DNA of 64,000 nt from Armatimonadota bacterium (GTDB lineage Bacteria; Armatimonadota; Fimbriimonadia; Fimbriimonadales; Fimbriimonadaceae). Under the pieces are notes generated by a model. The model saw only the letters and a program-made list of their open reading frames with translations. It ran no database searches and was not told where the DNA came from. The translations under genes were made by a program, and so were the position numbers. Location of the stretch: the NCBI GenBank assembly GCA_018268395.1, contig JAFDWQ010000002.1:1-64000 (forward strand), written 5' to 3'. Of the stretch, positions 1-64,000 are shown one piece after another. The first letter of the stretch is position 1, and each line of letters begins with the position of its first letter.

Positions 1-509
1 CCGACGATGAGCACGCGGCCGCGGGCGTAGTCGCTCTTGAACTGCCGCACGCTCGCTTCGACCTGGGCCAGACCCGCTTCCCACGTCGGCGAGGAGGGGT
101 ACTTGGCCCCGGGCGCGAGGCGGAAGAGGCCCGCGATGTCCTTGGGCAGCACGATCTTGCCGCCCCAATCGAAGCGGGAGGCGGGCTTTCCCGATGGCCG
201 GCCCGTGCAGCACTCGTAGAGGAGAGGCCAGACCGTCGCCTTCTGGCCCGTCGCCTGGAGGTACGGGGCGACCGTCCGCAGCGCCCGCGGGGAGGGCGAG
301 ACGAGGATCAGGTCGAACTTCGGCAGTTTTTGCAGGGCTGCGGTGAGGGTCCGGACTTGCTTGGCGCCCTTGGCGCTAAAGGTGTCGATCGTCCGCGAGT
401 TGTACTTGCCCGTCGCATTGGCCACGGTCTCACCGTGTCGGACGAACGTGAGCCGGCAAGGAGCGGCGACGGCCAAGGCGAGGGCGGTGAGCACGTGCGA
501 AGGATACAA
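1..509 (-). CDS. Histidine phosphatase family protein (SixA/phosphoglycerate-mutase-like), 3' end missing
   Basis: Seen: the minus frame reads LTFVRHGETVAN near the N-terminus, the RHG catalytic motif in which the His is phosphorylated, followed by a TIDTFSAKGAKQV stretch and an LILVSPSPRAL segment typical of the second part of the fold. The C-terminal part, with the second catalytic His, lies beyond the left edge, so at least 169 residues are present. Two starts are possible, TTG at 509 or GTG at 494; an in-frame TAG at 528-530 excludes anything longer. The first ~15 residues are hydrophobic and could be a short export signal. It is the third gene of a minus-strand operon, 46 nt after the small membrane protein. 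Known of the family: phosphomonoesterases or mutases with many substrates. The substrate here cannot be inferred. Confidence 0.82.
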   Translation of the reverse strand, partial: MYPSHVLTALALAVAAPCRLTFVRHGETVANATGKYNSRTIDTFSAKGAKQVRTLTAALQKLPKFDLILVSPSPRALRTVAPYLQATGQKATVWPLLYECCTGRPSGKPASRFDWGGKIVLPKDIAGLFRLAPGAKYPSSPTWEAGLAQVEASVRQFKSDYARGRVLIV

Positions 510-555
510 GCCCTCGCGGAGGACGGTCTAGGAGGCCCCGGCGGGTTTGCGGGCC

Positions 556-918
556 TCAGCGTCGCCGAAGGCGGCCGCCCGCCATGTTGCGCAGCTTGAT
601 GAACGCGCCGACGACCACGAGCACGGGCGCGAGCACTTCCAGGATTCGGATCGCGCTGCCAGCGGATTCGTCGACCATGCGGACGATGCCGGTCGTTCGT
701 GCGCCGACTTCGGTCGTGACGGCGTTCACCTGGTCCGCGATGCCCTTGACCTTGTCCGTGAGCTGTTCGACTTTGCCCGTGAGGTTCTTGACCTGGATCG
801 AAATGTCCCGAAGGATGAGCAACAGGAAGAACGCGATGGCCCCGTAGACGAGGAAGACCACGCTTCCGATCAACGCGTATATCCCGACGGACGTCGTCAC
901 CCAAGTTGGAACCGTCAT
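556..918 (-). CDS. Small membrane protein with coiled coil, DUF948-like
   Basis: A 120-residue protein. Seen: an N-terminal membrane helix (about residues 9-35, GIYALIGSVVFLVYGAI), then a heptad-patterned segment (VKNLTGKVEQLTDKVKGIADQV) and a second hydrophobic stretch (LEVLAPVLVVVGAF) before a basic tail. This resembles DUF948/YtxG-type proteins whose function is unknown. The start is set by the ATGA overlap with the stop of the upstream 867-residue gene and by a purine-rich GGGAAGGTGG ahead of it; a longer GTG-started reading is less likely. It is the middle gene of a three-gene operon. I infer a membrane-associated scaffold and make no enzymatic claim. Confidence 0.75.
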   Translation of the reverse strand: MTVPTWVTTSVGIYALIGSVVFLVYGAIAFFLLLILRDISIQVKNLTGKVEQLTDKVKGIADQVNAVTTEVGARTTGIVRMVDESAGSAIRILEVLAPVLVVVGAFIKLRNMAGGRLRRR

Positions 919-3500
919 CGCACCACCTTCCCTCTTACAGTCGTCGTTTTCGCGGCGGGGAGCAGGACCGGGCACTCGTTCCGGCCGTCTTCACCCGACA
1001 CCGTCGCACCTTCGACCTCGACGTTCCGCCCCCAAAGGCCGACGAACCGGATCACGGCGCGGACGTCTTTGTCACACGGATTGTGGACGTCCGCTTCGAA
1101 CCACCGCTTGCGGATGTCGAGCCGCAGTTCCTTGAACGTCCCGAACGTCAGTTCGAACTCCACGCCGATCTGACGGAGGACGATCCTCCGGCCGACGCCT
1201 TCCCACGGCCGCACGACGACCTTGTCCTCGTCCTGTTCGGTGTGGCAGCCGAACGTGAACGTGCCTTGAACGCGGTTCGGCAGCACGTACGACCCGACTC
1301 CGCGCAGATAGTGGAACAGTCCGAGCCCAGAGGCGCCTGTGAAGACGTTGTATCCGGCGTGCTTGGACGAGAGGTCGGGGCAGTAGCACATCGAGGCCGC
1401 GCCGTCCCGACGGACGAGCGCCCAGGGGCCCATCATGCCGCCGAACGCCATCCTCATGTAGCTTTCCGGCAGGGCGAGATAGTCGCGGTCCATCAGTCCG
1501 AAGAAGATCAGCGAATTCGGGATCGTAGTGTGAGCGAGGCAGAGTTCGCCGCGGTCCAAGAGCGACTTCAGCGGGGTCGAGTCCGCGCCGTCCCAGTTCC
1601 GTTTGTCGCTGCCGTACCACCACCAGCTCGGTGCCAAGCTCCGTGTCGCGAAGGCGCACCGGACGGTCCTTTCGAGATGTTCGTCGTTCGCCTTGAAGCG
1701 TGCAGCGGCAAACACCTCTTCAAAGCCCGAAGTGTCGAGGACGGACTCTCCGGCATAGGGGAACTGGAGCTTCATGAGCTCCGTCGCCTTAAAGTCGATG
1801 CACCGTGCGAGTTCGTCGGCCTCGGCGGTCATCCCTTCCCTCTTCAGGTCGGCGAGAAGGTCGTGGATCCGGGAAAACCCTAAGACGCCGACCGTCCGGA
1901 CATAGAGACGCCATCCTTGTTGGAACATCGCCAGCGCCGTTTCGCACGCCATGGAGAGGTACTCGCCGGCCGGACGGGCCGTCTCGCCATATGTCGACGC
2001 GATGCGGTAGAGGGCGTGGTAGAAGTTGAAGACGTGGGGATAGCCGAGCGGACGGCCGAAGTAAGTCGCGGTCGCGCCCCACTGCTCGATGACGCTGCCG
2101 ACGGCAAAGCTGGCCGGGTTCTGGACGTCGTCCAGCAGGAACTCGTCGATGTAGCGGTCGAGGATCGCGATCTCGCCCCGGTCGGGGTAGAGCGCGTTCT
2201 TTTCAGCCAGATAGAGGGCATCCGCCAGGCTGCACTCGATGCCGGACGCGTCCGCGTACTCCTCGGCGTCCGTGACAGGCTTGTTCTCGGAGATGTTGGT
2301 GAGCGTGATGGCGCCTTTGAGCGCCGACTCCGGATCGTTGACGACCTGGTTCCCGGCGATGTACGCGGCGCGCTTTTTGATCAGGTTCTCGATCGGCTCG
2401 GTGAACATCAGGTGGGCGTGGCACGCCACGCCGTCGTCGTCCTCGAAGGTGACGCGGACGGGGCCGGTTTCCACAGGCTTGACGAAGCAGAAGCCCGATT
2501 CTTCGTCGACGTCCGTTTCGGTCGCAGCGTCCCTGCTGAGCCAGAAGTGTTTCGGGGACGTTCCGCTCACTTCCACGGCGATGCCGACGTCCGTGGGCGC
2601 GACCGCGCTCGGAAGTAGCCGGACAGCGGGCTTACCGCAGGTCACGAGCGTCTGGTGGAGGCCCTCCTGCTTGTCGCTTTCGGTCGGAACGAACCGCATT
2701 TGGACGTTCCGGCTGTCTCCGGGTTCGAGGATGAGCGACGTGTGTTCGTTCGCCCAGTTCGGCCACTGCTCGCGTTCGACCGTGGCCTTGCTGTACGCAT
2801 AGACGACGGGGATCCCTTCCCACTGGTAAGGCGTGTTCAAGCTGGACGGGACGTGAGCGAAAAACTCCCATCCCGTGTTCTTGCCCGGAAAGACGAGGAG
2901 TCCGGGCGGCTCCGCCGTCATCCGTTGGGCGAACACCCAGCTCGCCCCGCCTCCGATGTACTTGTGGACGTAGACGCGGCTCGTCCAAAGTCGCCGGAGC
3001 TGGTCGTCGTTCCAGCCGAAACCGTCGTAGAAGTTGTTGAACGCCAAGGGGAAGCCGAGTTCGCCGATCTCGATGCTGATCCGTCCCCGGTTCTTGATCT
3101 CGAGGTCCCAAACGATCTGGGGAAAGCCCGCGATCTCTTCGTACCATCGCGCCCGGCCCTGGATGTCCTCAAGGAACGGGAACTCGTAGTCGAAAGCGAC
3201 GATGCCGGGCTCTCCGTCCTCCTCACCTAGGGGGAAGAGGTGCTGTGCGGAACTGTTCCGGGACAGCACCCAAGGCTGGTCGGGGCCTGTCCGGGCGCCG
3301 ATCAGGATCGTGCCGGGAAGATAGTCGTCCGAGTTCTCCTCGTTAAAGAGCACGGGTGGAAGGACGAACTGAAAGTCTTCGCCTTCGTCAGGAAGCGCGG
3401 GATCGCTCGCCCAGAGCTGGGTCACGCGCCCGCCGTTTCCGAACTCCAAGGAGACCAAGTTTCCCGTGAGGTCTGAACGTTCGTCCTCAAATCGGTCCAT
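915..3500 (-). CDS. Large DUF5695-like protein, probably glycan-related
   Basis: An 861-residue protein without an obvious signal peptide. Seen: an N-terminal beta-rich half (GFGWNDDQLRRLW, WVFAQRM, GWEFFAHVPSSLN) and a helical half (NFYHALYRIA, ADELARCIDFKATELMKLQFPY) followed by a beta C-terminus. Aromatic and acidic residues are abundant, as in (alpha/alpha)6 glycoside-hydrolase-type proteins. From memory it matches the DUF5695 family; the exact assignment and activity are not proven. I chose ATG 3500 because TATGCT at 3514-3519 would place the transcript start just before it; ATG 3518 is the alternative. The stop overlaps the next gene by four bases (ATGA). It is divergent from the GH4-like gene, so both could serve carbohydrate metabolism. 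Confidence 0.7.
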   Translation of the reverse strand: MDRFEDERSDLTGNLVSLEFGNGGRVTQLWASDPALPDEGEDFQFVLPPVLFNEENSDDYLPGTILIGARTGPDQPWVLSRNSSAQHLFPLGEEDGEPGIVAFDYEFPFLEDIQGRARWYEEIAGFPQIVWDLEIKNRGRISIEIGELGFPLAFNNFYDGFGWNDDQLRRLWTSRVYVHKYIGGGASWVFAQRMTAEPPGLLVFPGKNTGWEFFAHVPSSLNTPYQWEGIPVVYAYSKATVEREQWPNWANEHTSLILEPGDSRNVQMRFVPTESDKQEGLHQTLVTCGKPAVRLLPSAVAPTDVGIAVEVSGTSPKHFWLSRDAATETDVDEESGFCFVKPVETGPVRVTFEDDDGVACHAHLMFTEPIENLIKKRAAYIAGNQVVNDPESALKGAITLTNISENKPVTDAEEYADASGIECSLADALYLAEKNALYPDRGEIAILDRYIDEFLLDDVQNPASFAVGSVIEQWGATATYFGRPLGYPHVFNFYHALYRIASTYGETARPAGEYLSMACETALAMFQQGWRLYVRTVGVLGFSRIHDLLADLKREGMTAEADELARCIDFKATELMKLQFPYAGESVLDTSGFEEVFAAARFKANDEHLERTVRCAFATRSLAPSWWWYGSDKRNWDGADSTPLKSLLDRGELCLAHTTIPNSLIFFGLMDRDYLALPESYMRMAFGGMMGPWALVRRDGAASMCYCPDLSSKHAGYNVFTGASGLGLFHYLRGVGSYVLPNRVQGTFTFGCHTEQDEDKVVVRPWEGVGRRIVLRQIGVEFELTFGTFKELRLDIRKRWFEADVHNPCDKDVRAVIRFVGLWGRNVEVEGATVSGEDGRNECPVLLPAAKTTTVRGKVVR

Positions 3501-3542
3501 GGAGGTACAGGCGAGCATACCTGCGGATAAACTTTCGGGCCG

Positions 3543-4244
3543 ATGGCGAAGCGGGTCGTGACGGTCGTCGGAGCGGGCAACATGCGTTGCGCGCCGGCCG
3601 TCGCGTCCGGTTTGGCGGTCTGGTGTCCGGACGAACTCGCCGACATTCGGCTGTACGACACCAACGAGGAGCGCCTCGATCTGGCCGACAGGCTCGTCCG
3701 CGAATGCCTCGAGCGTGAAGACGTCGGGTTTCCGGTCGTCTCCGGATCCGGCCTAGACGAGGCGATGGACGGGGCGACGGACGTCGTCTTCACCGTGTAC
3801 GAAGATTGCGCACGACGGTTCTTCGGCTTGCAGGAGGCCCGACTGTACGATCCGGTCGACCCGCTGTCGCCATCCGACCAGGTCCGGGGAGACCCCAACA
3901 AGCCGACGTCGCCGGAAAACCTGAGCGAACGGATGCGACAGATCCTCTCCAGCCCGCTCGAAGCGCACTCGAGCCGTGACGAGGTCGTCAAAGCGATGGT
4001 GGACCAGGTCCTGCCCTTGGTCCCCAATGATGCGCGGATCTTGTCACTCTTACGAGGTGTCCTTCTTCCAGCGGAGCGGCCTCACCTCCATCTCAACTGG
4101 CCGAACCCGCTCGAACCGGACCAGATCGTCCTCGTTCCCCACCAGATCCTGCGGTGGATCCATGGCGACGCCGGCCTGGACGACCTGATCGATACGTCCC
4201 GCCGTTCTCCCCTCGTCGACTGGCTGCGTCAAGCCGACCGTTAG
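3543..4244 (+). CDS. GH4-like Rossmann-fold protein, half length
   Basis: A 233-residue protein. Seen: an N-terminal NAD-binding pattern VTVVGAGNMRCAP followed by DIRLYDTNEERLDLADRL, where the Asp after the second strand suits NAD ribose binding. This looks like the start of family 4 glycosidases (6-phospho-alpha/beta-glucosidases) or of alpha-galacturonidases. Those are usually about 430-450 residues, so the substrate-binding half is missing and the metal-binding Cys/His pattern is not evident. The rest (VLPLVPNDARILSLLRGVLL, LNWPNPLEPDQIVLVPHQILRW) is not recognised. TAAACT ends 10 nt before the ATG, so the mRNA is nearly leaderless. It is either a stand-alone domain or a remnant; the reading frame is clean. 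Confidence 0.65.
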   Translation: MAKRVVTVVGAGNMRCAPAVASGLAVWCPDELADIRLYDTNEERLDLADRLVRECLEREDVGFPVVSGSGLDEAMDGATDVVFTVYEDCARRFFGLQEARLYDPVDPLSPSDQVRGDPNKPTSPENLSERMRQILSSPLEAHSSRDEVVKAMVDQVLPLVPNDARILSLLRGVLLPAERPHLHLNWPNPLEPDQIVLVPHQILRWIHGDAGLDDLIDTSRRSPLVDWLRQADR

Positions 4245-4304
4245 AAGAACGGTAACTTTCCCAGAGGTCGGCACGCACCTTCGGTGCGATATCATGGAGG
4301 TGTC

Positions 4305-6239
4305 ATGTTCACCCTGGCTCTCACGTTCTCGGCCGCGTTGGCCGGAGGAGAGCTCCCCATCGTCGTCGAGGGAGAGCTGTGTCATCCAAACCGTCTTTTG
4401 GTCAAGGCACCCGTTAGCCGGGTGGCCTCGGTCGCGCCGGCTGCCGGACTGAAAGTCCTGAAAGGCCTTCCTGAGATCGGGTGGTCCGTCGTCCAAGTCC
4501 CAGACGGCCGCCTCCGACAAGCCAAAGCCTGGCTGGCAGCCCAAGCGGGCGTCCAAGAGGTCGAGTTCGACCGGGCGGCCAAGCTGGCCTACGAACCGAA
4601 CGATCCGCTTTGGCCGGACCAGTGGCACATGCGCTCGATCCGCGCGGACAAAGCGTGGGACATCGACAAAGGCAACAGCAGCGTCGTCGTCGCGGTCATC
4701 GATACGGGGGTCCTTCGGACTCACGAAGACCTGGCCTCCAACATGTGGGAGAACACTGCCGAGATCGCGGGCAACGGTCTGGACGACGACGGTAACGGCT
4801 ATATCGACGACCGCTACGGCTGGGACTTCGCCTACAACGACAACGATCCCGAGGACGTCTGGGGGCACGGCACCCCTTGCGCGGGCCTCGTGGCCGCCGT
4901 CCAGGACAACAGCAAGGGCGGGTCGGGCGTCGCCCCTCGCGCCCGCATCATGGCGATCAAGGCCTGCAACCACGACGGTTACCTTTTCGACTCGTACCTC
5001 GTTCCCGGTTATGTCTATGCGGCGAACATGGGCGCAAAGGTGTTCTCGATGAGCTTCTTCTCCGACCGCGTCAGCCAAGCGGAGAAGGCGGCGATGGACT
5101 ATGCGGTGTCGTTGGGCGTCCTCCCCGTCGCGGCGGCAGGCAACGCTTCCAGCGTCGTCCCCTTCTATCCTGGGGCCTACGAGAACGTCTTGAGCGTAGC
5201 GGCCGTGAACGGCTCGAACCAACGGTCGTGGTTCTCCGATTATGGTTCTTGGGTCGACGTCGCCGCTCCCGGAGAGGGACTGACGACGACCGGCTCGGGC
5301 GGAGGCTATGGCGGTTTCGGCGGAACGAGCGGGGCTTGCCCGCACGTCGCGGGCGCGGCCGCCCTCTTGTTCGCCGCAGGAGGCTCGCCGACGGCGGAAC
5401 AGGTCCGGACCGCCTTGGAAGACACGGCCACGACGCTCGACCAGCCGCCCTACGGCGAGTTCGCGAACTACGGCCTCATCAACGTCCAGTCGGCCCTGCA
5501 GGCCTTGCTCGCCGGATCGACGACGCCCAAGCCTGCGGTCGTGAGGTACGTGTCGACGATGGGCCGGGGGCCCGCCGTCACCGGAATCGGGACCGCCGGC
5601 TCTCAAAGGGCTCGGATCTACGGTCGCGGCTTCCAAGCTCTGACCAATCTGATCGTGAAGCGCGGCGGTAAGTCCGTACCTGTCGTCGGGCGCTCCCGGG
5701 ACTGGGTCGACTTTACGATCTCGCCGAAGCAGACGGGAGACCTGACGGTCTGGAACGGCCCGGTCCTCGTCGCGACGGTGCCGAACCCGCCCTCCCTCCG
5801 GACGTGCCATCCGCTCGTCGAAGCCTCGGAACCCTCGGCATGGGTCGACGGCGGGTTTTTCCAGACGGTCGTCGACGACGGTCAGGAGATGGTCGGTCAT
5901 CCCGATGGAAACAATGAGATCGTCCTTCAAGGGACGTTCCGCAACTTGACGACCGTCCAGACGAACACTTTGCGGATCAACCGCAGGTATTCAGCGGCGG
6001 GCGGTACAGAGTACTTGCAGCTCTACGACTGGACGAGCAACAGCTATCCCTATGGCAACTGGGTCACGGTCTGGAGCGGCGCACCGGGGACGTCCCCTTC
6101 GACCACCGCCATCGGTGTTGCGCAGTTCTGGAAGTACGTCGACTTCGAGAAGACGACCTATTTCCGGCTTTATGCGACAGGCATCCCGGCCGGAACGACC
6201 GTCTCGATCGACAGCCTTCGCATCGAAGACGGACTTTGA
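4305..6239 (+). CDS. Secreted subtilisin-like serine protease (peptidase S8)
   Basis: A 644-residue exported protease. Seen: signal peptide (residues 1-14), a propeptide-like segment to about residue 100, then the catalytic triad Asp133 (VIDTGV), His188 (GHGTPC) and Ser342 (GTSGACPHVAG), with Asn280 (AAAGN) as oxyanion residue. An acidic DDDGNGYIDD loop at about 160-169 looks like a calcium site. After about residue 390 comes a 250-residue beta-rich C-terminal region ending in STGIP-like carbohydrate-binding-type sequence, not assigned to a family. The start at the second Met is supported by GGAGG just upstream and by the signal peptide. It probably acts outside the cell on proteins. No dedicated inhibitor or transporter is adjacent. 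Confidence 0.93.
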   Translation: MFTLALTFSAALAGGELPIVVEGELCHPNRLLVKAPVSRVASVAPAAGLKVLKGLPEIGWSVVQVPDGRLRQAKAWLAAQAGVQEVEFDRAAKLAYEPNDPLWPDQWHMRSIRADKAWDIDKGNSSVVVAVIDTGVLRTHEDLASNMWENTAEIAGNGLDDDGNGYIDDRYGWDFAYNDNDPEDVWGHGTPCAGLVAAVQDNSKGGSGVAPRARIMAIKACNHDGYLFDSYLVPGYVYAANMGAKVFSMSFFSDRVSQAEKAAMDYAVSLGVLPVAAAGNASSVVPFYPGAYENVLSVAAVNGSNQRSWFSDYGSWVDVAAPGEGLTTTGSGGGYGGFGGTSGACPHVAGAAALLFAAGGSPTAEQVRTALEDTATTLDQPPYGEFANYGLINVQSALQALLAGSTTPKPAVVRYVSTMGRGPAVTGIGTAGSQRARIYGRGFQALTNLIVKRGGKSVPVVGRSRDWVDFTISPKQTGDLTVWNGPVLVATVPNPPSLRTCHPLVEASEPSAWVDGGFFQTVVDDGQEMVGHPDGNNEIVLQGTFRNLTTVQTNTLRINRRYSAAGGTEYLQLYDWTSNSYPYGNWVTVWSGAPGTSPSTTAIGVAQFWKYVDFEKTTYFRLYATGIPAGTTVSIDSLRIEDGL

Positions 6240-6241
6240 GG

Positions 6242-7114
6242 TCACGGTAGGACGGCGTTCGCCTGGAAGCTGCGGACGCCGTTCACGCTGATCCCTATCT
6301 TGCCGACACGGGCGTCGAGAAGCAGGCTCGCCGGGAGCCGCTGTCCGTTGAGGACGAAAAACGGCAAGGACCGGACCGGGATGTCGACGTCGCGGGTCAC
6401 GTTCTCTCCGCCTTGTCCGCGGGGATGTCCGAAGGTGGCCGACCTCGGGCCGATATGGAGCTTTCCGACGAGCGAACAAGGGACATCGAACGTGAACGGG
6501 AGCGTCTGGCCGAACTCTTTCACGCCGAGACGTGCGGTCGCCATGAAGGTGACGGCCACAAGGTAGTCGCCTCCGCCGAGCGGGACCATGGTCGACGTCC
6601 GCGATCCGGTCTTTTGTGCGATGGTGAACGTATCGACCGTGACGAGTCCAAGGTTTAACGGTCGAAGGTGGTCGGCAAAGTCGCCCGTCGGCTTGATCGT
6701 TTTGAAGGCCGCGTTGTTCAAGGCGACAGTGGCCGAGAGGCGGATCCCTTGACGGTCCGGTATCCGGTCGGCGCGATAGTCGCTGAGGGTCGCCGTCAGC
6801 CGGGTGGTGTCCACGACGAGCCGGAACGTGCCTGCTGTCCGGACGAGCGCCGCATGGCCGAGTTCCAAGTAGGGTGCAGCCGGCACAGGATCGTTCTCCG
6901 AGACGCCCCAACCGTCGTCCCCGACCTTCGTCTGAGTACCGAAGGGCCGCTTGACAGCATCGAAGAGGCCCTGGAACGATCCGCGGGACCAGAACTGGAC
7001 CCGAGTCGTCCCGTCCGTCCAAGTCTTCGCGGGATCGATTTCAAACCGGAGGTCTTGCGCGGCAGCGGGCCAAACGGTCGTCAGAAGGGCCGAGCCGAGT
7101 ACGAATCGGGTCAT
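6242..7114 (-). CDS. Secreted protein of unknown function
   Basis: A 290-residue protein not recognised. Seen: a signal peptide (FVLGSALLTTVWPAAAQ, cleavage after AAA), then a beta-rich body with DLRFEIDPAKTWTDG at the start, TFRLVVDTTRLTATLSDYR in the middle and a closing GKIGISVNGVRSFQANAVLP. No transmembrane helix, cysteine cluster or catalytic motif is evident. It ends two bases after the subtilisin gene on the other strand, leaving no room for a separate terminator. Likely a periplasmic or surface protein. Start by ATG and signal peptide. Confidence 0.7.
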   Translation of the reverse strand: MTRFVLGSALLTTVWPAAAQDLRFEIDPAKTWTDGTTRVQFWSRGSFQGLFDAVKRPFGTQTKVGDDGWGVSENDPVPAAPYLELGHAALVRTAGTFRLVVDTTRLTATLSDYRADRIPDRQGIRLSATVALNNAAFKTIKPTGDFADHLRPLNLGLVTVDTFTIAQKTGSRTSTMVPLGGGDYLVAVTFMATARLGVKEFGQTLPFTFDVPCSLVGKLHIGPRSATFGHPRGQGGENVTRDVDIPVRSLPFFVLNGQRLPASLLLDARVGKIGISVNGVRSFQANAVLP

Positions 7115-7185
7115 GGCTGGTGTTTCCTTGCTCCTATTACGCCATGACTCCGGATCGCTTCCAAAGTTCTGGCGTCGTCAACGAT

Positions 7186-7261
7186 TGGTGGGCCCGGTGG
7201 GGATCGAACCCACGACCAAGCGGTTATGAGCCACCTGCTCTCACCACTGAGCTACAGGCCC
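7186..7261 (-). tRNA. tRNA with CAT anticodon (elongator Met or Ile2)
   Basis: Read on the minus strand: acceptor GGGCCTG pairs with CGGGCCC (one U-G), D-arm GCTC/GAGC, anticodon loop CTCATAA, T-arm GTGGG/CCCAC with TTCGATC, then A73 and an encoded CCA. G1:C72 and the absence of three G:C pairs in the anticodon stem argue against initiator tRNA. Met and lysidine-modified Ile2 cannot be separated from the anticodon alone. Confidence 0.95.
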
Positions 7262-7276
7262 TTACACCGGTGAGTC

Positions 7277-7305
7277 TACCTATCCCCTTCGAACGACTCA
7301 CGCAA
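7277..7305 (-). promoter_or_regulatory. Probable tRNA promoter
   Basis: On the minus strand TTGCGT (7305-7300), a 17-nt spacer and TAGGTA (7282-7277) would place the transcript start about 8 nt before the mature tRNA 5' end. The -10 lacks the final T, so this is tentative. Confidence 0.4.
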
Positions 7306-7340
7306 GAGACGCCTGTCCGGAGGCTCCTTCCAGGTCGGGT

Positions 7341-7346
7341 TATACT
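7341..7346 (+). promoter_or_regulatory. -10 box for the acyl-CoA dehydrogenase gene
   Basis: TATACT ending 17 nt before the ATG, giving a predicted leader of about 10 nt without a clear Shine-Dalgarno. Confidence 0.5.
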
Positions 7347-7362
7347 GACTTCCCGACGCTCC

Positions 7363-8943
7363 ATGGAGACCGCCGCGAAGCTCAACGAAACCGGCTGTTC
7401 GTTCCTCAGCCGGACTCCGGGATCGGCCTTCTGCCCGGAAGATTTTGCGACCGACGAGAAGCTCATGGTCGAGCAGGCCGAGCAGTTCAGTCGTAAGGAG
7501 GTCCTGCCCGTCGTCGAACGTCTCGACCACCAAGAGGACGGCCTGATGCCCGGTTTGATCCGGAAGGCGGGTCAGATCGGTTTTTGCGGCGTCGACACGC
7601 CTGAGAGTTACGGCGGCCTTGGTATGAGCAAGAACTTGGCGGCCCGGATCCTCGAGCACCTCTCCCTGAACGGTTCCTTCAGCGTCACCATCGGGGTCAC
7701 GAGCGGCATCGCCCAACTCGGTCTGTCGCTGTTCGGCACAGACGACCAGAAGCGCCGCTACATCCCTCGCCTTGCGAGCGGCGAATGGATGGGCGCGTAC
7801 TGCCTCAGCGAGCCGAACTCGGGTAGCGACGCCTTGTCGCTGTCGACGCGGGCGGTCCAAAAGGGCGACAAGTGGGTGCTCGACGGCACCAAGATGTGGA
7901 TCAGCAACGCCAAGTGGGCCGAATTCTTCCTTGTCCTGGCGAAGATCGACGGTACGGATCTGGCCGCTTTCCTGGTCGAAAGGTCGTTCCCCGGGGTCAG
8001 CGTCGCCCGCGAAGAGCACAAGATGGGCCTGAAGGGATCTTCGACGGCCCGCGTCGTTTTAGAGAACGCCGAAGTCCCGCTCGAAAACCTGCTGTACGTT
8101 CCGGGCAAGGGCCACCACGTCGCTTTCAACGCCTTGAACATCGGTAGGTTCAAGCTCGCGGCGATGTCCCTAGGCCCGGCCCGAGACGCGATCCACGAAA
8201 GCTCTGGATACGCGAAAGACCGGAAGCAGTTCGGTTCGCCGTTGAGCAAGTTCGGCTTGATCCGTCAGAAGTTCGCGGACATGGCCGCGCTCTATTACGC
8301 GGCAGAATCGGCCCTCTACCGCACGGGTTCGAACATCGACGATGCCTTTTCCGCGATGGCGGGGACGGTGGACGGAAACCGGGCCGCGGCCGAGGAGTTC
8401 GCGGTCGAGTGCAGCGCGGTCAAAGTCCTCGCGACCGAAGTCGAGTCGATGATCGTCGACGAAGCGCTTCAGATCTATGGAGGATACGGGTTCACAGAGG
8501 AGTTCCCTCTCGCCCGGATCTACCGGGACGCCCGCGTCAGCAGGATCTATGAAGGCACGAACGAGATCAACAGGGTGTTCCTGGCCGACCGGCTCAAAAG
8601 AAAGGCCGACGAAGGCAAGGCGAGCCTTGAAGGTTCTGGCGACTCGTTCCTCAACGAGCTCACGACGAAGGCGTTCGACCGTTTCGCCAAAGACCAAGTC
8701 ACTGTCGGCGCACTCAGCGACCTGCTGTTGCTGACGTTCGCAGAACAGTCGGCAAGGTTGCGGTCCGACCGGACAGGCGGGATCGGACGATGCGCTTACG
8801 AAAGGTTCGCGAACTGGGCGAACGTCCGTGGTGCCATGGCTTACCAGACCGTGACGGGCGAAGCCGTGTCGATACCTGCTCCGTTTCCCGGGCACGTGGA
8901 CGACCTCGCGGACCGGGTCCTCGAGTCCCGGTCTCCCGTTTAA
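7363..8943 (+). CDS. Acyl-CoA dehydrogenase with C-terminal extension
   Basis: A 526-residue FAD-dependent dehydrogenase of fatty acyl-CoA beta-oxidation. Seen: N-terminal helical domain, the flavin motif GAYCLSEPNSGSDA, the middle beta domain with WVLDGTKMWISNA, and the C-terminal helical domain with YGGYGFTEEFPLARIYRD and the catalytic-Glu motif RIYEGTNEI. About 130 residues follow the catalytic motif, longer than ordinary 380-residue enzymes and closer to the very-long-chain class, suggesting long-chain substrates (inference). A longer frame running through the tRNA is not real. The start follows TATACT at 7341-7346. Its tail faces the E2 gene across 7 nt. Confidence 0.92.
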   Translation: METAAKLNETGCSFLSRTPGSAFCPEDFATDEKLMVEQAEQFSRKEVLPVVERLDHQEDGLMPGLIRKAGQIGFCGVDTPESYGGLGMSKNLAARILEHLSLNGSFSVTIGVTSGIAQLGLSLFGTDDQKRRYIPRLASGEWMGAYCLSEPNSGSDALSLSTRAVQKGDKWVLDGTKMWISNAKWAEFFLVLAKIDGTDLAAFLVERSFPGVSVAREEHKMGLKGSSTARVVLENAEVPLENLLYVPGKGHHVAFNALNIGRFKLAAMSLGPARDAIHESSGYAKDRKQFGSPLSKFGLIRQKFADMAALYYAAESALYRTGSNIDDAFSAMAGTVDGNRAAAEEFAVECSAVKVLATEVESMIVDEALQIYGGYGFTEEFPLARIYRDARVSRIYEGTNEINRVFLADRLKRKADEGKASLEGSGDSFLNELTTKAFDRFAKDQVTVGALSDLLLLTFAEQSARLRSDRTGGIGRCAYERFANWANVRGAMAYQTVTGEAVSIPAPFPGHVDDLADRVLESRSPV

Positions 8944-8950
8944 AGTGCGG

Positions 8951-10186
8951 TCAGCTCAGAAGGTGCGTGGGGTTCTCAAGGAACTTCCGCACGACGTTCA
9001 TGAACTTGGCGCCGGTGGCCCCGTCGACCACGCGGTGGTCGAACGAACCCGTCATGTTCATCCGCCACCGGATTTCGATCGACTCGTCGTCGGTCGCCAC
9101 AGGTTTGCGCCCGGCCGTGCTGACGGCCAGAATGGCCGCGTTCGGACCGTTGATGATGGCGGCGAAGTTGTCGACGCCGAGCATGCCCATGTTGCTGATC
9201 GAGAACGTCGAACCGCTCAGTTCGTCGAGCGACAGCTTGTTGTCCCTGGCCCGAGCCGCCAAGTCCTTGGACGCATGTGAGACCTGCCTCAAAGTCAGCG
9301 TGTCGGCGTCCCGGAGGACGGCCACGGTCAGGCCGTCATCGACCGCGACGGCCATGCCGATGTTGACGGCTCCTTTCAGCAGGACGTGGTCGCCGCCAAA
9401 GACGGCGTTGACCTCCGGCATCTCGCGGAGGGCCCGGGCACTGGCGGCGATGATGAAATCGTTGACGCTGACCGCACCGCTCTCTTCCTCTTTAAAGAAA
9501 TCGCGAAGGGCCATGATCCGTTCGACGTCCACCTCGACGGTGACGTAGAAGTGGGGTGCTTCGCGCTTGCTTTGCAGCGTCCGTTCGGCGGTGATGCGAC
9601 GGAGCGGGGTCAAGGCTACTTTCGTATCGGAGGCAGCGGCCGCAGGTGCCGTAACGGTTCCTCGCGGAGGTGCGCTCCCTATGGCGTCACGGACGTCCTT
9701 CTCGACGATCCGGCCACCCGGGCCCGAACCTTGGACACGGGCGATGTCGATGCCGGCTTCAGAGGCGATCTTCTTGGCAAGGGGGCTGGCCTTGACCCTA
9801 CCGCCGTTGGGCGCTACAGGCGTGGCGGTCGCGACAGGCTCGACGGTGCGCTCGGCAGGGGGCGCCATCGCTTCTGCAGACCGGGCTGTCGTTGCCGCCG
9901 GTGCCGGAGCATCCGTCTTTCCGCCTCCCCAGCCCCCAGGAAGCGACTCTCCCGATTTGAGGACTGCGGCGATCGGCGTTCCCACAGGCACGGTCTGCCC
10001 CGCCTGAAGGATGATCCCGGCCAACGTACCGGAGGCGGGAGCCTCCATTTCCAGGGTCGCTTTGTCCGTCTGGATGTTGGCGATCGTCTCGCCGGACTTG
10101 ACTGCGTCTCCCTCGTTCTTCAACCACTCGACGAGGGTGCCTTCCTCCATGCCGTCGCCCATCTTGGGCATGATCACTTCTGTCAT
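8951..10186 (-). CDS. Dihydrolipoamide acetyltransferase, pyruvate dehydrogenase E2-type
   Basis: A 411-residue E2. Seen: one lipoyl domain with the lipoylated Lys42 in IQTDKATLE, a Pro/Ala-rich linker (about 85-125), the peripheral-subunit-binding domain (KASPLAKKIASEAGID, GSGPGGRIVEKDV), a second Ala-rich linker, and the catalytic acyltransferase domain ending with the active-site FDHRVVDG. TDKATLE is the pyruvate-type lipoyl motif. It transfers acetyl from lipoyl to CoA at the core of the complex. No E1 or E3 gene is adjacent. The start at MTEVIM is supported by AAGGTCC upstream. Confidence 0.93.
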   Translation of the reverse strand: MTEVIMPKMGDGMEEGTLVEWLKNEGDAVKSGETIANIQTDKATLEMEAPASGTLAGIILQAGQTVPVGTPIAAVLKSGESLPGGWGGGKTDAPAPAATTARSAEAMAPPAERTVEPVATATPVAPNGGRVKASPLAKKIASEAGIDIARVQGSGPGGRIVEKDVRDAIGSAPPRGTVTAPAAAASDTKVALTPLRRITAERTLQSKREAPHFYVTVEVDVERIMALRDFFKEEESGAVSVNDFIIAASARALREMPEVNAVFGGDHVLLKGAVNIGMAVAVDDGLTVAVLRDADTLTLRQVSHASKDLAARARDNKLSLDELSGSTFSISNMGMLGVDNFAAIINGPNAAILAVSTAGRKPVATDDESIEIRWRMNMTGSFDHRVVDGATGAKFMNVVRKFLENPTHLLS

Positions 10187-10270
10187 GTTCGCTGGACCTT
10201 GCACGTCGGCAGACAGCGTCGTCGCCGGTCGCGTGAGATTACCTGCCGACCTTCGTCGGAAGACGAGAAA

Positions 10271-10299
10271 GGCCCCCGCCCCGTTCTGGGGCGAGGGCC
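10271..10299 (-). terminator. Rho-independent terminator after the histone-like gene
   Basis: Arms GGCCC and GCCCC pair with GGGGC and GGGCC around a 5-nt loop, with a 2-nt internal mismatch; on the minus strand the hairpin is followed by TTTCTC. It lies 22 nt past the stop codon. Confidence 0.7.
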
Positions 10300-10320
10300 G
10301 TTGAGCGACGAGACTGGGCC

Positions 10321-11529
10321 TTAGGCGGCGGCCTTCGGCGAGTTGTTGTAGGAGATGGGCTTGCAGAAGCTGCCCTTCTTGCCGTTGCTGTTGATCCAGC
10401 AGGCGCGGTACTGGACCTTGCCGTTGCCGGAGTAGTTGTGGACGAACGGGAAGTTCGCGCCCTGCGTGAGCTTCTTCCAGCTGTTGCTGCCGTTCTTGAC
10501 CTCGACGTAGGCGGCCTTAGTGCCGCTCGGGAGCGAGAACGTGCCGTTCTTGCTGCTGCCGACGTAGACGTTCACGCCGCTCTTGGAGCCGGTGAACCAC
10601 ACGAACGGGGCCGCGGTCTTGACGTTAGACGTCGTCGACTTCGCGACCTTGGACGTCGAGCGGGCCGAAACGCGCTTCGTCGTCTTAGAGACGGCCTTGA
10701 TCGCCTTCACGGCTTTGGAAGCCGGTTTGACGACGGCCTTCTTGACCGGGGTCGACGACTTGCTCGTGGCGACGGCCTTCTTGGCGACGGTCTTCTTGAC
10801 GGTCGTCGCTTTGCGGGCGGTCGTGCGCTTCGCAGTCGTCTTGCCCTTGGCGACGATCGGTTTGGCCGTGTTGACCACCGGGGTCGACTTGATGACGGCC
10901 TTCTTGATCGCCGGCTTCTTGGCCGTGACCTTCTTGACCGTCGTTTTCTTCATGACCGGCTTGACCGTGGCGGCCGACTTGATGACGGTCTTCGCCCTCG
11001 GAGTGCTTCGGACGGCCGTCTTGGCCGGTGCCTTCTTGGTCGTGGCCTTCTTGGCCGCGATCTTCTTCGTGGCGACCTTCTTGGTCGCAGTCTTCGTCGT
11101 CTTCACGGCTTTGGCCGTGGTCTTCGGTGCTTTCTTCGCGGTGGACGTCTTCTTCGCGACCGTGGTGGTGGTCGTGCCGCCGAACCAGTTCGACCAGTTG
11201 CCGTCGAAATTCTTGTTGGCCGAGATCATGGAGACCATGTTCTGCATGTAGGCCTGATAGGTCGCGAACGCGGTCGTCTGGAACGACTTGTTCCAGGTGC
11301 CGTAAGCCTTGTAGCTAGCCTGCCAGTTCTTGTACCACTGGTTGACGAACTTGATGTCGCTGGCTTTGTAGCCATATTTCTTCGCGTTGGTGTTGAACGC
11401 TTTGTTGAAGTGCGTGAAGCACGTGTGGAAAGCGCTCCAGTTTTTCGGAAGGTTGTACGTTGCCAAGTTTCCTCTTTCCTCTGCCGTCAGGCGTCGTGGA
11501 GCCAGGTTGCACCTAGCTCGGACCGTCAT
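10321..11529 (-). CDS. Histone H1-like Lys/Thr/Ala-rich protein with two aromatic end domains
   Basis: Up to 402 residues in three parts. Seen: an N-terminal domain (about 24-117) rich in Trp, Tyr, Phe and Asn (NLPKNWSAFHTCFTHFNKAF, GNWSNWFGG); a low-complexity linker (about 119-306) made of repeats such as TKKVATKKIAAKK and VKKVTAKKPAIKK, strongly basic with almost no acidic residues; and a beta-like C-terminal domain (about 307-395: FVWFTGSKSGVNVYVGSS, VQYRACWINSNGKKGSF). Known: AKKA/TKKA tails bind DNA in bacterial H1-like proteins and HU variants. I infer nucleic-acid or polyanion binding. TTG 11466, preceded by AGAGG, is an alternative start; the first 21 residues are Arg-rich and differ in style. 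A strong terminator follows. Confidence 0.85.
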   Translation of the reverse strand: MTVRARCNLAPRRLTAEERGNLATYNLPKNWSAFHTCFTHFNKAFNTNAKKYGYKASDIKFVNQWYKNWQASYKAYGTWNKSFQTTAFATYQAYMQNMVSMISANKNFDGNWSNWFGGTTTTTVAKKTSTAKKAPKTTAKAVKTTKTATKKVATKKIAAKKATTKKAPAKTAVRSTPRAKTVIKSAATVKPVMKKTTVKKVTAKKPAIKKAVIKSTPVVNTAKPIVAKGKTTAKRTTARKATTVKKTVAKKAVATSKSSTPVKKAVVKPASKAVKAIKAVSKTTKRVSARSTSKVAKSTTSNVKTAAPFVWFTGSKSGVNVYVGSSKNGTFSLPSGTKAAYVEVKNGSNSWKKLTQGANFPFVHNYSGNGKVQYRACWINSNGKKGSFCKPISYNNSPKAAA

Positions 11530-11619
11530 TGGTGCATGGTCGGTAATCTTTTCGGGGAACTTTAGGTTTGGGTCCTAGAAACGGCCTCGCCCAGGTTCAA
11601 ACTAGACGTAGGGACAACG

Positions 11620-12504
11620 ATGCTCGCATTCCTTTTGGCGCAGGCGCCCGTCCAGACGACAGGGCCCGACATCGCCTATATCGCACGCTATTACACGCCC
11701 GAAAACAGCAAGGCCAAGAGCCGTTCCGCGGTGTACGTCTGCGACTGGACCGGCAAACGGACGCGGAAAGTCGCGACGCCAGAAAAGGACGTCTACGCCG
11801 TCGTCTGGGCGGGCTCCGGCCGCCTCGTGTGGTTCTGCGACGGCAAGACGGGGCCCGACGAAGTCTGGACGGCGACGCCCCAAGGGGCCGACGCCCGCCA
11901 GATCGGGACCGTCTCCAATCCCGAGCCGTGGCACAGCCACCCCGGAACGCCGTACTTCCAAGACGCCTCGGGGGTGGAACCCGTGTGGTACACGGTCACT
12001 CCGGAGGGGGCCCTCACGAAGACGACGACTCCGGTCTCGCCTTTTGCCGCCATCAGTCACGACCTTTCGTCGAAGGACGGCAAGTGGAGCCTACGGATCA
12101 ACGACGACGACGAGGGGAAACTCGTCCTGTTCGACAGTCAGGGTGCTGCGAAGGACCTGGCCCACCAAGGAATGTTCTACGACGCGAAAGTCGAACCGGC
12201 CCGAGACCGGGTCTGGATCCGGACGCGCGACCACGACAGCACGACAGGCACGCACTTTTGGCTCTACACCGTCGACTGGGCAGGACGGCGGCTCGTGCCC
12301 CGGATCGAGGACTACGCCATGGCCGACTTTTGGCCGTCCCGTGACGAGACGGTGTACATGCTTCCCCGTTCCCTCGGCAAACTTGGGAAGAAGACGCAGG
12401 TCTGGGTCAGTCCGATGTTCGCGGGAAACGTCCGGACCGGACAGTTCAGGAAAATCGTTTCGGGCACGGTCTGGGTGCAGTGGGTCGCCCTGCAGCCTCG
12501 CTGA
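11620..12504 (+). CDS. TolB-like propeller-type protein, possibly exported
   Basis: A 294-residue protein. Seen: a short hydrophobic N-terminus (MLAFLLAQAP) that could act as a minimal signal, then repeated beta blades with motifs such as SAVYVCDWTGKRTRKVATP, VVWAGSGRLVWFCDG and DFWPSRDETVYML, which resemble WD40-like/TolB blades. No catalytic residues stand out. It is likely a scaffold or binding protein; partner unknown. The tail faces carA across 6 nt. Confidence 0.72.
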   Translation: MLAFLLAQAPVQTTGPDIAYIARYYTPENSKAKSRSAVYVCDWTGKRTRKVATPEKDVYAVVWAGSGRLVWFCDGKTGPDEVWTATPQGADARQIGTVSNPEPWHSHPGTPYFQDASGVEPVWYTVTPEGALTKTTTPVSPFAAISHDLSSKDGKWSLRINDDDEGKLVLFDSQGAAKDLAHQGMFYDAKVEPARDRVWIRTRDHDSTTGTHFWLYTVDWAGRRLVPRIEDYAMADFWPSRDETVYMLPRSLGKLGKKTQVWVSPMFAGNVRTGQFRKIVSGTVWVQWVALQPR

Positions 12505-12510
12505 AAGCCG

Positions 12511-13617
12511 TCAGCGTCGGCGTTCCATCTGGGCCACGAACTGCTGGAAGTACTTCCGCGAATCCCAAGGTCCAGGCGCTGCTTCAGGGTGGTACTGGAT
12601 GCTTTGCGCATCGGCATCGGGGATCCGGATGCCTTCGACCGTCCCATCGTTCAGGTTCACTTGCGTGACCTTTGCACCCGTGCCGGTCAAAGACGCCGGG
12701 TCGACCGCGTATCCGTGGTTTTGGCTTGTGATGGTCACGGTGCCGTCCTCCAAGTCTTGGACGGGATGGTTCGACCCCCGATGGCCGAATTTGAGCTTAT
12801 ACGTCGAGCCCCCGACCGCTTGGCACAAGACCTGGTTGCCTAAGCAGATTCCGAAGACGGGGAGTCGTCCGAGTAGGTCGCGCGCGGTCTGGACGACACG
12901 GCCCAGCCTTGCAGGATCGCCCGGGCCGGGAGAGAAGAGCACACCGTCCGGGTTCCAGCCGAGGATCTCGTCCGCCGTCGCTGTGGCGGGAAGGACGATC
13001 GTGCGGACGCCGAGGGCCGCGAACCTCCGCAGAATGTTGTACTTCAGGCCGCAGTCGACCGCGACCATCTTATGCCGCATGTCGCCGCTCGGCTCGTCGA
13101 CGCCTTCCCTGCCCTCCCGGCCCCAGGCGTAGGGCGCGCGCGTGGTCACCTGATGGACGAAATCGGTTTCGTCGTAGCGCGTTGCGCCCTGGGCGGCGGC
13201 CAGGGCCGCTTCCGGCCCTTCGGTGCTGACGGCCCCCATGAGGACCCCCGAATTCCGGATATGGAGCGTCAGGGACCGGGTGTCGACACCCTGGATCGAG
13301 ACGAGTCCCCGTTCGTGCAGAAAGTCGTCGAGAGGGCGCTTGCTCCGCCAGTTGCTAGGGTGTTCGCAGACCTCCTTACATACGATCGAGGTCGGTTGGA
13401 TCCGGTCCGATTCGAAGTCGTCGTCGTTGATGCCGTAGTTCCCGATCAAGGGATACGTGAAGACGACGGCTTGTCCCGCGTAGCTGGGATCGGAAAGTAT
13501 TTCCTGATAGCCGGTCATGCCCGTGTTGAACACGACCTCTCCGACGCTCGTCCCTTCGGCGCCGAGTCGGCGGCCGGCGAGGACGGTTCCGTCACTGAGG
13601 GCGAGGTGTGCGGTCAA
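12511..13617 (-). CDS. carA: Carbamoyl-phosphate synthase small subunit
   Basis: 368 residues, close to the family's ~380. Glutamine amidotransferase subunit that supplies ammonia to CarB for arginine and pyrimidine synthesis. Seen: N-terminal CPSase domain (NTGMTGYQEILSDPSYAGQ), and a class I amidotransferase domain with nucleophile Cys258 (FGICLGNQ), His343 and Glu345 (QYHPEAAPGP). The start must be TTG: the conserved LALSDGTVLAG begins right there, and TATAGT sits 13 nt before it. A much longer upstream reading is antisense to the thioredoxin-like gene and is not real. carB is not adjacent. Confidence 0.95.
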   Translation of the reverse strand: MTAHLALSDGTVLAGRRLGAEGTSVGEVVFNTGMTGYQEILSDPSYAGQAVVFTYPLIGNYGINDDDFESDRIQPTSIVCKEVCEHPSNWRSKRPLDDFLHERGLVSIQGVDTRSLTLHIRNSGVLMGAVSTEGPEAALAAAQGATRYDETDFVHQVTTRAPYAWGREGREGVDEPSGDMRHKMVAVDCGLKYNILRRFAALGVRTIVLPATATADEILGWNPDGVLFSPGPGDPARLGRVVQTARDLLGRLPVFGICLGNQVLCQAVGGSTYKLKFGHRGSNHPVQDLEDGTVTITSQNHGYAVDPASLTGTGAKVTQVNLNDGTVEGIRIPDADAQSIQYHPEAAPGPWDSRKYFQQFVAQMERRR

Positions 13618-13629
13618 GGGCCGCTCAGG

Positions 13630-13635
13630 ACTATA
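13630..13635 (-). promoter_or_regulatory. -10 box for carA
   Basis: TATAGT on the minus strand, its last base 13 nt before the TTG start; predicted leader about 6 nt. It supports the TTG start. Confidence 0.55.
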
Positions 13636-13710
13636 CCGTCCGGTGCGGCACCCGACCCGGCCCGTCCGGACACGTTTGCGACGACGGTCCCGGAATCGGA
13701 AAACCTCGTC

Positions 13711-13716
13711 TAGAAT
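13711..13716 (+). promoter_or_regulatory. -10 box, leaderless start of the thioredoxin-like gene
   Basis: TAGAAT whose last base is 7 nt before the ATG, so the first transcribed base should be the A of the start codon. Confidence 0.6.
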
Positions 13717-13722
13717 AAGGCC

Positions 13723-14265
13723 ATGCGGTGCTTCAAGATCGCCCTCGTCTTTGCCGTCGTCTCGTCCAGCGCCGCTGCGCTCGCCCAGGCGAAACCCGCC
13801 GACGCCCTGATGAAGTCGGCCTTTGCCAAGGCCAAGTCCGAGAAGAAGGCCGTGTTCCTTTCGTTCCACGCGTCGTGGTGCGGATGGTGCCATAAGCTCG
13901 AAGGCTTTCTGAACAAGCCTGAGATCAAGTCGGTCTGGGACAAGCGCTTCGTGACGGTGTGGCTGACCGTCATGGAGAGCGAGGGAAAGAAGGCCGACGA
14001 GAACCCGGGCGGCGACGCCTGGCTCAAAAAGTACGGCGGTTCGTCCGAAGGCATTCCGTACTCGATCGTGTTCGACGCGGGCGGTAAAGCGCTCGCCGAT
14101 TCGCGTGCGAACGGCAAGGCCGGCGGCAACATCGGGTACCCGGCCAAGCCGGAGGAGATCGCCTGGTTCATGTCGATGCTCGATAAGGTCAAATCCATGA
14201 CCGCACAAGAGCGCGCGACCATCAAAAAGGCCCTCGAAGAAGAGGGTGCCAAGATCGGCGGCTAA
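13723..14265 (+). CDS. Exported thioredoxin-like protein (CGWC)
   Basis: 180 residues. Seen: signal peptide (IALVFAVVSSSAAALAQ), then VFLSFHASWCGWCHKLEGF, the redox motif CxxC with Gly-Trp between the cysteines as in the thioredoxin_7/DUF255 group, a cis-Pro segment GIPYSIVFD, and a C-terminal charged helix. Likely a periplasmic thiol reductase or chaperone for secreted proteins. It is followed by a clear terminator and separated from leuA. Confidence 0.88.
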   Translation: MRCFKIALVFAVVSSSAAALAQAKPADALMKSAFAKAKSEKKAVFLSFHASWCGWCHKLEGFLNKPEIKSVWDKRFVTVWLTVMESEGKKADENPGGDAWLKKYGGSSEGIPYSIVFDAGGKALADSRANGKAGGNIGYPAKPEEIAWFMSMLDKVKSMTAQERATIKKALEEEGAKIGG

Positions 14266-14284
14266 GGTCAAGCTCGTGCGACGG

Positions 14285-14310
14285 CCGGGCCAGGGTGTTC
14301 CCTTGCCCGG
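14285..14310 (+). terminator. Rho-independent terminator
   Basis: 11-nt arms CCGGGCCAGGG and CCCTTGCCCGG (one mismatch) around a TGTT loop, followed by TCCTTTTCG. It ends the thioredoxin-like transcript ahead of the leuA promoter. Confidence 0.8.
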
Positions 14311-14350
14311 TCCTTTTCGTCTTGCGGGAGCCCTCCGCCCGTCCGCGTCG

Positions 14351-14356
14351 TATAAT
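14351..14356 (+). promoter_or_regulatory. -10 box for leuA
   Basis: Perfect TATAAT, last base 12 nt before the ATG; predicted leader about 5 nt. There is no room for a leader-peptide attenuator. Confidence 0.6.
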
Positions 14357-14367
14357 CCAGCAAAGAC

Positions 14368-15513
14368 ATGTCTGACCGCGTGTACGTCTTCGACACGACC
14401 CTTCGCGACGGCGAGCAAAGCCCTGGCGTCCGGCTCTCGATGCCCGAGAAGCTCGAGATCGGGCACGCTCTGGTCGAACTCGGCGTCGACATTATCGAAG
14501 CCGGCTTCCCCATCAGTTCGCCCGGCGATTTCGAAGCGGTGAACATGCTCGCCCGTGAACTGCGAGGGGTCCAGGTCTGCGGCCTCACGCGAGCCCGTGA
14601 GAAAGACATCGACGTCGCTGGGGAAGCGCTCAAACCTGCCGAAGACCCGCGGATCCATACAGGCCTCGGAGTGAGTCAGAACCACCTTCAGCACAAGCTG
14701 AAGATGACGGCCGACCAGGCCCTTGAAACGGGGGTCAACGCCGTCAAGCACGCGCGCAAGTACACCGACAACATCGAGTACTTCATGGAGGATTCAGGCC
14801 GGGCCGACCGCGAATACGTGTACCGCGTCGTCGAGTCGGTCATCGCCGCGGGTGCGACGACGATCAACGTCCCGGACACCACGGGATACACCTATCCCGA
14901 GGAGTACCGTGCGCTCATGGCGGGCATCCGCAACAACGTGCCCAACATCGATAAGGCCGTTCTGAGCTGCCATTGCCACAACGACCTCGGCATGGCGACG
15001 GCCAATACCCTAGGCGGCGTCCTTGGTGGCGCGAGACAGGTCGAAGTCACGGTCAACGGGATCGGCGAGCGGGCCGGCAACACCGCGCTCGAAGAAGTCG
15101 TCATGAGCTTCCGGATCCGCCAAGACCTGTTTCAAGTCGACACTAAGGTGGACTCGACGAAGCTCCTGGCCGTCAGCAAGCTCGTCTCCAGACTGACCGG
15201 AATGATGGTCCAGCGGAACAAGGCCGTCGTGGGGGCGAACGCCTATGCCCACAGTTCCGGCATCCACCAGGACGGAGTCCTGAAAGAACGGTCGACCTAC
15301 GAGATCATTGCGCCCGAACTCGTCGGCGCCGAGAAGAGCGAAATCATCCTGACCGCCCGGTCGGGCCGCCACGGGTTGAGGCACCGCTTGGCCGAAATGG
15401 GGTTCAGCTTCAACGAGGACCGTTTCGAAGACCTTTACAACCGGTTCTTGGAGGTCGCGGACACGAAGACGGAGGTCGGTGAAGAGGATTTGCGCGAACT
15501 CGTCTCAGCCTGA
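14368..15513 (+). CDS. leuA: 2-isopropylmalate synthase, catalytic part only
   Basis: 381 residues. Condenses acetyl-CoA and 2-oxoisovalerate, the first step of leucine synthesis. Seen: the DRE-TIM metallolyase signature TTLRDGEQSPGV, GFPISSPGDFEAV, and the metal-ligand motif SCHCHNDLGMATANT, then NGIGERAGNTALEEV and HSSGIHQDG, which sit in the conserved linker/subdomain. Typical LeuA is about 500-560 residues with a C-terminal leucine-binding regulatory domain; that domain is absent and the frame closes cleanly. Homocitrate synthases of similar length are an alternative. HQDGVLKE and the overall LeuA-like sequence favour isopropylmalate synthase. Confidence 0.85.
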   Translation: MSDRVYVFDTTLRDGEQSPGVRLSMPEKLEIGHALVELGVDIIEAGFPISSPGDFEAVNMLARELRGVQVCGLTRAREKDIDVAGEALKPAEDPRIHTGLGVSQNHLQHKLKMTADQALETGVNAVKHARKYTDNIEYFMEDSGRADREYVYRVVESVIAAGATTINVPDTTGYTYPEEYRALMAGIRNNVPNIDKAVLSCHCHNDLGMATANTLGGVLGGARQVEVTVNGIGERAGNTALEEVVMSFRIRQDLFQVDTKVDSTKLLAVSKLVSRLTGMMVQRNKAVVGANAYAHSSGIHQDGVLKERSTYEIIAPELVGAEKSEIILTARSGRHGLRHRLAEMGFSFNEDRFEDLYNRFLEVADTKTEVGEEDLRELVSA

Positions 15514-15572
15514 AAAAGCGTCCCTGACGGTCTGACGGCGGCGAAAAGTTCAATAAGTACCGTTCTGTCTAC

Positions 15573-15601
15573 TTGTTTCGCTATGGTCAGGCCTATATAG
15601 T
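15573..15601 (+). promoter_or_regulatory. Promoter with long leader for the first prepilin gene
   Basis: TTGTTT (15573-15578), exactly 17 nt, then TATAGT (15596-15601). Unlike most genes here it predicts a 65-nt leader. In the leader CCCGG (15634-15638) can pair with CCGGG (15654-15658), which overlaps the GGGAGG Shine-Dalgarno. Confidence 0.5.
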
Positions 15602-15673
15602 TGCGCTAATGCGCGGGGCATGACCGCGCGGGACCCGGTTCGGTGCAGTCCGTCCGGGAGGATACATAGCCCT

Positions 15674-16549
15674 ATGTCCATAAAACGAGCCTTCACGCTC
15701 ATCGAGCTTCTCGTCGTGATCGCGATCATCGCGATCCTGGCTGCGATCCTCTTCCCTGTGTTCGCGCAGGCGAAGGTCGCGGCGAAGGGAGCGGCCAGCA
15801 TCAGCAACGACAAGCAGGTGTCGACCGCTTCGATGATCTATCTCACCGACTACGACGACCATCCCGTCCTCATGGCGCAAGGCGACGGGGACGCCCCGCT
15901 CCTCCTTCTCGGCAACCCGTACAAGCCGTGGGCCTACCTGTTGACGCCGTACTGCAAGAACAGCGACATCTTCCAAGACCCGCTGATCCAGAAGGAGCCG
16001 AACGACTTGGCCGCCCAGGGGGCGCCGGACAGCCTGATCTGGCAGTACCGCACCCAGTACGGCTATGCCTTCACGATCCATTCGCCGACGTTGCCCTCCG
16101 GGAACACCTGGATCACCACGCCGACGGTGCAGACCGCTCTCGCCCAACCCGCCGAGACGGTCATGTTCATCATGAAGAAGTCGCGGAACAGCAACCCCGA
16201 CTGGCTTTGGGTCGGCTCCCTCATCTGGGGCGCCAACCTCGTCAACCCGCCGGTCCTGAACTTCAACGACACGCCCGTCGGAGTCGTCAACCCGCACTCT
16301 TACGTCGTGCCATACGGCTGCTGGGGAACGGGCTGCACGGCCTACTCGAGCCAGTCGGAAGAGGAAGGAAGCTTGACGGGCGGCGTCGCACTGCGCAAGG
16401 CGAAGAAATCGATCGTCGCCATGTCGGACGGCCATGTCAAAGTCATGTCGGCCGGAGCGTTGGCCGCAGGGACCGACTGGAGTCCGACGAAGGCCGGGTA
16501 CACGGTCAAGCTGACCGAAAAGTCGCGCTACCTGTGGGACATGGACTGA
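15674..16549 (+). CDS. Prepilin-like protein with type IV N-terminal methylation motif
   Basis: 291 residues. Seen: leader MSIKRA, then [16 protein letters not shown], the prepilin-peptidase recognition site plus membrane helix, with Ala rather than the usual Gly at the cleavage position. The FPVFAQAK helix follows, then a globular domain with SDGHVKV near the end, the DG-type motif of this pseudopilin class. Known: such proteins are exported and assembled or surface-displayed; the partner is unknown. The start is set by GGGAGG upstream and the short leader. The stop overlaps the next ATG by one base, so a lipoprotein is co-translated. Confidence 0.9.
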   Translation: MSIKRAFTLIELLVVIAIIAILAAILFPVFAQAKVAAKGAASISNDKQVSTASMIYLTDYDDHPVLMAQGDGDAPLLLLGNPYKPWAYLLTPYCKNSDIFQDPLIQKEPNDLAAQGAPDSLIWQYRTQYGYAFTIHSPTLPSGNTWITTPTVQTALAQPAETVMFIMKKSRNSNPDWLWVGSLIWGANLVNPPVLNFNDTPVGVVNPHSYVVPYGCWGTGCTAYSSQSEEEGSLTGGVALRKAKKSIVAMSDGHVKVMSAGALAAGTDWSPTKAGYTVKLTEKSRYLWDMD

Positions 16550-16755
16550 TGAAAGGCCTGACGCTCGTTCTTGGCCTCGCGCTCTTGGCCGGCTGCTCGT
16601 CGCAACCCGAACCGGCAGCCCAGCAGCCGCCCGTTAAGCCGGATCCGGTCAAGTCCGGTGACGGACCGGCACCGACGAAATCCGGCGGAGAGATCCAAAT
16701 GAACCCGAACGCCGGTAAGGTCAATCAGCCCGGCAGCGCGCTCAACAACCGATAA
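16549..16755 (+). CDS. Small Pro-rich lipoprotein
   Basis: 68 residues, in a TGATG overlap with the prepilin gene. Seen: MKGLTLVLGLALLAGC, a lipoprotein signal with lipobox LAGC, followed by a disordered tail rich in Pro, Gln, Ser and Gly ending NQPGSALNNR. Likely an outer-surface lipoprotein; it may anchor or accompany the prepilin. It closes 22 nt before a strong terminator. Confidence 0.8.
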   Translation: MKGLTLVLGLALLAGCSSQPEPAAQQPPVKPDPVKSGDGPAPTKSGGEIQMNPNAGKVNQPGSALNNR

Positions 16756-16777
16756 CACGCCACATGGAGAGGAACGG

Positions 16778-16807
16778 ACGGCCCGCCTTCGAGAGAAGGC
16801 GGGCCGT
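16778..16807. terminator. Bidirectional terminator between convergent genes
   Basis: Perfect 13-bp stem (arm ACGGCCCGCCTTC) with a GAGA tetraloop, between the lipoprotein stop and the E2 stop on the opposite strand. It can serve both directions; T-runs are weak. Confidence 0.8.
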
Positions 16808-16825
16808 TCCGGTTCGACGTGGCCC

Positions 16826-18121
16826 TTACTTGAAGAAGGCCATGGATTCGAGCTTGGCTTTGATCGACTGCAGAAAGCGTCCCGCCGTCAGTCCGTCCAC
16901 CAGGCGGTGGTCGTAGGTCAGGACGATGTTCATCATCGAGCGCACCGCGATCATGTCGTTGACGATGACCGGGCGCTTCACGATCCCGTAGACCCCGATG
17001 ATGCCGCTCTGGGGGGCGTTGATCATCGGCGTGCCCAGGATCGCCCCGTAGGAACCCGGATTGGTCAGAGTGAAGGTCGCGCCTTGGACGTCCTTCACGT
17101 CCAGCTTGTTGCCCCTGGCCCGGGAGGCGATGGACTCGAGGTCTCTGGCGATGTCGACCAAGGACTTGCTTTGGCAGTCCCGGATGACGGGGACGATCAG
17201 TCCGCCCTCACCCTTCTCGCCAAGGGAGACCGCGACGCCCATTTGCACGGTCCGATGGACGGTCACCTGGCCGTCGACGAGGCTCGCGTTGAGATACGGA
17301 TATTCCGCTAAGGCCTCGGTGATCGCTTTGATGAAGAACGGCGTGTACGTGAGCTTGACCCCGTGCGTCGCGAGGAAGCTGTCCTTATTGACGTCGCGGA
17401 ACTGGACGAGCGGCGTCACGTCGACCTCCGTCAGCGTGCTGACGACCGGGACTTGCGACGAACGCACCATCGCCTCAGCGATCATCTTGCGCATACCGAC
17501 GAGGGCGTGCGTCTCGCTGTCCAGCCCACCGGCGGCCGCTTGCGGCTGGCTGAACGTCGGGACAGCGGCCTGCGCGGACAGCGCTGGAGCCGCGGCGCCC
17601 TTGCCGCGCTGCGAAAGGAAGCCCTCAAGGTCCTTCTTGTTGACCCGTCCACCGGCTCCCGAGCCATGGATCGAGGCGAGCTCGGATTCCTGGACGCCGT
17701 GTTCCTTAGCGATGGAGCGGACCAACGGCGAGTACCAGCGACGTCCGTCGGTCGCCGCAGCCGGCTGCGCTTCGGCAGCTTCTGGGGCCGGTGCGAAAGC
17801 GGCGGGGGTCTCTTCTTTAACGGGGCTCGCGGGAGCGCTCTCGACCGCGCCGGCTCCGTCGATCATGGATTGCGCTTTGGACTGGTCGGTTTCGATCAGG
17901 CCCATCGCGTGGAAGACCTCGACTTCACCGCCCTCCGGAATCAGGATCTGGACCAGGACGCCGCTCGCGGGCGCGCCCAGTTCCGTATTGACCTTGTCGG
18001 TCATGATCTCGACCACCGGTTCGTCTTCCTTGACGAATTCGCCGATCTTCTTAAGCCATCGGCTGACCGTGCCTTCGTGCACCGACTCGCCCAGTTCGGG
18101 CATGAGGATCTCTACCGGCAT
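16826..18121 (-). CDS. 2-oxo acid dehydrogenase E2, branched-chain/2-oxoglutarate type
   Basis: 431 residues. Seen: lipoyl domain with Lys43 in IMTDKVNTE, the form found in branched-chain and 2-oxoglutarate E2s; a Pro/Ala linker; subunit-binding domain (YSPLVRSIAKEHGV, GSGAGGRVNKKDLEGFL); and the catalytic domain ending YDHRLVDGLTAGRF. Acyl transfer from lipoyl to CoA in the cytoplasm. E1 and E3 are not adjacent, so the substrate (branched-chain 2-oxo acids or 2-oxoglutarate) is open. Its -10 box lies inside the last codons of the upstream gene, giving it an independent leaderless transcript. Confidence 0.92.
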   Translation of the reverse strand: MPVEILMPELGESVHEGTVSRWLKKIGEFVKEDEPVVEIMTDKVNTELGAPASGVLVQILIPEGGEVEVFHAMGLIETDQSKAQSMIDGAGAVESAPASPVKEETPAAFAPAPEAAEAQPAAATDGRRWYSPLVRSIAKEHGVQESELASIHGSGAGGRVNKKDLEGFLSQRGKGAAAPALSAQAAVPTFSQPQAAAGGLDSETHALVGMRKMIAEAMVRSSQVPVVSTLTEVDVTPLVQFRDVNKDSFLATHGVKLTYTPFFIKAITEALAEYPYLNASLVDGQVTVHRTVQMGVAVSLGEKGEGGLIVPVIRDCQSKSLVDIARDLESIASRARGNKLDVKDVQGATFTLTNPGSYGAILGTPMINAPQSGIIGVYGIVKRPVIVNDMIAVRSMMNIVLTYDHRLVDGLTAGRFLQSIKAKLESMAFFK

Positions 18122-18124
18122 AGG

Positions 18125-20002
18125 TCAGATTCTACCGAAGGGGCGATCCGTGGCCCGGTTCCCCGAGTTTCGAACGAGGCCCTCGGCCTGACGGAGGGCC
18201 GTCGTCCATCTCTTCGCCCTGTCCTGGACGTCTTGCGGCAAGTCTTTCGAGACGTTCCGGCAAGCGAACGGGGCCGATGGTGGTCGGCAAGCTTCGATGT
18301 AGTCCAAGACTTTGCCGGCGAGCACAGCGTCGGTCGTCCAAGTCAATAGGGCGGTCACCGAACTGGAGTGCGGATCGTTTGCGACCGGCTTGCGATAGGG
18401 TTCTAGATGAGGGTCGAGCAAGATCTCGACCGCCGTCATCGTCGCGTCTTTGTCGCGTGTTTTCGTCAAGGCGGCCGCGAGCATTGCGACGCCTTCGGCG
18501 GCTTCTTCGACCTTCTCCTTCTCGAACAAAGCAACAAGAGCCTTCGTGTTGCCCTTTAGCCAAGCCAGCGACTTGGCCTTGTCGTTCCGCACCTTCCAGG
18601 CCACGAACCAGTCCAGGGGCCCTTCATCGGGGGCGGACGTGACGAACAGGCGGTTGTCGGCAAGCTTCAGGTCCGTCTTCGGATCGATCCTGAAGAGATT
18701 GCGCTCGACGACGGTGTACAGCTCACGAAGGTACATCCTGGGCGTCGGACCGGGAAGGAGGACCTTGCCGACGTCGTCGAGGCTGGCACGGTCGGTGACG
18801 ATCCAAAGCCGGGTCTGGTCCCACGGCCCTTTGAACCTCGAATCGCGGGTCATGCGGGCCAGGTCGACGACGGCAGGCCGGGACGGCGGAACCAACCGAT
18901 ACTGTTTCCCCGGCTCCGGTTCTCGCTTCTTGATGTTCAGACAAAGCGTCCGGACGTCCTTGACGGCTCGGTCGAACACGTTCCATGGATTGGCCTCGAC
19001 GTTGAGCGTCAGGGAACCGACGTTGCTGCCGGTCATGAACTCGATCGTGGCGTCCTCGACCAAGACGGTGTCTTGGAGCGAGCCGTCGACGCACTGGAAC
19101 TCCCATCCGGCGGGAATGATCAGCTTGTCGCAGTCCGGCGGCTTGTTCGACACGGTCACGGTAAAGCGGTCCATCGACTGACCGACAAGCGTAAGGCCCA
19201 AGCCTTCGAGCCCTTTGCCGTCAAGACGGTGGCGGTCGTCGCCGTGCATGCAGACCAACCCTGTCCCGTTGTCGCCAGGTCCCCAGAAGCCGACTTCCTT
19301 GTCCTTGTCGTCGCTGACGATACTGCAGCGGCAGACGACCTCTTTGCCCTCGCCGTCCCGGACGCTGTCAGGGACGGGAACGGTTCCAGAGATCTTCGAA
19401 GTCCTGACAGGGCCTTGTGTCGTGACGACGGACCCGTCCGGCATACGGGTCTCCCGTTTCAGCGTATAGGTCAACACGCATTCAATGTCGTGCACATCGT
19501 AGACCTTCTGCTTGTACGAGCACGGATCTTGGTTCCAGCAGCCGAATTTAGCCTTCAGTTGGAGCGCGGGATCGGATTCGTACGCCTGTCCTCCCATGCG
19601 CTCGTAAGTCGCCGTCATCGCCGTGTACCCGTAGTTCCTTGTCTCGCTCATTCCGGTGAACCGGGCAACGTCTTGATCGAGCTGTTCCGGAACCTCCATG
19701 TCAGGGAACAGCGGTCCGAGCGAGACGTCGTGAATCGCCGTGCAGGGTGTGTCGCAACTCTGATCGCACTGTTCGTGCAGCAGGTGCTTCTTACCTCGGC
19801 AAAAGCCCCCGCATTGGAGGTCGTCGTTGCGGTAGATGGTCCTTCTGCCTTTATCGGTCCACTTCCAGCTGACTTCGAGCACCGTGAAGACGGTCTCGCC
19901 TTGCGGGCCGATCGACCATTGGCAACTACCGTCCGCCGGCAGCTTCTGGGCGAAGACCTGAACGGCCAGAACAAGTCCCAATCCGAGGGCGACAAGACGC
20001 AT
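18125..20002 (-). CDS. Cysteine-rich secreted protein of unknown function
   Basis: 625 residues, not recognised. Seen: signal peptide (MRLVALGLGLVLAVQVFAQ), then a cysteine-dense segment (LQCGGFCRGKKHLL, EQCDQSCDTPC), further paired cysteines (FGCWNQDPC, VVCRC), a central beta-rich region, and a helical C-terminal part (AWLKGNTKALVALFEKEKV, EEAAEGVAMLAAAL) that looks HEAT- or TPR-like. Many disulphides are likely in an exported protein. TATAAT ends 8 nt before the ATG. Three bases separate its stop from the E2 start. Confidence 0.75.
   Translation of the reverse strand: MRLVALGLGLVLAVQVFAQKLPADGSCQWSIGPQGETVFTVLEVSWKWTDKGRRTIYRNDDLQCGGFCRGKKHLLHEQCDQSCDTPCTAIHDVSLGPLFPDMEVPEQLDQDVARFTGMSETRNYGYTAMTATYERMGGQAYESDPALQLKAKFGCWNQDPCSYKQKVYDVHDIECVLTYTLKRETRMPDGSVVTTQGPVRTSKISGTVPVPDSVRDGEGKEVVCRCSIVSDDKDKEVGFWGPGDNGTGLVCMHGDDRHRLDGKGLEGLGLTLVGQSMDRFTVTVSNKPPDCDKLIIPAGWEFQCVDGSLQDTVLVEDATIEFMTGSNVGSLTLNVEANPWNVFDRAVKDVRTLCLNIKKREPEPGKQYRLVPPSRPAVVDLARMTRDSRFKGPWDQTRLWIVTDRASLDDVGKVLLPGPTPRMYLRELYTVVERNLFRIDPKTDLKLADNRLFVTSAPDEGPLDWFVAWKVRNDKAKSLAWLKGNTKALVALFEKEKVEEAAEGVAMLAAALTKTRDKDATMTAVEILLDPHLEPYRKPVANDPHSSSVTALLTWTTDAVLAGKVLDYIEACRPPSAPFACRNVSKDLPQDVQDRAKRWTTALRQAEGLVRNSGNRATDRPFGRI
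18129..18134 (-). promoter_or_regulatory. -10 box for the second E2, inside the upstream gene
   Basis: TAGAAT on the minus strand is spelled by the last sense codons of the Cys-rich protein gene; its last base is 8 nt before the E2 ATG. Confidence 0.55.
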
Positions 20003-20009
20003 CAGGACG

Positions 20010-20015
20010 ATTATA
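20010..20015 (-). promoter_or_regulatory. -10 box, leaderless start of the Cys-rich protein gene
   Basis: TATAAT, last base 8 nt before the ATG. Confidence 0.6.
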
Positions 20016-20091
20016 GGGGTTTCTCAACCGGAAAGACACCGGTGAAACCGAGTTTCTTCGCGCAGCTAACCCTTACCGTGACGGAGGTTCT

Positions 20092-21012
20092 TCAGGCTGG
20101 AACATGGAGGAAGCTCTTGAGGTCTTCTTCGCCGACTGCGGGCTCCCCAGGCGAGACGTTGTCCAACTTCCCTTCTTTCATCCAGGTCTCGAGTTCGTCC
20201 ACTAACGAGAACAAGTGGTCGAAGGAATCGACGACGAAGAGCAACGGCTGGTAATGGTCGATCTCGAAGTACTGGTTGACGACCCACTCGAGCTGGACGG
20301 GATACCGTTGCACGTCGGGAGATTCGATGCTGTACTGGAGTTCGCCGAAGCTGGACAGCAAGCCGCTCCCATAGGCCCGGTGTCCGCCCGTAGCCTTGTC
20401 CTTCATGAGACCGAATTCGATGGTGAACCAGAAAAACCGTGCCATCGCTTTGATGACGCTCGTCAGCTTCCGAAGCTTTTCGTCCTTGTCCTGGATGCCT
20501 GCTGCGATGTCGGCCGCCGTATGGGCGCAGTCACCGAACTTGACGAGCGTATCGGCGAAGGCCTTGTCCGTATGCATCGGCACGTGGCCCGCGATGTCGT
20601 GGAAGATGTCCGGCTCGGGAAGATAGTCCAGTTTGGACGCGTCACGGATCGTGATCGTCGTCGGGAAATCGCGCTCACGGAGACAGTCGAAGAACTGGAA
20701 CGCCGGGACGTAGCCGCTGACGGCCTTGGCCCGGAAACCGGTGAGGGGGCACAAGAACTTATTGACGTCGTCAAGCTTCGGCACCTGGTCCGGATCGAGG
20801 CACAGGTTTTCGATCCCTTTCAGAAAGTGCTCGTTGGCGTACTTGTGCCATTGAGGCACCATCCTGCTGAAGAGCTGCCGCCAAGCTTCATGGTTCTCGG
20901 TGGAATAGAGGTCGTACGGTTGCTCGATGTAGAGCCGACCGTGTTCCCTGGCGTCCTCGATGTAAGGCGCCCGGGTCGTGGTCATGCCGATGCCAGGGGG
21001 AAAGGTCGTCAT
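20092..21012 (-). CDS. phhA: Phenylalanine 4-monooxygenase (aromatic amino acid hydroxylase)
   Basis: 306 residues. Iron- and pterin-dependent hydroxylation of Phe to Tyr. Seen: the iron-ligand motif PDIFHDIAGHVPMHTD with two His, and the third ligand Glu in FWFTIEFGLMK; also YGSGLLSSFGEL and a C-terminal DHYQPLLFVVDSFDHLF. Length fits the bacterial catalytic domain; there is no regulatory ACT domain. The start at MTTFPPG is supported by GAGG 8 nt upstream and because a TAGAAT -10 box overlaps the earlier ATG at 21045. A pterin dehydratase is not adjacent. Confidence 0.93.
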   Translation of the reverse strand: MTTFPPGIGMTTTRAPYIEDAREHGRLYIEQPYDLYSTENHEAWRQLFSRMVPQWHKYANEHFLKGIENLCLDPDQVPKLDDVNKFLCPLTGFRAKAVSGYVPAFQFFDCLRERDFPTTITIRDASKLDYLPEPDIFHDIAGHVPMHTDKAFADTLVKFGDCAHTAADIAAGIQDKDEKLRKLTSVIKAMARFFWFTIEFGLMKDKATGGHRAYGSGLLSSFGELQYSIESPDVQRYPVQLEWVVNQYFEIDHYQPLLFVVDSFDHLFSLVDELETWMKEGKLDNVSPGEPAVGEEDLKSFLHVPA

Positions 21013-21043
21013 CCGTTCAACCTCATAGGGCCGCGTCGCCCTC

Positions 21044-21049
21044 ATTCTA
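21044..21049 (-). promoter_or_regulatory. -10 box for the phenylalanine hydroxylase gene
   Basis: TAGAAT on the minus strand. It overlaps the upstream ATG at 21045 and so argues for translation from 21012, about 25 nt into the transcript, with a GAGG Shine-Dalgarno. Confidence 0.5.
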
Positions 21050-21089
21050 GCAGGACGGGACTGACCGCTCCAGTGTGTCCGGACCTAGG

Positions 21090-21860
21090 TCAATCGAGCC
21101 CGAGAGCAGGCAGAAGCCTCGTCAGCGAGTCCATTTCCAGATCCGGCGTCGGACCTTCGGCAGGCTTGTCCTCAGGACGACCGGTCTTCGAGCTGGGAGG
21201 CACGTCGCTCGGCCTCCGGATCCATGCGGTCTGCCAACCGACTTCGATGGCCGGAAGCATGTCGTGCGCATAGCTGTTCCCGACGAAGAGGATCTCGCGA
21301 CCTTTGCACCCGACCGCGAGTTCCGCTTTCCGCATGACCGACGGATGGGGTTTACCGACCCCCATCTCGCCTTCGATCAGGACATGGTCGAACAGATGGC
21401 CGATCTTCAAGGTCTCGATTTCTTGACGCTGGACGTCGGCGGGACCGTTCGTGATCAGTCCGAGGGGATAACGGCCGTGAAGGCGTTCGAGCACGCCCAT
21501 GACCTCGGGGAACAACTTGAGCCGGGCGTCCCGTTCGCGACCGTAGGCGTCTCCGATCTTCCACGCCAGTTCGGCGTCCTTGATGCCGAGGGCTTCGAGC
21601 GACTCGTTGATCAGTTGGATGCGAGTGACGGAGCCTTGCGTCAGATAAATCTCGTACCAGTGGCTCGTTTTGAGTTCGTGGGCGAAGCGGCGGAACTCGT
21701 TCGCCCATGCGGCGAGCGACTCTTCCAGCGTGTGCCCGGGGACCGGATGGCGGCGCAGCGCCTCCGCCAGACCCGCCTTGGCCGCGTCCCAATAGCCGCA
21801 GAGAGTGTCGTCGAGGTCGAAGTAGACCGCCGATACCCCCTCCAGCCGCTTTGCTTCCAC
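21090..21860 (-). CDS. HAD-superfamily hydrolase (YjjG/pyrophosphatase-like)
   Basis: 256 residues. Seen: HAD motif I AVYFDLDDTLCG with nucleophile Asp, a helical cap, motif II LGLITNGP, and motif III/IV GKPHPSVM and FVGNSYAHDML. Such enzymes dephosphorylate nucleotides or sugar phosphates; the substrate is not predictable. The Pro-rich C-terminal ~35 residues extend past the fold. Start is GTG, supported by CACAAT ending 8 nt before it. It is divergent from the Fpg gene. Confidence 0.88.
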   Translation of the reverse strand: MEAKRLEGVSAVYFDLDDTLCGYWDAAKAGLAEALRRHPVPGHTLEESLAAWANEFRRFAHELKTSHWYEIYLTQGSVTRIQLINESLEALGIKDAELAWKIGDAYGRERDARLKLFPEVMGVLERLHGRYPLGLITNGPADVQRQEIETLKIGHLFDHVLIEGEMGVGKPHPSVMRKAELAVGCKGREILFVGNSYAHDMLPAIEVGWQTAWIRRPSDVPPSSKTGRPEDKPAEGPTPDLEMDSLTRLLPALGLD

Positions 21861-21867
21861 GGGAGGG

Positions 21868-21873
21868 ATTGTG
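21868..21873 (-). promoter_or_regulatory. -10 box, leaderless GTG start of the HAD gene
   Basis: CACAAT, last base 8 nt before GTG. Confidence 0.45.
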
Positions 21874-21916
21874 CGTCCTCCGTCCGGGCCATTGGGTCTG
21901 CTGGCCCGAAAAGGTG

Positions 21917-21922
21917 TAGGAT
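21917..21922 (+). promoter_or_regulatory. -10 box for the Fpg gene
   Basis: TAGGAT, last base 9 nt before the ATG; leader about 2 nt. Confidence 0.5.
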
Positions 21923-21930
21923 GGCGCTCG

Positions 21931-22824
21931 ATGCCGGAGCTTCCCGACGTCGAACTCTACGTCTCGAAGATCAAAGAACGGACACTCGGGACGACGCTCC
22001 TGCGGACCGGTCTGAAAACGCCTTTCCTCCTCCGGAGCACCGATCCGCCGGTCACGGCGGTCCAAGGCAAGGCGTTGCGCGACGTGACCCGCCTGGGCAA
22101 GCGGATCGTGCTCGGCTTCGACGGCGACCTGTTCTTCGTGATCCATCTGATGATCGCCGGCCGGTTCCAGTGGAAGGCTTCGGGTTCTCGACCGCCCGGC
22201 CGCATCACGCTCGCCGTCTTCTCGTTCGACCATGGCGACCTGGTCCTGACCGAGGCGAGCAAGAAGCGGCGTGCTTCCCTGCACGTCGTCCAGGGTCAGG
22301 AGGGTTTGGTCGCGCACGATCCTGGCGGGGTCGACCCTTTGCTCGGTCCGTTCGCGGCGTTCTCGACCGCGCTCCACCTCCAGAACCGCACCTTGAAGAG
22401 GGCCCTGACGGATCCGAAGACGTTGAGCGGGATCGGCAACGCGTACAGCGACGAGATCCTCTGGGCGGCCGGTCTTTCTCCGCTCCGACTGACGTCGCAC
22501 CTGACCGACGAAGAGACCAGAAGGCTGTGGGAGGCGACGAGGACGACGCTCACGGCGTGGAAGGACCGTTTGTCCGAAGACTTCAAGGACAAGTTTCCAG
22601 GCCCGGGCGACGTCACGGCGTTCCGACCGGACTTCGCCGTCCATGGCAAATTCGGCGCGCCGTGCCCGAAGTGTGGCCACAAAGTCCAGAGGATCGTCTA
22701 TGCGGAGAACGAGACGAACTATTGTGCCGCGTGTCAGAACGAAGGCCGGCTCCTGGCTGACAGGGCCTTGTCCCGGCTCCTGAAGTCCGACTGGCCAAGG
22801 ACCCTGGAAGACACGGAGTCGTGA
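21931..22824 (+). CDS. mutM: Formamidopyrimidine-DNA glycosylase (Fpg/Nei family)
   Basis: 297 residues. Base-excision repair of oxidised purines with AP-lyase activity. Seen: MPELPDVE at the N-terminus, where Pro2 becomes the catalytic amine and Glu3 assists; a conserved Lys in RLGKRIVLGFDGD; the helix-two-turn-helix LSGIGNAYSDEILWAAGLSP; and a C-terminal zinc finger (CPKCGHKV, YCAACQ). This exact N-terminus fixes the start, because the active residue must be position 2. Members of this lineage vary between 8-oxoG and Nei-like preference. Confidence 0.94.
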   Translation: MPELPDVELYVSKIKERTLGTTLLRTGLKTPFLLRSTDPPVTAVQGKALRDVTRLGKRIVLGFDGDLFFVIHLMIAGRFQWKASGSRPPGRITLAVFSFDHGDLVLTEASKKRRASLHVVQGQEGLVAHDPGGVDPLLGPFAAFSTALHLQNRTLKRALTDPKTLSGIGNAYSDEILWAAGLSPLRLTSHLTDEETRRLWEATRTTLTAWKDRLSEDFKDKFPGPGDVTAFRPDFAVHGKFGAPCPKCGHKVQRIVYAENETNYCAACQNEGRLLADRALSRLLKSDWPRTLEDTES

Positions 22825-22885
22825 CCGACGGGAAAACTCGAAGAAAAGTTCGTGTTTTCGGTGACACGCACGGCCTTATCGACAG

Positions 22886-22891
22886 TACAAT
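22886..22891 (+). promoter_or_regulatory. -10 box for the GIY-YIG-like gene
   Basis: TACAAT, last base 13 nt before the ATG; leader about 6 nt. Confidence 0.5.
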
Positions 22892-22903
22892 GTTCCAAGG
22901 GCC

Positions 22904-23362
22904 ATGGCGACCTACTTCTATGTGGCGTCCGACGACTCGCGAAACATCGTTACGGGAGTCACGAGGAACTTGGAAGGGGCGATGCGGATGTTGCGTAGCG
23001 GGCCGGACGAAAAGGCCTACGCCGCACGTCTCGTCTTCGCCCGTGCGTTCGACTCGTTGTTCGAATCCTTGGAGTTCGAAAAGACGTTCCTGTCCTTGAG
23101 CCCGAGGAAACGCGAGATCCTGATCTCCTCCGTCAACCCCACGTGGGCCGACTGGTGCGACGACCTCTATCCCGGCCTTTCCGCCGTCGCCTATGCGGAC
23201 GCCGTGACCGACGTCCTCTCCAGTTGGGACGAGGACGACGATTCCGGAGGGATCCGTGCCCGGTTGCCTGTGGCGCCCCTCGATCCGACGCGGGTCCGCT
23301 CGGCCGGGTCTGCCAAAGACCTTCCCGAGAACAACGGGGTCAATTGGAACGCGGTGTCTTGA
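22904..23362 (+). CDS. Degenerate GIY-YIG-like protein, unknown function
   Basis: 152 residues. Seen: the N-terminus ATYFYVASDDSRNIVTGVTRNLEGAM follows the layout of small GIY-YIG endonucleases (YVYIL, then LYIGVTxDLxRR), and SLSPRKREILISSVNPTW matches their KWRRxxKIxLIExxNPxW region, ending WCDDLYP. The catalytic Tyr and Arg positions are replaced (VTG in place of YIG, EGA in place of ERR), so nuclease activity is unlikely. The last 50 residues are acidic then disordered. Family assignment is my inference from pattern. Its tail overlaps the convergent lipoprotein gene by 23 nt. Confidence 0.7.
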   Translation: MATYFYVASDDSRNIVTGVTRNLEGAMRMLRSGPDEKAYAARLVFARAFDSLFESLEFEKTFLSLSPRKREILISSVNPTWADWCDDLYPGLSAVAYADAVTDVLSSWDEDDDSGGIRARLPVAPLDPTRVRSAGSAKDLPENNGVNWNAVS

Positions 23363-23999
23363 CCTTCACGAAGACGAGTTCGCTGCCCTGGAGTTGAAGC
23401 GTGAGCTTCTTGGCCCCCTTGTCATAGGTCAGGTCGAAACTCGTGGGCGAACCCGCTTCTGTCAGGACCTCGTTCGGGAGCAGGCGGACGTTGAGGCCGT
23501 CCATCCTATACGTGCCGAAGCTCTTGCCCGTCACGAAATCCGCGAAGAACTTCCCGTCTTCCCTCAACTGGATCGACATCCGTTCGGCGGCCTGTTGGGC
23601 GGCTTCGGCGTATTCAAGAGCCGTCGCAGCTTTCGGGTCGCCGTTCGCTCCTTGCTCTCTAAGTTTCCTGATGCCGTTGTCGAGTTGGCGCTTGGTCTCG
23701 TCCGTGACCTCGATCTGGTAGTCGCCGTAAACCGTCGGGTCCGTCTTTCCGGCCTTGAAGGACCCTTTCTTCTCGAGAAGGGGCTTTTTCGGCTCCGGTT
23801 TCGGCCGCTCCTGAGCGGCCGCGGCGATTTCTTCGGTGACAGGATGGGGCACGAGCACCGTCTCTTTGTCTCCGGCCCTCAGTTTCGGTAGCCTGTCGTC
23901 GGACAGGCCGACCTTTGTCGGCTCCTGTTGCGGGGCGCAACCGACCGAAAGAAGGACCGCGAAGGCGGCTCCCACGGCGAACACCGTCGTCCGTTTCAC
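23340..23999 (-). CDS. Lipoprotein of unknown function, coupled to transaldolase
   Basis: 219 residues from a GTG start. Seen: lipoprotein signal ending LLSVGC, a Pro/Lys-rich linker, a helical segment (ETKRQLDNGIRKLREQ, ALEYAEAAQQAAERM) and a beta-like C-terminus (MSIQLREDGKFFADFVTG, LTLQLQGSELVFVKV) resembling small lipocalin-type or MlaA-independent folds; no family recognised. GTGA overlaps the transaldolase stop, so translation is coupled, though a functional link is not obvious. Longer upstream readings are antisense or out of frame with transaldolase. Confidence 0.8.
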   Translation of the reverse strand: MKRTTVFAVGAAFAVLLSVGCAPQQEPTKVGLSDDRLPKLRAGDKETVLVPHPVTEEIAAAAQERPKPEPKKPLLEKKGSFKAGKTDPTVYGDYQIEVTDETKRQLDNGIRKLREQGANGDPKAATALEYAEAAQQAAERMSIQLREDGKFFADFVTGKSFGTYRMDGLNVRLLPNEVLTEAGSPTSFDLTYDKGAKKLTLQLQGSELVFVKVKTPRSN

Positions 24000-24670
24000 G
24001 CTACGCCTGCCGGGTCGAAGATCGAGAGGCCGGCCTTGTTCCAATCGTCGAGGAAGCGTTGAAGGCCGCTGTCGGTCAGAGGGTGCTTGAAGAGCTGCTT
24101 CATCACGGACAACGGCATGGTCGCCACGTGGGCCCTCGCCGCCACAGACTGCACGACGTGTTGGGGGTGCCTCACGCTGGCGACGAGGACTTCGCTCTCG
24201 AAACCATAAGACTCGACCATGTCGACCGTCGCCGCCACGGCTTCCATTCCGTCGCCGCTGATGTCGTCGACCCGGCCGACGAAGTTGCTGATGTACGTCG
24301 CCCCGGCTTTGGCCGCCAAGAGGGCTTGGCTGACCGTGAACACTAAGGTTACGTTCGTCCGCACGCCCCGCTCGGTCAGCGTCGACACCAAGCGGACGCC
24401 AGGCTCGATCAAAGGCACCTTGACGACGATCTGCTCGTGCCAAGACGAGATTTCTAGGGCTTCCTTGACCATCGTGTCGTAATCGGTCGCCACGACTTCG
24501 GCGCTGATCGCACCGCCCGGTACCAGTTCGCAGATCTTGAGGACCGTCTCGCGGAAGCCTTTGCCCGACTTTGCGATCAAGGTCGGGTTCGTCGTGACGC
24601 CGTCGATGACGCCCCAGTCGGCCGCTTGGCGCACTTCTTCGATGTCGCCCGTATCGAGGAACAGCTTCAT
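23996..24670 (-). CDS. Transaldolase, small TalC/fructose-6-phosphate aldolase type
   Basis: 224 residues, the normal size of the single-domain type. Seen: MKLFLDTGDIEEV at the N-terminus, GVTTNPTLIAKSG, the Schiff-base Lys in HEQIVVKVPL, and SNFVGRVDDI and VLVASVRHPQHV further on. It moves dihydroxyacetone units in the pentose phosphate pathway. ATG 24670 is preferred over 24679 because TACAAT ends 8 nt before it and overlaps the earlier ATG. Divergent from mnmE across a compact double promoter. Confidence 0.94.
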   Translation of the reverse strand: MKLFLDTGDIEEVRQAADWGVIDGVTTNPTLIAKSGKGFRETVLKICELVPGGAISAEVVATDYDTMVKEALEISSWHEQIVVKVPLIEPGVRLVSTLTERGVRTNVTLVFTVSQALLAAKAGATYISNFVGRVDDISGDGMEAVAATVDMVESYGFESEVLVASVRHPQHVVQSVAARAHVATMPLSVMKQLFKHPLTDSGLQRFLDDWNKAGLSIFDPAGVA

Positions 24671-24677
24671 CGCCCTC

Positions 24678-24683
24678 ATTGTA
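24678..24683 (-). promoter_or_regulatory. -10 box, leaderless transaldolase start
   Basis: TACAAT, last base 8 nt before ATG 24670. Confidence 0.6.
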
Positions 24684-24738
24684 CAGGCCTATGGACCCTG
24701 GGACGGGGGCACGACCGACCCGGTGCGGCCGTTGTCGG

Positions 24739-24744
24739 TACGAT
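24739..24744 (+). promoter_or_regulatory. -10 box, leaderless GTG start of mnmE
   Basis: TACGAT, last base exactly 7 nt before the GTG. Confidence 0.6.
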
Positions 24745-24750
24745 CAACGG

Positions 24751-26061
24751 GTGCGACCGTTGGCCGATACCGTCGTCGCGCCGATTACGGGGCTGAACCG
24801 GGCGGCCGTCGCCGTCGTCCGGCTCTCGGGGCCAGATTCTTGGAAGATCGCGTCCCAAGTCTTCTCGCCATGGCCAGACCCCACCGTCCCCCGTATGGCG
24901 ACCTACGGTCGCTTCACGTCCGGTGACGACGGCTTTGTCCTGCCCTTTCAAGCCGGCGCTTCGTACACGGGCGAAGACTCGGTCGAAATGTCGGTCCACG
25001 GCTCGCTTGCTTCGGTCCGCCGCCTGAGCGAGGCCTGTTGCGGGCTCGGCGCCCGTCCGGCCGATCCCGGCGAGTTCACGTACCGGGCCTTTCTGAACGG
25101 CCGGATCGATCTGACCCAAGCCGAAGGCGTCAGGGACACCGTCGACGCTTTGACGGAAGGACAACTTCGTCAGGCGAACCGTCTGCGCGAAGGGGCCTTG
25201 CGACAATCGGTCGACGAAGCCGCCGCACTCGTCCTTGCCGTTTTGGCGGCGGTGGAAGCCGCGACCGATTTCGAGGAGGAGACCGGCCCGCTCGATCGGG
25301 ACTTGGCGCTCGAGCGATTGGGATCGGCGCAGAACGTCTTGGCTGCCGCTTCCCGGGGGGCGGTCCAAAGCCGCCTCGTCCGTGAGGGCATCACGGTCGC
25401 GATCACGGGCCTTCCGAACGCGGGCAAGTCCTCTCTTCTCAACAAGGTCGCGGGGACGGACCGTGCGATCGTGACGCCTGTCCCCGGCACGACGAGGGAC
25501 ACGGTCGAAGCGCTCGTCGAGCACTCAGGGTTGGTCTTGAACCTCGTGGACACGGCCGGGCTTCGGGACACGGACGACCCGGTCGAAGCCCTTGGCGTCC
25601 GTCGCAGCCTAGACGCGGTCGCTTCGGCCGACATCGTGTGGTACGTCTACGACGTCAGCGCGGGATGGAGCCAAGAGGACGAGGAAGCGGTGGCCCCGAT
25701 CGACCGGCCGTGCCTCCGGGTCGCGAACAAGACCGACTTGGCCGAGGCCCCGACGGGCCCGGACTGGGCTGTCAGCGCGACGACGGGCCAAGGGACGCAA
25801 CGCCTTCTCGACGCTACGGTCGAACAGGCGATGGGAGAGGAATCGGAGCCCGGGCTCCTGAACAAACGCCATGTCCCACTTGTAGAGGCCGCCTCGCAGG
25901 CACTGGTCGAAGCGGTTGTAACCCTCCGGACGGGCCGTCCCCACGATCTGGCGGCCGTGCATCTACAAAGCGTCCTCCGGTGCTTCGGAGAGATCACGGG
26001 GAGCGTCGCCGACGATTCGCTCCTCGATAAGCTCTTCTCGACGTTTTGCATCGGAAAATAG
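24751..26061 (+). CDS. mnmE: tRNA modification GTPase MnmE
   Basis: 436 residues from a GTG start. With MnmG it modifies wobble uridine C5 of tRNAs. Seen: N-terminal folate-binding domain starting DTVVAPITGLNRAAVAVVRLSG, helical domain, inserted G domain (G1 GLPNAGKSS at 220-228, G3 DTAGL at 267-271, G4 NKTD at 326-329) and the invariant C-terminus FCIGK with the catalytic Cys. The N-terminal match and a -10 box fix the GTG start against a longer reading. mnmG is not in the window. Confidence 0.96.
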   Translation: MRPLADTVVAPITGLNRAAVAVVRLSGPDSWKIASQVFSPWPDPTVPRMATYGRFTSGDDGFVLPFQAGASYTGEDSVEMSVHGSLASVRRLSEACCGLGARPADPGEFTYRAFLNGRIDLTQAEGVRDTVDALTEGQLRQANRLREGALRQSVDEAAALVLAVLAAVEAATDFEEETGPLDRDLALERLGSAQNVLAAASRGAVQSRLVREGITVAITGLPNAGKSSLLNKVAGTDRAIVTPVPGTTRDTVEALVEHSGLVLNLVDTAGLRDTDDPVEALGVRRSLDAVASADIVWYVYDVSAGWSQEDEEAVAPIDRPCLRVANKTDLAEAPTGPDWAVSATTGQGTQRLLDATVEQAMGEESEPGLLNKRHVPLVEAASQALVEAVVTLRTGRPHDLAAVHLQSVLRCFGEITGSVADDSLLDKLFSTFCIGK

Positions 26062-26070
26062 CCGAACATT

Positions 26071-26087
26071 CTTCGAATCTTTCGAAG
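26071..26087. repeat. 17-nt perfect inverted repeat
   Basis: CTTCGAA, centre TCT, TTCGAAG, 10 nt after the mnmE stop in an AT-richer stretch. Too short and without T-run for a typical terminator; it could be an operator for the downstream regulator gene. Confidence 0.6.
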
Positions 26088-26259
26088 TTGAACGTTTCGT
26101 GTCTAATGATCATGATGGCTTTTGCCTAGCATGTTGACTGTCGTCACGCCGATCGCCTAACCGGACGCAAGCCGGATGACGAAGACGCCGAACGATGTTC
26201 GGCGGCCAACGGCGGGACGTACTGGCCCGTCAGACCGACCGGCAAGGAGCAGTAGACAT

Positions 26260-26709
26260 ATGTATACTCCCCCCAGCAAGCTTATGAAGAGGACGGATCT
26301 CGCCCGCACCGCCGACGCGCTCCTGTCTCAGGTCGAGCGCGACGCTTCGGCGCCGCACTACACGGAGAACACGTTCCGTCGCAAGGTGATCGACGCGAAC
26401 CGTCGGGCGTTCGGGGCACCGTACCCCCTTGGCGGCAAGGAGTGGCACTACCTGCTTCGTCAGGAATGGCGGGAAGTCGTCGAAAGGGCGCGACTGACAG
26501 ACCGACAGTCGGAAGTCTTGTCGCTTCGGTTGGAGGGCCGTACGTTCGAAGAGATCGGCGTCCGGTACGGACATTCGAAGCAGGGTGCCCAGAACATCTA
26601 TTTCCAGGCGGCGAAGAAGCTGGTCCGAGCTTGGGCCGACTATCCCTACCGGGGCCTGCACCAAGTGTTCCGTGACGAGGTCCGACGAGGGGCGCCCCGC
26701 CCGAAATGA
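26260..26709 (+). CDS. Sigma-70 region 4-like DNA-binding protein
   Basis: 149 residues. Seen: a C-terminal helix-turn-helix LTDRQSEVLSLRLEGRTFEEI followed by GVRYGHSKQGAQNIYFQAAKKL, very close to sigma-factor region 4 (LxxRExxVLxLR, TLEEIGxxLGVSRxxVRQIxxxALxKL). The N-terminal 75 residues (FRRKVIDANRRAFG, WHYLLRQEWREVV) do not look like region 2, so it is not a complete sigma factor. Probably a transcription regulator. The start at MYTPPSK is favoured by AAGGAG 10 nt upstream; MKRTDL at 26284 is possible. Confidence 0.78.
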   Translation: MYTPPSKLMKRTDLARTADALLSQVERDASAPHYTENTFRRKVIDANRRAFGAPYPLGGKEWHYLLRQEWREVVERARLTDRQSEVLSLRLEGRTFEEIGVRYGHSKQGAQNIYFQAAKKLVRAWADYPYRGLHQVFRDEVRRGAPRPK

Positions 26710-26818
26710 CGCGTCAAAGTCCCAGGCAAGAGGACCGGACTGAACCTGTAGGGCGGTCGACAACGTCTACGGATGGACGATCCTGCGGTAACATCGTACC
26801 GCTCGTCGGTGTCCCCTT

Positions 26819-28069
26819 ATGTTGAACTGCCAGCAGTGCTCGGCACCCAACAAGCTGAACAGCAAGTTTTGCTGCCAGTGCGGATGGCCCATTTCAGAGG
26901 CCGAGAACCGGGCGTATTCACAAGACCTTGACGCCAAAGTCGCGGAAGCTCAACGGCTCTTCGGCGAGAACAAGCTGAGGGACGCGATGATGGTCGCCGA
27001 ATCCGTATTGACGGGCGACCCCGACAACATCTCGGCTCTGGCTCTCAAGGGCGACTGCCTCGAGCGCGAAGGCGACATCGCCGGCGCCCTTGAGTGTTAC
27101 GAACACGTGGTCACGTTGAAGCCCGACTCTCCGCTCGACCGCATCCGCGTCGCCCACTTGCGGCGGCTCGATTCCGCCCAGCCCTTAACGATGGAGGACA
27201 AGCCCGACCGTCGGAACACCGTTTTCGCCGCGGTCGCTACCGTCGTGATGCTTGCGGCCACGGGGTCGGCCCTCGTCCTTGCCAACCAGAACGTCAAGGT
27301 CGCGAGCGAGCCCAAGAAGAAGGAGGCGGAAGTCGTGAGCCGGCCGTTCTTGACACCGGCGCCCGTACCGACTCAAAGCGACAAGGACACGGCGGCAAAG
27401 TCGGCGACAAGATCCTCCGAAACCGGTACGTCCAAAGCGGAACAACCTGAGAGCGGTGACGAGACCGAGCGACCGTCGACGGGTATCGACCGGGGCCGCA
27501 CGAGCAACCATCCCGCTCGAGGCATCGACCCGGTCGGCGACCAACTCGCACGGGCCGCCAACGACAGCGGGTTCCAGCCCGTTTCCCCCGAAGTCACCGT
27601 CGTCCAGGACAACACTCCGAAGACCGACGGCGACCCGGCGCCCGTCGCAGAAGATTCCGGACCGAAACCGTCCGAGACCCATGCGACCGCGCGGCCGCCC
27701 GTGATCGATATCCGACCGAGCGCCGGCTCTTCCAATACGAACACCGTCAACGGATCGAAGCCGCACGAGAACAACGGCAACGAAGGCAAGACGTTGATCC
27801 AGGTCGCTAGAGAGTATTTCCTTGCCGGCGAATACGACAAAGCGGCGAAATCCTATGAACGGGCCCTCAAGCTCGGCGCAAGCCCGGCGAGCGCCAACCA
27901 TCGTTTAGCCCAGTGCTACGTCAATCTCAACCGGAGGTCTGAGGCCCTCTCAGCCTATAAGAGGGCGCTGGCCGCCTACCAGTCGATGCTCGACCAAGGG
28001 GTCGGCGATAAACGGCTCGTCGAGAGCTACATGGCCGAATGCCGTCAGTTCATCAAGATGTTGCAATGA
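26819..28069 (+). CDS. Zinc-ribbon TPR membrane protein
   Basis: 416 residues. Seen: an N-terminal zinc ribbon (CQQCSAPNKLNSKFCCQCGWPI, here quoted in part as CQQC and CCQCG), a TPR pair (about 35-115, LFGENKLRDAMMVAESVL, ALECYEHVVTLKPDS), one membrane helix (about 135-155, VFAAVATVVMLAATGSALVL), a long disordered Ser/Thr/Pro/Glu linker (160-310) and another TPR region (YFLAGEYDKAAKSYERALKLG). It probably scaffolds proteins at the inner membrane with TPRs on both sides. ATGA overlap with the next gene shows translational coupling. Confidence 0.82.
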   Translation: MLNCQQCSAPNKLNSKFCCQCGWPISEAENRAYSQDLDAKVAEAQRLFGENKLRDAMMVAESVLTGDPDNISALALKGDCLEREGDIAGALECYEHVVTLKPDSPLDRIRVAHLRRLDSAQPLTMEDKPDRRNTVFAAVATVVMLAATGSALVLANQNVKVASEPKKKEAEVVSRPFLTPAPVPTQSDKDTAAKSATRSSETGTSKAEQPESGDETERPSTGIDRGRTSNHPARGIDPVGDQLARAANDSGFQPVSPEVTVVQDNTPKTDGDPAPVAEDSGPKPSETHATARPPVIDIRPSAGSSNTNTVNGSKPHENNGNEGKTLIQVAREYFLAGEYDKAAKSYERALKLGASPASANHRLAQCYVNLNRRSEALSAYKRALAAYQSMLDQGVGDKRLVESYMAECRQFIKMLQ

Positions 28070-29631
28070 AGGGCCGGGCTGCGAGCCTAGTCTTCTCGTG
28101 CTTCTTGGCGTCGGCCGCCTGTGCGGCCCCTGACCTCCTGATCGTCCAGGTCCGGCCCTCAAAGGCTGCCTTGGACTCTTCCCCGCTCCTCGTCGCCCCT
28201 TATCTCGCCGAGGAGCTCGACCGTGACGGACGCGTCCGACCCGTCGTCTGGTCGAACACAGATCCCGTATTCCGACAATGGACGGCCTCGCGTCCCGAAC
28301 AGGACTTCGTGCCGTACCCCGATTTGCGGACGGCCCTCGACGGCGCGCGGTCTCTCGGCGTCGAGCGGGTCTTGGTCGTGCAAGTCTGGAGCGACGGCGG
28401 GAGTTTCATCCCGAGCGCCGAACTGTTCGTAGCCGGCCGGAGCCGCTGGCGACTGGGCCCGAAGGATCCGAGCAAGAAGTCGGAACTTCAAGTCTCGGAA
28501 GACGGTAAGGTCGACGCCAAAGCGATCCGTGAGTTCTCCTCGAAGATCCCGGGGCTTATCGACTACAGTGTTTTCACGGTCATGACCGACAAAGGCCCCG
28601 ATTGGGACATGTCGGCCCGGGCCATCTCCCACAGTTGGCGCGTCATCTTGTGCGACGGCCCCCTCAAGGACCTTCCAGCTCGTCCAAGACTGGACGGCGA
28701 AGGGACGACGGGCCTGAAAGCGGAAGGCCCCGACCCTCTCCTGGAGGCGGCCCGCCGCGAGGACGTACTGGAGGTCGCCGACTGGCTCCTCGCCGACGGC
28801 AAAGCCGCCCAAGCCGTCCGCCTCTTGAGGGCCGCTTGCGACGCACGGCCGTTCGACGGTCCGTTGCGGCTCCACCTGGCGCGGACGCTTGTCCAAGCCG
28901 GGCTTCCCGAGGAAGGCGCCGTCGTCGCGGCGGAAGCGGCCAAATTGAACCCTGGCGACCCAGGCGCCCAATTGGCCTGTGCCGAAGCGTGGGTCGCGTC
29001 TGGAGAGTCAGGCCGGGCCCTTGCCGCCCTCGATCTCTGCCGCCAGGCCCTGGGAACGACGTCACGGTTCCGCCATGTCGAAGCCGACGTCGACCTCCTT
29101 TCCGGCGATCCTCAGAAAGCCGCCGCTGTTTACGCCCAAGTGGCCGAGCCGAGGTCTGCGCTCCGGCTGGCCGTCGCTTACGCCTTGATGGGCGAGCCTG
29201 AACGATGTGCCGAGGCGCTCAAATCGGCACCGGCCGGCCCGGTTCCCATCGACCAGTACGAGAGCATCGTCTTGTTCCTGGAGAGGGCATTGCCGACTCT
29301 CACCGAGACACTGAAAGCGACTGTTCCGACGGCCCGGACCAAAGAGGGTGATCCGGCGGTCCTGGCTTCTGCCCAACGCACCGCCCGGTTGACGGAATCG
29401 ATGCGCGTCCTCGTGGCAGGGTTGACCGCCCCAAAGCGTTATGCGGATTCGCACGAGAGCCGGAGGCTGGCACACATCTTGCTCGCTCAGGCCGCTCTAG
29501 AGGCGCTCAAATTCGTCGAGACGAACGACCCCGAGATCGCGGAAGAAGCCCTGGCATCGTTGGGACAAGCCATGAAGCTTCAGCCGCGGGTCCGGCAGAT
29601 GTTCGGTCTGGAACGGAAGTACGGCGCCTAG
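28066..29631 (+). CDS. Exported TPR-repeat protein
   Basis: 521 residues. Seen: signal peptide (AASLVFSCFLASAACA), a beta-rich N-terminal half (LLIVQVRPSKAALDSSPL, VERVLVVQVWSDG) that recalls FlgO- or CsgG-type nucleotide-like surfaces without certainty, then TPR-like helices (ADWLLADGKAAQAVRLLRAA, LARTLVQAGLPEEGAVVAAEA, AYALMGEPERCAEAL). Periplasmic or outer-membrane facing. It is the middle gene of the cluster, 9 nt before the PilZ gene. Confidence 0.8.
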   Translation: MKGRAASLVFSCFLASAACAAPDLLIVQVRPSKAALDSSPLLVAPYLAEELDRDGRVRPVVWSNTDPVFRQWTASRPEQDFVPYPDLRTALDGARSLGVERVLVVQVWSDGGSFIPSAELFVAGRSRWRLGPKDPSKKSELQVSEDGKVDAKAIREFSSKIPGLIDYSVFTVMTDKGPDWDMSARAISHSWRVILCDGPLKDLPARPRLDGEGTTGLKAEGPDPLLEAARREDVLEVADWLLADGKAAQAVRLLRAACDARPFDGPLRLHLARTLVQAGLPEEGAVVAAEAAKLNPGDPGAQLACAEAWVASGESGRALAALDLCRQALGTTSRFRHVEADVDLLSGDPQKAAAVYAQVAEPRSALRLAVAYALMGEPERCAEALKSAPAGPVPIDQYESIVLFLERALPTLTETLKATVPTARTKEGDPAVLASAQRTARLTESMRVLVAGLTAPKRYADSHESRRLAHILLAQAALEALKFVETNDPEIAEEALASLGQAMKLQPRVRQMFGLERKYGA

Positions 29632-29640
29632 AGGCGCCCG

Positions 29641-30309
29641 ATGCCTGACAACCTCGACATCCTCCTCACTTTCCTGCTTGCCGTCACCGTCTCCCTCGCA
29701 CTGACGACGGTCGTCCTCCGCTTCCGACGATCGGGCCGGGCGCAGGTCCTCGACGTTCCCATCGGTGCCAACCTCAAGCTGCTGTGTCCTGGAGGCGCGT
29801 ACCGCTGCCGCGTCCTCGCTTCCGGCCCCGACGGGATCCTGGTCAGCGCCCCGCTCCACGACGACCGTTACGTCCCCTTGCGACCTGGCGAACACGTCGT
29901 CGGTCAATGCGGCGTCACCGAAGGGCTTTTGACGTTCCACACCGCCGTCGTTTCACGAGACGGCGCCGCCCATACGGTGCTGTTGGCCGCGGCCAAAGCC
30001 TATCGTAGGTCGGACAGGCGTGAGGAAGGCCGGACGACGCTGTTCAAAGGCCAGTCCTTCCGTTTCGGAGGATCGTCGGGCGAGATCGTCGATTCGAGCC
30101 ACAACGGAATCCGGTTCTTGACGAAGTCCGACCCCTCCCCCGGCGAACTGATCGCGCTCGACCTGCCCCAGGGCCTTGGCGAGGCCCGAGGATTCGTGCT
30201 CGACAGCACCCCCGCATACGTCTCGGGCGGACAGGGACGGGACGTCCGCGTCCGGCTAGAGGACGCCGTTCACGGCCTTGGCCCTCAGGGCCGCCCAGCG
30301 GTCATGTGA
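29641..30309 (+). CDS. Membrane-anchored PilZ domain protein (YcgR-like)
   Basis: 222 residues. Seen: an N-terminal membrane helix (7-26), then a YcgR-N-like barrel (IGANLKLLCPGGAYRCRV, about 40-118), followed by a PilZ domain with the c-di-GMP signature RRSDRR (122-127, giving RxxxR) and DSSHNG (151-156, matching DxSxxG). Both signature parts are intact, so c-di-GMP binding is expected. Such proteins modulate motility, secretion or polysaccharide export through protein contacts. Last gene of the TPR cluster; its tail overlaps the convergent amidohydrolase gene by 25 nt. Confidence 0.87.
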   Translation: MPDNLDILLTFLLAVTVSLALTTVVLRFRRSGRAQVLDVPIGANLKLLCPGGAYRCRVLASGPDGILVSAPLHDDRYVPLRPGEHVVGQCGVTEGLLTFHTAVVSRDGAAHTVLLAAAKAYRRSDRREEGRTTLFKGQSFRFGGSSGEIVDSSHNGIRFLTKSDPSPGELIALDLPQGLGEARGFVLDSTPAYVSGGQGRDVRVRLEDAVHGLGPQGRPAVM

Positions 30310-31802
30310 CCCGAGACGTAGACGCTGACCGGCGCCGAGTCGCCAGGGTTCCCGGCATACACTTGGAAGTCGGCGCGGTGACCGGGCACGATCGCACCTT
30401 GATCGTCGTCTCCGTTCGCCCCCGCACCGTCTTTGGTGGCCATGCGGACGGCTTCTTCGAGGGACACGCTTTCGGAGGGGTCGAACCCTGACGGGCGGTC
30501 GACGGCGGAACGGATACCGTCCCATGGGTCTCCAGGGACGATCGGACGGTCGCTGCTGAAACTGAGACGCAGGCCCGCGTCCAAGACAGACCTCGTCCGC
30601 TTGATGGTCGCGGCCCTTTCGGGCCCAAGCTGTTTCATGTAGGCGTGGCCGAAGCGGAGCAAGAACTCAGGTTGCATCGTGACGGACGGATCCAGGCGGG
30701 CCAACCGCGCGATCTGACCGTCGCTGAGCAGCATCGCGTGTTCCACGCGGTGCCGCCTCGCATCGGCGGTCTCCTCGTAAGCCGACATGACGAGGTCGGT
30801 CGAACGGTCGCCGATCGTGTGCACGGCGAGTCGGTAGCCCCGGCCGTCGGCCGTCCGGACCATGTCCTTGAACCTATCAGGCGCGTAGATCAATTGACCG
30901 TCGCCTCCGGTCGTCAGGAACGATCCGTAAATGGCGGCCGTCGCCGACCCGATCGCACCGTCTGCGAAGATCTTCAGCCCCTCCAGCCGGCACGACGCCG
31001 GGTCCATCGCTCCCGTAAGCTCGTCGAGGCGCCCTTGATCGAGGGCCCGCCGACCCAAGACGGTGCCCCATTGGGCGAACAAGCGGATCCTGACCGCGCA
31101 ACCCTTCTCGGCAGCCGACTTGTAAGCGGTGAGTTCCCGTTCCAAGTTCCACCGTCCGGTCATCATGTCCGTCGCGCACGTGATACCGAGCGCGGCCATC
31201 TTCTCTCCGGCCCGGAGGACGGCGTCCGTCATCTCTTCGAGCGTCGGCTCGGGCGCCTTGGCCGTGACCGTCTCATGGGCCCGTTCCAAAAGGACCCCGG
31301 TCAACCGACCGGACGCGTCGCGGACGAACGCCCCGCCGTTCGGGTCGGCGACGTCTTCGGCTACGCCTGCGACTTCGAGGGCCTTCGAGTTGGCGACGCT
31401 CGCGTGCCCGCTCGAGTGTCTCAACAGCACGGGCCTGTCGGAAACGACTCGGTCGATGTCGTCCCGCGTCAAGTGGACGCTGTCGGAGAACCGCGTCTGG
31501 TCGTATTGGACGGCCAAGAGCCAACCGTCGGGCCGCTCGCGGTGCCAATCGGCGACCGCTTCCAACATCTCTTCGCGCGTCCCGTGCGGGGTCAAGTCGA
31601 GTTTGAGGAGGTCCAGTCCGGTCGGAAGAATGTGGCAGTGGGCGTCGACGAATCCGGGAAGGACCACGGCCGCCGCGAGGTCGACCGTCTCGTCCGCCTT
31701 CGGTGAAGCACCGTCCGTGACTTCGACGAACCGGCCGTTGGCGACGCTGAACGACAGCGGCGCTCCGAATATCGTCCGACCGTTGACGTAGGCCTTCGTC
31801 AT
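30285..31802 (-). CDS. Amidohydrolase (YtcJ-like, amidohydrolase_3)
   Basis: 505 residues. Seen: metal-binding motif VDAHCHILPTG, then LLRHSSGHASVANSKAL, LEGLKIFADGAIGS, the His-rich VHTIGDRS and RHRVEHAM, and SSDRPIVPGDPW with a metal Asp. The layout matches YtcJ-type metal-dependent amidohydrolases that act on N-substituted compounds; the physiological substrate is unknown. The start overlaps the UbiA stop by ATGA, so the two are co-translated. No signal peptide, so cytoplasmic. Confidence 0.9.
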   Translation of the reverse strand: MTKAYVNGRTIFGAPLSFSVANGRFVEVTDGASPKADETVDLAAAVVLPGFVDAHCHILPTGLDLLKLDLTPHGTREEMLEAVADWHRERPDGWLLAVQYDQTRFSDSVHLTRDDIDRVVSDRPVLLRHSSGHASVANSKALEVAGVAEDVADPNGGAFVRDASGRLTGVLLERAHETVTAKAPEPTLEEMTDAVLRAGEKMAALGITCATDMMTGRWNLERELTAYKSAAEKGCAVRIRLFAQWGTVLGRRALDQGRLDELTGAMDPASCRLEGLKIFADGAIGSATAAIYGSFLTTGGDGQLIYAPDRFKDMVRTADGRGYRLAVHTIGDRSTDLVMSAYEETADARRHRVEHAMLLSDGQIARLARLDPSVTMQPEFLLRFGHAYMKQLGPERAATIKRTRSVLDAGLRLSFSSDRPIVPGDPWDGIRSAVDRPSGFDPSESVSLEEAVRMATKDGAGANGDDDQGAIVPGHRADFQVYAGNPGDSAPVSVYVSGHMTAGRP

Positions 31803-32695
31803 CGCCCCAGCCTCGTCAAGACGTCGATGAGGACGAACGCGAACAGGCCGATGGACACAAACCCGTTGAGGGTGAAGAAGGCCATATCGACTTTCGAGAG
31901 GTCGTCCGGACGGACAAGACTCTGTTCGTAAGCCAGAAGCACGGCGGCGAGCCCGACTCCGACCCAGGCCCAGGAGCCTCCTCCGTTAGCCATGACCGCC
32001 GCCGCCAAGGATGCGACGGCAAGGACGTGACAGATCCGACTGACGACCAGCGCCCGCTTCTTTCCAAGAGTCTGTGGCAGGCTCCGGAGGTGATGGTCCG
32101 AGTCGAACTTTTCGTCTTGTAGGCTGTAAATGACGTCGAAACCCGCCGTCCAAAAGAGGACGCTCGAGGTCAGCCAGAGGATGCCGGGATCAAGGCGGCC
32201 GGCGACGGCGATCCAGGACGCGGCCGGCGCGATGCCGAGGCTTAACCCGAGCACAAAGTGGCACAGGGGCGTGAAGCGCTTGGTCACGGAGTAAAGGAGC
32301 GTGACGCCCAAGGCGATCGGGCTCAAAACGAGGGCCAGAGGATTGAGCCCGGCGCACGCAGCGAAGAACAGGGCGCAGCTTCCGTAGAAGTAGAGGTTCG
32401 ACGTCCGGAGGCTCAAAAGACCGGACGGGATCGCGCGGGCCTTAGTTCTGGGGTTGAGGGCGTCGATGTCGCGGTCGGCGATCCGGTTGAAGGCCATCGC
32501 CGCGCTCCGGCACGACACCATCGCGACCAGGACGAGACCGAATGTCCGCCAGCCGGGCCACGGCGTCCCGTTCGTGGCCGTCGACGCCCACATCATGCCG
32601 ATCAGCGCGTGCGGCAGAGCGAACACGCTGTGCTCGATCTTGATCATCTCAAGATAGGCCCGGAAGCCGTGCCAGCCTCTTGCCGCGGTCGCCAT
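31799..32695 (-). CDS. UbiA-family prenyltransferase (quinone biosynthesis)
   Basis: 298 residues, about eight or nine membrane helices. Transfers a polyprenyl chain to an aromatic acceptor in menaquinone or ubiquinone synthesis. Seen: first Asp-rich motif NRIADRDIDALNPRTKAR, which binds Mg-prenyl diphosphate, and the second DVIYSLQDEKFDSDHHL. The closest remembered group is MqnP/UbiA-like 4-hydroxybenzoate polyprenyltransferases of the futalosine pathway; without mqn genes nearby this is not settled. CATACT ends 8 nt before the ATG. First gene of a two-gene operon. Confidence 0.9.
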   Translation of the reverse strand: MATAARGWHGFRAYLEMIKIEHSVFALPHALIGMMWASTATNGTPWPGWRTFGLVLVAMVSCRSAAMAFNRIADRDIDALNPRTKARAIPSGLLSLRTSNLYFYGSCALFFAACAGLNPLALVLSPIALGVTLLYSVTKRFTPLCHFVLGLSLGIAPAASWIAVAGRLDPGILWLTSSVLFWTAGFDVIYSLQDEKFDSDHHLRSLPQTLGKKRALVVSRICHVLAVASLAAAVMANGGGSWAWVGVGLAAVLLAYEQSLVRPDDLSKVDMAFFTLNGFVSIGLFAFVLIDVLTRLGR

Positions 32696-32702
32696 CCGCC
32701 TG

Positions 32703-32708
32703 AGTATG
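32703..32708 (-). promoter_or_regulatory. -10 box, leaderless start of the prenyltransferase gene
   Basis: CATACT, last base 8 nt before the ATG. Confidence 0.45.
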
Positions 32709-32712
32709 AAGG

Positions 32713-32745
32713 AAGCCGGGATCCAGGTGTTCCAAGACCCGGCTT
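32713..32745 (-). terminator. Terminator-like hairpin after the lipoprotein gene
   Basis: 8-nt perfect arms AAGCCGGG and CCCGGCTT with a 17-nt loop, 24 nt past the stop; on the minus strand followed by CCTTCAT. It sits against the prenyltransferase promoter. Confidence 0.5.
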
Positions 32746-32768
32746 AGACCGGTTTCAAGGGACGCAGC

Positions 32769-33713
32769 TTATTCTTCGGGCCTCTCGATGGCAGGGCCGC
32801 CTCTGTCAGGCGACGACCGGGTCCGGAACGGGACGATAAACGATCCGCCTCCACTGTTCACGAACACGGCGTCCCGTCCCGGTACGAACCCATAGGCCTT
32901 CACGTCATAGCCCAGAAAGACGAGCGCAGAATCAGGCGTCCGGGCGTCGGAACGCGCCGAGCCTGGAGCCGGATCCAACCAGAGTGCAGAGGCGAACACG
33001 TCCGATCCGTTCCGCTTGAGGTTCTCACTCTTCTCGTAGACCCTCATCGTCCCCTTGGACAGCAAAGGGCATGGGTCGATGTGGACCGGAGTTTGCACGC
33101 GGCTCTCGCGACCGTGACCGTCGATCATCGTCCATGCCCCCTCTTCCTGGACGAGGAACCGTCCGTTCGGATCCCATCCGCTCGTCGCACGCGGGTTGCG
33201 GACCGGGGTCACCACCCCCTCCGACGTCAGGACGCACGATCCCAGATACGTCATGGTCGCGGACGCGTTCGTCAGAGGGACCAGAGACAGAGAGAACGCG
33301 ACGTCGCCCACGGTCATTCCGGGAGGAGCTTGGAGCCTCCTCCATGTCCGGTGTTCCCAGTCCAAAACTTCCAACGCACCGTCGACTTCGCCGAGGCACG
33401 CCAGTTCGCGCCCGTTGTTGAGGAAGAGGACCGGAAGGGCCTCTGCAAGATGATCCGGCCCTTGTCGGTAAAGGGTCTTGTCCCCGTCCGTCTGGCGGAC
33501 CTCGAACGTCAATTTTTCGCCATCCGGAACGATCACGGCATAGAGCCGACCGTCCGGGCTGAAGCACGAAAAGACCGCGTCCGGTGGTTGGATCTGGCGA
33601 GGGGTGTCGAGAACGACGTCGGAACCTGCCGTCTGCAGGATCCGGTCCGTCGACGCGCATCCGGCAGCGACCACAGCCGCCGAGACACACGCGAGATACG
33701 GAAGATATCGCAT
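32769..33713 (-). CDS. Propeller-like lipoprotein of unknown function
   Basis: 314 residues. Seen: signal ending VVAAGC (lipobox), then repeated beta motifs (VFSCFSPDGRLYAVIVPDG, GSCVLTSEGVVTPVRNP, SGWDPNGRFLVQEEG) of a WD40-like or TolB type. Only half a typical propeller can be counted. GGAGG 6 nt before the ATG is one of the few strong ribosome binding sites in the window. Function unknown; surface exposed by prediction. Confidence 0.75.
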   Translation of the reverse strand: MRYLPYLACVSAAVVAAGCASTDRILQTAGSDVVLDTPRQIQPPDAVFSCFSPDGRLYAVIVPDGEKLTFEVRQTDGDKTLYRQGPDHLAEALPVLFLNNGRELACLGEVDGALEVLDWEHRTWRRLQAPPGMTVGDVAFSLSLVPLTNASATMTYLGSCVLTSEGVVTPVRNPRATSGWDPNGRFLVQEEGAWTMIDGHGRESRVQTPVHIDPCPLLSKGTMRVYEKSENLKRNGSDVFASALWLDPAPGSARSDARTPDSALVFLGYDVKAYGFVPGRDAVFVNSGGGSFIVPFRTRSSPDRGGPAIERPEE

Positions 33714-33804
33714 GCTGAACCTCCGTTCGGAGCAACCCTGCGAAAGCCCCGAACGTTCCCTCGGTTTTCCACCAGGCTCTCGAACGGCCAGAATAGGTAA
33801 AGGC

Positions 33805-34917
33805 GTGTTCTTCCACGACGTCCGTGCCGAATCCTATGACTTCGGGCCGCAGCACCCGTTGCGGCCGGAACGGCTGTCCCGGACGATGGCCCTGTTACGA
33901 CATGTCGCGCCTGGGCTCGAAGTCCACGTCCCGCCACCCGCCACTCGGGCCGACGCTCTGAGGGTGCATTCCGAGGCGTACGTCGAGGCGGTCGAGGCAC
34001 TCGGAGCCGACCCGAAAGCCCGAGGTGGAGCGGCCTATGGATTCGGGCCAGGCGACAATCCGCCCTTTACCGGCATGTACGAGGCCGCACTCCACTATTC
34101 CGCCGCCGCCGCAGAAGGCGCCCGTCGGGTCGCCGACGGCCTCCCTTTGGCCTGCGCGATCACGGGCGGGCTTCATCACGCCCGTCGGGAGGAAGCAAGC
34201 GGCTTTTGCATCTTTAACGACCCGGCCATCGCCTGTAGTATCTTGCGGGACAGGTTCGACCGGGTCGCGTATGTCGATATCGACCTTCATCACGGTGACG
34301 GCGTGCAATGGATCTTTTATGACGATCCTTCGGTCTTGACCTATTCGGTCCACGAGTCGGGACGGACGCTCTACCCGGGAACGGGATTCGTCAGAGAGTC
34401 CGGCGCAGGCCAGACGAAAGTCAACGTCCCTTTGGCCGCAGGTACGAGCGGCGACGTTTGGGCCGATGCCGTCGCTCGGACTCTTCCCGCCGCACTCGAG
34501 GCCTTCCTCCCTCAAGCCGTCGTGTTCCAGACGGGTGCCGATCCGCACGTCCTTGATCCTTTGGGCCATCTCGAAGTTTTGGCGCAGGACTGGTTGGACG
34601 TCGTCCGCCTCGTCAAATCGTTCGGACTGCCGACCGTCATGGTCGGTGGCGGCGGATACGAACGGACGACCGTGCCCCGCATGTGGACGGCGGCAGTGTT
34701 GACGATGAGCGGGATCGACTTCGATGACCGGCTTGGTGGTCCGGACGACGTGCTCGACGACGGAACCGGCCGTACGTACCGTCTGGCAGACCTAGCGCCC
34801 GCGTGCCGGTTCAGTGACGACGTCCAGACGGTCGACCGCGGTCAAGGCCGGTCTCACGCCGAAGCGGTCGTTCAGGACGTCCTGGCGTCCGTCATATCGA
34901 GGATGGGTCGTCCGTAG
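33805..34917 (+). CDS. Histone deacetylase family protein (AcuC-like)
   Basis: 370 residues from a GTG start. Zn-dependent deacetylase of acetyl-lysine or acetylpolyamines. Seen: FFHDVRAESYDFG and HPLRPERL at the N-terminus, the active-site GGLHHARREEASGFCIFND, the zinc-binding VDIDLHHGDGVQ, YSVHESGRTLYPGTG, and VMVGGGGYE near the end. The GTG is where family similarity begins; longer readings overlap the divergent lipoprotein gene. In AcuC-type bacteria the target is acetyl-CoA synthetase; not adjacent here. The tail overlaps the giant regulator gene by 26 nt. Confidence 0.9.
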   Translation: MFFHDVRAESYDFGPQHPLRPERLSRTMALLRHVAPGLEVHVPPPATRADALRVHSEAYVEAVEALGADPKARGGAAYGFGPGDNPPFTGMYEAALHYSAAAAEGARRVADGLPLACAITGGLHHARREEASGFCIFNDPAIACSILRDRFDRVAYVDIDLHHGDGVQWIFYDDPSVLTYSVHESGRTLYPGTGFVRESGAGQTKVNVPLAAGTSGDVWADAVARTLPAALEAFLPQAVVFQTGADPHVLDPLGHLEVLAQDWLDVVRLVKSFGLPTVMVGGGGYERTTVPRMWTAAVLTMSGIDFDDRLGGPDDVLDDGTGRTYRLADLAPACRFSDDVQTVDRGQGRSHAEAVVQDVLASVISRMGRP

Positions 34918-37858
34918 ACGGACCGACGGCCATCATCTCCCGGATCAACGATTCCAAGGAGCAAGCCGCGCCATCAGACCGATGTCGTTCGTTTCCGGCA
35001 GGTCCAAGCCTGGCGGAACACTCGCGATCAGCGGGTTCGTAGAGCTCGAGTTCGTCTCCGGTATAGGCTCTGCCCTCGGACGTCCGCATCGCGTGCATCT
35101 TGCCCCAGCAGCGAGCGGCCTCCGGGTAGAGGCCGAGCTTGACGAGACAGCATCCTAAGGTCAGAAAGAACCACTTCGTCCCTTCCGTGAAGCCCGCCTT
35201 CGAAGCGGAAGCCAGGCATTTCTGATGCGAGCCTAACGCCTTCTCGAAAGCTCCGGTCCGGTATTGGGATTCGCCGTGCTGCCAGTGGACGATAGAGGCC
35301 AACTTTGGGTTGTCAAGCAGGTCGCACAATCCGAACGCTTCTTGGAAACACTCGTCGGACGCCTTAGGGTTTCCATTGATGGCTTGTTCGGTCCCGAGGT
35401 CCGTCAGGCACCAAGCCAGCGTTTCAGGATCGTCGACCGTCCTTGCTGCGGCGACAGCCTTCTCAAGCCGTTCGGCAGCCGAACGATAGTCCTTGACGCT
35501 GTTGGCGTTCATCGCCCAGTCCCGATAGCAGTCGGCGAGAGACTTTGGGTCTGGGTCGGATTCGTAATGCGCCACGGCCAGTTCGTAAAAACCGTGCGCG
35601 ACGTCGTAGCGACCCATCGCTTTATTGGTCGCGGCGAGCCCCTTCCAGCATCGGGCGAGGTGCGTTCGTTGATCCGTCCTCGACAACAGGTCTTGGGCTT
35701 CCGAGTAAACGACAAGCAGGTCCTCGACCGGCATCACGTTCCCGTTGGCACGGCCGTGCTCCAGGGTCAGGATTCCAAAAGTCGCGTCGTCGACCTTGCC
35801 GCGGGCCCAACCCCAAAGCTTGCCGATCGCGTGCCGCCACTCACTGGAAAACCCCTTCGTCCGGCAAAAGAACTCGAGTCCGAGCGCGTACCGGCAGACT
35901 CGGTCGGCGTCGACTCCTCCCGCAAGACCGGCTTCGACAGCTCCGATCAGATTCGCTGCCTCTTTGGACCAGTCGGACAGAGACGCGAGGTCGCCGGTTC
36001 CGGACTTTGCGAGGGTCTCATAGTGGACGAACGTCCTCGCCGCCGTTTCTTCGTACCGGCCGCTGTCCTCAAGCTTGGACCGGCCGAACTGGCGTACCGG
36101 TTCTAAGAGACGGATCCACGTCCGATCGTCAATGTCCCGACTCGTTTCGACCAAGGAACATTCGACGAGCGTCGATACGGCGCGATCAGCGTCCTCGAGA
36201 CCGATCACGGCCCGGCCCGCCTCCATCGGGAACGGGCCTCGAAGGCTCGACAAGTCATAGAAAGCGCGCCGCACGTGGTCCTCAAGGCCCTTTAGGCTCC
36301 ATTCGAGCGCGGCTTCCAAACAGCGGTGCCGGTCTTCACGGTCCGCCTCACGGGCCACGAGGGACCGAGGGCTCCGGCCGAACTCGGCCGCGACCTCGGC
36401 GACGGACATCGTCCCTGTCTTCGACGCCGCGAGTTCGATAGCCAGAGGGAGCCCGTCCAGCATCCGGCACAACTGTTCGACGGCCGCTGCAGTGGCCGTG
36501 GTCAGTTCGAAGTCGCGCCGGACCAAACGGCACCTGTCGACGAAGAGCTGGACACTGGCGGAACTATGGAGTTCAGCGAGCTTGGACCCACGTTGCGGGA
36601 CCGGAAGCGGCCGGACGGGGAACGCTTGCTCGCCCGCGATCCTCAGCAAGTGTCGCGACGTGACCAAGACCCGGAGTCCCGCCGTCGCGTCCAGAAGATG
36701 GCCGACCTGAAGTCCCCCGGCCTCGCCCAACTGTTCGACGTTGTCCAGGACGAGAAGTCCACCGTCGGAATCGAGCGCCTTGCCGACCGACTTCGCCGAT
36801 GCCCCGATGACGGGCAGATCGAGGGCGCGCGCGACCGTGGTCCACACATTGGCCGCATCTTCGACCGTACTCAGGGACACGAACCAAGCCGGACGGCCTT
36901 CACCAGACCAGTGCCTGGCGAACTCAGCCGCTAACGAAGTCTTGCCGCAACCTCCCGGACCGTGCAGCGTCATCAGACGGGGGCCGTGGACGGGGTCGAG
37001 CAGTCTCCCTATGTCTTCAAGGTCGCCCTCCCGGCCGAAGAGCCGACTTCGCGAACCGGGGACGACCCCCGTCTGTGGCCGCTTGGACTTGACCGCTCCC
37101 GGTACGGCCTTGGGAACGGCCTCCAAAGCGGCCTGCGCCGCCTCGCTCGGCGCCTCTCCCCACTGTTCGTCCAGAAGGCGTTCTAACGATTCGAACTGTG
37201 CCAGTGCGAGCGACGGTTGGCCGCACAGGCCGTAGGCCCGGATCAATTCGATATGGACGTCTTCCCTTGCCCCGAGGAGGGCCACTGCAGAACGGCCGAC
37301 CAGGACGGCGTCCTGAGCCCTCGACTGTTCGAACCTCACGCGCATCAGGTCGACTACGGTCTGTGCATAGGCCTCTTCGAGCCGGATCCATTGGGGATAG
37401 ACCCAAGTCTCGTCCGAACCTGCGAGCAAAGGCGCCTTGACCAGGGCGACGGCCTGTTCCAACGCCGATTCCTTGACGTCGTCTCGAGCCGTCTTCGCCA
37501 GTTTCCGAAGTCGGTCGAATTCGCCGACGTCCGTCGTCGCACGGTCGGAATCGAACCACACGAACTCGCGGTCGTTCATGACAAACTTTTCAGAGTCCGG
37601 AACGTCCGTCGCCTGCCGTACCGATGTGAGGGCGGTCCGCAGGCTTTGCATGACGGACGCGTCTTCTGTTTCGCCCCACAGTGTCGCGGCCACGTCGGAC
37701 CGGTCGTGCTTCCGGTCTGAGAACAGAGCGAGGTACGCGACCAAGGCGGCCGTCTTCCGGGTCCGGAACTTGACGGGCGGCCCGTTGCGACATCTGCACG
37801 TCAGCGGCCCGAACAGCGTCAAGTGCCAATCGGGTGCGGGTCCGACATCTCCTCCCAT
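34892..37858 (-). CDS. Giant SARP/AfsR-like transcription regulator (BTAD, NB-ARC, TPR)
   Basis: 988 residues. Seen: an N-terminal OmpR-type winged-helix domain (about 12-100), a bacterial transcriptional-activation (BTAD) domain (about 110-245, EAYAQTVVDLMRVRFEQS), an NB-ARC/STAND ATPase with Walker A GPGGCGKTS at 300-308 and a Walker B-like LLVLDNVEQL, and C-terminal TPRs (about 720-930, DVAHGFYELAVAHYES). Known: such proteins are autoinhibited ATP switches that activate nearby promoters. No antibiotic-like cluster is next to it, so its target is unknown. TAAACT 10 nt before the ATG. Confidence 0.9.
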   Translation of the reverse strand: MGGDVGPAPDWHLTLFGPLTCRCRNGPPVKFRTRKTAALVAYLALFSDRKHDRSDVAATLWGETEDASVMQSLRTALTSVRQATDVPDSEKFVMNDREFVWFDSDRATTDVGEFDRLRKLAKTARDDVKESALEQAVALVKAPLLAGSDETWVYPQWIRLEEAYAQTVVDLMRVRFEQSRAQDAVLVGRSAVALLGAREDVHIELIRAYGLCGQPSLALAQFESLERLLDEQWGEAPSEAAQAALEAVPKAVPGAVKSKRPQTGVVPGSRSRLFGREGDLEDIGRLLDPVHGPRLMTLHGPGGCGKTSLAAEFARHWSGEGRPAWFVSLSTVEDAANVWTTVARALDLPVIGASAKSVGKALDSDGGLLVLDNVEQLGEAGGLQVGHLLDATAGLRVLVTSRHLLRIAGEQAFPVRPLPVPQRGSKLAELHSSASVQLFVDRCRLVRRDFELTTATAAAVEQLCRMLDGLPLAIELAASKTGTMSVAEVAAEFGRSPRSLVAREADREDRHRCLEAALEWSLKGLEDHVRRAFYDLSSLRGPFPMEAGRAVIGLEDADRAVSTLVECSLVETSRDIDDRTWIRLLEPVRQFGRSKLEDSGRYEETAARTFVHYETLAKSGTGDLASLSDWSKEAANLIGAVEAGLAGGVDADRVCRYALGLEFFCRTKGFSSEWRHAIGKLWGWARGKVDDATFGILTLEHGRANGNVMPVEDLLVVYSEAQDLLSRTDQRTHLARCWKGLAATNKAMGRYDVAHGFYELAVAHYESDPDPKSLADCYRDWAMNANSVKDYRSAAERLEKAVAAARTVDDPETLAWCLTDLGTEQAINGNPKASDECFQEAFGLCDLLDNPKLASIVHWQHGESQYRTGAFEKALGSHQKCLASASKAGFTEGTKWFFLTLGCCLVKLGLYPEAARCWGKMHAMRTSEGRAYTGDELELYEPADRECSARLGPAGNERHRSDGAACSLESLIREMMAVGPSTDDPSSI

Positions 37859-37867
37859 GTCGGACCC

Positions 37868-37873
37868 AGTTTA
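37868..37873 (-). promoter_or_regulatory. -10 box for the giant regulator gene
   Basis: TAAACT, last base 10 nt before the ATG; leader about 3 nt. Confidence 0.5.
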
Positions 37874-37906
37874 GCTCCGGACTCATGGCGCCACGATCGG
37901 CGTCTT

Positions 37907-39271
37907 TCACCAGATCGACGACCCCGTCACCCGGTGGATCCTGTCCATCAGCAGGTCAGTTTGGAGGGCCGGGCTCTCCGAACCGCCGACGACCCACAGA
38001 TCGTTCGCGGCAAGGACGCATTTGACGCCCGCATCGAGATGACCCGCCTGGTCGAACCGGTTGACCCAATTGACGGCTCCAGCCGCCGTGAAGGAGATGG
38101 TCGTGCAATCGACGGGAGACCCGACGGCACCGGTCCCGCTCGAACGGCCGGTGACGAACGTCGCCGTTCCCGAGACGGCGACGGAGGAGGCAGAATCGCC
38201 GAGACCGGCCGTCCCGTCGTAATACGTGGTCCAAACGGGCACCAACCCGGCGTTCACTTTGACGACGGCGTAATCGTTCGTCGACGCTCGGGACGTACCG
38301 CACGCCACCGCGTTCCCGGCGCCGTCGGTCGCGATGTCCGCGAAGGAATCGAAGTGGTCCGCCACACGGTTGTGGGTATAGACCCCTGGGCCGACGCCGT
38401 TCTTGTCGAACAACAGGACGAGACCGTCGTCCCGAGTGGCGACACCACCGTCGGTCTGCCCGCTGACGTACACGTGGTTCAAAGTGTCCAGTGCGATTCC
38501 GGTCCCGGTGTCGGTCGCGTTTCCGGCACCGTTGAAGACCGCCTGCCAGCGCAACGCCAACGTGGGGTCGACGGAACCGGCGACAACGTCGTCTCCGGAT
38601 CCCGTGTTGGACACCGTTCCGACATAGAAGACGTTGCCCGTCGTGTCGACCGTCAGTTCCGTGACGACGTCGTCGAGACCCGCCGTCCCCGCGACATAGC
38701 GGACGGCTTGCGTCGAAAGGTCGAGCGGCAGGCGAAGGAGGTACCCGTCGCGTTTCGACCCGGCCGCTCGGGACGATCCTGAAACGTAGACAGAACCTCC
38801 GAACACTGCGACGTCGGTGGGCGCCGTATCTCCGCCCAGTCCTGTGAAGACCGATTGATTGAGCAACGTGCCGCTTGCGGAGAACCTCAAGACGATCGTT
38901 TCGGCCGGAGCCGAGAACAGCCCGCCCTTTCCGACGAACGGTCCTCGTCTCGTACCGACGACATAGACATCGCCGGACCCGACCCGATCGATCGCGTCCC
39001 CTGTCTCCGTCCATCCCCATCCCGTCCGGTAAACGTACGACCAAGTAAGCCCTCCCAAAATGTCCCTTTGACAGACGACCAGGTCTTTGCCGCTCTTCCC
39101 GCCTGAGTCGGTGGTTCCGACCGCATGGCTGACTCCGAGGTTGTCCACGGTGATGTCCGTGCCCGAGTCGTCGAGGTTCGCAGGGTTGTTCCAAAGTCTG
39201 GGAACCGCTAGAGTCGTCGAGGCCGCTCCGCAGAGGAGGGCAAGTGCCGCCGTTTTCCAGGTGTGTATCAT
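37907..39271 (-). CDS. Secreted SBBP/propeller-type protein
   Basis: 454 residues. Seen: signal peptide (TAALALLCGAASTTLA), then at least seven repeats of the form VTELTVDTTGNVFYVGTVSN, GIALDTLNHVYVSGQTDG and DIATDGAGNAVACGTS, the beta-propeller (SBBP-like) pattern. No cysteine pairs or enzyme motif. Likely a surface adhesion or binding propeller. The gene lies immediately upstream of the giant regulator on the same strand, 48 nt away, but each may have its own promoter. Confidence 0.82.
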   Translation of the reverse strand: MIHTWKTAALALLCGAASTTLAVPRLWNNPANLDDSGTDITVDNLGVSHAVGTTDSGGKSGKDLVVCQRDILGGLTWSYVYRTGWGWTETGDAIDRVGSGDVYVVGTRRGPFVGKGGLFSAPAETIVLRFSASGTLLNQSVFTGLGGDTAPTDVAVFGGSVYVSGSSRAAGSKRDGYLLRLPLDLSTQAVRYVAGTAGLDDVVTELTVDTTGNVFYVGTVSNTGSGDDVVAGSVDPTLALRWQAVFNGAGNATDTGTGIALDTLNHVYVSGQTDGGVATRDDGLVLLFDKNGVGPGVYTHNRVADHFDSFADIATDGAGNAVACGTSRASTNDYAVVKVNAGLVPVWTTYYDGTAGLGDSASSVAVSGTATFVTGRSSGTGAVGSPVDCTTISFTAAGAVNWVNRFDQAGHLDAGVKCVLAANDLWVVGGSESPALQTDLLMDRIHRVTGSSIW

Positions 39272-39401
39272 CTGTTCCCGTCCCGCCCGTCACTTTCCGA
39301 TGGGCTGTCAGCGACCAGTGTCTTCCGACGAGCGTTACACGATCGTTACAGCCCTCCGAGCCGGGTGCCCGACGGTCCGGCAAACCGGTCGTCCCTTGGT
39401 C

Positions 39402-39407
39402 CAAAAT
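39402..39407 (+). promoter_or_regulatory. -10-like box before the second acyl-CoA dehydrogenase
   Basis: CAAAAT, last base 8 nt before the ATG. Weaker than the other boxes. Confidence 0.35.
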
Positions 39408-39414
39408 CCAGTCC

Positions 39415-40608
39415 ATGGACTTCGCACCGACCCCCGAGCACGAGCAGATCCGAGAGGCCGCGTTCAAGTTCGGTCAGAACGAGATCGTCCCCGGACTCCG
39501 CGACCGCGACCGCGAAGCGAAGTCCGACCGTGCGACCCTCGAGAGCATGGGAGCAGCCGGCATGCTCGGTGTCTCCGTCCCCGAAGGCTATGGCGGGATG
39601 GGTGCGGACTACGTCAGCCTCGGCATCGTCTGCGAAGAGCTGGAACGCGCGGACACTTCGGCCCGCGTCGTCCTCAGCGTCCACAACGGCCTCCACACCA
39701 TGACCCTCATGCAATGGGGCACGGACGAGCAGAAACGCCGCTGGCTCCCCGACCTCGCGACGGGCAAGCGGATCGGCGCGTTCGGACTGACCGAACCGAG
39801 CGCCGGATCCGACGCGGCGAACCTTAAGACTACGGCCCGCAAAGACGGCGACTCCTATGTGATCAACGGGCAGAAGGCCTGGATCAGCCTGAGCGACTAC
39901 GCTGACGCCTTCCTCGTCGTGACGCGCCTCGCGGAGACGGATGCCAAAGCTCCTTATGCCGCGTTCATCGTCGACCGGAACACTCCCGGATTTTCGAGCC
40001 GCCCCATTCACGGCAAGCTTGGCGTGCGGGCGGGCAACACGGGCGAGATTTTCTTCCAAGACATGCGCGTCCCGGCCGACTGCATGTTGGGCCAAGAAGG
40101 GGACGGCTTCAAAGTCGCGATGTCGGCCCTCGACCATGGCCGCTACACGGTCGCGGCCGGCGCCGTCGGCATCATCACGGCCTGCCTCGACGCGTGTGTC
40201 CGGTACGCAGACGAGCGGACGGTCGGGGGAGAAGCGATCGGGCGCAAACAGCTCGTGCAACAGATGATCGCATCGATGGTGCGCGGACGCGAGATCGGCA
40301 GGCTCCTCTATTACAAGGTCGGGTGGATGAAGAACAAAGGCCTGCGGCACACGCGCGAAGTCTCGATGGCAAAGTGGGTGAACTGCGAGGCAGCCTTCGA
40401 CGCGGCGAACAAAGCGGTCGAGATCCACGGCGCGTACGGGTTCTGCGACGAGTTCCCCGTCGAGCGCTATTTCCGCAATTCGCGCGGCGCGATGATCTAC
40501 GAAGGCACCCACGAGATCCACACCCTCATGCAGGCCGAGTACGAGATGGGCTACCGGTCGGACAAACCGTTGGCGCGAACCCTGCCGACGTGGCCGTTTG
40601 AAAACTGA
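39415..40608 (+). CDS. Acyl-CoA dehydrogenase, short/medium-chain type
   Basis: 397 residues, standard length. Seen: DFAPTPEHEQIREAAFKFG at the N-terminus, flavin motif FGLTEPSAGSDAANL, WISLSDYADAF, the helical domain YADERTVGGEAIGRKQLVQQM, and the catalytic-Glu motif MIYEGTHEIHTLMQAEY. Oxidises acyl-CoA to enoyl-CoA and passes electrons to ETF. The start is MDFAP, in line with the family; longer reading adds unrelated residues. No other beta-oxidation gene adjoins it. A hairpin follows the stop. Confidence 0.93.
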   Translation: MDFAPTPEHEQIREAAFKFGQNEIVPGLRDRDREAKSDRATLESMGAAGMLGVSVPEGYGGMGADYVSLGIVCEELERADTSARVVLSVHNGLHTMTLMQWGTDEQKRRWLPDLATGKRIGAFGLTEPSAGSDAANLKTTARKDGDSYVINGQKAWISLSDYADAFLVVTRLAETDAKAPYAAFIVDRNTPGFSSRPIHGKLGVRAGNTGEIFFQDMRVPADCMLGQEGDGFKVAMSALDHGRYTVAAGAVGIITACLDACVRYADERTVGGEAIGRKQLVQQMIASMVRGREIGRLLYYKVGWMKNKGLRHTREVSMAKWVNCEAAFDAANKAVEIHGAYGFCDEFPVERYFRNSRGAMIYEGTHEIHTLMQAEYEMGYRSDKPLARTLPTWPFEN

Positions 40609-40643
40609 CGGCTACACCCTCGAAAGGTGGCCGTGGAGCCGTC
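40607..40643 (+). terminator. Possible terminator after the acyl-CoA dehydrogenase
   Basis: Outer arms GACGGCT and AGCCGTC, inner arms CACC and GGTG, with an asymmetric internal loop; begins at the stop codon. No T-run. Confidence 0.35.
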
Positions 40644-40685
40644 GCAGAAGACAAGTGACGTGCAAGGCGAGGCTTGCGAGACGGA

Positions 40686-41885
40686 CTATCGACCGTCGAA
40701 CGCCCGTCGTGCCACAGACAACGCAGGCACCATCGCTGTGACATGTCCGAGTTGGCCGGGCGGAAGCGCGACCACCTTCACCTGATCTTCCAAAATCCCG
40801 CGCCGACGGAACTCCGCGACCGCCTTCAACGTGTGTCGCTGCACGACGACGGTGTCCGTCGGAAGGTAGACGAGCGTCATCGGTGTCCGAGGCGTCCAAT
40901 CGAGGCAGGTGTTCTGCACGAACGCAGCCACGAGCGGGTTCTTGCGGTCCCTCTCCTGCATCGCTTTGAGAAACTTGGGCTGCACGATGCGATCGACCTG
41001 TTGAAGTGCGCCAAGCTGGACAGCCTTGACCAGTAGCCGCTGCGCGATCTTCGTTTCGTCGCCACCGAACACTTTCGGGACGTAACTCGCGAACGAGGGC
41101 ACGAAAAAGTCGTCCAGCTTCAGCCCGGGTCGATTGCGCTGGAGCCCATAAGCCGAATACGCCAGGCCGAGCACTTTGAACGCGTAAAGCTTGCCGTCGG
41201 TCGTCTTCGAAGTCAGCCAGTCGACGATCGTGTCCTGCAGGTCATACGGGCCCGACATCGGCACGGAGTAGTCCGGGCCGAAGTCAAAGTCGGAAGCTGA
41301 CTCCATCTTCCTCGTCGACCACATGGCGACCGCGCCGCCCTCCGAATAGCCCGTGACGAACAGCTTCGAACCGAGCGCGAACGGCCTTCCAGGAACCTTG
41401 CGCAAAGCTCGGACCGCATCGAGGACGCCGTCGGCGTTGACTGAACCCATCGGATACGGGTGCACTCCCGGATGGTCGCCATGACCCAGATAGTCGGGCA
41501 ACAGCACGACATAGGGGCCTGTGGCGAGGCCGAGTACGGCCGCTTCTGCCTCGGCGACTCCGTTCTTGCCCGAAAACTTGCTCGGTGACTGTGCCCGCTC
41601 TGTCTGCGTCCCGTGACAATAGACCACAAGTCCGCGCGGTGCGACGCCCTTCGGAACAGCGACGAGCGCGCTGAGCGTCGTCGATCGCCCCCTCGGGTCG
41701 CGAGAAGCGTACGTGAGCTTGAAAAGCGCGATCGCGTTCTTAGGTTCGGGCATGCCGAGCGCACCGAAGAGAGTCTTGTGCCGCTCCCGGACTAGCGCGA
41801 GTTCCATGGTTCCGGTCGGGCGGACCTGTGCAGCCCCGGCACTCACGGAGAGGATCAGCGTCGAAACGATGCAGGCACGTTTCAT
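40686..41885 (-). CDS. Secreted lipase-like alpha/beta hydrolase
   Basis: 399 residues. Seen: signal peptide (IVSTLILSVSAGAAQ), a hydrolase core with VVYCHGTQTERAQSPS as the oxyanion segment, LLPDYLGHGDHPGVHPY, the nucleophile motif GYSEGGAVAMW and LVYLPTDTVV near the acid residue. It resembles bacterial and fungal secretory lipases/esterases. TACTAT ends exactly 7 nt before the ATG. Probably degrades esters outside the cell. Confidence 0.87.
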   Translation of the reverse strand: MKRACIVSTLILSVSAGAAQVRPTGTMELALVRERHKTLFGALGMPEPKNAIALFKLTYASRDPRGRSTTLSALVAVPKGVAPRGLVVYCHGTQTERAQSPSKFSGKNGVAEAEAAVLGLATGPYVVLLPDYLGHGDHPGVHPYPMGSVNADGVLDAVRALRKVPGRPFALGSKLFVTGYSEGGAVAMWSTRKMESASDFDFGPDYSVPMSGPYDLQDTIVDWLTSKTTDGKLYAFKVLGLAYSAYGLQRNRPGLKLDDFFVPSFASYVPKVFGGDETKIAQRLLVKAVQLGALQQVDRIVQPKFLKAMQERDRKNPLVAAFVQNTCLDWTPRTPMTLVYLPTDTVVVQRHTLKAVAEFRRRGILEDQVKVVALPPGQLGHVTAMVPALSVARRAFDGR

Positions 41886-41891
41886 GACGGA

Positions 41892-41897
41892 ATAGTA
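41892..41897 (-). promoter_or_regulatory. -10 box, leaderless start of the lipase-like gene
   Basis: TACTAT, last base exactly 7 nt before the ATG. Confidence 0.55.
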
Positions 41898-42024
41898 GCC
41901 GATGGTCGGGGACGAAGCTCGCTCCTTTCGGATCGGAATTCCGTCGTTCTTTTCCTCTGCCCCAGCGCTCTAGTCCAGGAAGCCCCTCGTCAAACCTCCT
42001 GAAGACGTGGTCGCGATTCCTCGC

Positions 42025-42735
42025 CTAAGCCAGGGATGAAGGATCCGGCATCTGACGTCCGCGCAGCCACGCCCGCCAGTCCCACGTCGCCGCGTCGTCG
42101 CACGGTCGGACCGGACGCACGGCGGCGATCCGCTCACCGAGCTCGCGGTAGAGGCGCAAGACGGCAGGGCCGAGGTCGGCTTCACCGAAATCCCGGGCGC
42201 GGTTGCACTGCGGACAGACCGCCCGCAGATTGATCGGGCGGTTTCACCCGGACCCGGTGTGGTCGACCCCGGTGGCCGGGGCGCCGCACACCGAGCACTT
42301 CCCTTCGTGCCTGGCGATGACTTGGGCGACCACTCGGTCCGGCACCATGGCTTGCCGCCGCGGATATCCGCCGCCCTGGACCGCCCAGAGGGCCTGGCCC
42401 ATGCCCGCCTGACGCTCGGGGTCGGACAGCGTACCGTCAGTCACCGACTGTCGGAACTGTCGGACGAACGCGGCACTATCGCGACACTCCGGACTGCAGT
42501 AGGGGGTGCGTTCGGCCCGGTGTGCGGTCCCGCAGTTCGGACAGGCACCACGTTCGGTCGCGATGGGGCCGACTTCGTCGGAAGCGACCGCCGCCTCAAC
42601 GAGCGGTCGGAGCACCGCCCGGATCCGTAGCTCCGCATCCGCGCCCGGGCCGGCTTCTGGCAGATGATCGAGAAGCCTGGCGAGGGCAAGGCGGCGGTCG
42701 GTCACAACTCTCTTCGACGTCGGGCCGTCACGCAA
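42025..42735 (-). pseudogene. HNH endonuclease gene interrupted by an in-frame TGA
   Basis: Seen: from TTG 42735 the frame runs 163 codons with a first cysteine motif (CPNCG, YCSPEC) and the start of an HNH fold (KCSVCGAPATGVDHTGSG), meets TGA at 42244-42246, and continues in the same frame for 72 sense codons to TAG 42025. The continuation NRPINLRAVCPQCNRARDF supplies the Asn and second Cys pair of the HNH treble clef, so both halves clearly belonged to one protein of about 236 residues. GTAGGAAAG before the TTG is a good ribosome site, and the gene follows the PDZ hydrolase by 9 nt. CGA to TGA is the simplest explanation. Readthrough or a sequencing error are alternatives. Confidence 0.8.
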
Positions 42736-42744
42736 TGGTCTTTC

Positions 42745-44094
42745 CTACGCACCCTTCCCGATCACTTTCTCCAACCAAGCGGTCAGGACGTCGATGACGG
42801 CCGGGTTGAAGGTTCCGCCTTTGCCCCAGTTCGTCATGCTCTCCTTTTGGGACGCGGTCTTCATGAAGCCGTGGTCGCTCTGAGCGACGAGTTGGAATTC
42901 GCCCTTTCCAGGTGAAGCGGCGTTCACCGTGTCGGCGATGAAGCGGTGGTCGGCCTCGCAAGTGATGAAGTCGTTCTCGCCGTACATCGCCAGCACGTTG
43001 CATCCTGCCTTGGCCCAGGCCTCGGGAAGGTTCTTCGTCGCGAGCTGCTGGAAGAACGGGATGCCGACCCCGGAATAGGTCTTGCCGTCCGGCGCGAATT
43101 CACGCAGGGCTTCCTCCAGTTCGGGGTGCTGCTTCCGGAGGTCTTCGAGGCTCATGCCCTTCCCGAAGACGTAGAAGTTCACTTCCGCCTGTGAGTGCAT
43201 CATCTTGTCGACTTCAGCGGGAGCCGCTCCCGCGAGCAAGGATTGCCTGCGGATGTTTTCCAACTGGTACTCGAGCCACGTCTTCGACATCGTCCCGTAC
43301 GTGGCGACGCCGGCGACTTTCTCCTGGGCGGCGACGATCGGGCCGAAAGCTCCGCCCATGCTGTGCCCGAAGACTGCGATCCGGTCCTTGTCGACCACGG
43401 GTAGCGTCTTCACCAGTTTGAGCGCTTGGAGATAGGCGTCGCATTCGTCATCGAAGAGCAGGTCGCCGTAGTCAGGCCCTTCGCTGTCCCCTTGGCCCGG
43501 CTTGTCGATCCGGACGATCGCATAGCCTTTGCGGGCGATCGGTCCCAAAACGTTGCCGTAGGCGGTCCCTGCGTAGTCACCGTCGATGCTGTAGGCGCCG
43601 ATCCCGCCGATCAAGAACAGGGTCGGGGACGAAGTCTTTCCTTTCGGCGACGTGACGATGACGCGGATCTTCTTTCCTTTGCTCGTGACGCTCGTGTAGA
43701 GGACGTCGAGTCCTTCCTCCCTTTGGCGCGGACGCTCGATCAGCTTCCCGGTGAGCTTCGTCCTCTTCCCGTCACGGAAGACCTCCACGACAAGGGGCGA
43801 ACCCGAAAGGTTCTTCTTGCAGTAGGCGCCGATGACGGCGGGCCCCCTATAGGCTTCTCCGCCGAAGGTGACGAGGATGTCGCCGACTTTGACGTCCAGG
43901 GCCGCGGCCGTCATTCCGGGCGACACGCGGGTGATCTTCGCCGCCACGTTCGCGGGGATCCCGGCGGCTTTGGCCTCGGCCTCCGTGGCCGGGCCGAGCG
44001 AGACCCCGAAAGCGGCCTTGCGCGGAAGGTCGTCCGACTGCGCGAAAACGACCGCAGATAGGACGGAACAGAGGGTGAAGAAAGCGAGTTTCAC
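42745..44094 (-). CDS. Secreted PDZ domain plus alpha/beta hydrolase
   Basis: 449 residues from a GTG start. Seen: signal peptide (LAFFTLCSVLSAVVFAQ), a PDZ-like domain (about 30-105: FGVSLGPATEAEAKAAGIP, VSPGMTAAALDVKVGDILVTF), then an alpha/beta hydrolase with FLIGGIGAYSIDGDY, the nucleophile motif FGHSMGGAFG, MYGENDFITCEADH for the acid and SDHGFM for the His. Resembles dienelactone or peptidase S9-type hydrolases. TACATT ends 8 nt before the GTG. It lies 107 nt after the S41 protease and 9 nt before the HNH gene. Confidence 0.88.
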   Translation of the reverse strand: MKLAFFTLCSVLSAVVFAQSDDLPRKAAFGVSLGPATEAEAKAAGIPANVAAKITRVSPGMTAAALDVKVGDILVTFGGEAYRGPAVIGAYCKKNLSGSPLVVEVFRDGKRTKLTGKLIERPRQREEGLDVLYTSVTSKGKKIRVIVTSPKGKTSSPTLFLIGGIGAYSIDGDYAGTAYGNVLGPIARKGYAIVRIDKPGQGDSEGPDYGDLLFDDECDAYLQALKLVKTLPVVDKDRIAVFGHSMGGAFGPIVAAQEKVAGVATYGTMSKTWLEYQLENIRRQSLLAGAAPAEVDKMMHSQAEVNFYVFGKGMSLEDLRKQHPELEEALREFAPDGKTYSGVGIPFFQQLATKNLPEAWAKAGCNVLAMYGENDFITCEADHRFIADTVNAASPGKGEFQLVAQSDHGFMKTASQKESMTNWGKGGTFNPAVIDVLTAWLEKVIGKGA

Positions 44095-44101
44095 TGAGGC
44101 C

Positions 44102-44107
44102 AATGTA
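44102..44107 (-). promoter_or_regulatory. -10 box, leaderless GTG start of the PDZ hydrolase
   Basis: TACATT, last base 8 nt before GTG; fixes the start in place of a longer reading through the S41 gene. Confidence 0.55.
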
Positions 44108-44200
44108 CTCGGTCGCCGTCGGCCGGGTTCCGGAACGCGGGTCGTCGAGCCGCCCTTCTCCCCATCGGCCCTTCCGACAGGGAGAAGACGGCGGCTGTCG

Positions 44201-45280
44201 TCAGGCTCCTTTGACGGTCTCTTCCAGCACTTGCTCCAGCAGGCGCTTCCGTTCCGCGTCCTTGCTGTCGGCAATGAGCTTCTTCAAGGCCATCACGTGA
44301 GCGTCCTTCAGAGACGTCGTCGGGTCGGCTTTCACGTCCGGAAGAACGCCTGTGCCCTCCCAGTTGGTCTTCGTATACGGGTTCTGGGCCCGTCCGACCG
44401 GAATGAAGCATGCGAAGTGGTCACCGAGACGGACCATGCCTCCCGGATTGGCGCCGCCCCAAGTCGGTTCCCCGATGATCGTTCCGCGTTTGAGTTGCTG
44501 GAAGTTGTAGGCGCATTCCTCCGCTCCGGAGCCGGTCCGCTTGCTCGTCAGGACGAAGAGGGGCGCGTTCGGAAACCTCGGGCCGGCGACCTTCTTCAAC
44601 GTCCAGAACTCCTGCTTCTCGACCTTGGCCCCGTTGCGGAAGAAGATATCGTTCAAGTGGACCGGTTTCGCTTCGAAGAAGTAGCTGCAGAACAACCGGA
44701 CGCCGGCGGGGTCGCCGCCTCCGTTGCCGCGCAGGTCGACGATGAACGCGTCGGCATTGGCCAAAAAGCGCATGGCGCCCTCCAGCGGCCGTTCCATGTC
44801 CTTCGGATCGGCGAAGCCGCCGAACCGGACGTAGCCGACGTTCCCAGGAAGGCGTTCGACCTTCTCAAAGTTCGCGTTCGCGTACCGGGTCTGTTCGGCG
44901 TACCGCCGAAGTTCGTCAGAAGACGGCTCCGTCGGACGTTCCCGCTTCGGAAGCGAGGACGCCGAATACCGGAACCGCAAGTGCGCGTCGGTCGCACCGG
45001 ATTTCAGGATCTCGTTGACTTTCGCCGAAAAGGCCAGCGGATCGTCAAGGGACGCAAAGGACTCTTCCGACATCCATTTCCTAAGCGACCCTTCGATCGT
45101 CTTGGCCGCATCGGGAAGGACATAACGCTCGTTCATCTCCTTGATCAAGGTTTCGACCGTGGCCGTGCGCGTCGCCTTGTCGACGTTCGACGAAGACGGC
45201 GGAGCGGAAGCCGAGACTTGGGGGGCCGGCGGGACAGGCGCGAGAACGGCGAAGAGGGCGAGAAGGGGGGTAAGGGTCAT
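44201..45280 (-). CDS. Secreted S41-family protease (C-terminal processing/IRBP type)
   Basis: 359 residues. Seen: short signal (LTPLLALFAVLAPV), an N-terminal helical segment, GNVGYVRFGGFADP, the substrate loop FIVDLRGNGGGDPAG and the catalytic TSKRTGSGAEECAYNFQQL with the nucleophile Ser, then GEPTWGG. No PDZ domain is evident, as in IRBP-type S41 enzymes. Encoded 8 nt after the TetR stop, so both form an operon probably under TetR control. Start by ATG and signal. Confidence 0.88.
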   Translation of the reverse strand: MTLTPLLALFAVLAPVPPAPQVSASAPPSSSNVDKATRTATVETLIKEMNERYVLPDAAKTIEGSLRKWMSEESFASLDDPLAFSAKVNEILKSGATDAHLRFRYSASSLPKRERPTEPSSDELRRYAEQTRYANANFEKVERLPGNVGYVRFGGFADPKDMERPLEGAMRFLANADAFIVDLRGNGGGDPAGVRLFCSYFFEAKPVHLNDIFFRNGAKVEKQEFWTLKKVAGPRFPNAPLFVLTSKRTGSGAEECAYNFQQLKRGTIIGEPTWGGANPGGMVRLGDHFACFIPVGRAQNPYTKTNWEGTGVLPDVKADPTTSLKDAHVMALKKLIADSKDAERKRLLEQVLEETVKGA

Positions 45281-45288
45281 GGTGGTGT

Positions 45289-45879
45289 TCAGGCGGTGAC
45301 GCCGTAAAGGAGGGTGTCGATCATGGAGTCCAGTTTGTGTCCGAGAGATTCGGGGGAACCGAGTTCGCGGACACTGAGGCTGTACGGCAAAAAGGCGTTG
45401 GTGGCCAGAAGGAGGTTTTCGGCCATCGCTTCGACTTTCGGGGAAGGCGGGATGCCATCGGCGAGGACGTTCGAGATCAGGCCGCGCTCGACAGCGAAGA
45501 CCATCGCACGGCGGGCCATATACGCCGGACGGACGGCTTCGAACAGCTCGTCGAGGCTGTGGGCGTAATCGCGGACCTGTTCGATACGCCCGAGGACCCT
45601 CCGGCGCAACATGCGACGCAGTTTTTCGTCGCGCGGAAGGTCCTCGGACGCGATCTGGCGCAGTTCGTCGTGGACGCGTTCGACGACGCGGCCGATCGAG
45701 CTGAGACCGACGTCCTCCTTGCTCTGGAAATGGACGTAGATCGTCCGCTTGCTGATCCCGGCTTCCTTTGCGACGTCGTCCATCGTCATCTTCCGAAAAC
45801 CGAACCGGGCCATCAAGCGGTCTGTCGCGTCCAGGATCAGGTCCTTCGTGGACGTTCGCAGTATTGTCGTCGCCGTCAT
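45289..45879 (-). CDS. TetR-family transcription regulator
   Basis: 196 residues. Seen: N-terminal helix-turn-helix (TKDLILDATDRLMARFGFRK, MTMDDVAKEAGISKRTIYVHF) of the TetR type, then a helical ligand-binding domain (VRDYAHSLDELFEAVRPAY). Start MTATTIL rather than the earlier ATG because TATCTT ends exactly 7 nt before it. An 8+8 palindrome lies at its -35 region and is the likely operator, implying autoregulation and control of the S41 protease. Ligand unknown. Confidence 0.92.
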   Translation of the reverse strand: MTATTILRTSTKDLILDATDRLMARFGFRKMTMDDVAKEAGISKRTIYVHFQSKEDVGLSSIGRVVERVHDELRQIASEDLPRDEKLRRMLRRRVLGRIEQVRDYAHSLDELFEAVRPAYMARRAMVFAVERGLISNVLADGIPPSPKVEAMAENLLLATNAFLPYSLSVRELGSPESLGHKLDSMIDTLLYGVTA

Positions 45880-45885
45880 GTCACC

Positions 45886-45891
45886 AAGATA
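45886..45891 (-). promoter_or_regulatory. -10 box, leaderless TetR start
   Basis: TATCTT, last base exactly 7 nt before the ATG. Confidence 0.55.
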
Positions 45892-45896
45892 CACGT

Positions 45897-45922
45897 TTGC
45901 ACGGTTTCAGGTTTCCGTGCAA
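45897..45922. promoter_or_regulatory. Probable TetR operator, 8-bp inverted repeat
   Basis: TTGCACGG, 10-nt centre, CCGTGCAA; perfect arms. It begins 6 nt upstream of the TetR -10 box and covers the -35 region. A dimeric TetR protein fits arms of this size. Confidence 0.65.
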
Positions 45923-45971
45923 CAACGATCTGGGTCGGACGTCCCGACGGGCACGAGTGCCAGACTGGGCG

Positions 45972-46337
45972 GTGCCGTTGCAGAAAGTAGACGTCAGGGA
46001 GAAGTTCGGACTGTTCGCCGACCACTGGAACCCCCGGATCGTGGCCGACCTCAATGGTCAGCAGGTCAAGCTCGTCCGGTTCCGGGGCCCGTTCGTCTGG
46101 CACAGCCACGAGGATGAAGACGAGATGTTCTTCGTCGTGTCAGGATCGTTCACGATGGAGCTTCGCGACGGCGACGTCCGACTGACGGCAGGACAGTTCT
46201 TGGTGGTGCCACGAGGCGTCGAGCACCGGCCGGTCGCCGAAGAGGAGGTGTGCGTCATGCTCTTCGAGCCCGCGTCCACCCTCAATACGGGTGACGCGGG
46301 CGGAGACTTGACCCGGACGGAGCTCGACCGGGTTTGA
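45972..46337 (+). CDS. Cupin domain protein
   Basis: 121 residues. Seen: single cupin with motif 1 WHSHEDEDEMFFVVSGSFTME and motif 2 LTAGQFLVVPRGVEHRPVA, giving two His plus Glu and a third His for metal binding. Small stand-alone cupins may be isomerases, dioxygenases or storage-type sensors. GTG 45972 or TTG 45978 are both usable; the family starts about here. Divergent from tetR but separated by the operator, so it may share control. Confidence 0.83.
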   Translation: MPLQKVDVREKFGLFADHWNPRIVADLNGQQVKLVRFRGPFVWHSHEDEDEMFFVVSGSFTMELRDGDVRLTAGQFLVVPRGVEHRPVAEEEVCVMLFEPASTLNTGDAGGDLTRTELDRV

Positions 46338-46341
46338 CGCT

Positions 46342-46815
46342 TCAAGCCTTGTGAAGGACGACTTTCAGTTTCAAGTCGGCGGGCATAGCTGCCTTCGCCT
46401 TGTCGTTCCCTTTGACTTGGGCCCGGACCATGCCGGAGATGTCCATCGTCAGCGTTTTGCCGTCTTTCGACAACGTGTAGACCTTCGGCTTTGCAGCCTC
46501 GCCCGAAACGGCCTTGCCGTCGCGCTTGGTCGGCGTCAGGGTGACGGTGCTGCCGGACACGCTCCACTTACCTTCCGAAGCCATCGCCTTACCCCCGGGC
46601 ATGCCCGTCTGATCGGCCTTGTACGTCTTGTCCGACTTTAGGTCGATCGTGATCGTCGGGCCTTGCATGCCGCCCTGCGCCTTCACCTTGGCCTTGATCT
46701 CCGGGTTCCCCTCGATCTCGATCTTGCCAGACCACTTCCCGGTCACGTCGGCCGCAAACGCTCCCGCGGCGAGGGCGACGGCCAAGAGGGCCGTCCAAAT
46801 TCGTGCCTGTCTCAC
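46342..46815 (-). CDS. Small secreted beta-barrel-like protein, unknown
   Basis: 157 residues from GTG. Seen: signal peptide (TALLAVALAAGAFAA), then VTGKWSGKIEIEG and repeated strands (TITIDLKSDKTYKAD, GKWSVSGSTVTLTPTK, KVYTLSKDGKTLTMDI), a lipocalin-like or DUF-type barrel. Strongly basic overall. TACAGT lies 6 nt before the GTG. Function unknown. Confidence 0.75.
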   Translation of the reverse strand: MRQARIWTALLAVALAAGAFAADVTGKWSGKIEIEGNPEIKAKVKAQGGMQGPTITIDLKSDKTYKADQTGMPGGKAMASEGKWSVSGSTVTLTPTKRDGKAVSGEAAKPKVYTLSKDGKTLTMDISGMVRAQVKGNDKAKAAMPADLKLKVVLHKA

Positions 46816-46820
46816 AGGGC

Positions 46821-46826
46821 ACTGTA
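46821..46826 (-). promoter_or_regulatory. -10 box for the small secreted protein gene
   Basis: TACAGT, last base 6 nt before the GTG; leaderless. Confidence 0.45.
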
Positions 46827-46866
46827 CGGACGGCCCTCCTGAAAAGTTTCCGGGCCTAGCCGCCGT

Positions 46867-47532
46867 TCAGCGCTTCCCGGCCTTCCGTCGACCCTTCAGC
46901 AACGCCGAACCGAGAGCAAGGGCTCCCATAAGCGCCGGTTCGGGGACGACGTCCGAGTATTGGACGTGGTCGACTTCCCAGTCGCTGCTCGACGCCACGG
47001 ACACCGTGATCGCACTGACGCCGCCCGCGTTCACGATGCCGAAGAACCGGTCTTCCGCGGCACCGCCTGAAATTTGCCCGTCGCCGAGCAGAAACGGGCC
47101 GGTCACTCCGAGCGACGCGCCGTTCTGGTCGAACGCCTCAAAGGTGACGTCGGCAAACCCGAAGTCGCCCGACGAGACGGCGCCGACGTCCGTCCAGACG
47201 AGGCCGGCTTTGGTCGGGAGTCCGCCGAGCCGTCCCGCGTCGAACTTGAACGTGACGGACGGGACGTTCAGATACCAACTGTGACCCGCGTTCCCGAAGC
47301 CGTCCAGATTGCCGTCGTCGCCGTCGACCGAATCGGTCTGGGCGCCCGGGCCAAGGGCGACTCCTCCGCTGGCGGTCGCCCAGGACGATAACGAACCGTC
47401 CTCGAAGTCTTCGATGACGGCGCCGGCGAAGGGTGAATCGGCCGAGGATAGATAAGGCGACGGGCCGACGTACTGTGCAGACGCGGCCGACGCGAGCACG
47501 ACGGCTCCCGAAAAGACGAACAGGCTTCTCAT
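46867..47532 (-). CDS. PEP-CTERM-sorted secreted protein
   Basis: 221 residues. Seen: signal peptide (FVFSGAVVLASAASAQ), a beta-sandwich-like body (VIEDFEDGSLSSWATASG, PSVTFKFDAGRLGGLP), and the C-terminal sorting signal VPEPALMGALALGSALL with basic tail KGRRKAGKR. Exosortase would cleave at PEP and attach the protein to the surface or release it into matrix. No exosortase gene is in the window. A 5-bp hairpin (47551-47567) precedes the AAGGTG ribosome site; TATACT farther upstream gives a longer leader. Confidence 0.85.
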   Translation of the reverse strand: MRSLFVFSGAVVLASAASAQYVGPSPYLSSADSPFAGAVIEDFEDGSLSSWATASGGVALGPGAQTDSVDGDDGNLDGFGNAGHSWYLNVPSVTFKFDAGRLGGLPTKAGLVWTDVGAVSSGDFGFADVTFEAFDQNGASLGVTGPFLLGDGQISGGAAEDRFFGIVNAGGVSAITVSVASSSDWEVDHVQYSDVVPEPALMGALALGSALLKGRRKAGKR

Positions 47533-47550
47533 GATCAAGTCAAACACCTT

Positions 47551-47567
47551 GGCGGTCTCGTGCCGCC
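47551..47567 (-). promoter_or_regulatory. 5' leader hairpin of the PEP-CTERM gene
   Basis: Arms GGCGG and CCGCC with a 7-nt loop, directly before the AAGGTG ribosome-binding sequence. Could modulate translation. Confidence 0.3.
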
Positions 47568-47638
47568 TCGTACCAGTATAAATCCAGTGTCCCCGTCCTC
47601 CGACCAAGCCGGAGCGAACAAATCTAGCAAGATTCGAC

Positions 47639-47644
47639 TATATT
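47639..47644 (+). promoter_or_regulatory. -10 box, leaderless start of the TlpA-like gene
   Basis: TATATT, last base exactly 7 nt before the ATG. Confidence 0.6.
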
Positions 47645-47650
47645 GGGGGC

Positions 47651-48202
47651 ATGCGACGCTTCCTTTCGCCGGTCCTCGTCATCGCTGCGGCCGTCTGCAT
47701 GGCCGGAACGGTCGAAGACGGCTACCCGAACCCGTCCGTCAAGAAGACCCTTTACGCGAAGAACGACCTTCGCGGCAAGAAAGCGCCCGAACTCAAGATC
47801 GAAAAGTGGCTCAACGGCGCACCGGAATCGATGAAGGGCAAGATCCTGTTCGTCGACTTCTGGGCGACCTGGTGCGGCCCCTGCCGGGAGCTGATCCCTG
47901 AAGTCAACCAATGGTCGAAAAAGTTCGGGAAGGACATCGTCTTCGTAGGGCTGAGCAACGAATCCGAGGACACGGTCACGAAGTTCATGGCCTCGACCAA
48001 GATGGACTACCACATCGCCGTCGACACCAAGTCACAAACGTCGAAGGCCCTTGGAGTTCAAGGCATCCCCCACGTGATGATCGTCAGTCCGGACGGGATC
48101 GTCCGCTGGCAAGGCTTCCCTGGAAGCACGGAAGACCCGTTGACGGAGAAGGTCTTGGAGCAGATCGTCAAGGCGAGCAGGGCCGGCCAAGAGCGGCGTT
48201 AG
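47651..48202 (+). CDS. TlpA-like exported thioredoxin
   Basis: 183 residues. Seen: signal peptide (PVLVIAAAVCMAG), redox centre FVDFWATWCGPCREL, helix EVNQWSKKFGKD, cis-Pro QGIPHVMIVSPDG and a long insertion typical of TlpA/ResA proteins. Periplasmic disulphide reductase, often serving cytochrome c or secreted proteins. The tail overlaps the PilZ-like gene by 4 nt. Confidence 0.92.
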   Translation: MRRFLSPVLVIAAAVCMAGTVEDGYPNPSVKKTLYAKNDLRGKKAPELKIEKWLNGAPESMKGKILFVDFWATWCGPCRELIPEVNQWSKKFGKDIVFVGLSNESEDTVTKFMASTKMDYHIAVDTKSQTSKALGVQGIPHVMIVSPDGIVRWQGFPGSTEDPLTEKVLEQIVKASRAGQERR

Positions 48203-48765
48203 GCCGCGGTCCGCGAGTGGGAGTGGGCCAAGAAGCCGGTCCACTCTCGATGTTCTTGAGCGTTCCGCAGACGCAAAGACACGCCTCCCCGATAGAGCCC
48301 GGGAAGGATTTCGACAATGTGGGACTGGTAGCCCGTCAGCCGTACGGTGACGCCGTCCAGCGAGGCGGTGAACGCGGACAAAACGCCGATGTGCGGCAGT
48401 CCGGCACATACGAAGCCGAAGCCTCGCTCCGAAACGTCCGTGACGGTCAGTGTCGTCCCGTCCTCGGACTTGACGGTGAGGCCTGGGACGTGCGAGCGTT
48501 CCCGTCTGCCGTTCAAGACGGTCACGCGGTCGCCTGAGAGGCGGACGTCGACCCTCCGGACGTCCCCTCCGTCGACGATGCACGCCCAAGCTTCGAGCAG
48601 TCCGGCCTCGTTCACAAGGGCATAGGCGGCGCCGTGAAGGCCGGCCAGACTGTCATCGCCCTCCAGGATCCACCCGGCGGCGGAGACGCCGACGACTTTC
48701 GCCGCCGACCTTTGTCCGTCCGCGAACAGCAGGGTGGCCGTACGGCCTAAGATCCCATGGCCCAT
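48199..48765 (-). CDS. PilZ-like domain protein
   Basis: 188 residues. Seen: an N-terminal small barrel (LLFADGQRSAAKVVGVSA), then NGRRERSHVPG and VTDVSERGFGF, where DVSERG matches the DxSxxG PilZ element; RRERS is an imperfect RxxxR. A C-terminal YcgR-like segment with VRLTGYQSHIV follows. c-di-GMP binding is possible but weakened. ATG 48765 is chosen over GTG 48768. Second PilZ-type protein in the window. Confidence 0.62.
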   Translation of the reverse strand: MGHGILGRTATLLFADGQRSAAKVVGVSAAGWILEGDDSLAGLHGAAYALVNEAGLLEAWACIVDGGDVRRVDVRLSGDRVTVLNGRRERSHVPGLTVKSEDGTTLTVTDVSERGFGFVCAGLPHIGVLSAFTASLDGVTVRLTGYQSHIVEILPGLYRGGVSLRLRNAQEHREWTGFLAHSHSRTAA

Positions 48766-48851
48766 CACCGACTATTCTTGGCGCTCTGACGACGATCGTT
48801 CACCGTCAGGGCGCCTCCGTCGTCGATTTCGACGACAGCCAGGGGCCGGGC

Positions 48852-50171
48852 CTAAACTTTCGGTAGGGCGTAAGGCTTCCGGTATTCCCGACGGTAAGCC
48901 ATGGTGTTCTTCCCGGCCTTGCCGACGATGTCCATTTTCGACTTGTCCCACCGGACGGTCTCTCCGGACATCAGGGCGGCGTTGGACAGATGGCAGACGA
49001 TGGTGGTCTGAGCGATCGAGGAAACGTCGGCGATCGGAGCCTTCCTGCTCTTCACACAGTCGACCCATTGACGCCAGTGGCTCTCAGGCGCCGGGGCCTC
49101 TTCCTTGGGCAGTTCCTTTCCATCGGCATCGAGGACGGTCCAGCCGCCGCGCCAGACGCGGACGGTCTTCCCGTCTTCGCTGACGAACTCCGTGCCGTGG
49201 CCAGGTTTGCCTGGATGGTCGCGGTTGACCGACCAATGCATCACGAAGTCAGGGTCCTTAAAGCGATAGATCGATTCGATCGTGTCCGGAGCGTCACGGT
49301 CGTCGTCTTTGAACGCGAACTGTCCGCCCACGGTGCTGACCTCCGTCGGCATGACGAGGTCGATACCCTTGCTCATGCCGAGCAGTGCGATGTCCATCAT
49401 GTGGACGCCCCAGTCGGTGGTCAGTCCGCCTCCCGTGTTCATGACCCACCGCCAGTTCCAGTGGACCTTGTTGTCCTGGTAAGGCACCATTTTGGCCGGG
49501 CCGATCCACATGTCGTAATCGAGGTTGCTCGGCGGGGCGATCGGCTTTTTTCGACCGATCCGCGTCCCATCGGAGATCCAAGCGCGGCACAGCACGATCT
49601 TGCCAAGTTTGCCGGACTTGACATAAGCGAGGGCGTCGGTGAACTCTTTGGTCGACCGCTGCCACGTCCCGACCTGGACGATCCGACCGTACTTCTTGGC
49701 CGCGGCCGCCATCGCGACGGCTTCGGTGATGTTGTGCGAGATCGGTTTTTCGCAGTACGAGTCCTTTCCGGCCTGGCAGGCGTGGATCAGGTTCAAGGCG
49801 TGCCAGTGGTCCGGAGTCCCGACGATCACCGCGTCGATGTCTTTCCTGTCGAGCATCTGACGATAGTCTTTGTAGACCTGGGGATCCCGGCCGTACTTCT
49901 TCTTGATCTCGGCGATGTCGCCAGGCATGCGCGAAGTGTCGACGTCGCACACGGCGGCGAACTCGACGTCGTCGTACTGCATCAACGTCCGCATGTTCGA
50001 TGCACCCATTCCGCCGCATCCGATCAGACCCACGACCAGTTTGTCGTTGGCCGAGACCGGCCTCTTCCAAGGTGTCGCGACGTCCACCGCCTTGGCGAAC
50101 GGCGCGATCGTCACGGCCGCCGCGGCGGCTCCGGTCTTTTTCAGCACGTCCCTTCTCGTCATCGGGTCCAT
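48852..50171 (-). CDS. Tat-exported Gfo/Idh/MocA oxidoreductase
   Basis: 439 residues. Seen: a twin-arginine signal (TRRDVLKKTGAAAAAVTI), the NAD-binding GLIGCGGMGASN, CEKPISHNITEA with the conserved Lys, and the C-terminal alpha/beta domain with GGGLTTDWGVHMMDIALL. Typical of secreted sugar oxidoreductases in Bacteroidetes, Planctomycetes and Armatimonadota; substrates are often inositols or sugars. ATG 50171 follows TAGAAT by 8 nt and the earlier ATG falls inside that box. Confidence 0.92.
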   Translation of the reverse strand: MDPMTRRDVLKKTGAAAAAVTIAPFAKAVDVATPWKRPVSANDKLVVGLIGCGGMGASNMRTLMQYDDVEFAAVCDVDTSRMPGDIAEIKKKYGRDPQVYKDYRQMLDRKDIDAVIVGTPDHWHALNLIHACQAGKDSYCEKPISHNITEAVAMAAAAKKYGRIVQVGTWQRSTKEFTDALAYVKSGKLGKIVLCRAWISDGTRIGRKKPIAPPSNLDYDMWIGPAKMVPYQDNKVHWNWRWVMNTGGGLTTDWGVHMMDIALLGMSKGIDLVMPTEVSTVGGQFAFKDDDRDAPDTIESIYRFKDPDFVMHWSVNRDHPGKPGHGTEFVSEDGKTVRVWRGGWTVLDADGKELPKEEAPAPESHWRQWVDCVKSRKAPIADVSSIAQTTIVCHLSNAALMSGETVRWDKSKMDIVGKAGKNTMAYRREYRKPYALPKV

Positions 50172-50178
50172 CGGGCCC

Positions 50179-50184
50179 ATTCTA
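50179..50184 (-). promoter_or_regulatory. -10 box, leaderless oxidoreductase start
   Basis: TAGAAT, last base 8 nt before ATG 50171; it overlaps the ATG at 50180 and so rules out that start. Confidence 0.55.
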
Positions 50185-50292
50185 GCTAAAGGAAGGGCTG
50201 GAATGCGACTCGACGCACCTGACGCTCATTAAGTCGGCGTCTTGACCGTCCGTGCGACCATCGATCCGGCCTCAGGTACCCTGCGACCGACC

Positions 50293-50377
50293 GGGCGAGT
50301 GGCGGAACTGGTAGACGCACTGGATTTAGGTTCCAGCGCCGCGAGGCGTGAGGGTTCGAGTCCCTCCTTGCCCACCA
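50293..50377 (+). tRNA. tRNA-Leu (TAG anticodon)
   Basis: Acceptor GGGCGAG pairs with CTTGCCC; anticodon stem CTGGA/TCCAG encloses TTTAGGT, anticodon TAG; a class II variable arm (GCGCCGCGAGGCGT) marks Leu or Ser, and TAG makes it Leu. T-arm GAGGG TTCGAGT CCCTC, A73 and an encoded CCA follow. Confidence 0.96.
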
Positions 50378-50479
50378 AGACGACAGCAGCGTCTCCGCAG
50401 TCTGACCGGCATCCTTACCGGTGTTGAACCTCATCGGTCCGTACTGCACAAGAGCCGTGAGCGGGCGGATGGTAACGTG

Positions 50480-51175
50480 ATGACCGTGACCAGGATCATC
50501 GCCGTGGCCCTGGCTCTTTGGGGCGCCGTCTTCGCCCATGCGGCCGTGACCGTCCACTGCATCGGCGATTCCCTGACGCTCGGGTCGGGTGAAGGAAACC
50601 GCGGCGGCGGGTATCGCGCCTACCTGAAGGACGCCCTCGGCGACCGGATCGATTTCGTCGGGAGTCTGACGACCTTCCCTGGACCGTTGACCGATCCTGA
50701 GCACGACGGTCACGGCGGATGGACGACGTCCGACCTCTTGTTCGGCAAAGACGGATCCGGCACGGCCGCGGATTGGGTCTCGATGTACCGGCCGAACGTC
50801 GTGATCCTCATGATCGGCCGCAACGACCCGTCACCTTGGATCGCGTCGCTCCAGCACTACCGCGACTTGGCCGACGCCGTCTTCTCGGCTGACCCGGGCG
50901 TGAGGATCGTGTGGTCCAACGTGCTGCTCGGTAAAGACCAGGGCCCGGGCGAAACCGCCCGGTGCGAGCTGTTCGACTTCATGCTGAAGAGCGTCGTGTT
51001 CGAACAAAAGTCGCTGGGACGGCACGTGACGTACGTCGACGCCTATCGCAGGTTAAAGGGCCGCGACGACGTCTTCAGCGACAACGTGCACCTGAACGAC
51101 TTCGGCTACTCCCTCCTGGCACGGTGCTTCCAGGACGCTCTCCGGCTCCCCGAGCCGATCGGTCAAGGCCGCTAG
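50480..51175 (+). CDS. Secreted SGNH/GDSL hydrolase
   Basis: 231 residues. Seen: signal peptide (IIAVALALWGAVFAHA), block I CIGDSLTLGSG with nucleophile Ser, VILMIGRNDPSP for block III Asn, and block V DNVHLNDFGYSLL with catalytic Asp and His. Carbohydrate or lipid esterase activity; substrate unknown. Start follows from the signal peptide. It overlaps the convergent GNAT gene by 4 nt. Confidence 0.9.
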   Translation: MTVTRIIAVALALWGAVFAHAAVTVHCIGDSLTLGSGEGNRGGGYRAYLKDALGDRIDFVGSLTTFPGPLTDPEHDGHGGWTTSDLLFGKDGSGTAADWVSMYRPNVVILMIGRNDPSPWIASLQHYRDLADAVFSADPGVRIVWSNVLLGKDQGPGETARCELFDFMLKSVVFEQKSLGRHVTYVDAYRRLKGRDDVFSDNVHLNDFGYSLLARCFQDALRLPEPIGQGR

Positions 51176-51639
51176 GACGCCTCAAGGTCCTTGGCGTAGC
51201 ACAAGCTTCTTTCGATCCCGACGTACGGCCCGTAGTTCGGGACCCTGACGAAACCGGACGACTCGTACAACCTTTGGGCAGGTCGAAGTTCGACTGCTGT
51301 CTCGAGGACGGCCCTCTCATAGCCCGTCTCCTTGGCCCAAGTTTCGAGCTCGCGCAAAACGGCGGCACCGACGCCCTGGCCTCTCGCCGTCGGTCGGACG
51401 TACATCCGCTTGATTTCGACCGTCTTCGCGTCGACGGCTCGAAGAGCGCCGCAGCCCGCGGGCCTGCCGTCGAGCCGGGCGACGACGACGGACATCATCG
51501 GTCCGCTCTGGTTCAATGCCTGGAACTTGGCCGAATCCGGGCCGTCGAGGACGTTCAGGAACGCGTCCAATTCCATGGTGAGAAGTCGGAACGCTTCATC
51601 GCTCCCATCGGTGCGGGTCAGTTCGATCCGGTCGGACAT
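51172..51639 (-). CDS. GNAT-family N-acetyltransferase
   Basis: 155 residues. Seen: the acetyl-CoA P-loop MYVRPTARGQGVGAAVLRELE, preceded by VEIKR strand and followed by AKETGYERAVLETA and RLYESSGFV. Target amine unknown. It overlaps the convergent SGNH gene by 4 nt, so no other gene lies between. Confidence 0.9.
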   Translation of the reverse strand: MSDRIELTRTDGSDEAFRLLTMELDAFLNVLDGPDSAKFQALNQSGPMMSVVVARLDGRPAGCGALRAVDAKTVEIKRMYVRPTARGQGVGAAVLRELETWAKETGYERAVLETAVELRPAQRLYESSGFVRVPNYGPYVGIERSLCYAKDLEAS

Positions 51640-51707
51640 GGCGTCGAGGGGGGCCGTACGAAAGCTGCCTCGGGCCTAGGGCACCGAGGCAGTCGTCGGT
51701 CAAAAGC

Positions 51708-52307
51708 TCAGGCGACGGCGCAGTGCACGTCGTGGACGCCGCTCAGGGCGTTCCACAGAGCCTTGGCCGTCTCTTCGCACGCCGCGACGGTGCGGTCCTG
51801 GTCTTCAGGGGACATGCGCTCGGCGTGTTGCGCGAGGACTTCCATTTCGTGGACGTCGTCGCAGTGGACGCGGAAGTACTCTTCGCCCTCGGCCGAAAGG
51901 GTGTAGTGCTCTTGCAGACCTTTGAGCTTGGACGTCGACGTGTGCGGCTGCTGGGCCTCGAAGGCGTAGAGCGAGCCGACGGACGTCACGGCGTCGGAAA
52001 AGTTCCGGTCGCAGACCCCTTCCAGGGCTTGCATTTGCGGGATCGAGGCCGGAGCGACCTGAGTTCCGAGATCCTTCGCGAAGTCGTCCCAGAGGGCGAC
52101 GTGCGTCACTTCTTCTGCGGCGATCGCGTCCTCGCCGTGCGCGCTCCAGCCTTTCGGGACGAGAGCGACGAAGTTGCCCCATTCGGCGGCGTAAGTGGCG
52201 AGGGCTTCCTTGGGCAGGGTGCCGGCGCTCCAGGCCTGATAGAACGGGTGGTTCAGCAAGTTGTGTTCGGCGACGATCGCTTCGAGCCTCTTCCTGACGT
52301 CGGTCAT
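51708..52307 (-). CDS. CADD-like heme-oxygenase-fold protein
   Basis: 199 residues. Seen: LLNHPFYQAWSAGTLPKEAL and LYAFEAQQPHTSTSKLKGL align with Chlamydia CADD (its HTFYVKWSKGELTKEQL and LYSYESQIPRIAREKIRGL). Possible metal ligands Glu66, His69, Glu117, His148 and Asp151 are present; the sixth ligand is unclear because the usual H-x3-D-x2-H reads HCDDVHE here. The substrate-derived Tyr of CADD corresponds to Tyr23 and the essential Lys to Lys127; both are kept. Known: CADD makes p-aminobenzoate from its own Tyr. I infer a possible role in folate synthesis. TATCCT 10 nt before the ATG. Confidence 0.8.
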   Translation of the reverse strand: MTDVRKRLEAIVAEHNLLNHPFYQAWSAGTLPKEALATYAAEWGNFVALVPKGWSAHGEDAIAAEEVTHVALWDDFAKDLGTQVAPASIPQMQALEGVCDRNFSDAVTSVGSLYAFEAQQPHTSTSKLKGLQEHYTLSAEGEEYFRVHCDDVHEMEVLAQHAERMSPEDQDRTVAACEETAKALWNALSGVHDVHCAVA

Positions 52308-52316
52308 AGAAGCCGA

Positions 52317-52322
52317 AGGATA
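52317..52322 (-). promoter_or_regulatory. -10 box for the CADD-like gene
   Basis: TATCCT, last base 10 nt before the ATG; leader about 3 nt. Confidence 0.5.
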
Positions 52323-52378
52323 CCGGAAGAGGACGGGCGGCTTGCGTGGAGGGAACGCATAGCTTTACGCGAACGAGA

Positions 52379-54151
52379 CTATCCCCAGAGCGGACCGAAG
52401 GCGCTGCACGCACGGAAGTCCGCCCCTTGTTCCTCAAGGGCCCCGAATCGCGACCAGACAGCGGGACGGAACACGTCGTCGCAGTTGTGCATGTCGACCG
52501 GGATACGCAGGACCGAGGCCAAGGTGACCAGGTCGGCGCCGATGTGCCCGTAGGAAATCGCGCCGTGGTTCGCGCCCCAGGCGGCCATGACCCCGTACAC
52601 GCTCTCGAACGGGCCGTGACCCGTCAGTCTCGGAACGAACCAGGTCGTCGGCCACGTGGGGTTCGTCCTCTCGTCGAGCACTTTGTGGACGTGAGGCGGA
52701 AGATCGACCGTCCAACCTTCTGCGACCTGTATGACCGGACCGAGGCCACCCACCAGATTGATCCGGCACATCGTGACAGGCATACCGCCGACGGTCAAGA
52801 AGTCCGTCGACCAGCCTCCGCCCGGGAAGTATTCCGTCATCGACGGGCACCACTCGGTGGCTTGCAGACAGGCTTCGACGTCGGACTCCGTCATCTCCCA
52901 CCAAGGCTTGACACGTCCGCCTGCGGCCCCCGTCCAGTCGAGCGCCGACGGGCCCGAATTGATCAAGTGGATGAACCCCCCTTCGAGGACACCGTCCGGA
53001 CGCCAACCGGTCACGCGCTCCACCGCGCCGGCCGACCAGTACGTGCGGACGTCGCTAAAAAGTTGGGCCGTGCCGGTCATCAGGTGCCCCAACAACATGG
53101 AAGCCGCATTAAGCGAGTCGTTTTCGGTCGCAAAAACGTACGGTTGACGCACGCCGTCCCAGTCGAAACTGGAGCACAGCACGGCTTCCATATAATCCCC
53201 GTTCGGGCGGAAGTCGGTCCACTGTCGCTGTCCTTGGAACCCGGCGGCGAGGGCGTTGTGGCCCTCAGCGGCCTCTTGATGGCCGATTTCGGCAAGCTTC
53301 GGGTTCCCGACCATCAGGTCGCGCGCGATCAGGGCCATCTTGACCGACGTCTCCCACTCTTCGTCGTGACGGTGCCGCGAACGCTTCTTGTCGTCGCTGT
53401 TCCAGTCCTTCCCTTCCCTACAGTTCGCGCGCGTCCACAACAGCGCACGCTCGTATTCGTCCACGTCGAACACGCCGTGGGCGATCCGTCGGTCGATTTC
53501 CGACATGTCGACCGTCTCGACCCTGAGACCGAGCGTCTTCTCGAAGAACGGCTGGTCGACGATCGACCCGGCGATTCCCATGCTGACGCCGCCGATCGCC
53601 AGATACGAGTTCCCCTGCATCGTCGCGGCGGCCGTTCCCGCCCGTACGAACCGCAAGATTTTGTCGCGGACGTCGGCCGGCACGGTGGCGTCGCCCGATT
53701 CCTGGACGTCGCGCCCGTAAATCCCGAAGCACGGGACTCCCTTCTGTGCGTGTCCGGCAAGGGCCGCGGCGAGATAGACGGCACCGGGCCGCTCCGTTCC
53801 GTTGAACCCCCAGATCGCTTTCGGTCGCGTCGGATGGAGGTCGACCGTCTCGCTCCCGTAGCACCAGCAAGGCGTCACGGTCAGGCTCAGGCCGACGCCT
53901 TCGCACAGGAACTTGTCCTCGCACTTGGCCGCTTCGCTTGCTCCCCCTATGCAACCGTCGGCGACGACGCATTCGACGGGTAGCCCGCACGAATGGTGCA
54001 GCGAAGACGAGACAAGGTCCGCCGCCGCCTTCGCCATCCCCATGACCGTCCCCTCGAGCGATTCGCGGACGCCACCGTAACGGCCGTCGATGACCGGTCG
54101 GATCCCGACCTTCGGCAGTCGGCCGCGGAGCCGGTTATGGGCGTTGTGCAT
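52379..54151 (-). CDS. fucI: L-fucose isomerase
   Basis: 590 residues, nearly the same as the E. coli enzyme (591). Interconverts L-fucose and L-fuculose (also D-arabinose and ribulose) using Mn. Seen: [20 protein letters not shown] at the N-terminus, [48 protein letters not shown] and the C-terminal [14 protein letters not shown]. No fuculokinase or aldolase is adjacent, so it is an isolated catabolic or salvage gene. TAGCAT ends exactly 7 nt before the ATG. Confidence 0.95.
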
Positions 54152-54157
54152 GCACCG

Positions 54158-54163
54158 ATGCTA
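54158..54163 (-). promoter_or_regulatory. -10 box, leaderless fucI start
   Basis: TAGCAT, last base exactly 7 nt before the ATG. Confidence 0.55.
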
Positions 54164-54212
54164 CCGTGATCGGATCCGGACCGGCCAAGTTCCGGTCCTC
54201 CCAGGGTCAAGG

Positions 54213-54218
54213 TAGATT
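54213..54218 (+). promoter_or_regulatory. -10 box, leaderless cold-shock/DUF1294 start
   Basis: TAGATT, last base exactly 7 nt before the ATG. Confidence 0.55.
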
Positions 54219-54224
54219 GCGAAA

Positions 54225-54860
54225 ATGTCCACGGGGCCGCCGGTCCGCTATCAGGGCGAAATCGTCGAATGGTCCGACGACAAAGGCTTCGGGTTCGTGC
54301 GTCCCCGAGGAGCGGGCGCCGGGGACCTCGTGTTCTTACCCAAATCGGCCTTCGTCAACCGAAAGCGCTCGCCCTGCATCGGCGACACCGTCCTCTACGA
54401 AGTCAGGGTCGCTCCGGCAGACCCTCGTCGCAGACGGCGTACCGACAAGCGTGCCGCGCTCGTCACGTACGTCGGTGAAGACGCTCCGCTCGGCGCTCCC
54501 CGTAAGACCCGGACGCTCCTGATCGTCCTTGGTCTGGTCTTTTGGGCGGCCCTTTCGCTCGCCGGTGCGGCCATCGGCCTGTCCCACTGGCCCGGCACGG
54601 TCAGCGTCCTCGTATCGGCGTTGTCGTTCCTGGGTTACGGCGTGGACAAGTTGACGGCCGTGACGGGCGGGTGGCGCATCGCAGAGACCACGCTGCACAC
54701 GTTCGACGTCCTCGGCGGTTGGCCGGGCGGAGCCATCGGACAGGCCGTGTTCCAGCACAAGACGGTCAAGGTGACGTTCCTTCGCACCTACTACGCTTCT
54801 GTCGTGGTCAACGTCCTCTTCGAAGCTCTGGTCCTTGGCCTGATAACGGTCGCTTTCTGA
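54225..54860 (+). CDS. Cold-shock domain fused to DUF1294 membrane domain
   Basis: 211 residues. Seen: an N-terminal cold-shock-like OB fold with the RNA-binding element WSDDKGFGFVRPRG and DLVFLPKSAFV, an Arg-rich linker, then membrane helices (LLIVLGLVFWAALSLAGAAI, VSVLVSALSFLGYGVDKLTA) and the DUF1294 core RIAETTLHTFDVLGGWPGG with FQHKTVKVTF. This fusion is common in bacteria; role unknown but probably RNA-linked at the membrane. Confidence 0.9.
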   Translation: MSTGPPVRYQGEIVEWSDDKGFGFVRPRGAGAGDLVFLPKSAFVNRKRSPCIGDTVLYEVRVAPADPRRRRRTDKRAALVTYVGEDAPLGAPRKTRTLLIVLGLVFWAALSLAGAAIGLSHWPGTVSVLVSALSFLGYGVDKLTAVTGGWRIAETTLHTFDVLGGWPGGAIGQAVFQHKTVKVTFLRTYYASVVVNVLFEALVLGLITVAF

Positions 54861-54957
54861 CCCGACCGCCCTGTCGTCCGTCAGGGCCCTTCCCTGACGA
54901 AAGTGACTGTTCGAATTACCAGGGGCCGTGTTACCAAGAAGGAGAGAGGAAACACAA

Positions 54958-55818
54958 ATGCCCCCTACCAGAGAAATGATCGAAAAAGCCGTGGAATGCC
55001 TCGGCGAAACCCGCTTGGTCCACTTCGGAGCCGACAAGTCCTCCGTGAAGGCCGGAGAGACCGTCACTGTGAGTTGGGACGTCGATGTTCCCGCCACGTG
55101 CGGCCTTTCCGTCCGGCTGAACCACGGACAAGTCCCGCGGAAGGGATCAAGGACGATACACCCCGTGAGGTCCGTCTTCTACCGATTGGACTGCGGCGCG
55201 GCCGGAGTCTCGCAGACGCTCGGTACGGTCGGAATCTCCGTGGACACGAGCGGCTGTGTCGTCCGGGAGATCCCGGAAGACCTGGTCCGGCCGGAAGTCC
55301 TGGCCAGTGTCGATCAGAGCCTCGCCGAATACAACGCCGATCCGAAGAACAAGGACCATCCAGTGTCCAAGCGGAAGGAGTCGGTCGTCGAGATCGAACC
55401 CTCGGGGATCGTCCTACGGCTGCGGTTGAAGCTCGCCATCGACAACTTCTTCGACCCCGACGTCGACGTCGACGCCCGGATCGATATCGGGATGTCGCCC
55501 GAAGGTCAAGTCCTGGCCGTCTACAAGAGCTTTGCGGTCGACGTCGACTGGCCTTGGTGGGTCACGGGCATCACGCTCGGCATCACGAAGATCGTCGAAG
55601 AATTCATGGACGGCGCCGTCGAAGGCGCGATGAAGCAGAAGATCCTGAACGACCTCCGTCGCGGCTTCCAAAATAAGGTCGACGCCTTTCCCGGCACGGC
55701 CGTCGACCTGGGAACGGCACAGGACGCCGTCCTCGTGACCCTCTGCCAGGACAGGCTCGACTTGCGCGGTCTCCTGTCGGTCCCCTCCGGTCACGACCTC
55801 GTGCTGGATCCGGCCTGA
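54958..55818 (+). CDS. Protein of unknown function with strong ribosome site
   Basis: 286 residues, not recognised. Seen: VHFGADKSSVKAGETVTVSWDV at the N-terminus resembles an immunoglobulin-like strand pair, then CGLSVRLNHGQVPRKG, a central helical region EDLVRPEVLASVDQSL, RLRLKLAIDNFFDPDVDVDARID, and a possible amphipathic/hydrophobic segment DWPWWVTGITLGITKIV. No signal peptide. AGGAGAGAGG before MPPTREM is the clearest Shine-Dalgarno in the window, in contrast with its leaderless neighbours. A perfect hairpin follows. Confidence 0.75.
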   Translation: MPPTREMIEKAVECLGETRLVHFGADKSSVKAGETVTVSWDVDVPATCGLSVRLNHGQVPRKGSRTIHPVRSVFYRLDCGAAGVSQTLGTVGISVDTSGCVVREIPEDLVRPEVLASVDQSLAEYNADPKNKDHPVSKRKESVVEIEPSGIVLRLRLKLAIDNFFDPDVDVDARIDIGMSPEGQVLAVYKSFAVDVDWPWWVTGITLGITKIVEEFMDGAVEGAMKQKILNDLRRGFQNKVDAFPGTAVDLGTAQDAVLVTLCQDRLDLRGLLSVPSGHDLVLDPA

Positions 55819-55828
55819 CCACCCCTCC

Positions 55829-55864
55829 CCGCCCTCTCCAGCACCCGAAAGCCGGAGAGGGCGG
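55829..55864 (+). terminator. Hairpin terminator
   Basis: 11-bp perfect arms CCGCCCTCTCC and GGAGAGGGCGG with a 14-nt loop, 10 nt after the stop; no T-run, so efficiency is uncertain. Confidence 0.6.
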
Positions 55865-56032
55865 TCCAGCTCCGTGCCCGACCGTGTCTCGCACAGTCGC
55901 CAAGCCTTTCTTTAGCGTTATCTTATAAGGAGTTCCCAAGATACTGCCTTGTTTCTTGGACTCTCCTAAAGTACGTTAGGTGTTCCTGCCGTAATCCGTT
56001 CACGCAACGTACTCTGAATGACGATGACATCG

Positions 56033-56038
56033 TATACT
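56033..56038 (+). promoter_or_regulatory. -10 box for the second prepilin gene
   Basis: TATACT in the 245-nt gap before the prepilin. The gap is AT-richer than its surroundings (about 55900-56050) and has no other gene. No matching -35. Confidence 0.4.
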
Positions 56039-56062
56039 TTGGCCCTCTAGGTGTACCAGACT

Positions 56063-56851
56063 ATGCGACAACGAGCGTTCACCCTCATCGAGCTCTTGGT
56101 GGTCATCGCGATCATCGCGATCCTCGCCGCCATCCTCTTCCCTGTCTTCGCCGCGGCCAAGGAGTCGGCCAAGCAGACCCAGTGCCTCTCCAACGCCAAG
56201 CAGATGGGCACGGGCCTCTACCTGTACCTGCAAGACGACGACGACGTCCTGCCGATGGCCAACTATGACAAGTACTTCAAGGGGCCGCCCTTCACCGAAT
56301 TCTCGTGGAAGGAGGGTGCGGGCGTGGCCGGCTTGACGTGGGCGGACGTCCTCATGCCCTACATGAAGAACAAGCAGGTGTTCCGGTGCCCGACCGACGC
56401 GTCCGGACTGGCGCACAACCCGGAACCGGACGGACCGACGGTGCCTGGCGAGCTCTTGTCGTACGCGTTGAACTATTACTTCTACCGCCTCGACCACGAC
56501 ATCACGCTGCCGGACGGTACGGTCTCCAAGTTCCGAGGAGGGATTTCGGGCGGCAACATCGGCGAGATCACGACCCCGGCCAGCAAGATCTTTATCGCCG
56601 AGTCGGCCAGTAACGCCAGCTACGAGATCATCAACCCGAACCGGGCCCACTCGCCTGCCGGCGACAAGATCCTCGACCGCCACCGTGAAGGCTCGGTCTA
56701 TGTCTACGCCGACACTCACGCCCACTATCACCGCATGTCCAAGTGGTGGAACGACTACACCAAGGCCCAGTGGAGCGACACGCTTTTCGCCGAGACCCTC
56801 CCCTGCCCTCAGTGGTTCCCTTACATCCAGGACAGCTCTGAGAAGTGGTGA
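56063..56851 (+). CDS. Prepilin-like protein with type IV N-terminal motif
   Basis: 262 residues. Seen: leader [36 protein letters not shown] with CLSNAKQMG, a globular region with VFRCPTDASG and GSVYVYADTHAH. Ala again at the cleavage position. The ADTH replaces the usual DGH near the end. Start at MRQR, with AGGTG upstream; GTG at 56051 would lengthen the leader. Same family as the other two prepilins; co-location with a lipoprotein gene suggests a surface role. Confidence 0.9.
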   Translation: MRQRAFTLIELLVVIAIIAILAAILFPVFAAAKESAKQTQCLSNAKQMGTGLYLYLQDDDDVLPMANYDKYFKGPPFTEFSWKEGAGVAGLTWADVLMPYMKNKQVFRCPTDASGLAHNPEPDGPTVPGELLSYALNYYFYRLDHDITLPDGTVSKFRGGISGGNIGEITTPASKIFIAESASNASYEIINPNRAHSPAGDKILDRHREGSVYVYADTHAHYHRMSKWWNDYTKAQWSDTLFAETLPCPQWFPYIQDSSEKW

Positions 56852-56852
56852 G

Positions 56853-57479
56853 CTAGCGCCCCCATTCGAACCCCAGGCCGGGCATGATCCGTGCGCCGTT
56901 CGGCGCAGATTTCGTGCCCGGTCGCCCATTCTGACCCCAGAATCCGACGCCCGTCACCGTCGCGTCCTTATCGACGTCCTTGGGTTTGTCGGTCGGATGG
57001 AACCGCTCTTCCAGGTCTTTCCGAGACGCCGTGATATCGGCTTCGAGCGGGCTTCCTTTGCAGAGGGCGGGATCAGGCACCTCGACGACGGTCGTCGCTC
57101 CGCCAGGACTCTCGATCGTCAGGAAGTAGTCGCCGTCCTTGCGTTTCACGATACTCTTCACCTTGACTTTCAAACGCCACACTTGCGTCTCGAGGGGGCC
57201 GACGCGCTGGTCCTGAAAGTCCGGCGAGCTGATGTCGTCCCCGAGGCCCGACGGTCGTTCCATCTTCAGGATGTCCTCGATCGTCGTGTCCTTCGCCGCC
57301 AAGACGATGTCCTTTGCGGCTGCATCGAGCCCGTGTTTGACCGGAACCCTTGTCGCCCGGTTCGTGGGGTTGACCGTCTTCGGAGAGTCCCTCGTTACGG
57401 GCCCGGGTTTCGGGGCACACCCCGTGACGGTCACGGCCACAAGGGCGGGGGCGACGGCGAAGACGGTCTTCCACTGCAT
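56853..57479 (-). CDS. Lipoprotein of unknown function
   Basis: 208 residues. Seen: signal ending VTVTGC (lipobox) after MQWKTVFAVAPALVAV, then Lys/Asp-rich beta-like segments (LKVKVKSIVKRKDGDYFLTIE, TTVVEVPDPALCKGS). Not recognised. ATG 57479 is preceded 8 nt by TAGAAT, so the longer readings are not used. It ends one base after the prepilin on the other strand. Confidence 0.8.
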   Translation of the reverse strand: MQWKTVFAVAPALVAVTVTGCAPKPGPVTRDSPKTVNPTNRATRVPVKHGLDAAAKDIVLAAKDTTIEDILKMERPSGLGDDISSPDFQDQRVGPLETQVWRLKVKVKSIVKRKDGDYFLTIESPGGATTVVEVPDPALCKGSPLEADITASRKDLEERFHPTDKPKDVDKDATVTGVGFWGQNGRPGTKSAPNGARIMPGLGFEWGR

Positions 57480-57486
57480 CGTACGG

Positions 57487-57492
57487 ATTCTA
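57487..57492 (-). promoter_or_regulatory. -10 box, leaderless lipoprotein start
   Basis: TAGAAT, last base 8 nt before ATG 57479. Confidence 0.55.
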
Positions 57493-57620
57493 CGGCCACT
57501 CTTCGGCGACATTTCGCCGCACACCTTATGAGTTTTCTTATCGGTATAAGAACGGCATAAAAACGACAAGACGGACGGTCACCGGGTGCGTGTTTCAGGA
57601 CGAGATGGAAACCGTTATCG

Positions 57621-57626
57621 TACAAT
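57621..57626 (+). promoter_or_regulatory. -10 box for the third prepilin gene
   Basis: TACAAT, last base 11 nt before ATG 57637; overlaps the ATG at 57625, which is therefore not used. Confidence 0.5.
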
Positions 57627-57636
57627 GGTCACGTCG

Positions 57637-58332
57637 ATGCCGCGGCGCCGAGCCTTCACCTTGATCGAGATCCTCGTCGTGATCGCCATTATCGCGGTCC
57701 TGGCCGGCATCGTGTTCCCCGTCTTCTTCCAGGCGAAAGAGGCCGCACGCAAGGACACGTGCCTTTCGAACCTCAAGCAGGTCGCGGCTGCCACCCTCCT
57801 TTACTGCTCCGCCTCTGACGACACTTTCCCTCTCGCCCAGACCGACGGGCCCGATCAAAGGTTCTGGGGAGACCTCGTTCAACCCTATGTCAAGGACTGG
57901 GGCGTCCTTCGGTGTCCCTCCGAAGCCCTCCCGTTCGCCACGGTCCCGCTCGGCCTGCACTCGTCGTCTTGGAACTACCACTACGCGCTCAACGACGTCC
58001 GGTCGGACGACGACCTTCCCTTAGGCGCCGCAGCCGCCGCCGGATCGACCGTCACCCGGCCGACTGAAACCGTCCTGTTCGTCGACGGCTGGCCTTTGAA
58101 CGCCGATCCCGGCGACGGGAACGACGCCGACCGTCACGTCGTGAACTGGGTCTGGGGAGAGAGGGACTCGTCGCACCGGCCGACGGACGACGGGAATCCG
58201 CGACATCAGGGCCGGTTTTCGATCGCGTTCTGCGACGGGCACGTCGCGGTCCGGGCACGCGGCAAGAACGCGGACGGGACCTTTCAGAAGGGCACGCTCG
58301 ATATCGAATGGGTCTGCGACGGGAGTCGCTGA
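57637..58332 (+). CDS. Prepilin-like protein with H-X9-DG motif
   Basis: 231 residues. Seen: [47 protein letters not shown], and the C-terminal [14 protein letters not shown], which fits the H-X9-DG signature of this class exactly. Ala at the cleavage position. Third member in the window and the only one with a nearly leaderless mRNA. Likely processed by prepilin peptidase and exported. Confidence 0.9.
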
Positions 58333-58357
58333 CCTGTTCAGGAACCGTTCGTCCGCC

Positions 58358-58410
58358 CGTCACGTTTTCGTCACGATGTCCGTCACGGTTCCCGTTATGG
58401 AGCCGTCACG
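58358..58410 (+). repeat. Phased direct repeats CGTCACG, likely activator site
   Basis: Copies start at 58358, 58369, 58381 and 58404, with a degenerate CGTTATG at 58393: spacings 11, 12, 12, 11 nt. The array ends 10 nt before GACAAT (58421-58426) and so covers the -35 region of the PEP-CTERM gene. This is the layout of PhoB/OmpR-type response-regulator sites. Confidence 0.65.
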
Positions 58411-58420
58411 CCTGCTGTCG

Positions 58421-58426
58421 GACAAT
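58421..58426 (+). promoter_or_regulatory. -10 box of the PEP-CTERM gene
   Basis: GACAAT with no -35 of its own; the CGTCACG array takes that position. Predicted leader about 31 nt with AGGA before the ATG. Confidence 0.45.
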
Positions 58427-58463
58427 GCCCCCATGCCGCCCAGAGCGGCTCTAGGACAAGGAC

Positions 58464-59342
58464 ATGAACAGCAAAACCAACTCGATGACGACCCTCCTTC
58501 GCACGACGATGCCCGTCGCCGCAGCTTTCGCCCTCGCCCTGCCCTCGCAGGCCGCGTTCGGCGAGAACTGGCGGACCGTGACCCTTAAGTTGGGCACGAC
58601 CGAGCAGTACCTGCGCGACTATGTCGAAGGATCGGGCGTAGCGACCAACGCTCGCGGGCTCCAGGTCGGCGGCAACTGGGTCAACGGACTGATGCACGAC
58701 GTCGACTTCGACAGCGCGGGCAACGAATACGCGATGGCGTCGTTCAACGACAACGGCATCTATAAGGTCAACGACGTGACGGGCGCCTGCAACCAGATCG
58801 CGACGATCGGAGGGATGCCCGAAGGCGACCTGACGTACAACCCGGTCAACAACAGGCTCTATGCGGCGGGCACGCTCGCGGGGACGTCGACGGTCTTCGA
58901 GATCGACCTGAACAACAACAACCAGGTCTCGACCTTCTGCACGGGAACGGGCTGGGACGACATCTCCGGACTCGCTTGTGACTCGCTCGGCAACATGTAC
59001 GCCCTCGCGACGAACGCGAACGGCAACGGCATTCCCGACATCCTCAAGGTCACGGGTTCAGGATTCACGAACATGGGCACGCTGGGCGTGGGTTCAGGGG
59101 TCATCGCGGGGATGGATTACGACATCCACGACACCCTCTATGTCCTGACGGGCAGCGGGGCTCTCTACACGTTCAGCCCGACCAGCCCGAACAACGTGAA
59201 CTTCGTGGACTTCGTGGCCAACTCGGACGGACAACCCTATACGGGACTCGCCGCCGTCACGCCCGAGCCTTGTTCGATGATCGGCCTCGGTGCCGCCGCC
59301 CTAGGGTTCCTGGCGCGGCGCCGCAACAAGGCGCGCGCCTGA
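58464..59342 (+). CDS. PEP-CTERM-sorted secreted protein, propeller-like
   Basis: 292 residues. Seen: signal peptide (MPVAAAFALALPSQAAFG), repeats such as DVDFDSAGNEYAMASFND, LACDSLGNMYALATNANGN and VLTGSGALYTFSPTSP that form a beta-propeller, and a C-terminal sorting signal TPEPCSMIGLGAAALGFLARRRNKARA with Pro-Glu-Pro, hydrophobic helix and basic end. Surface or matrix protein. Controlled by the phased repeats upstream and closed by a terminator. Confidence 0.87.
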   Translation: MNSKTNSMTTLLRTTMPVAAAFALALPSQAAFGENWRTVTLKLGTTEQYLRDYVEGSGVATNARGLQVGGNWVNGLMHDVDFDSAGNEYAMASFNDNGIYKVNDVTGACNQIATIGGMPEGDLTYNPVNNRLYAAGTLAGTSTVFEIDLNNNNQVSTFCTGTGWDDISGLACDSLGNMYALATNANGNGIPDILKVTGSGFTNMGTLGVGSGVIAGMDYDIHDTLYVLTGSGALYTFSPTSPNNVNFVDFVANSDGQPYTGLAAVTPEPCSMIGLGAAALGFLARRRNKARA

Positions 59343-59365
59343 GCCCTCCGTCCTCACTCTCCAAC

Positions 59366-59390
59366 GGGCCCGGTCACTCCGGCCGGGCCC
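59366..59390 (+). terminator. Terminator after the PEP-CTERM gene
   Basis: 8-bp arms GGGCCCGG and CCGGGCCC with a 9-nt loop, followed by TTCCTCTCC, 23 nt past the stop. Confidence 0.65.
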
Positions 59391-59430
59391 TTCCTCTCCG
59401 ACGAACGCGACGTTTCCTTCACCGAGAACC

Positions 59431-60129
59431 ATGAACACGACCACCTTCGCCTTGGCCCTACGGCCCCTCGTCACTCTGGCCCGCACCGGCGCCCTCACCC
59501 TCTTTGCCGCGTCCGCGTTGTCGGCGTCGGCTTCCGCGTCCCGTGCTCCCGCCGTCTTCGCCGCCGCCGATCAGATCGGTGGGCCAGGCTTCGTCGGGTG
59601 CAACGGAGACCTGAACGAAGTCAGTTCCGTCATGCCTGTCCTTTCGTCGGCCGCCATCGAAGAGTTCACGATGCCGACGAACGCCACGATGGTCACACAG
59701 GTCGACGTCGTCCTTCGGACGCCGCAAGGGGGTTCGTGGCCCACGGTCCAATTTTGGACGGTCTCGGTTTTCGCCAGCGTGAACCAGGCCGAGAACAGCG
59801 GCTCGGCGTTCTCGAGCGGTGCGGTCGCGACGACGTTCACGAATTCGGCGACGATGACGTACAACTACGCCCCCAACTGTGTGAGCGGGACGTCGAACGC
59901 CCTCTGCCAGGTTCCGGTCAACTTCGTGCTCCAACCGGGGCTGACCTACTGGGTCGTATGCGCACCGGTCACGAACGCGATGCCGACGCTTCGGCTTGCA
60001 CGCTCGAACTACTCGGCAGGCTTCCCGAACGGTAACAACGGCGTCTGGATCAACCCGGACAACGGATGGGGCCTCGGGACGAGCGTGGCGACGAACGCGA
60101 ACTCGGCGGTCCGCGTCATCGTTCAGTGA
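59431..60129 (+). CDS. Secreted protein of unknown function
   Basis: 232 residues. Seen: signal peptide (LTLFAASALSASASASRAPA), then Gly/Asn/Thr-rich beta strands (EEFTMPTNATMVTQVDVVLR, TYWVVCAPVTNAMPTLRLA) and an end WGLGTSVATNANSAVRVIVQ. The C-terminus lacks a PEP-CTERM signal. Close to the PEP-CTERM gene but separated from it by a terminator; may share a surface role. Confidence 0.78.
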   Translation: MNTTTFALALRPLVTLARTGALTLFAASALSASASASRAPAVFAAADQIGGPGFVGCNGDLNEVSSVMPVLSSAAIEEFTMPTNATMVTQVDVVLRTPQGGSWPTVQFWTVSVFASVNQAENSGSAFSSGAVATTFTNSATMTYNYAPNCVSGTSNALCQVPVNFVLQPGLTYWVVCAPVTNAMPTLRLARSNYSAGFPNGNNGVWINPDNGWGLGTSVATNANSAVRVIVQ

Positions 60130-60147
60130 CCTACGACCTCTTCTGTT

Positions 60148-60176
60148 CGACGGGCCCCTATGGCGGGGGCCCGTCG
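60148..60176 (+). terminator. Terminator embedded in the 3' end of the opposite gene
   Basis: 11-bp arms CGACGGGCCCC and GGGGCCCGTCG around a 7-nt loop, then TCGTTTT. On the minus strand part of it spells the last codons (GPPP) and stop of the membrane-protein gene. Confidence 0.75.
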
Positions 60177-60589
60177 TCGTTTTCCGGCGGCTTTCCGACG
60201 GGCGACGTGAAGAGGAGCAGGGTTCCAAGGACGAGGATCTCGACCGCTTCGGTGACGAGTTGGAACGTCAATCGCACCGGATCCCAATTGTCCAGATACC
60301 TCCGCGTCGCGGGCCAAAGGAACGCGTTCAGCGTCACGGCCGCGATCACGGACTCCAGGAACAAGAGCACTGCTGCCGCCGTCCGGGATTGTCTGAACAG
60401 TCCGACCGAGAGGGCCAGAACGACGACGGCCGCCACGACGCCTGGCCAGGTGGCCGCGAACTGCTTGGCCGGCTCGTGGGTCCAGGCGTAGAAGTGGTTC
60501 CTTAAGGGCCCTGTTCCTTGAAGGACCGCGATCAACCCTGCCACCGTCCACATCCACGGCTTGACCGTTGTACGCCGGCCAGGACTCAT
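60158..60589 (-). CDS. Small membrane protein, unknown
   Basis: 143 residues. Seen: four hydrophobic helices (MWTVAGLIAVLQG; GVVAAVVVLALSVGLF; TAAAVLLFLESVIAAVTL; FQLVTEAVEILVLGTLLLF) and a soluble tail GKPPENDDGPPP. Not recognised; resembles a DUF-type four-helix membrane protein. TATCCT ends exactly 7 nt before the ATG. Confidence 0.75.
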   Translation of the reverse strand: MSPGRRTTVKPWMWTVAGLIAVLQGTGPLRNHFYAWTHEPAKQFAATWPGVVAAVVVLALSVGLFRQSRTAAAVLLFLESVIAAVTLNAFLWPATRRYLDNWDPVRLTFQLVTEAVEILVLGTLLLFTSPVGKPPENDDGPPP

Positions 60590-60595
60590 GGTCCA

Positions 60596-60601
60596 AGGAT
60601 A
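60596..60601 (-). promoter_or_regulatory. -10 box, leaderless membrane-protein start
   Basis: TATCCT, last base exactly 7 nt before the ATG. Confidence 0.5.
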
Positions 60602-60740
60602 CTGAGTCGCAGACCAAGCCGTGCCTTCCGCGGACCGTCTCGGACGATCCTTCCATTATTGGTCCGGAGCGTTCGTCCGTCTGGCGGCTTCCTCGCAAAG
60701 ACGCGAGAGGGCCAAGGCAGCCTAGCGGTCAGAAAGCTCT

Positions 60741-61628
60741 TCAGTACTTCATCCGCACATAGACCGTGAACTGGACCACCGGTTCGCTGACGACGGGATT
60801 CACGACGTGGTCGAAGTCTTTGCCCGTCAGTCCGTTGAAGAAGAAGGTCTGCGGCTTCCTGGCGCGCTGGATGAGCATGTTCGGGCGCCAGCCGTCCATC
60901 TGCTCCGACTCTTGCGCCACGTACGAGTCGTACATGTCGGCGGGATAGTAAATGCTGAACTGTGGATTGGTCAGCCCCGAAGGCTGTCCCATCTTGACCC
61001 CGAACAACCGCTCCATGTCGTCCGACTTCCGTTTGAGGACGAGCGCGGCTTCCGCAAGGAGCTTGGTCTGCAAGGCGTCGATGTCCTTGACGACGTAGTC
61101 GACCTTGACCAGGTCGAAGACGCCGACCTTGGCCGCAGCCTCGATCAGGCCGTCGATCCCCCCTTTGTCCTTGTAGCGGACGAGGACGTTCTTTTTGACT
61201 TCGAAGCCGACGACGATCTCGCGCATCGTGTTGTCCGGCAACGCCTCGTAGCCGTAGATCCGGTTTTGAGCGACGAAGTCGACGTATCGGTCTTGCGGGC
61301 GGACTTTGAGACCGTTTAAACCTGATTCGAAGGCCTTTACGGTGTCGTCCATCTTCTTCCGAGCCTCTTCCAAGGTCTTACCTTCCGCGTTGACGCCGAA
61401 CACGGCCACGTATTCGTCGGCCACGACGTTCATGAGCACGCTGGCTTCGACGAACTTCCCGTCCCCCGGCGCTCCCCTCTTCGCCAGTTCGTTGGCCCGG
61501 GCCGCTTCGACCCCTGACCGCGATTGCTGACGGTACGCGGCGCTGCCGCCCCCGACTTGGGCGAACGCGTGAGACGCGCACGTGACGACGAAGACGATGG
61601 CGAGAGAAACCGGTGTAAGCCCTTTCAT
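60741..61628 (-). CDS. Exported SIMPL-domain (DUF541) protein
   Basis: 295 residues. Seen: signal peptide (LAIVFVVTCASHAFA), and the SIMPL layout VEASVLMNVVADEYVAVFGV, EARKKMDDTVKAFESGLNGL, IYGYEALPDNTMREIVVGFEV and DIDALQTKLLAEAALVLKRK, ending VVQFTVYVRMKY. YggE-like proteins are periplasmic or outer-membrane linked and stress-related; their biochemical role is not settled. AGGG precedes the ATG. Gene lies between two divergent, unrelated genes. Confidence 0.85.
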   Translation of the reverse strand: MKGLTPVSLAIVFVVTCASHAFAQVGGGSAAYRQQSRSGVEAARANELAKRGAPGDGKFVEASVLMNVVADEYVAVFGVNAEGKTLEEARKKMDDTVKAFESGLNGLKVRPQDRYVDFVAQNRIYGYEALPDNTMREIVVGFEVKKNVLVRYKDKGGIDGLIEAAAKVGVFDLVKVDYVVKDIDALQTKLLAEAALVLKRKSDDMERLFGVKMGQPSGLTNPQFSIYYPADMYDSYVAQESEQMDGWRPNMLIQRARKPQTFFFNGLTGKDFDHVVNPVVSEPVVQFTVYVRMKY

Positions 61629-61787
61629 TGTTGTGCCCTTGCTCGAAACCTGTCGCTCTTAGGGACGTGTCCGTCGCTCGATCGGTAACATACGACGTCA
61701 AGTTTCTCGAATCCGCGTCCACCCACGGGGTCAAGGCAAGAGGACGTCACGAATCGCCTGCCAACGGTAGCGCCAAACAGCTCCACG

Positions 61788-61797
61788 TTGTGCACAA
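61788..61797. promoter_or_regulatory. Palindrome over the AIM24 gene promoter
   Basis: TTGTGCACAA, perfect 10-bp dyad overlapping the CACAAT -10 box; a possible repressor site. Confidence 0.35.
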
Positions 61798-61798
61798 T
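61793..61798 (+). promoter_or_regulatory. -10 box, leaderless AIM24 gene start
   Basis: CACAAT, last base 8 nt before the ATG. Confidence 0.45.
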
Positions 61799-61805
61799 AC
61801 GACTC

Positions 61806-62522
61806 ATGCCAGAGGCTGACAACGTCGTCACGCATACGATCGCCGATTTCGTCGCGAGTACCGCCGAAAAGGACAACCCAGGGAACGTCTTCGAACTTGA
61901 GTCCAGCCGTATGCTGGAAGCCCATGTCAGCGGCAGGACATGGTCGAAACTCGGCTCGATGGTCGCTTACCGGGGCAGCCTGCAATTCAAGCGCGAAGGA
62001 ATGCTTGAAGGTGGCGTCGGCAAGGCCCTGATGAAGATGGTTTCGGGCGAAATGTCACCGCTCGTCAAGATCGAAGGGAACGGCATCGCCTACTTGGCTG
62101 ACGAGGCGAAAGAGGTCACGATCCTTCGCCTGACGGGCGATTCCATCAACGTCAACGGTAACGACCTTCTCGCGTTCGAAGACACGGTCTCCTATGACAT
62201 CACGATGCATAAGAGGATCGCCGGCATGATGTCGGGGGGCCTGTTCTCGGTCAAGCTGAGCGGCAACGGCATGGTCGCCATCGTGTCGCACGGCAAGCCC
62301 TTGACGCTGAAAGTCTCTCCGAACGATCCGGTCTTTACGGATCCGAATTCGACCGTCGCGTGGTCCGGTAACTTGACTCCCGAACTGAAGTCCGACATTA
62401 ACTTTAAGACCTTGATGGGGCGCGGTGGCGGAGAGACGTTCCAGATGGCTTTCCGTGGCGAGGGTTTCGTCGTCGTCCAGCCGTTCGAGGAACATCCGGC
62501 CGTCCAGTCGACCGCTCGCTAA
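61806..62522 (+). CDS. AIM24-family protein
   Basis: 238 residues. Seen: VFELESSRMLEAHVSGRTWSK, GSMVAYRGSLQFKREGM, PLVKIEGNGIAYLADEAKEV and SGNGMVAIVSHGKPLTL, the Trp/Gly-rich beta prism of AIM24 (TerD-independent, mitochondrial-biogenesis-like) proteins. No signal peptide. Cytoplasmic function unknown in bacteria. The stop codon lies in the loop of the terminator hairpin. Confidence 0.88.
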   Translation: MPEADNVVTHTIADFVASTAEKDNPGNVFELESSRMLEAHVSGRTWSKLGSMVAYRGSLQFKREGMLEGGVGKALMKMVSGEMSPLVKIEGNGIAYLADEAKEVTILRLTGDSINVNGNDLLAFEDTVSYDITMHKRIAGMMSGGLFSVKLSGNGMVAIVSHGKPLTLKVSPNDPVFTDPNSTVAWSGNLTPELKSDINFKTLMGRGGGETFQMAFRGEGFVVVQPFEEHPAVQSTAR

Positions 62523-62537
62523 CAGCGAACGGTCGAC
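62507..62537 (+). terminator. Hairpin terminator containing the stop codon
   Basis: 8-bp arms GTCGACCG and CGGTCGAC, then one mismatch and inner arms TCGCT and AGCGA with loop AAC. The TAA stop of the AIM24 gene overlaps the loop. No T-run. Confidence 0.6.
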
Positions 62538-62553
62538 TGACGAGAAGCCGCTG

Positions 62554-64000
62554 TCAGTTCACCTGGACCATTTCGAAGGCTTCGACGACGTCGCCTTCTT
62601 TGAAGTCTTCCCAGCCCTCGAACTTTAAGCCACAGTCCTGGCCCGCGATGATCTCGCGCACGTCCTCTTTCACGTTGCGGAGCGAAGCGACCTTGCCCTC
62701 GTAGACCAGTTCCGTGCCCCGCTTGATACGGACTTGGGCGCCGCGCAGGATCTTGCCGTCGGTACAGTGCGAACCCGCGACTTTGCCCGCCTTCGAAAGC
62801 TTGAAGGCGACCCGGACTTCGACGGTGCCCATGTACTCTTCTTCGAACTTGGGCTCGAGCATGCCTTTGACGGCGTTCTCGATGTCCTCGATGAGTTCAT
62901 AGATGATCGTGTACGTGCGGATTTCGACCTTTTGACGCTCGGCCTCGTTCTTCGCGCCCGGTTCGGGTTTCACGTTGAAGCCGACGACGATCGCGTTCGC
63001 CGCGCTGGCGAGCAAGATGTCGCCTTCGGTGATCGTCCCGACGCCTGCGTGGATCACCTTGACGTTGACTTCGTCGTTCTCGATCTTGTCGAGAAGGCCC
63101 TTGACCGCCTCGACGCTCCCTTGAACGTCCGCCTTGACGATCAGGTTGAGATCCTTGACATCGTCCTCGACACCCATCTTCCGGATGTCCTTGAGGCTGA
63201 CCCGCCGTTTCGGGCTGAACAGGGCCTTGGCGCGCTCTTCGTCCACGCGAACCCCGACGGTGTCGCGGGCGTCCCGCTCGTCCTTGGCCGGTTCCACGGT
63301 GTCGCCGGCGAGCGGAACGTCGTCTAAGCCGAGCACCTCGACCGGCATCGAGGGGCCGGCGGACGGCATCCTTTCGCCTTTCCAGTCCGTCAGGGCCTTC
63401 ATCTTGCCCCACGTCCGTCCGACGATGATCACGTCCCCGACCTTGAGGGTGCCTTCCTCGACCAAGACCGTGGCTACGGGGCCTCGGCCTTTCTCGAGCT
63501 TCGCTTCGATGACGACGCCTTTCAGCGCGCCCTTCGGATCGGCCTTCAGCTCCATGATGTCCGCTTGAAGCAGGATCATTTCGAGGAGGTGGGGGATGCC
63601 TTCGCCCGTGTGGGCGCTGACCGGACAGACGATGACGTCTCCGCCGTAGTCTTCTGCGACCAGTTCGTACTGGGTGAGCTGCTGCTTCGCCTTCTCGACG
63701 TTCGCTTCAGGTTTGTCGATCTTGTTGACCGCGACGATGATCGGGACTTGAGCGTTCTTGACGTGGCTGATCGCCTCGATCGTCTGCGGCATGATGCCGT
63801 CGTCGGCGGCGATCACAAGGATCGCGATGTCCGTGACCTGCGCACCTCGGGCCCGCATCGCGGTAAACGCCGCATGGCCCGGCGTGTCCAAAAACGTGAT
63901 GACGCCTTCAGGAAGCGTGACCTGATAAGCGCCGATGTGCTGCGTGATGCCGCCGAATTCGCCTTTGACGACGTTCGTCTTGCGGATGTAGTCCAGCAGC
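62554..64000 (-). CDS. infB: Translation initiation factor IF-2, N-terminal part missing
   Basis: The last ~482 residues are present; the rest lies past the right edge. IF-2 is the GTPase that brings initiator tRNA to the ribosome. Seen: [18 protein letters not shown] (G3 region), NKIDKPEAN (G4), VSAHTGEGI (G5), domain [15 protein letters not shown], domain III and the C2 domain with [25 protein letters not shown]. In a leaderless-rich genome IF-2 and IF-3 levels affect which mRNAs are read. Conserved and clearly intact where visible. Confidence 0.96.

Follow-up and report, generated by a model that had tools for sequence, protein, structure and literature searches.

A putative histone H1-like architectural protein of Fimbriimonadaceae and its proposed stepwise origin from a neutral two-domain family

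The Lys-rich tails of the Pseudomonas proteins AlgP and PhaF bind DNA (PMC9239181, PMC13052382). AlgP carries its Lys-rich stretch at the C terminus, as a tail of KPAA-type repeats (PMC9239181), and the protein, which is H1-like, is located on polyphosphate granules and spaces them (PMC13052382). H1-like Lys/Ala-rich stretches arose in several bacterial lineages, and their beginnings are rarely visible. For Armatimonadota, no papers on H1-like proteins or nucleoid proteins were found.

The window (the whole stretch of DNA analysed, 64,000 nucleotides) carries on its minus strand a gene for a strongly basic protein in which an H1-like stretch lies between two folded domains. Since the comparable tails of AlgP and PhaF bind DNA, a DNA-binding role is proposed by analogy: with a probability of about one half, the protein would be an H1-like architectural protein of the cytoplasm that binds nucleic acid, its folded ends serving to bridge DNA or to engage a partner. 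The features of the gene and of its product are as follows.

10271 to 10299, minus strand: intrinsic-terminator-like hairpin 3' of the gene, 12 pairs, 11 of them G-C (hairpin in the sequence)
10321 to 11466, minus strand: coding sequence of the basic two-domain protein, 381 amino acids, probable TTG start (open reading frame; start context conserved in relatives; stop at 10321-10323)
10324 to 10332, minus strand: C-terminal Ala-Ala-Ala (last residue Ala in 32 of 37 family members, Ala-Ala end in 27 of 37)
10324 to 10623, minus strand: C-terminal domain, residues 282-381, predicted FnIII-type beta sandwich (pLDDT; VIA-align)
10624 to 11175, minus strand: H1-like linker, residues 98-281, Lys/Thr/Ala/Val without Asp or Glu, predicted disordered (composition; pLDDT; sub-threshold HC2 match)
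11176 to 11466, minus strand: N-terminal domain, residues 1-97, predicted three-helix bundle with helices at 10-27, 35-54 and 60-83 (AlphaFold2, 36 sequences)
11467 to 11482, minus strand: Shine-Dalgarno-like stretch agaggaaagaggaaac directly 5' of the TTG (sequence; purine-rich stretch at the same position in 13 TTG-start relatives)

The original prediction gave the gene as an open reading frame at 10321-11529. This minus-strand frame was confirmed as real in the ORF listing, but the ATG at 11529 is unlikely to be the start codon of the basic protein. Translation most likely starts at the TTG at 11466 (11464-11466), immediately 3' of AGAGGAAAGAGGAAAC, since the TTG context is kept in close relatives and the upstream ATG is not. 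The full protein has 381 residues, in three parts (1-97, 98-281 and 282-381), with a mass of 41.1 kDa, a pI of 10.7 and a net charge of about +75. GC content by codon position (GC3 0.90) favours the minus strand as coding, and a plus-strand frame at 10438-11565 (375 amino acids) was rejected as a gene, being an antisense shadow of the Lys-rich minus-strand gene. GC-rich hairpins soon after the stop were seen by eye, unscored, in most relatives.

The gene stands alone, flanked on one side by a 2-oxoacid dehydrogenase E2 gene and on the other by a divergent gene at 11620. The latter adjoins the basic gene within the genus only, and an operon or partner gene was rejected because neighbours in common were not found beyond the genus. 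Among the two-fold codons the fraction of strong codons is 0.90, the highest found, with the other genes compared at 0.68-0.88 (a range that excludes one reading with a mis-set start). This bias is compatible with good expression, yet is partly due to the Lys/Asn/Phe content. High codon bias fits an abundant protein, and Lys-rich disordered extensions are common among RNA-binding proteins, which would suit a protein whose basic stretch acts on RNA or the ribosome while its ends act on partner proteins. However, no ribosomal genes are adjacent, a known RNA-binding domain is absent and FnIII is untypical of RNA binding, and this reading is quite improbable.

The linker agrees closely with the long, basic, nearly acid-free Lys/Thr/Ala/Val stretch that had been described at first. 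It is about 184 residues long, or 181 when counted between the domains, and those 181 residues comprise 27% K, 20% T, 19% A and 13% V, with 55 K/R, no D/E and no aromatics. Given a D+E content of 11.9% in neighbouring genes, the chance of finding no acidic residue in 181 is about 1e-10. The other long-linker relatives tallied have 0-1 acidic residues per linker over 65-176 residues of dissimilar sequence, such that linker composition is conserved across genera and linker sequence is not. The pLDDT of the linker is about 40-50 in the model, which is in line with disorder. Its only library matches are both sub-threshold: HC2 (PF07382) at 32.2 bits against a gathering threshold of 40, with the match confined to the linker, and NF038053 (H1-like, Burkholderia type) at 14.5 bits against a curated cut-off of 80. 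These matches reflect composition, not family membership.

The two ends are aromatic and Asn-rich as had been proposed, and the C domain is also Gly-rich. The N domain, counted as 99 residues, contains 23 aromatics and 13 Asn, with 10 K/R to 2 D/E; the C domain, counted as 101 residues, contains 14 aromatics, 12 Asn and 11 Gly, with 13 K/R to 1 D/E. In profile searches, which the original prediction had called for, neither end domain matched any Pfam, NCBIfam or PHROGs family, and the paralogues tested gave no match either; a PDB sequence search returned weak, chance-level matches only. Modelled alone (AlphaFold2, 36 relatives), the N domain reached a mean pLDDT of 83.6 and a pTM of 0.73. A known fold for it was not supported, as it had no Foldseek match under E 3.5 when searched alone, and the best match on a second look, 3a98_C (Z 8.5, 76 residues), was rejected as a relative because it lies under the meaningful level for helical bundles. 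The C domain has a pLDDT of about 75-93 over strands that are predicted to span residues 288-374. It aligns with many fibronectin type III (FnIII) domains in VIA-align (Z about 10-11 over 85-91 residues; top Z 11.0, 90 residues, rmsd 2.5 A), and a seven-strand FnIII fold is predicted. In Foldseek the predicted model reached a best E of just 1.6e-3, and a search with the C domain by itself brought no Pfam fn3 match up to E 1. The invariant residues of both domains are retained, which argues that the ends are functional parts. The Ala-Ala C terminus conserved in the family may be a proteolysis signal. The same ending resembles that of the ssrA tag of the window's genome, ANNNFAYAA.

In the proposed mechanism, the disordered Lys/Thr/Ala linker would bind nucleic acid non-specifically, assisted by the two basic folded ends. 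The linker would lie along DNA and neutralise its charge, while the ends, up to about 180 residues apart, could contact another DNA segment or a partner protein and thereby cause bridging or compaction. Polycations also bind RNA, polyphosphate and acidic polysaccharide, which counts against reading the partner as DNA; that the polyanion is DNA, that it is bridged and that the role lies in the nucleoid are three points that we infer. A related proposal is a tether of the AlgP/PhaF kind, in which one of the folded ends would grip an intracellular body such as a granule while the linker attaches to the nucleoid (or to polyphosphate). The two-ended layout suits such a tether, as does the precedent of AlgP on polyphosphate granules (PMC13052382), but the basic protein has no phasin or AlgP domain match. 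PHA synthase (PF07167) was not found in the window's genome or 60 relatives (61 genomes), which makes PHA granules unlikely and led to rejection of a PHA-granule tether. A granule tether, which may involve polyphosphate, is the leading alternative to the architectural reading, although an improbable one.

The original prediction of a three-part H1-like protein holds for the anatomy and the linker, and has to be amended as to the ends, which are those of a neutral two-domain family between which the linker appears to have been inserted late. A paralogue in the same genome (contig 3, 39798-40445) has both end domains joined by a 12-residue Pro-containing linker. When profiles of the basic and neutral groups were compared with hhalign, they aligned at 99% probability (E 3.1e-18) over 203 columns spanning both domains in the same order. 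On these alignments, the basic protein is assigned to the neutral two-domain family (helical N domain and FnIII-like C domain), of which it is the derived, single-copy, basic branch. The family is bimodal in charge, with neutral members at -10 to +9 and the basic branch at +22 to +75; the protein described here, at +75 and with about 184 linker residues, stands far from the near-neutral charge and linkers of about 12 residues of the former.

The neutral paralogues are scattered single genes that begin directly with the N domain. With a wider profile, about a dozen neutral copies were found over many contigs of the window's genome, up to at least 12 per genome in several relatives, and full-length members turned up in several further families of the phylum; the neutral family may be present in other phyla too. 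Of 113 genomes of the order, 14 carry the basic branch, each as a single gene; they belong to two families, and the relatives that have names are Armatimonadota, including Fimbriimonadaceae. A TTG start at the same position was found in 13 of 14 basic-branch relatives versus 0 of 23 neutral members (Fisher P 4e-9, which counts related genes as independent; 2 of the 23 neutral start coordinates, L062 and L063, are not on a start codon). Conserved across genera in the basic branch, the TTG perhaps sets a low initiation rate. A phage origin was rejected, with no matches in phages, plasmids or viral contigs (three profiles for viral contigs). Two smaller proteins were also noted. One locus (L050/L096; G048:C259:10384-10785) encodes a basic N domain that ends in a short Ser/Arg/Lys tail; its open frame lacks an FnIII domain, and by its sequence it is classed as a one-domain variant of the basic branch. 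In the window's genome, a short minus-strand frame on contig 10 (L115, around 15388-15405) ends in a Lys/Ala-rich tail (KKTAAKKSVKKAAKKPVKKKR) and is perhaps a second small H1-like protein.

The neutral family also bears on whether the protein could be a surface or matrix protein that leaves the cell by non-classical export, its polycation retaining DNA or acidic polysaccharide outside the cell. Most bacterial FnIII domains occur in exported proteins, and FnIII-only matches to the family profile in the phylum lie in long open reading frames. However, matrix-protein ends with a signal peptide, the finding that would have told against the original prediction, were not seen. Hydropathy gave neither a signal peptide nor a membrane helix in the basic protein, and the neutral paralogues likewise start straight at the N domain. 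A surface location is thus very improbable, and the cytoplasmic architectural reading is retained.

In a tree of linker-stripped proteins all basic proteins form one branch. Deepest in it is L034, with a net charge of +22 and without a long linker, followed by L017 (net +39) and L018 (net +33) with linkers of about 20 residues, then by L016 with a linker of 22, and then by all long linkers, at 64-184 residues, the longest of which occur in the window's genus. Bootstrap values are 92-100 for the main splits and 40-73 for some nodes inside the long-linker group. The tree is midpoint-rooted, and the direction of the shift in charge and of linker growth depends on the rooting; the neutral form is taken as ancestral since it is far more widespread. 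Read in this direction, the sequences indicate that the end domains became basic first, that linker growth (from about 20 to 64-184 residues) came later, and that the H1-like stretch was inserted late between the two end domains. The proposed course is duplication of a neutral two-domain protein, after which the end domains would have turned basic and the linker expanded. Living relatives would thus display the steps from a neutral protein through basic ends and a short basic linker to a long H1-like linker.

Imperfect, weak tandem repeats of 15 and 30 bp in the linker DNA offer a route by which the linker could have grown. Together with a linker length that varies widely among species, they could also be taken to mean that the linker is a functionless low-complexity stretch produced by replication slippage. 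Most linkers, however, have no acidic residue despite differing sequence, and both end domains gained positive charge before and with the linker. A linker devoid of function is accordingly highly improbable, and a nucleic-acid-binding linker is preferred.

The role of such a protein is linked to the packing of the chromosome in this order. The window's genome, which is 99.8% complete, gave no HU/IHF (PF00216) match, and the basic protein itself does not match that family. Of the 61 genomes of the order searched (the window's genome and 60 relatives), 58 gave no PF00216 match, while the same search was positive in 9 of 14 control genomes and, within the phylum, in many genomes from other families. 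HMf-type (archaeal-type) histones (PF00808) were not found in the window's genome either. The basic protein as a general HU substitute was rejected because the basic branch is too rare, with 14 of 113 genomes carrying it in an order where HU is lacking nearly everywhere. It is a concrete, testable candidate chromosome organiser in the species that have it. That it is a lineage-specific chromatin protein, which arose from a neutral FnIII-bearing protein as both folded ends turned basic and an H1-like linker then grew between them, and which bridges or compacts DNA in an order that lost HU, is a tentative extension of the architectural reading and on present evidence unlikely.

The closest likeness is to the neutral paralogues, which share with the basic protein the same end domains in the same order and the Ala-Ala C terminus, and differ from it in their Pro-rich linker of about 12 residues, a charge near zero, an ATG start and many copies per genome. 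The Lys/Ala/Thr composition of HC2 and NF038053 proteins is that of the linker, but those proteins lack the two end domains. The C domain has a fold in common with FnIII domains, but it has no signal peptide and forms part of a protein that also contains a helical domain and a polycationic linker. AlgP and PhaF resemble the basic protein in joining a helical domain to an H1-like stretch that is long, disordered and rich in Lys, although domain homology to either was not found. In those two proteins this stretch forms the C-terminal tail and is made of KPAA repeats, whereas in the basic protein it is internal, rich in KT and KA, and followed by an FnIII domain.
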